From assembly GCA_003696125.1 (NCBI GenBank), contig RFHZ01000327.1, positions 1 to 14,535 on the forward strand: a DNA stretch of 14,535 nt, read 5' to 3'. The position numbers and the translations under genes were made by a program. Below the pieces are notes generated by a model. The model did no database searches, was not told where the DNA came from, and saw nothing but the letters and a program-made list of their open reading frames with translations. This document shows positions 1 through 14,535 of the stretch, one piece after another; the stretch's first letter is position 1; every line of letters starts with the position of its first letter. Source of the DNA: Nitrospinota bacterium. GTDB lineage: Bacteria > Tectomicrobia > Entotheonellia > J063.

Positions 1-605
1 ATCCAGACCTGCGTCCCGAGGAATGGGATCTGGCAGCGCTCAAAGGACAATTCGAACGGGAATTCCTCCTGGCCGTTCCCCTAGAGGAACTGGATCTCAC
101 CCAGATTACCTTCGAGGAGCTGCGGGAGTTCTTGATCCGCTACCTGCACGATCAGTACCAGAAGAAGATCAAGGACTTTGGGGAGGAGACCTTTTCCACT
201 CTGGAACGGATCATCACGCTGCAGGTCCTCGACAACCAGTGGAAAGACCACCTCCTGGCCATGGATTACCTCAAGGAAGGGATCGGGCTGCGCGGGTATG
301 CCCAGAAAAATCCGCTCCATGAGTATAAACGGGAAGGATTTGAGATGTTTGCCGCCCTCATGGAGCGCTTTAAGCACGAAGTGGTTCGCTATCTCTTTAA
401 GGTGCAGCCGATGCGGGATGAGCAACTGCTTCAACGACCTCGCTCCCGTTCTCCCCGGTATATCGAGCATCGCGGAGGCCAGATGGCGGCAGATGGAGAG
501 GAACAGAAGAAAACCCCGGTCCGCCGGAGTGAACGCAAGATAGGGCGCAACGAACCCTGTCCCTGCGGCAGCGGGAAGAAATACAAGAAGTGCTGTGGGA
601 GATAA
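1..605 (+). CDS. secA: Protein translocase subunit SecA, C-terminal part (5' truncated by window edge)
   Basis: This is the last 200 codons of the SecA motor ATPase, which drives unfolded preproteins through the SecYEG channel. The reading frame begins at base 3 and ends with TAA at 603-605. The visible part is the helical scaffold/wing region, including the segment [19 protein letters not shown] and the following [22 protein letters not shown] typical of all SecA proteins (cited in pieces; roughly bases 228-350). A charged linker leads to a C-terminal SEC-C zinc-binding tail, [18 protein letters not shown], whose four cysteines (CxC...CC) bind zinc and help contact SecB or lipids. The ATPase domains lie outside the window. 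The gene is convergent with the methyltransferase gene, with only 21 bases between the stop codons and no convincing terminator hairpin there. The identification is firm. Confidence 0.97.
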
Positions 606-626
606 GGGGAAGGGTACCGTTTCGCC

Positions 627-1262
627 TCACTTGTTGTTGGCGGCAAAGATGACCTTCCAGGGATCGAGCTTACTCAAGCGGAAGACGTGATCGACCTGGA
701 GGTCGGCACGCGTTACCAGATCCTCCAGCGAGAGATCGGAGCGCCATCCCATGCGCTTGCAGAGCGGGGTGATCCATTCCTCGACCTTGGCCAGAACCGG
801 GTTGGTACTCTGAAAGTGGTTGATGATGATGATTCTCCCCTCTCTCTTGGTCACCCGCTTGATCTCGGCCAGAACGGCAACCGGATCGGGCACCACGGTT
901 ACGACATGGGCGGCAATGACGTAATCAAAGCTATCATCGGCAAAGGCGAGCCGGGAGGCATCCATCTCGAAGAGTGAGACATGGGAGAGGCGATATTTCT
1001 GGATCTTCTTGGCCGCTTCCTGCAGCATTTTGGAAGAGATATCGATGCCGACCACCTGGGCAAAACGAGGATAGACGGGCAGGGAGAGGCCGGTACCTAC
1101 TCCCACATCCAGAATCTTCTCACCAGGATGGATGGCGAGAGAACTGATCACATGCTTCTGCCGGGGGTAAAAGAATCGTTTGAACAAGAAATCATAGATG
1201 TTCGAATACCCGGCATAGATTTTTTTGATCTCGTCCAGTTCTAAGGTGCTGCTACTGCGCAT
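627..1262 (-). CDS. Class I SAM-dependent methyltransferase, PmtA-like (probable phospholipid N-methyltransferase)
   Basis: This is a 211-residue Rossmann-fold methyltransferase. Motif I is LDVGVGTG at residues 51-58 and binds S-adenosylmethionine. An acidic residue follows at GID (about 73), then MDA at 100-102, and AAHVVTVVPDPVAVLAEIKR at about 117-136. That last stretch and the following GRIIIINHF closely resemble bacterial phosphatidylethanolamine N-methyltransferases of the PmtA type, which turn PE into mono-, di- and trimethyl forms at the membrane. A quinone-biosynthesis or other small-molecule methyltransferase cannot be excluded. The start at 1262 is chosen because a strong GGAGGAGGAG lies just upstream. 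The open frame continues far 5' to 1784, but that part is low-complexity and runs over the divergent promoters. There is no transmembrane segment, so the protein is cytosolic or peripheral. Confidence 0.85.
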   Translation of the reverse strand: MRSSSTLELDEIKKIYAGYSNIYDFLFKRFFYPRQKHVISSLAIHPGEKILDVGVGTGLSLPVYPRFAQVVGIDISSKMLQEAAKKIQKYRLSHVSLFEMDASRLAFADDSFDYVIAAHVVTVVPDPVAVLAEIKRVTKREGRIIIINHFQSTNPVLAKVEEWITPLCKRMGWRSDLSLEDLVTRADLQVDHVFRLSKLDPWKVIFAANNK

Positions 1263-1373
1263 ATTACTTCTCCTCCTCCCCACCCTCAGGGTTTCCAACC
1301 GTTTTCTGCTCCCTCTACTTCCCAGGCATCCCGCTTCCACCGGCCTACACTCGATTGATCTAAAAAACACCTT

Positions 1374-1402
1374 TATATAGCATAATCTGATGCATTTTGC
1401 AA
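1374..1402 (-). promoter_or_regulatory. Predicted sigma-70 promoter of the methyltransferase gene
   Basis: Read on the minus strand, TTGCAA (1402-1397) is followed after 17 bases by TATATA (1379-1374). The -10 is preceded by TGC, giving an extended -10 (TGnTATATA). Transcription would start near 1367, leaving a leader of about 105 bases before the ATG at 1262. The -35 matches consensus at only four of six bases, so the assignment rests on the extended -10 and the spacing. Confidence 0.5.
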
Positions 1403-1458
1403 TCCTCCTGTTCGATCTCCTCGAGCGCGTAGGGGCGCAGCGACGATCACTAGGGGGC

Positions 1459-1503
1459 CCAGGTGAAGGAGAGAGGCAAAACCTCATCCGCCTTCTCGCC
1501 TGG
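1459..1503. repeat. Imperfect inverted repeat / possible structured RNA in the intergenic region
   Basis: Three nested pairs of arms are visible: CCAGG (1459-1463) with CCTGG (1499-1503), GAAGG (1465-1469) with CCTTC (1491-1495), and GAGG (1473-1476) with CCTC (1482-1485) around a CAAAA loop. Together they make a 14-bp interrupted stem with small asymmetric internal loops. The element lies about 90 bases upstream of the predicted hflK promoter. It has no U-tract, so it is unlikely to be an intrinsic terminator. It could be a protein-binding site, a small RNA or a dispersed repeat unit. Its function is unknown. Confidence 0.4.
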
Positions 1504-1592
1504 TCGGAGAACGCAGGGGAAAGGGGTCCTGGGATGGTGAGAGCGGGCTCAGCGGCCAGGCAGGAAAAGGGGGCTGGCGCAGGGGGGAGAGG

Positions 1593-1621
1593 TTGACGCC
1601 AGGAGAGAAATCTGCTATGGT
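1593..1621 (+). promoter_or_regulatory. Predicted sigma-70 promoter of hflKC
   Basis: TTGACG (1593-1598) and TATGGT (1616-1621) are separated by 17 bases. The match to consensus is five of six at -35 and four of six at -10. Transcription would start near 1628, about 60 bases before the hflK ATG. No competing plus-strand promoter of similar quality was seen in this intergenic region. Confidence 0.6.
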
Positions 1622-1689
1622 TTGGGAAACGATGGGAGAGAAGAGAGGATAGATAGCCTGAGAGTGTGGGAGGGTAGAGGAGAACATGG

Positions 1690-2745
1690 ATGGCATGGGA
1701 CGATTTTGACCAGAGGCGTAAGGGGCCGGACGATCGCTTTGACGGGGGACCGCAGTTTAATTTGCCCCAGCTTAAGCTTCCCAACGTGCAGATGGGGGGA
1801 CCTGTAATCTATGTGATCATCGCTGCGCTGGTGCTGATCTGGCTGGGTACCGGGATCTATACGGTCGGCCCCCGTGAACAGGGAGTGGTACTGCGGTTTG
1901 GTCGTTATGTCCGGACCACGACACCCGGCCTGCATTACCATCTTCCCTACCCGATCGAGACGGTCTTCACTCCGGAGGTTACCGAAGTGCGAAGGGTAGA
2001 GATCGGATTCCGTACCATCGATCCTGGTCCTCCTGCCCGCTATACCAATGTCCCTTCAGAATCCCTGATGCTCACCGGTGACGAAAACATCGTGGATCTG
2101 GACATGATCGTCCAGTACGTCATCCGGGATGCCAGGAAGTTCCTCTTTAACGTGAAAGACCTGCCCCGTACCATCAAGAATGCCTCTGAAGCGGCCCTGC
2201 GAGAGGTTATCGGGAGACGCAATATCGATGAGGCGCTGACTACCGGCAAGATCCCCATCCAGGAGGATACCAAGGCCTTGCTCCAGCAGATCCTGGACGA
2301 GTATGACGCTGGTGTGCAGGTGGTGGCGGTGCAGCTCCAGGATGTGCAACCCCCGGCACAGGTGCTGGATGCCTTCAAGGACGTGGCCAGTGCCCGGGAA
2401 GACAAGGAACGAATGATTCGCGAGGCAGAAGGGTATAAGAATGCCATCTTACCCGAAACGCGGGGAAAGGTAGAAAAGATCCTCCGCGAGGCCGAGGCCT
2501 ACCGGGCAGAAAAGGTGAAGAGAGCCATGGGTGATGCTCAGCGATTCCTGCAGGTGCTACGCGAGTACAAGAAAGCCCCGGATATCACGCAAAAACGTCT
2601 CTATATCGAAACCATGGAGGAGATCCTGCCAGGAATGGAAAAATTCATCCTGGATAGCGGAGGGAAGAATAGCGTGCTTCCCCTGCTCCCCCTGGGACCG
2701 CAAGGGGTGAACATCCCCGCATCCTCACAAGAGAAGCGCCAATAA
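1690..2745 (+). CDS. hflK: HflK, SPFH/Band 7 membrane protein (FtsH protease modulator subunit)
   Basis: This 351-residue protein has a short cytoplasmic N-terminus beginning MAWDDFDQRR, much like the MAW start of known HflK. A single membrane segment follows at about residues 39-57, then an SPFH/Band 7 domain from about 58 (YTVGPREQGVVLRFGRYVR) to about 245. A charged coiled-coil-like C-terminal region (EAEGYKNAILPETRGKVEKI and on) completes it. In the known system HflK and HflC alternate in a large cage on the periplasmic side of the inner membrane and restrain the FtsH protease. The ATG at 1690 has AGAGGAG eight bases upstream, and a nearby ATG at 1686 is out of frame. hflC follows after 32 bases, so the two are almost certainly co-transcribed. 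Lon or FtsH genes are not in the window. Confidence 0.95.
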   Translation: MAWDDFDQRRKGPDDRFDGGPQFNLPQLKLPNVQMGGPVIYVIIAALVLIWLGTGIYTVGPREQGVVLRFGRYVRTTTPGLHYHLPYPIETVFTPEVTEVRRVEIGFRTIDPGPPARYTNVPSESLMLTGDENIVDLDMIVQYVIRDARKFLFNVKDLPRTIKNASEAALREVIGRRNIDEALTTGKIPIQEDTKALLQQILDEYDAGVQVVAVQLQDVQPPAQVLDAFKDVASAREDKERMIREAEGYKNAILPETRGKVEKILREAEAYRAEKVKRAMGDAQRFLQVLREYKKAPDITQKRLYIETMEEILPGMEKFILDSGGKNSVLPLLPLGPQGVNIPASSQEKRQ

Positions 2746-2777
2746 CCTTATTGCCCTGGCATGGAGGAGAGATACTC

Positions 2778-3683
2778 ATGGCAAGACAACCTCTGTTCAT
2801 CGGGATCAGCATCGCGATCCTGGTCATCCTCTTCTTCCTCAAGATCTCGGCCTATACCGTTTCCGAAACCGAACAGGTCGTTGTTACCCAATTAGGAAAG
2901 CCGGTACGCATCGTAGGAGGGAGAGAGAAGATCGCCCCCAAGGATACCTCTATCCCCTGGTCCCCTTCCCCTGGCCTCTACTTCCGGATCCCCTTCCTCC
3001 AGCAGCTCCACTACTTTGATGATCGCGTCCTCGATTACGATTCGGCTCCGGCCCCGATCATCACCAAGGACAAGAAGACGCTGGAAATGGACAACTACGC
3101 CAAGTGGCGTATCGTCGATCCCCTGGTCTTTCTGATGTCGGTTCAGAATGAGCAGAACGCCCAGGCACGTCTCGATGATATCATCTATTCCAAGCTGCGG
3201 GAACAACTCGGATTGCACACGCTGACCGAGATCGTGGCCAAGGCGCGGGGAAAGCTGATGGGGGAGGTGACCAAGACTAGCAATGCCGTTGCCCAGCAGT
3301 ACGGCATCGAGATCATCGATGTGCGCATCAAACGGGCTGACCTTCCCCCGGAAAATGCCAAAGCGGTCTTTGGGCGGATGCGAGCCGAACGGGAGAGAGA
3401 GGCCAGGCGGTACCGGTCCGAGGGGAAGGAAGAGGCGTTGAAGATCCGGGCAGAGACGGATAAGCTACGCAGCATCCTGCTGGCCGAGGCCTACGAAAAG
3501 GAGCAGACGATTCGAGGGGAAGGGGATGCGGAAGCGACGCGTATTTATGCGGAAGCCTATCAGCAGGACCCCCAATTCTTCGTCTTTCTCCGCACCCTGG
3601 AGGCGTATAAGAAATCGTTGCGGGGGAAGACCACCCTCTTGCTCCCCCCCCAGAGCGAGTTTTTGCAGTTCTTGACCCGCTAG
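2778..3683 (+). CDS. hflC: HflC, SPFH/Band 7 membrane protein (FtsH protease modulator subunit)
   Basis: HflC is the partner of HflK and is 301 residues long here. A membrane segment lies at about residues 6-22 (LFIGISIAILVILFFLKI). It is followed by the Band 7 domain starting YTVSETEQVVVTQLGKPVR and containing the typical DNYAKWRI and LREQLGLHTLTEI segments. A heptad-like charged helix (MRAEREREARRYRSEGKEEA) and a C-terminal LLPPQSEFLQFL tail follow. The start at 2778 is preferred over an in-frame start at 2751 because GGAGGAGAG sits at 2763-2771, ideally placed for 2778, and because the protein then begins with MARQPLF directly before the membrane helix. It forms an operon with hflK. Confidence 0.95.
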   Translation: MARQPLFIGISIAILVILFFLKISAYTVSETEQVVVTQLGKPVRIVGGREKIAPKDTSIPWSPSPGLYFRIPFLQQLHYFDDRVLDYDSAPAPIITKDKKTLEMDNYAKWRIVDPLVFLMSVQNEQNAQARLDDIIYSKLREQLGLHTLTEIVAKARGKLMGEVTKTSNAVAQQYGIEIIDVRIKRADLPPENAKAVFGRMRAEREREARRYRSEGKEEALKIRAETDKLRSILLAEAYEKEQTIRGEGDAEATRIYAEAYQQDPQFFVFLRTLEAYKKSLRGKTTLLLPPQSEFLQFLTR

Positions 3684-3712
3684 CCGGCTCCGGGCAGGGA
3701 GAGGACCAGGGA

Positions 3713-3907
3713 TTAGCTTTCTTGCTTTTCGCTCTTTTCTTCTGCGGATGGCGTTACATCGATCTCTTTGGCCTCACGCATCGCCTTCTTGAAGTTTCGG
3801 ATCCCCTGCCCTAAGCCGGCCCCGATTTCGGGGAGTTTTCCTGCCCCGAAGATGACCATGATGATCAGCAGGATGACCAGGAGTTCCGGAAGCCCCAAAC
3901 CAAACAT
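3713..3907 (-). CDS. tatA: TatA/TatE-family twin-arginine translocase subunit
   Basis: This is a 64-residue protein. It has an N-terminal membrane helix (about residues 5-20), then the hinge [20 protein letters not shown], an amphipathic helix (KKAMREAKE) and a short acidic/Ser-rich tail. TatA polymerises to form the transport conduit for folded proteins carrying twin-arginine signals. [10 protein letters not shown] is diagnostic of TatA/E rather than TatB. The start at 3907 is chosen over 3946 because AAAGGAGG lies five bases upstream of this ATG. The gene appears monocistronic: it has its own promoter, and tatB and tatC are not nearby, so they must lie elsewhere. It is convergent with hflC (29 bases apart). 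Confidence 0.95.
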
Positions 3908-3981
3908 CGTCGCCTCCTTTATACTGGAATGAGGGATATGCGTCATTTGCCATAAAGCCGTTTCTTCCCAGGATACATCTC

Positions 3982-4011
3982 ACTATACCCTATTCCCGGG
4001 CGCAAAGTCAA
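3982..4011 (-). promoter_or_regulatory. Predicted sigma-70 promoter of tatA
   Basis: On the minus strand TTGACT (4011-4006) is followed after 18 bases by TATAGT (3987-3982), each matching five of six consensus positions. The start site would fall near 3975, leaving a leader of about 70 bases before the ATG at 3907. This argues that tatA is transcribed independently of the upstream ATP-grasp gene. Confidence 0.65.
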
Positions 4012-4041
4012 ACGAATTCTCAGGAGAAGGCTGGGAAACCC

Positions 4042-5331
4042 TTAAGCCGGGGTGGGGAGGGGAGGACTCTCCGAGAGGGGGGGAGCAGAGGGAGGCAGGG
4101 GGTCAATGGTAAAGGTCAATCGTTGATGAGCCGCCCGCAACGCAGTCTCCACCTCCTCAGGGGTATCTCCACGGGCGAAGATGAATCCCAGGTACCTCGA
4201 TCCCTCAGGAGGGGGAATGACCACCTGTCCAGGTGGTATGGTCAACCTGATCTCTTCAATACCCGGCACGTGCTCTGCATCGCTCTGGCCATGGATCTCC
4301 CGTAAAATACCTGCCTGCGGAATCGGAATCATCATGACACCGGCCGCCCGCTCCTCTCGTCTGATTCCAGTGATGTCAAACCCCATCGCCTGTCGAAGGA
4401 TCACCTCCTCCAGGGAAATGCCATCAGTAAAACGCAGGGTACGGGAACAGAGCCCTCCGATGGAGCGGGGAGCAATTTCCAGCACCCAGGGACCGTTATC
4501 GTTGACCCGCAGTTCAGCGTGGATGGGGCCTTCCCTGAGTCCAAGGGCGGTGATGGCCTGCTGGGTACAGCTCTGTATCGCTTCCTGGAGGGCTGGAGGG
4601 AAGCGGGAAGGGGTCACGTAGATCGTCTCTTCAAAAAAGGGGCCTTCCAGAGGATCGGGTTTGTCAAACAGGGCCAGGACCCGGAGCTGGCCGTGGGAGA
4701 GGAGGCCTTCCAGGGCCACCTCCTGGCCGGGAATGAAGTCTTCGACCAGGATCTGAGTGGCAAATCTCCTTTCCGCGCCGGCAGGCTCTGGTTGCTGCAG
4801 GAGGTGGACGACACGGTGGAAGGCGGCAACAAATTGGGCCGGGGTATCGGCCCGAATGACACCCCGGCTGGCCGAGAGGGCCAGCGGTTTTACCACACAG
4901 GGAAAGGGGATCCCCTCCGCAACGGCCTGCGGGTCGGTATGGATGGAAAGGCACGTGAACCGAGGAGAGGGGAGTCCTGCCTCTGCCAGGACTTTCCGCA
5001 TCTGGTACTTGTTACGGGCAGCCAGAACCGCTTCTACCGGGTTGTGGACCAGGCCCAAGGCTTTTGCGGCCATGGCGGCCAGGATTACCCCGTCATCATC
5101 GGCAGCAACGATGGCCTGCAGCGGATGGGTTTGGGCAAAGGCAACAATCTGTCGCGTGGCCTCCTCCGGCTCCAGGAAGTTGAGGGTCAGATGGGCAGCC
5201 GGATTGGCTGCGGCCAGGATCTGGGGTTGCTCAGATCCGATGGTTACCGGGAGATCGAGCCGCTGTGCCGCCTCGATAAAGGCGCGGGCTTTGTACGTGG
5301 TGGTGGTCATCAAGAGGAGGAGTCGAGACAT
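4042..5331 (-). CDS. ATP-grasp domain protein (probable carboxylate-amine ligase, substrate unknown)
   Basis: This 429-residue protein belongs to the ATP-grasp superfamily, whose members activate a carboxylate as an acyl-phosphate and join it to an amine or thiol. A Rossmann-like preATP-grasp domain (MSRLLLLMTTTTYKARAFIEA) starts the chain. The ATP-binding lysine is in CVVKP (K148), followed by the flexible loop SASRGV (153-158) and the hinge ILVEDFIPGQEVALEG (194-209). Metal-binding residues are in HAELRV (E273) and VLEIAPRSIGGLCSR (E285). A C-terminal lid-like domain ends in a Pro/Ser-rich tail. It resembles L-amino-acid ligase or carbamoyl-phosphate-synthase-like enzymes, but the substrate cannot be read from sequence. 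The start at 5331 has AAGGAG upstream at a good distance; the in-frame ATG at 5349 does not. It is divergent from the signalling operon and shares its control region. Confidence 0.85.
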   Translation of the reverse strand: MSRLLLLMTTTTYKARAFIEAAQRLDLPVTIGSEQPQILAAANPAAHLTLNFLEPEEATRQIVAFAQTHPLQAIVAADDDGVILAAMAAKALGLVHNPVEAVLAARNKYQMRKVLAEAGLPSPRFTCLSIHTDPQAVAEGIPFPCVVKPLALSASRGVIRADTPAQFVAAFHRVVHLLQQPEPAGAERRFATQILVEDFIPGQEVALEGLLSHGQLRVLALFDKPDPLEGPFFEETIYVTPSRFPPALQEAIQSCTQQAITALGLREGPIHAELRVNDNGPWVLEIAPRSIGGLCSRTLRFTDGISLEEVILRQAMGFDITGIRREERAAGVMMIPIPQAGILREIHGQSDAEHVPGIEEIRLTIPPGQVVIPPPEGSRYLGFIFARGDTPEEVETALRAAHQRLTFTIDPLPPSAPPLSESPPLPTPA

Positions 5332-5358
5332 GGAGGGACACTCCTTCATTATTTGCTT

Positions 5359-5375
5359 ATCCAGATGATCTGGAT
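5359..5375. promoter_or_regulatory. Perfect 17-bp palindrome in the leader of the ATP-grasp gene
   Basis: ATCCAGAT, a single central G, and ATCTGGAT form perfect 8-bp arms. The element lies 28 bases upstream of the ATP-grasp start codon at 5331 and downstream of its predicted promoter. The size and symmetry suit a dimeric repressor site. As RNA it would be only a short hairpin. The binding protein is unknown. Confidence 0.45.
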
Positions 5376-5449
5376 GGTCGATAAGATAGTTGTTGGATCA
5401 GGGTTCAGCGCCAAACGGAGAAAAGACCAGAACCGCCCTTGCCTTCTCT

Positions 5450-5479
5450 ATGGTAGGTGCTGTGCTGATAGAAAGTCAA
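5450..5479 (-). promoter_or_regulatory. Predicted sigma-70 promoter of the ATP-grasp gene
   Basis: On the minus strand TTGACT (5479-5474) is followed after 18 bases by TACCAT (5455-5450). The -35 matches at five positions and the -10 at four. The -35 lies inside the left arm of the shared inverted repeat at 5475-5502. Transcription would begin near 5443, giving a leader of about 110 bases that contains the 17-bp palindrome. Confidence 0.45.
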
Positions 5480-5502
5480 GAGGGATAGAAATAGCTCTTG
5501 AC
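5467..5502. promoter_or_regulatory. Compound operator-like element between divergent promoters
   Basis: A perfect 8-bp inverted repeat, GTCAAGAG (5475-5482) and CTCTTGAC (5495-5502), is separated by 12 bases. It is interleaved with an 8-bp direct repeat GATAGAAA at 5467-5474 and 5484-5491, a 17-bp period. The inverted-repeat arms carry the -35 elements of both divergent promoters. A regulator binding here could control both at once. The divergently encoded HTH-REC-PilZ protein is the obvious candidate, which is an inference. Confidence 0.5.
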
Positions 5503-5527
5503 AGGAGGAGAAAAAAACTTTCATAAT
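5498..5527 (+). promoter_or_regulatory. Predicted main promoter (P1) of the signalling operon
   Basis: TTGACA (5498-5503) is a perfect -35, followed after 18 bases by CATAAT (5522-5527), which matches the -10 at five of six positions. The start site would be near 5534, leaving a leader of about 85 bases. The -35 overlaps the right arm of the shared inverted repeat. It is among the best sigma-70 matches in the window. Confidence 0.7.
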
Positions 5528-5531
5528 ATTG

Positions 5532-5560
5532 TTGAGATTCTCTATATTTTCTATTATTTT
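5532..5560 (+). promoter_or_regulatory. Possible second promoter (P2) of the signalling operon
   Basis: TTGAGA (5532-5537) and TATTTT (5555-5560) are 17 bases apart within a markedly AT-rich patch (about 5520-5572). A small inverted repeat TTCTA (5549-5553) / TAGAA (5561-5565) flanks the -10. The site could be a tandem promoter, or the patch could simply aid melting or protein binding at P1. Confidence 0.3.
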
Positions 5561-5618
5561 TAGAATTTAGACGAGCACGGAGACAGGGGGCCGAGGGTGG
5601 GAAGAGGGAGAGCGCAAG

Positions 5619-6566
5619 GTGAGAGTAAAAAGGAGAGATCTAACCACAGGAGAGATTGCCCGCTACTGCCAGGTCACGCATTTCACCGTTACCAACTGGA
5701 TCAATGCCGGAAAGCTACGCGCCTATCGTACGCCCGGCGGTCATCACCGTGTACGGCCAGAAGACTTCATCGATTTCCTGATCACTTACCGCCTGCCTAT
5801 ACCCGAAGAATTTGCCTTACATAGCATCCCACGCATTCTGGTCGTCGATGATGATGCCGAGGTGGCTGCCGCGCTCTCGCAAGCGCTACGACAGGCCGGC
5901 TACCAGGTGGAGACGGCTGCCGACGGCTATGAAGCCGGACTCAAGATGGCCACGTTTAAACCTGACCTGCTGGTGCTCGACCTCATCATGCCCCGGATCA
6001 ACGGGTTTGAACTCTGCACCCGGGTAAAAGAAGACCCGGCCACGCAACATGTAAAGATCATCGCGATGACCGGGTATGTAGAGGAGAATAATGTGGATAA
6101 GGCCTTGGCCTCCGGTGCTGATGCCTGCTTAACCAAACCGTTCCGTCCAGAGCAACTCCTTCACGAGATTCACCGTTTTTTCCCCCCTGAACCGCATGTC
6201 TATGGCAAAAGCCAGGGCCTGGAACGGCGTAAGGTGCGCCGGGCCTCTCTCTCCCTCCCGGTCCACTATGCTGTCCATGCCCCGCAGCAGAAAGGGGAAG
6301 ACCAGATCACAGGAGAAGGCCGGACCATGAATATCGGCTATGGGGGGTTAATGCTGGAGACCGATACCCTGCTCCTCCCCTCTCACCTCTTAACCATGGA
6401 TATCTACTTCCCGCATCGAACAGAACCGGTCTCCATAGAAGGGGAAGTGCGCTGGATGCAGCAGGGGGCAGAGGCAAAACACCTGGTAGGAATCCGGTTC
6501 CTTTCCATTTCAGAACGGGCCAGGGCGGTCCTGGCCCAGGAGCTTTCCCAGGCTGAGCAGCGGTAG
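5619..6566 (+). CDS. Response regulator with HTH (excisionase/MerR-like), receiver and PilZ domains
   Basis: This 315-residue cytosolic protein has three parts. Residues 8-60 are an excisionase/BldC-like winged HTH (LTTGEIARYCQVTHFTVTNW, then LRAYRTPGGHHR). Residues 71-190 are a complete receiver: acidic pocket D77-D79, phosphoacceptor D121 in LVLDLIMP, T151 and K173 (LTKPF). Residues 200-305 are a PilZ domain with RRKVRR (RxxxR, R204/R208) and NIGYGG at 238-243. NIGYGG matches the (D/N)xSxxG c-di-GMP motif except that Gly replaces Ser. The start is GTG at 5619, with GGGAGAG upstream and no better in-frame start. It is the first gene of a four-gene operon; the next starts 20 bases downstream. 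It probably binds DNA under joint control of phosphorylation and a cyclic dinucleotide, and may act on the repeats upstream of its own gene. Direct c-di-GMP binding is not proven. Confidence 0.88.
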   Translation: MRVKRRDLTTGEIARYCQVTHFTVTNWINAGKLRAYRTPGGHHRVRPEDFIDFLITYRLPIPEEFALHSIPRILVVDDDAEVAAALSQALRQAGYQVETAADGYEAGLKMATFKPDLLVLDLIMPRINGFELCTRVKEDPATQHVKIIAMTGYVEENNVDKALASGADACLTKPFRPEQLLHEIHRFFPPEPHVYGKSQGLERRKVRRASLSLPVHYAVHAPQQKGEDQITGEGRTMNIGYGGLMLETDTLLLPSHLLTMDIYFPHRTEPVSIEGEVRWMQQGAEAKHLVGIRFLSISERARAVLAQELSQAEQR

Positions 6567-6586
6567 CCTGCAGAGAGGAGAAAAGG

Positions 6587-8245
6587 ATGGAAAAGCCTAA
6601 GATAGCACGGATTTTGCTCTTCTTGTTGGGGATGCTGCTCGGCCTGGGGGGAGTCCTCCCCTGCCAGGCCCAATGGCCGGGACCTTTTTCTGGAAAGGAG
6701 AGACCCCGGCAGGGCGGGGTATACCGGCGTCCCCTAAGCCATGAACCTTCCTCCCTCGATCCCGCCCGCACCACCGATGTCTACGCCAATACGGTCGTCA
6801 ATCAGCTCTTTGATGGGCTGGTACAGTTTGATAAGCACCTCAACCCTATCCCGGCTATGGCCGGTTTCTGGGAAGCTTCGTTAGACGGGCTTCGCTGGAC
6901 CTTTTATCTCCGGCAGGGGATAAGGTTCCACAACGGCCGAGAGGTCACGGCCGCCGATGTGGTCTATTCCTTTCAACGGATCCTCGATCCTGCCCTGCAG
7001 TCACCGGTAGCAGAGTTCTTCCAGTATATCCAGGGGGTAAACGCCTTCCGGGAGGGGAGAGTGCCCCACATAGAAGGATTGCAGGCGCTCGATCCTTATA
7101 CCCTCCAGATCGTGTTAACCGAACCGTACGCCCCCTTCCTCTCCGTGCTGGCCATGGCCAATGCCAAGGTGGTTCCCCGGGAAGAGGTCCTCGGCAGGGA
7201 AGAACGGTTTGCCCGTCATCCGGTGGGAAGCGGTCCGTTTCGTTTCCATCGCTGGGAGCCTCACCACCGTATAGAGCTGCAGGCCAATGATGCCTACTAT
7301 GAGGGTCGCCCTTTCCTCGATCGGATCGTCTTTACCATTATCCCCCAGGAGGCGGAGAGCTTCACCGCCTTTCTAGACGGTGCCCTGGAGGAGGTGATTA
7401 TCCCCACGACCCGGGCGCAGGAAGTGCAAAGTGATCCGCAGTATCGCAGGTATATCCATCTGCGCAAACCGCTTCTTCACCTGCTCTATATCGGGTTTAA
7501 TACCCGTAAGGAGCCGTTTACCCATCCCCAGGTCCGGCAGGCCTTCAATTACGCCGTGAACAAAGAGGCGATCGTGCGGGAGATCACGCGCCAGGGGAGC
7601 ATCGTGGCCCGGGGGATCCTCCCACCAGGGATGCCGGCTTACAATCCTGATCTGGACGGTTATTACTACAGTCCCCGTCGGGCCAGGCAGCTTTTGGCCC
7701 AGGCCGGGTACCCAGAGGGGAAGGGACTCCCGGTAATCGATCTCTGGACGAGTTCTCAAAAGGTCACGACGGCTCAAGAACTCAAGGCCTACCAGGAGTA
7801 TCTCGCCGAGATAGGGGTCAGGGTAGAGATCCATCAGGCACCGAACTGGCAGGCCTTCAAAGAGAGGCTGACGGCAGGAAAAGCTTCCATGTTCCGGCTG
7901 GCCTGGTACGCCGATATTCCTGATCCGGACAATTTCCTCTTCCCGCTCCTCTTTTCCCAGAGCAAGATGAATCGAACCTTCTACCAGAATCCGGTGGTCG
8001 ATCGCTTGCTCGAGCAGGCCAGACGAGAGACGAACTACCTGAAGCGTATCGCCATCTATCGGGAGGTAGAGAGACGGGCCCTGAACGATGCTCCCTGGAT
8101 CAGCCAGAGCCATCGGGTTTTTGATTACCTCTACCAGCCGTACGTGCGGGGAGTCGAGCTCAATGCCCTGGGTCCTCATTATATCCCGATGAAGAAGATC
8201 TGGCTCCGCTCCAAGCCAGATACACAGGTGCAGAGGGAACGATGA
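6587..8245 (+). CDS. Family 5 extracellular solute-binding protein (peptide/nickel ABC type), exported
   Basis: This 552-residue protein begins with a Sec signal (KPKIAR, then a hydrophobic core at about 8-24). It is probably cleaved near PCQA-Q (residue 28 or 29); C26 follows a poor lipobox, so a lipoprotein is possible but less likely. The mature part is a typical SBP_bac_5 fold. It includes LSHEPSSLDPARTTD (about 50-64), TFYLRQGIRFHNGREVTAAD (about 105-124) and VRQAFNYAVNKEAIV. Relatives capture oligopeptides, metals or opines for ABC importers. Here no permease or ATPase gene is adjacent. The stop codon overlaps the start of the histidine kinase (ATGA), so it may serve as a periplasmic ligand sensor for that kinase, which is an inference. 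The ATG is preceded by GAGAGGAG. The ligand is unknown. Confidence 0.92.
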   Translation: MEKPKIARILLFLLGMLLGLGGVLPCQAQWPGPFSGKERPRQGGVYRRPLSHEPSSLDPARTTDVYANTVVNQLFDGLVQFDKHLNPIPAMAGFWEASLDGLRWTFYLRQGIRFHNGREVTAADVVYSFQRILDPALQSPVAEFFQYIQGVNAFREGRVPHIEGLQALDPYTLQIVLTEPYAPFLSVLAMANAKVVPREEVLGREERFARHPVGSGPFRFHRWEPHHRIELQANDAYYEGRPFLDRIVFTIIPQEAESFTAFLDGALEEVIIPTTRAQEVQSDPQYRRYIHLRKPLLHLLYIGFNTRKEPFTHPQVRQAFNYAVNKEAIVREITRQGSIVARGILPPGMPAYNPDLDGYYYSPRRARQLLAQAGYPEGKGLPVIDLWTSSQKVTTAQELKAYQEYLAEIGVRVEIHQAPNWQAFKERLTAGKASMFRLAWYADIPDPDNFLFPLLFSQSKMNRTFYQNPVVDRLLEQARRETNYLKRIAIYREVERRALNDAPWISQSHRVFDYLYQPYVRGVELNALGPHYIPMKKIWLRSKPDTQVQRER

Positions 8246-9861
8246 GGGAAATAGGCGCTCCGGATGTGGCCGACCTCAAAGGAGTGACGTGGGTGCAACG
8301 GGCCCGTGCATGGCTTTTTCCCCTCCGGCAAAGCCTTCGGGCCAAGTTTATCGGAGTGATCCTGATCGTGCAGATCTCCCTGATGATCCTGGTCACCGTG
8401 GTGATCGAGAAGCGACAGCGGGAAACCATCCTGGGGGAGTCACAGAAACGAGCCTTCTCCCTGGCCAGAAATCTGGCCGCTTTAAGCGAAGGGTATCTCT
8501 TCAGCTATAACTTCATCAAACTGGAACAGACCGTAGAGAAGGTGGCCGAGGAAGAGGATGTGGCGTACGCCATTGTGCATCTCCATGACGGAAGGGTCGC
8601 CGCTTACAGTGGACGCAGTGCCATGCAGGGGAAGATCTTGCCTGATCCGATCAGCCAAAAGGCGGTAGCCACCTCCACCCCTCTCCTGCAGGAGGCACGT
8701 TCACCAGAATTGGGAGGCCGGGGATACGATGTGGCCATCCCCCTCTTTGCCCCTGGCGGGACCCGCAAGTGGGGAACGATCCGCATCGGTTTTTCTCTGG
8801 CGCGCGCCATGTACGAGATCCAAAAGACCACCCGGAACCTCGTCTTTCTCGGGCTCCTCGCCATCCTTCTGGGAACCGGGGAGGCGATATTTCTCGCCTG
8901 GCAAATCTCCAGGCCGGTTCAGCAACTGGTACAGGGAGTCGATGCTGTCGCCCAGGGAGATTACGATCAGGCCATTGTGGTGACCACCCAGGACGAGATC
9001 GGCTACCTTGCCCGGCGTTTTGAGGAGATGCGCAAGGCGCTGCGGGCCCATATCCAGAGCCTGGATGAAGAGAAACGCCGGCTCGAAGAGGCCAATCGCA
9101 CCATCAGAAGAACGCAGGCCCAACTGATCCAGAGTGAAAAGATGGCGGCTATTGGCCGCCTGGCCGCCAAAGTGGCCCACGAGGTGAACAATCCTTTGGC
9201 CATCATCACCACCTCGCTGCAGATCATCAACAAGACGATTCCGGCCACCGATCCCCACAGAGAGAACCTGCTCGTCATCGAGGAAGAGATCGGGCGGATT
9301 GGCCGGATCATCAAACAACTTCGCGAGTTTTCTCGCCCCTCTACCGAGGTGTCGCTGGTGCAGGTCAACGAGGTTATCCGCCATGTGACCACCTTTGTGG
9401 AGAAGGAGTTGGCCAAACAGGGCATTGAGAGGCGTTTAGAGCTGGCTTCGGATCTCCCGGCGATCCGTATATCGCGGGATCAACTCAAACAGGTACTGCT
9501 CAACCTGATCAAAAATGCCCAGGAAGCCATGCCCCAAGGCGGACTGCTGTGTATCCAGACGGCCAGACAACCCCAGGGGGTCCTGATCAGCGTTTGCGAT
9601 AGCGGGGTTGGTATCCCTCCCGAGCATCGACGTCTGCTCTTCCATTCCTTCTTTACGACCAAAAAGAAGGGAGAGGGGATGGGACTTGGGCTGTCCGTCT
9701 CTGCCGCCATCGTGAAGCAGTACGGAGGATCCATCGAAGTCGAAAGCCAGCCGGGAAAGGGGAGTGTGTTTCGCGTGTTTCTCCCCGAATACCCTCCCAG
9801 CATCATCGGAGAGCATTCTCCTTCTGGAAGAACAGAGCTACAAAAGGAGCAATGGTCATGA
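8242..9861 (+). CDS. Membrane sensor histidine kinase with periplasmic sensor and HAMP domains
   Basis: The protein has 539 residues. A first membrane helix (about 36-55) and a second (about 200-221) enclose roughly 140 periplasmic residues with Cache/PAS-like patterning (AYAIVHLHDGRVAAYSG; WGTIRIGFSLA). A HAMP linker (about 222-275) and coiled coil lead to the dimerisation domain, with phosphoaccepting H313 in AHEVNNP. The ATPase domain has an N box (N421/N425), G1 DSGVGIP (453-459) and G2 GLGLS (481-485). The catalytic residues are all present. The protein resembles kinases of the NtrB/AtoS type in its kinase core. The start codon overlaps the stop of the binding-protein gene by four bases, pointing to translational coupling and a shared function. 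Its gene ends in ATGA overlapping the next start. Confidence 0.93.
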   Translation: MREIGAPDVADLKGVTWVQRARAWLFPLRQSLRAKFIGVILIVQISLMILVTVVIEKRQRETILGESQKRAFSLARNLAALSEGYLFSYNFIKLEQTVEKVAEEEDVAYAIVHLHDGRVAAYSGRSAMQGKILPDPISQKAVATSTPLLQEARSPELGGRGYDVAIPLFAPGGTRKWGTIRIGFSLARAMYEIQKTTRNLVFLGLLAILLGTGEAIFLAWQISRPVQQLVQGVDAVAQGDYDQAIVVTTQDEIGYLARRFEEMRKALRAHIQSLDEEKRRLEEANRTIRRTQAQLIQSEKMAAIGRLAAKVAHEVNNPLAIITTSLQIINKTIPATDPHRENLLVIEEEIGRIGRIIKQLREFSRPSTEVSLVQVNEVIRHVTTFVEKELAKQGIERRLELASDLPAIRISRDQLKQVLLNLIKNAQEAMPQGGLLCIQTARQPQGVLISVCDSGVGIPPEHRRLLFHSFFTTKKKGEGMGLGLSVSAAIVKQYGGSIEVESQPGKGSVFRVFLPEYPPSIIGEHSPSGRTELQKEQWS

Positions 9862-11474
9862 GTAGCAAGATACTCCTCATTGAAGATGAAGCCCGCTTAC
9901 GCCAGAACCTGCAGCTCCTCTTGACGAGTGAGGGGTATACCGTAATCACCGCCTCCAACGGATACGAAGGGATACAGCGTCTCCAGCAGGAGCAATTCGA
10001 TCTGGTCATTACCGATATCATGATGGAGGAAGGGAACGGGTTTGAGGTCATGGAGTACCTCTCCACCCATGCCCCGGACACCCTGACCATTGTGATTACC
10101 GGATATGCCTCGACCGATTCGGCCATTGAAGCGCTTCGCAAGGGGGCGTACGATTATTTGGCCAAGCCGTTTGATATCGATATGATGAAGATCTCTATCG
10201 AGAGAGCCCTGGAGAAGGTGCAACTCCGACGCCAGGTCCAGACCTATATGCAGGAACTGGAGCAGCGGGTTGCCGACCGTACCAGGGAACTGGAGGAGAT
10301 GAACAAAAAGCTCAATGCCTCCCTGGCCGACCTGCAGGCAGCCCAGGAGCAGTTGATACAGTCTGAGAAGCTCTCTGCCCTGGGGGAGCTGATCTCGGGT
10401 GTGGCGCATGAACTCAACAACCCGCTCACCTCGGTCTTGGGCTATGCAGAGCTTTTGTCCCACTCCGAGGCCTGTCCCCCTGAGGCACGCACCATGCTGG
10501 AGAAGATCAGCCAGGAAGCGATGCGTTGCCATCAGATCGTCAAAAATCTGCTCAGCTTCGCCCGCAAGCAGAAACCGGAGAAGAAGTACATCGATATGAA
10601 CGCCCTGTGCCGGAAAACCCTCGATCTTCTGGCCTACCAGCTCCGCGTCAACAACATCACCGTGGTGACCCAGCTTGCAGAGGGACTCCCCAAGACGATG
10701 GCCGACCAGCATCAGCTCCAGCAGGTGCTCGTCAACCTGCTGACCAACGCCTACCAGGCCATGGCCGATTACCGGGGAGAAGGAAAGCTCACGGTAGCCA
10801 CCGCCTATGATGAGGACAAAATCTATATCCGGGTGACCGATAATGGACCGGGAATCCCTCCGCAGAGCCTTCGACGCATCTTTGACCCCTTCTATACCAC
10901 CAAAGAGAAGGGTACCGGTTTGGGACTGAGCCTCTCCTACGGCATCGTGCAGGAGCATGGAGGAGAAATCGGGGTGGTGAGTCAACTGGGGCAGGGAACC
11001 ACCTTTACCGTTGCCCTCCCCATCATTGCCGAACCGGTGCCTGAACAGGAAGCTCCCTCCCGGTCCACGCCGACCTCCCTCCCCGCCCAGAAGATTCTGG
11101 TCGTCGATGATGAAGAGACCATTCTCGATCTGGTCACCGATATCCTCCATACCCTGGGCCACCAGGTGGAAACAGCCTCTTCTGGTCGAGAAGCCCTGCA
11201 GAAGATGGATAGCCAGCAGTACGATCTGATCATCTGCGATATCAAGATGCCGGAGGTGGACGGGCGACAGATCTATCAGTTCCTCAAGGACAAACACCCC
11301 TCCCTGCTCAATCGTTTGATCTTCTCCAGTGGAGACACGGCCAGTGAGGAGAGCCAGGAGTTTCTGAAGGAAACCGGGTGCCTCTTCCTGCAAAAGCCGT
11401 ATCTACTGGAGGAATTTACGCAGGTACTCCACCAGGCCTGTTTGCGCACGGAAGAGGAGGTCCAACAGCCTTGA
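9858..11474 (+). CDS. Soluble hybrid histidine kinase: receiver - kinase - receiver
   Basis: This 538-residue protein has no membrane segment. REC1 (about 3-120) has D10/E11, phosphoacceptor D53, T81 and K103, but Glu replaces the usual Pro after DIMM. A coiled coil (about 125-170) leads to a HisKA/HATPase core: H184 in VAHELNNP, N box N293/N297, G1 DNGPGIP (328-334) and G2 GTGLGLS (352-358). REC2 (about 412-530) has D417/D418, phosphoacceptor D461 in CDIKMP, S490/S491 and K513. No Hpt domain is present. The start at 9858 is chosen over 9852 because GGAG (9846-9849) is eight bases away and because it recreates the ATGA overlap seen at the previous junction. It likely receives phosphate from the upstream kinase through REC1, which is an inference. 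Confidence 0.93.
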   Translation: MSSKILLIEDEARLRQNLQLLLTSEGYTVITASNGYEGIQRLQQEQFDLVITDIMMEEGNGFEVMEYLSTHAPDTLTIVITGYASTDSAIEALRKGAYDYLAKPFDIDMMKISIERALEKVQLRRQVQTYMQELEQRVADRTRELEEMNKKLNASLADLQAAQEQLIQSEKLSALGELISGVAHELNNPLTSVLGYAELLSHSEACPPEARTMLEKISQEAMRCHQIVKNLLSFARKQKPEKKYIDMNALCRKTLDLLAYQLRVNNITVVTQLAEGLPKTMADQHQLQQVLVNLLTNAYQAMADYRGEGKLTVATAYDEDKIYIRVTDNGPGIPPQSLRRIFDPFYTTKEKGTGLGLSLSYGIVQEHGGEIGVVSQLGQGTTFTVALPIIAEPVPEQEAPSRSTPTSLPAQKILVVDDEETILDLVTDILHTLGHQVETASSGREALQKMDSQQYDLIICDIKMPEVDGRQIYQFLKDKHPSLLNRLIFSSGDTASEESQEFLKETGCLFLQKPYLLEEFTQVLHQACLRTEEEVQQP

Positions 11475-11488
11475 CACCTCTGATCGGG

Positions 11489-11502
11489 AGGGGATCTCCC
11501 CT
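11489..11502. terminator. Small hairpin between convergent genes (weak terminator candidate)
   Basis: AGGGG (11489-11493) and CCCCT (11498-11502) flank an ATCT loop, and a G-U pair can extend the stem. It sits between the hybrid-kinase stop and the hydrolase stop, where both operons end. No U-tract follows on either strand, so an intrinsic terminator is uncertain. Confidence 0.25.
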
Positions 11503-12743
11503 TAGCGGCCAGGTTCAGCCTCTGCCAGGGCTAAGACCGTCTGGTACAGGACGTTGGCCCCTTTCTCTATATCCTCCCAGGCCGTCTCCTCTTCTTCGCA
11601 GTGGCTCTTCCCCCCGATGCTGGGAACGAAGATCATCCCGGTGCGGGTAACACGGTTGAGGTAGTTGGCATCGTGTCCGGCTCCTCCCACCATCTTCCGG
11701 TAGGGATAGCCCAGCCTTTGACAGCTCTGCTCAATGGTGGCCACGATTTCGGGGGAGAAGTGAGTCGGGGGCACATGCCAGAAGTTCTCCACCTCGATCT
11801 GCACCCCCTCTGCCTGCGCGATCCGTGCCGCTTCTTCTTTCAGGCGGGCCAGCGCCTGGTGGATCTTCTCCTCTTCTGAGGCCCGGATATCGACGGTGAG
11901 GACAACACGGCCCGGGATCACGTTGACCAGATTCGGTTCGACATCGAGGGACCCGACAGTGGTCACCATGTCTCCGCCAAACGTTTGCGCCAGCTTGCGG
12001 ACGGTGGTCACGATCTGGGCCGCAGCCACCAGGGCGTCATGGCGCATCACCATCGGTGTCGGCCCGGCATGATCCCGTTCCCCGCGAATCGTTACCCTGG
12101 ACCAGGAAAGACCCAGAATCCCCTCCACCACCCCGATCGGGTACCCTTCGGAGACGAGAACCGGTCCCTGTTCCACATGCATCTCTACATAGGCGTGGAA
12201 ATCACGGGGAGCACATTTAAGGGTACCCCGGTACCCGATACGCTCCAGCTCTTCACCGAACTGCTTTCCCTCTTTATCGGTGCGCGTGTAGGCGTATTCC
12301 AGGGAAAAGGCTCCGGCCAGGACCCCGCTGGCGAGCATGGCCGGGGAGAAACGGACCCCTTCCTCATTGGTAAAGGCCACCACTTCCACCGGATACCGGG
12401 TGGTGACCTGCTCATCGTTCAGGGTGCGGACCACCTCCAGGGCACTGATCACACCCAGGGCCCCGTCGAACTTCCCCCCCTCTTTGACACTGTCGATATG
12501 CGAGCCGATGAGCACCGGGCCGAGTCCCTTCTCCTTCCCCTCTCTCCGTCCAAAGATGTTCCCCATCTCGTCGATCATCACCGTCAGCCCGGCCTCTTTT
12601 AGCCAGGTGACGAGCAGGTCTCGACCCGCTTTATCCGCATCACTCAAGGCGAGTCGCGATACTCCACCGTTAGGGGTTGCCCCGATCTGGGCGAGAGCGA
12701 GCAGACTCTGGCGCAATCGATCAAGCTGAATGGTCACGGTCAT
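11502..12743 (-). CDS. M20-family Zn-dependent amidohydrolase (N-carbamoyl-amino acid hydrolase / allantoate amidohydrolase type)
   Basis: This 413-residue enzyme has the metal-ligand pattern of the carbamoylase/allantoate amidohydrolase branch of peptidase family M20. The pattern is GSHIDSV (H82), KFDGALGV (D93), FTNEEGVRF (E127/E128), EMHVEQGP (H189) and GGKSHCEEE (H381). The dimerisation/lid domain lies between about 208 and 325 (GILGLSW; ERDHAGPTPM). Relatives hydrolyse N-carbamoyl-L-amino acids, N-carbamoyl-beta-alanine or allantoate, releasing ammonia and CO2. The exact substrate cannot be assigned, and no hydantoinase or allantoinase gene is in view. The start at 12743 has AGAGGAG close upstream. 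It lies 11 bases downstream of the acyl-CoA dehydrogenase gene, so the two form an operon on the minus strand. There is no signal peptide, so it is cytosolic. Confidence 0.92.
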   Translation of the reverse strand: MTVTIQLDRLRQSLLALAQIGATPNGGVSRLALSDADKAGRDLLVTWLKEAGLTVMIDEMGNIFGRREGKEKGLGPVLIGSHIDSVKEGGKFDGALGVISALEVVRTLNDEQVTTRYPVEVVAFTNEEGVRFSPAMLASGVLAGAFSLEYAYTRTDKEGKQFGEELERIGYRGTLKCAPRDFHAYVEMHVEQGPVLVSEGYPIGVVEGILGLSWSRVTIRGERDHAGPTPMVMRHDALVAAAQIVTTVRKLAQTFGGDMVTTVGSLDVEPNLVNVIPGRVVLTVDIRASEEEKIHQALARLKEEAARIAQAEGVQIEVENFWHVPPTHFSPEIVATIEQSCQRLGYPYRKMVGGAGHDANYLNRVTRTGMIFVPSIGGKSHCEEEETAWEDIEKGANVLYQTVLALAEAEPGR

Positions 12744-12754
12744 GGTCTCCTCTG

Positions 12755-13906
12755 CTAGCGATATTCCTTACCGAAGAGATGTCGTGCAATCACGAGCCGC
12801 TGGATCTGGTTGGTCCCCTCATAGATCTGCAAGACCTTGGCATCGCGCATGTACTTCTCCACCGGAAAATCCTTGATATACCCGTAACCGCCGAAGATCT
12901 GGACCGCATCGGTGGTCACGCGCATGGCCATGTCGGTGGCAAAGGCCTTGGCGATCGATGATTCCCGGGTGGCCCGAAAACCCTGATCGATTAACCAGGC
13001 CGCATGCCAGGTCAGGAGGCGGGCGGCGGCGATCTCCTTATCCATGTCGGCCAGCATGAACTGGATGGCCTGGTGCTGGGCAATCGGTACCCCAAAGGTG
13101 ACCCGCTCCTTGGCGTAGTTAATGGCCGCTTCCATAGCGGCCCGGGCTAAACCGACGGCCAGGGCACCGATCATGGGACGGGAGAGGTCCAGGGTCTTCA
13201 TGGCGATTTTAAACCCTTCATCCTCCTTGCCCAAGAGGTTGGCGCGGGGAACGCGGACATCTTCAAAGATCACCTCGGTCGTATCTGAGGCCCGCTGTCC
13301 CATCTTATCCAGCTTCTTGCCCCGTCTGATCCCTGGCAGATCGGCCGGCACGATGAATCCAGAGATGCCGGCGTGCCGGAGGGAGCGATCCCGGGTGGCA
13401 AAGACGGTCATCAGGCTGGCCACCCCTCCATTGGTAATAAACATCTTGCTCCCGTTCAGGATATAGTCGTCCCCATCCCGTTTGGCCGTGGTGGTCATGG
13501 CCGCCACATCAGATCCTGCCCCGGCTTCGCTCAGGCAGAATGACCCCATCTGCAGCTTGCTACAAAACGGCTTCAGGAACCTCTCCTTCTGCTCCGGTGT
13601 TCCGGCCACCAGAATGGGGGTGATGGCCAGGTCATTCACCATCAAGGAAGAGGCGATACCGGCACAGCCTGCTGCCAGCTCCTCTACAATGAGACAGCAG
13701 TCCAGACAGCCGAGCCCCCCGCCGCCGTACTCTGTGGGGACGGTCAGGTTGATCAACCCGATCTCAAAGGCTTTCTGGTACACCTCCCAGGGGAAAGAGC
13801 TCTTCTGGTCATGCTCGGCAGCCACCGGTGCAATCTCATTCTGGGCAAATTCCCGGGCCACCCGACGCAGCTCTTCCTGCTCTTCGGTCAAACGAAACTC
13901 TACCAT
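12755..13906 (-). CDS. Acyl-CoA dehydrogenase (FAD-dependent, short/medium-chain type)
   Basis: The 383-residue protein has the full acyl-CoA dehydrogenase fold: an N-terminal helical domain (LTEEQEELRRVAREFAQNEI), a middle beta domain (SFCLSEAGAGSDVAAM) and a C-terminal helical domain. FAD-binding segments are FGVPIAQHQAIQF and QIFGGYGYIKDFPVEKYMRD. The catalytic base is probably Glu363 in IYEGTNQIQR, as in short/medium-chain and butyryl-CoA enzymes. It introduces the 2,3 double bond into an acyl-CoA and passes electrons to ETF. The start at 13906 is chosen because AAGGAGGGG is just upstream and the length becomes typical. An open frame to 14020 would add an unlikely Cys/His-rich leader lying over the promoter. 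Chain-length or branched-chain preference is not predictable. ETF genes are not in the window. Confidence 0.93.
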   Translation of the reverse strand: MVEFRLTEEQEELRRVAREFAQNEIAPVAAEHDQKSSFPWEVYQKAFEIGLINLTVPTEYGGGGLGCLDCCLIVEELAAGCAGIASSLMVNDLAITPILVAGTPEQKERFLKPFCSKLQMGSFCLSEAGAGSDVAAMTTTAKRDGDDYILNGSKMFITNGGVASLMTVFATRDRSLRHAGISGFIVPADLPGIRRGKKLDKMGQRASDTTEVIFEDVRVPRANLLGKEDEGFKIAMKTLDLSRPMIGALAVGLARAAMEAAINYAKERVTFGVPIAQHQAIQFMLADMDKEIAAARLLTWHAAWLIDQGFRATRESSIAKAFATDMAMRVTTDAVQIFGGYGYIKDFPVEKYMRDAKVLQIYEGTNQIQRLVIARHLFGKEYR

Positions 13907-13972
13907 GCTCCCCTCCTTCTTCATGGCGGTGCAGCAAAACTCATGTGAGCCAGGCACCGGTTCCCGACAGCA

Positions 13973-14001
13973 TTGACTTTCCGGGGGAAGTGGCCTATAG
14001 T
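13973..14001 (+). promoter_or_regulatory. Predicted sigma-70 promoter of the 14114 gene
   Basis: TTGACT (13973-13978) and TATAGT (13996-14001) are separated by exactly 17 bases, each matching five of six consensus positions. The transcription start would be near 14008, giving a leader of about 105 bases. The leader begins close to an 11-bp palindrome, CCGGTCACCGG (14027-14037). Confidence 0.65.
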
Positions 14002-14022
14002 GATAGACACAGTAAGGCACAA
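13994..14022 (-). promoter_or_regulatory. Possible promoter of the acyl-CoA dehydrogenase operon, overlapping the opposite promoter
   Basis: On the minus strand TTGTGC (14022-14017) and TATAGG (13999-13994) are 17 bases apart. The -10 shares bases 13996-13999 with the opposing plus-strand -10, so only one polymerase could occupy the site at a time. The -35 match is weak (three of six), and a start site elsewhere is possible. Confidence 0.3.
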
Positions 14023-14113
14023 ACAGCCGGTCACCGGAGGATTGCCAGCGTTATCTCATCCCCCTTGAGACTTATCTTAGCAGAAGGTGGGAGAAAAGCA
14101 AAGTATTTCTCAT

Positions 14114-14535
14114 ATGCTCTCGAGCCGTTTTTCGCTTTCCCAACTGCGGGGTATCCTCTATCGCTACCTCCATTCCGAAGGGAGCCATGCTCCGCACATT
14201 GCGCTGGCCCGCAACCGGGCCATGAGTCTGCCCGATCTCTTCCTCAACCAGGCCTTCCTGGAGAACAGTTCGGATAGAGAACTCTACCGTACCCTCCGCA
14301 CCTATTATCGCACCACGGGAGGGAATCGGCGCTACGAGAAGGTGATGAGGAAGGAGATAGGCCGGTTACGGGAGGGATTACTCTATCTCCTTACCACCTC
14401 GGATGATCTGGTGACCATGCTCAACCGCCTCCTGGTCCCGGGGAGTCGATACGCGATAGCCGGACTGAAACGGGCCTTCTTTATCCCGTTGCTACAAGCC
14501 CTCTACCCGGATCGCTATTCCCTGTGGGATCGCCA
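14114..14535 (+). CDS. Unidentified basic protein, 3' truncated by window edge
   Basis: An open frame begins at ATG 14114 and continues without a stop for 140 codons to the window end. It starts MLSSRFSLSQLRGILYRYL and is rich in Arg and Leu, with no signal peptide or membrane segment. The end of the visible part, RAFFIPLLQALYPDRYSLWDR (about residues 120-140), resembles the conserved (L/F)hPdrYplwd-type motif found near the N-termini of some McrB-like AAA restriction ATPases and related nuclease-associated proteins. That is a weak pattern match, not an assignment. The ribosome site is poor (GGGAG about 21 bases upstream). A GTG at 14087 is an alternative start and adds nine codons. A strong promoter at 13973-14001 and GC-rich codon use like its neighbours support it as a real gene. 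Confidence 0.6.
   Translation, partial: MLSSRFSLSQLRGILYRYLHSEGSHAPHIALARNRAMSLPDLFLNQAFLENSSDRELYRTLRTYYRTTGGNRRYEKVMRKEIGRLREGLLYLLTTSDDLVTMLNRLLVPGSRYAIAGLKRAFFIPLLQALYPDRYSLWDR

Follow-up and report, generated by a model that had tools for sequence, protein, structure and literature searches.

The four genes at positions 5619–11474 of the window (the whole 14,535-nucleotide stretch of DNA that was analysed) probably encode a two-component system that depends on a solute-binding protein (SBP) and has a branched or relayed output. We give this reading a probability of roughly 0.6. All four genes lie on the + strand. The first encodes an HTH_17-REC-PilZ regulator of 315 aa with a GTG start (P1, 5619–6566), and is followed by genes for an exported family-5 SBP (SBP_bac_5) of 552 aa (P2, 6587–8245), a membrane histidine kinase of 539 aa (P3, 8242–9861) and a soluble REC-kinase-REC protein of 538 aa (P4, 9858–11474). 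P1 and P2 are separated by 20 bases, and the P2/P3 and P3/P4 junctions are ATGA overlaps (8242–8245 and 9858–9861). The reading frames, spacings and strand given in the original prediction were all recovered, its domain assignments for P1–P4 were borne out by a Pfam scan, and each phosphorylation site that it named (D121 in P1, H313 in P3, and D53, H184 and D461 in P4) is found at the claimed position. The further two-component residues N425 and D453–G457 in P3, N297 in P4 and K173 in P1 are also present.

A sigma-70-like site on the + strand (5498–5527, TTGACA-18-CATAAT, 11/12 positions) lies 91 bases upstream of the P1 start. It was the best of seven sites in a pattern scan where shuffling gave an expectation of 2.5, and is a predicted promoter only, not functional evidence for one. 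No Rfam family was found in the window. Outside the operon, a divergent gene transcribed oppositely to P1 (4042–5349) encodes an ATP-grasp protein whose C-terminal domain is of the L-amino-acid-ligase type. A convergent gene (11502–12743) encodes an amidohydrolase of the M20 hydantoinase/carbamoylase family. The ATP-grasp gene and P1 have one intergenic region in common; the former could be a target, or its product a dipeptide maker. Further away are two consecutive HflK/HflC-like Band_7 genes (1690–2745 and 2751–3683) and, at the window edge, a fragment with a SecA-end-like tail (132–605).

P2 is a full-length SBP_bac_5 protein (Pfam, E = 1.2e-95) with a hydrophobic leader ending CQA/Q; no canonical lipobox is present in this leader. 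Its nearest solved structures are peptide-binding proteins. D443, in the motif WYADIPDP, corresponds by alignment to the Asp in the OppA motif WCADY and is invariant in the alignment of the P2 clade described below. In OppA, the Asp of the W-x-x-D motif meets the amino end of the peptide. The P2 ligand would most likely be a short peptide or a peptide-like amine. In P3, hydrophobic stretches flank a periplasmic region of about residues 57–197, where an sCache-like domain (about 8425–8817) is a sub-threshold Pfam match: sCache_3_2 over residues 62–192 scores 26.8 bits where the cut-off is 28.4, and its counterpart at locus L130 (below) passes with 33.0. When the PDB was searched with the P3 sensor profile, no periplasmic domain of known structure was matched, the better hits covering only the HAMP domain and the second membrane helix. 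A structure of this part predicted from the single sequence had a pLDDT of 47 and was left unused. The sensor is followed by HAMP (8890–9048), HisKA with H313 (9154–9342) and HATPase_c (9475–9789) domains. P4 consists of REC1 with D53 (9870–10190), HisKA with H184 (10380–10571), HATPase_c (10704–11021) and REC2 with D461 (about 11082–11447).

We propose that P2 works as a receptor accessory, and not as part of a transporter. Ligand-loaded P2 would dock on P3 at its sCache-like periplasmic domain and stimulate the kinase, which would autophosphorylate at H313 and pass the phosphate to D53 in REC1 of P4. P4 would integrate this input and transfer phosphate from H184 to its own D461, to D121 of P1, or to both. 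Phosphorylated P1 would then bind DNA differently at its putative target genes through its N-terminal MerR-like HTH, with c-di-GMP as a possible second input, through the PilZ domain, that adjusts the same protein.

For the comparison of gene order, only four closer genomes were found, all from the window's class; all others share only its domain. The full four-gene order recurs beyond close relatives, which goes against the condition that the original prediction named as its refutation, though in one distant genome only: a single-contig genome of another phylum (G062), where all four genes are found in the same order and on the same strand (L130). There, an HTH-REC protein of 213 aa without PilZ precedes an SBP (37% identical to P2), a histidine kinase (41% in the sensor) and a REC-GAF-GAF-PAS-HK-REC hybrid (54% in the kinase core). 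A genome of the window's own class (G004, locus L125) retains SBP-HK-(REC-HK-REC) and has no HTH-REC-PilZ gene, the identities being 54% for the SBP, 52%/45% for the histidine kinase and, in the hybrid, 69% for REC1, 67% for the core and 52% for REC2. The comparison thus supports the genes as a conserved unit, with four of them in L130, three in L125 and the SBP-kinase pair in several further families and several other phyla. The PilZ domain does not belong to the conserved core.

The source genome, a fragmented draft of 990 contigs, also contains a paralogous cluster. The ends of two of its contigs, C192 and C200, share 84 bases with a single mismatch, and joining them restores an open REC-PAS-GAF-GAF-HD-GYP protein of 804 aa. 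The joined cluster starts with three subtilases (one cut), a histidine kinase and the REC-PAS-GAF-GAF-HD-GYP protein, and continues with a lone REC, two SBPs and a further subtilase. The kinase is 65% identical to P3 in the sensor and 62% in the core, and the SBPs are about 65–70% identical to P2. Another candidate join, C458/C692, was rejected, as the contig ends share only a repeat.

The recurrence of the SBP-kinase pair was explored by running a profile of the P3 sensor region over 386 genomes and inspecting the neighbourhoods of 40 of the best matches. Strong full-sensor matches in seven genomes (G035, G005, G089, G211, G176, G341 and G111) each lie directly downstream of an SBP_bac_5 gene; for a match in G374, the neighbourhood is cut by a contig edge. 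Adjacent SBP and kinase genes were found at L125, L126, L127, L130, L139–L144 and L147. Weaker sensor relatives, among them L145, L146, L148, L155 and L163, have no family-5 SBP gene as a neighbour and were not counted with the SBP clade. Some of them (L146, L148 and L155) adjoin other exported proteins, for example a phosphonate-type binding protein (L155) or an OmpA/propeller protein (L146), hinting that the P3 type of sensor may be a general docking partner for exported proteins.

The SBPs of these loci are set apart from their transport relatives. In trees of 54, then 77, family-5 SBPs from the compared genomes, the 13 signalling-linked SBPs form one clade, with SH-aLRT supports of 98 and 100. 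Eleven of the 13 are directly beside a kinase with a P3-type sensor, and the remaining two are the tandem pair on C192, which lies behind receivers and has its kinase on the joined contig C200. No permease gene is beside any clade member, and the nearest SBPs outside the clade, from the same and other genomes, are mostly permease-adjacent. The notion that SBP adjacency is trivial in SBP-rich genomes was rejected, since the signalling-linked SBPs form a clade apart from many permease-linked ones. One kinase-linked SBP, that of L152, falls outside the clade. The kinase-linked loci had initially been chosen by sensor similarity, and an SBP-first search of the 386 genomes removes part of this bias. 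With a profile trained on clade members and at most three candidates scored per genome, members scored at least 591 bits (at least 746 if complete) and the next tier at most 537. Most of the next-tier loci inspected are directly before ABC permeases, and none is beside a kinase. For 12 SBP-kinase pairs, SBP distances correlate with sensor distances at r = 0.854 (0/5000 permutations), a correlation of a kind that co-inheritance alone can produce, whereas the value for SBP against kinase core is r = 0.554. This comparison shows binding protein and sensor apparently moving as a unit, with the catalytic core exchanged, co-inheritance explaining part of the joint divergence.

These data bear on an alternative that we regard as unlikely, in which P2 is an ordinary peptide scavenger for a permease encoded elsewhere, P3 senses its ligand directly without help from P2, and the kinases act with P1 to control how peptides are taken up or used. 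P2 is, after all, a normal full-length SBP_bac_5 protein whose structural neighbours bind peptides, the operon is flanked by an amino-acid-ligase-like ATP-grasp gene and an M20 amidohydrolase gene, and sCache domains often bind ligands directly. Adjacency is also no proof of coupling, because the Pseudomonas aeruginosa kinases AgtS and AruS, according to PMC11113362, did not bind their neighbouring SBPs. However, none of the nine window proteins scanned with Pfam is a permease or ATPase of an Opp/Dpp-type operon, the P2 clade is never permease-adjacent though the same genomes hold many permease-linked SBPs, and the divergence of its SBPs tracks that of the sensor domain.

The route of phosphate from P3 is indicated by the receivers that accompany kinases of its type. 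The receiver that follows such a kinase resembles REC1 of P4, with 69% identity in L125 and 63–66% in the paralogous cluster, and is kept whether it is fused to a kinase (L125) or to PAS-GAF-GAF-HD-GYP (the paralog). Other receivers sampled from the source genome are at most 43% identical to REC1, except the lone REC of the paralogous cluster (58%). Since the receiver is conserved and the output fused to it is swapped, the simplest reading of this co-occurrence is that the P3 kinase has its actual partner in REC1. It would be quite improbable, in our estimate, that P3 and P4 are parallel kinases converging on P1 and each phosphorylating it directly, with P3 reading the periplasm and P4 reading a cytoplasmic signal or, through REC1, another kinase. 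Such an arrangement would fit with Pfam finding no HPt domain in P1–P4, so that a classical four-step relay is not evident, and with other loci at which the direct partner of the SBP-linked kinase is an NtrC-type regulator, encoded 3′ (L127, L152) or 5′ (L141), or a lone receiver (L140, L147). At L142–L144, a receiver is fused to the kinase. Against this arrangement, receivers of the P4 REC1 type are conserved after P3-type kinases with different outputs, even where HTH-REC is absent (L125 and the C192/C200 cluster).

The output of the proposed system is P1, with HTH_17 (5640–5780, aa 8–54), REC (5835–6170, aa 73–184, with D121) and PilZ (6225–6542, aa 203–308) domains, the last scoring 41 bits against a Pfam cut-off of 22.5. 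Its HTH-REC part is 45–48% identical to the counterpart at L130. HTH-REC proteins occur in 34 of the 386 genomes, mostly distant from any SBP, and the idea that each of them is paired with an SBP was rejected, as this is true only of the window and L130. Although this wide distribution, and the presence in G004 of the other three genes with no HTH-REC, would allow P1 to be a loosely attached regulator placed upstream and not an output of the kinase set, we consider this very unlikely, given that in another phylum (L130) these three genes are again headed by an HTH-REC gene, that P1 lies 20 bases before P2 in the same direction of transcription, and that a contig-edge fragment resembling the P1 C terminus is near the paralogous cluster.

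The PilZ domain is peculiar to the window's P1: it is absent from the other HTH-REC proteins at all loci inspected, and the view of PilZ as part of a conserved system was therefore rejected. A sequence search of the PDB with the PilZ part alone gave no match. The domain has RxxxR at about 203–208 and NIGYGG at 238–243, where a G replaces the usual S of (D/N)xSxxG. By sequence matches over the cut-off, the source genome has five GGDEF and four PilZ domains, so c-di-GMP signalling is probably present in the organism. With RxxxR and GGDEF genes present, a c-di-GMP input to P1 is plausible, but the second motif is atypical. Other HTH-REC proteins differ in what is fused to them, with a second receiver in L180 (5603–6562) and L196 (6433–7392), and a long unrelated C-terminal region in L190 (4026–6092). 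At L131 (8862–9458) and L132 (6877–7443), the acceptor Asp is replaced by Glu or Tyr and the proteins are probably not phosphate-switched. Phosphate may thus not be needed by every HTH-REC regulator; D121 of the window's P1 is intact.

The paralogous cluster adjoins an array of subtilase genes. A join of C200 with C231, whose overlap is 169 bases long and 97% identical, is less certain, as the ends are within subtilase genes that are repeated. On C231, four further subtilases follow a protein fragment whose terminal PilZ domain has 41% identity to the one in P1. Over the three contigs (L250, C231 1–5925; L129, C200; L128, C192), the array comprises no fewer than six subtilase (S8) genes that contain low-complexity inserts, in one case with RTX-like repeats. 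The contig-edge PilZ fragment is at its head, and the kinase, HD-GYP and SBP paralogs follow it. The sole subtilase of this type found in G004 (L125 5502–6923, contig C43) is directly upstream of the SBP-kinase-hybrid genes. No subtilase is present in the window. Because subtilases adjoin SBP-kinase genes in both the paralog and G004, we hypothesize a circuit of secreted proteases, a peptide-type SBP and a kinase, which by extension could provide a peptide ligand for the window operon. A broader scenario, which is tentative and in our judgement rather doubtful, is that this SBP lineage left transport to become, with the sCache kinase, a mobile extracellular receptor front end common to several phyla. 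In the source organism this would close a loop in which peptides released by subtilases are read by the SBP, with outputs gated by c-di-GMP through the HTH-REC-PilZ regulator and the paralogous REC-PAS-GAF-GAF-HD-GYP phosphodiesterase.

Kinases activated by binding proteins are hard to identify, since the SBP is needed in its ligand-loaded form. The present clade, whose SBPs are linked to kinases and never to permeases, offers a rule by which such pairs can be predicted from sequence in different phyla, and a defined group of candidates to test. The window adds an unusual output, one regulator that could read both phosphorylation and c-di-GMP, and the paralogous cluster suggests a protease-peptide-sensor circuit. 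SBP-activated kinases are an established kind; the original prediction knew of no named system with this gene set, and our search of the open literature, with most subscription journals outside its coverage, likewise found no description of the gene set or of the SBP lineage.

LuxP-LuxQ, TorT-TorS and ChvE-VirA are examples of sensor kinases activated by SBPs. As in such systems, the gene for an exported SBP here adjoins that of a membrane kinase which has a periplasmic domain of its own, and the loaded SBP is proposed to activate this kinase. The differences are that the SBP belongs to family 5 and to a lineage associated with kinases and not with permeases, that a soluble REC-kinase-REC protein is encoded after the kinase, and that an HTH-REC-PilZ regulator heads the operon. 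According to PMC11113362, the SBP gene is next to or near the kinase gene in 10 of 11 characterised pairs, and receptor activation involves SBPs from at least 13 families. P2 shares with OppA and DppA the fold family, full length and the Asp of W-x-x-D, but no member of its clade is near permease genes, kinases being found there instead. MrkH and BrlR are c-di-GMP-responsive transcription factors of the PilZ or MerR type. As with these, a DNA-binding protein may be a direct target of c-di-GMP, and the HTH of P1 is MerR-like; P1 differs in that a receiver, whose phospho-acceptor Asp is conserved, is placed between its HTH and PilZ domains. The SgmT-DigR pathway of Myxococcus xanthus, as described in PMC3509222, similarly combines c-di-GMP reception with a hybrid kinase and a response regulator that binds DNA. 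In that pathway c-di-GMP is received by the hybrid kinase, whereas in the window the DNA-binding regulator carries the PilZ domain, and an SBP and a second kinase are encoded in the same operon.
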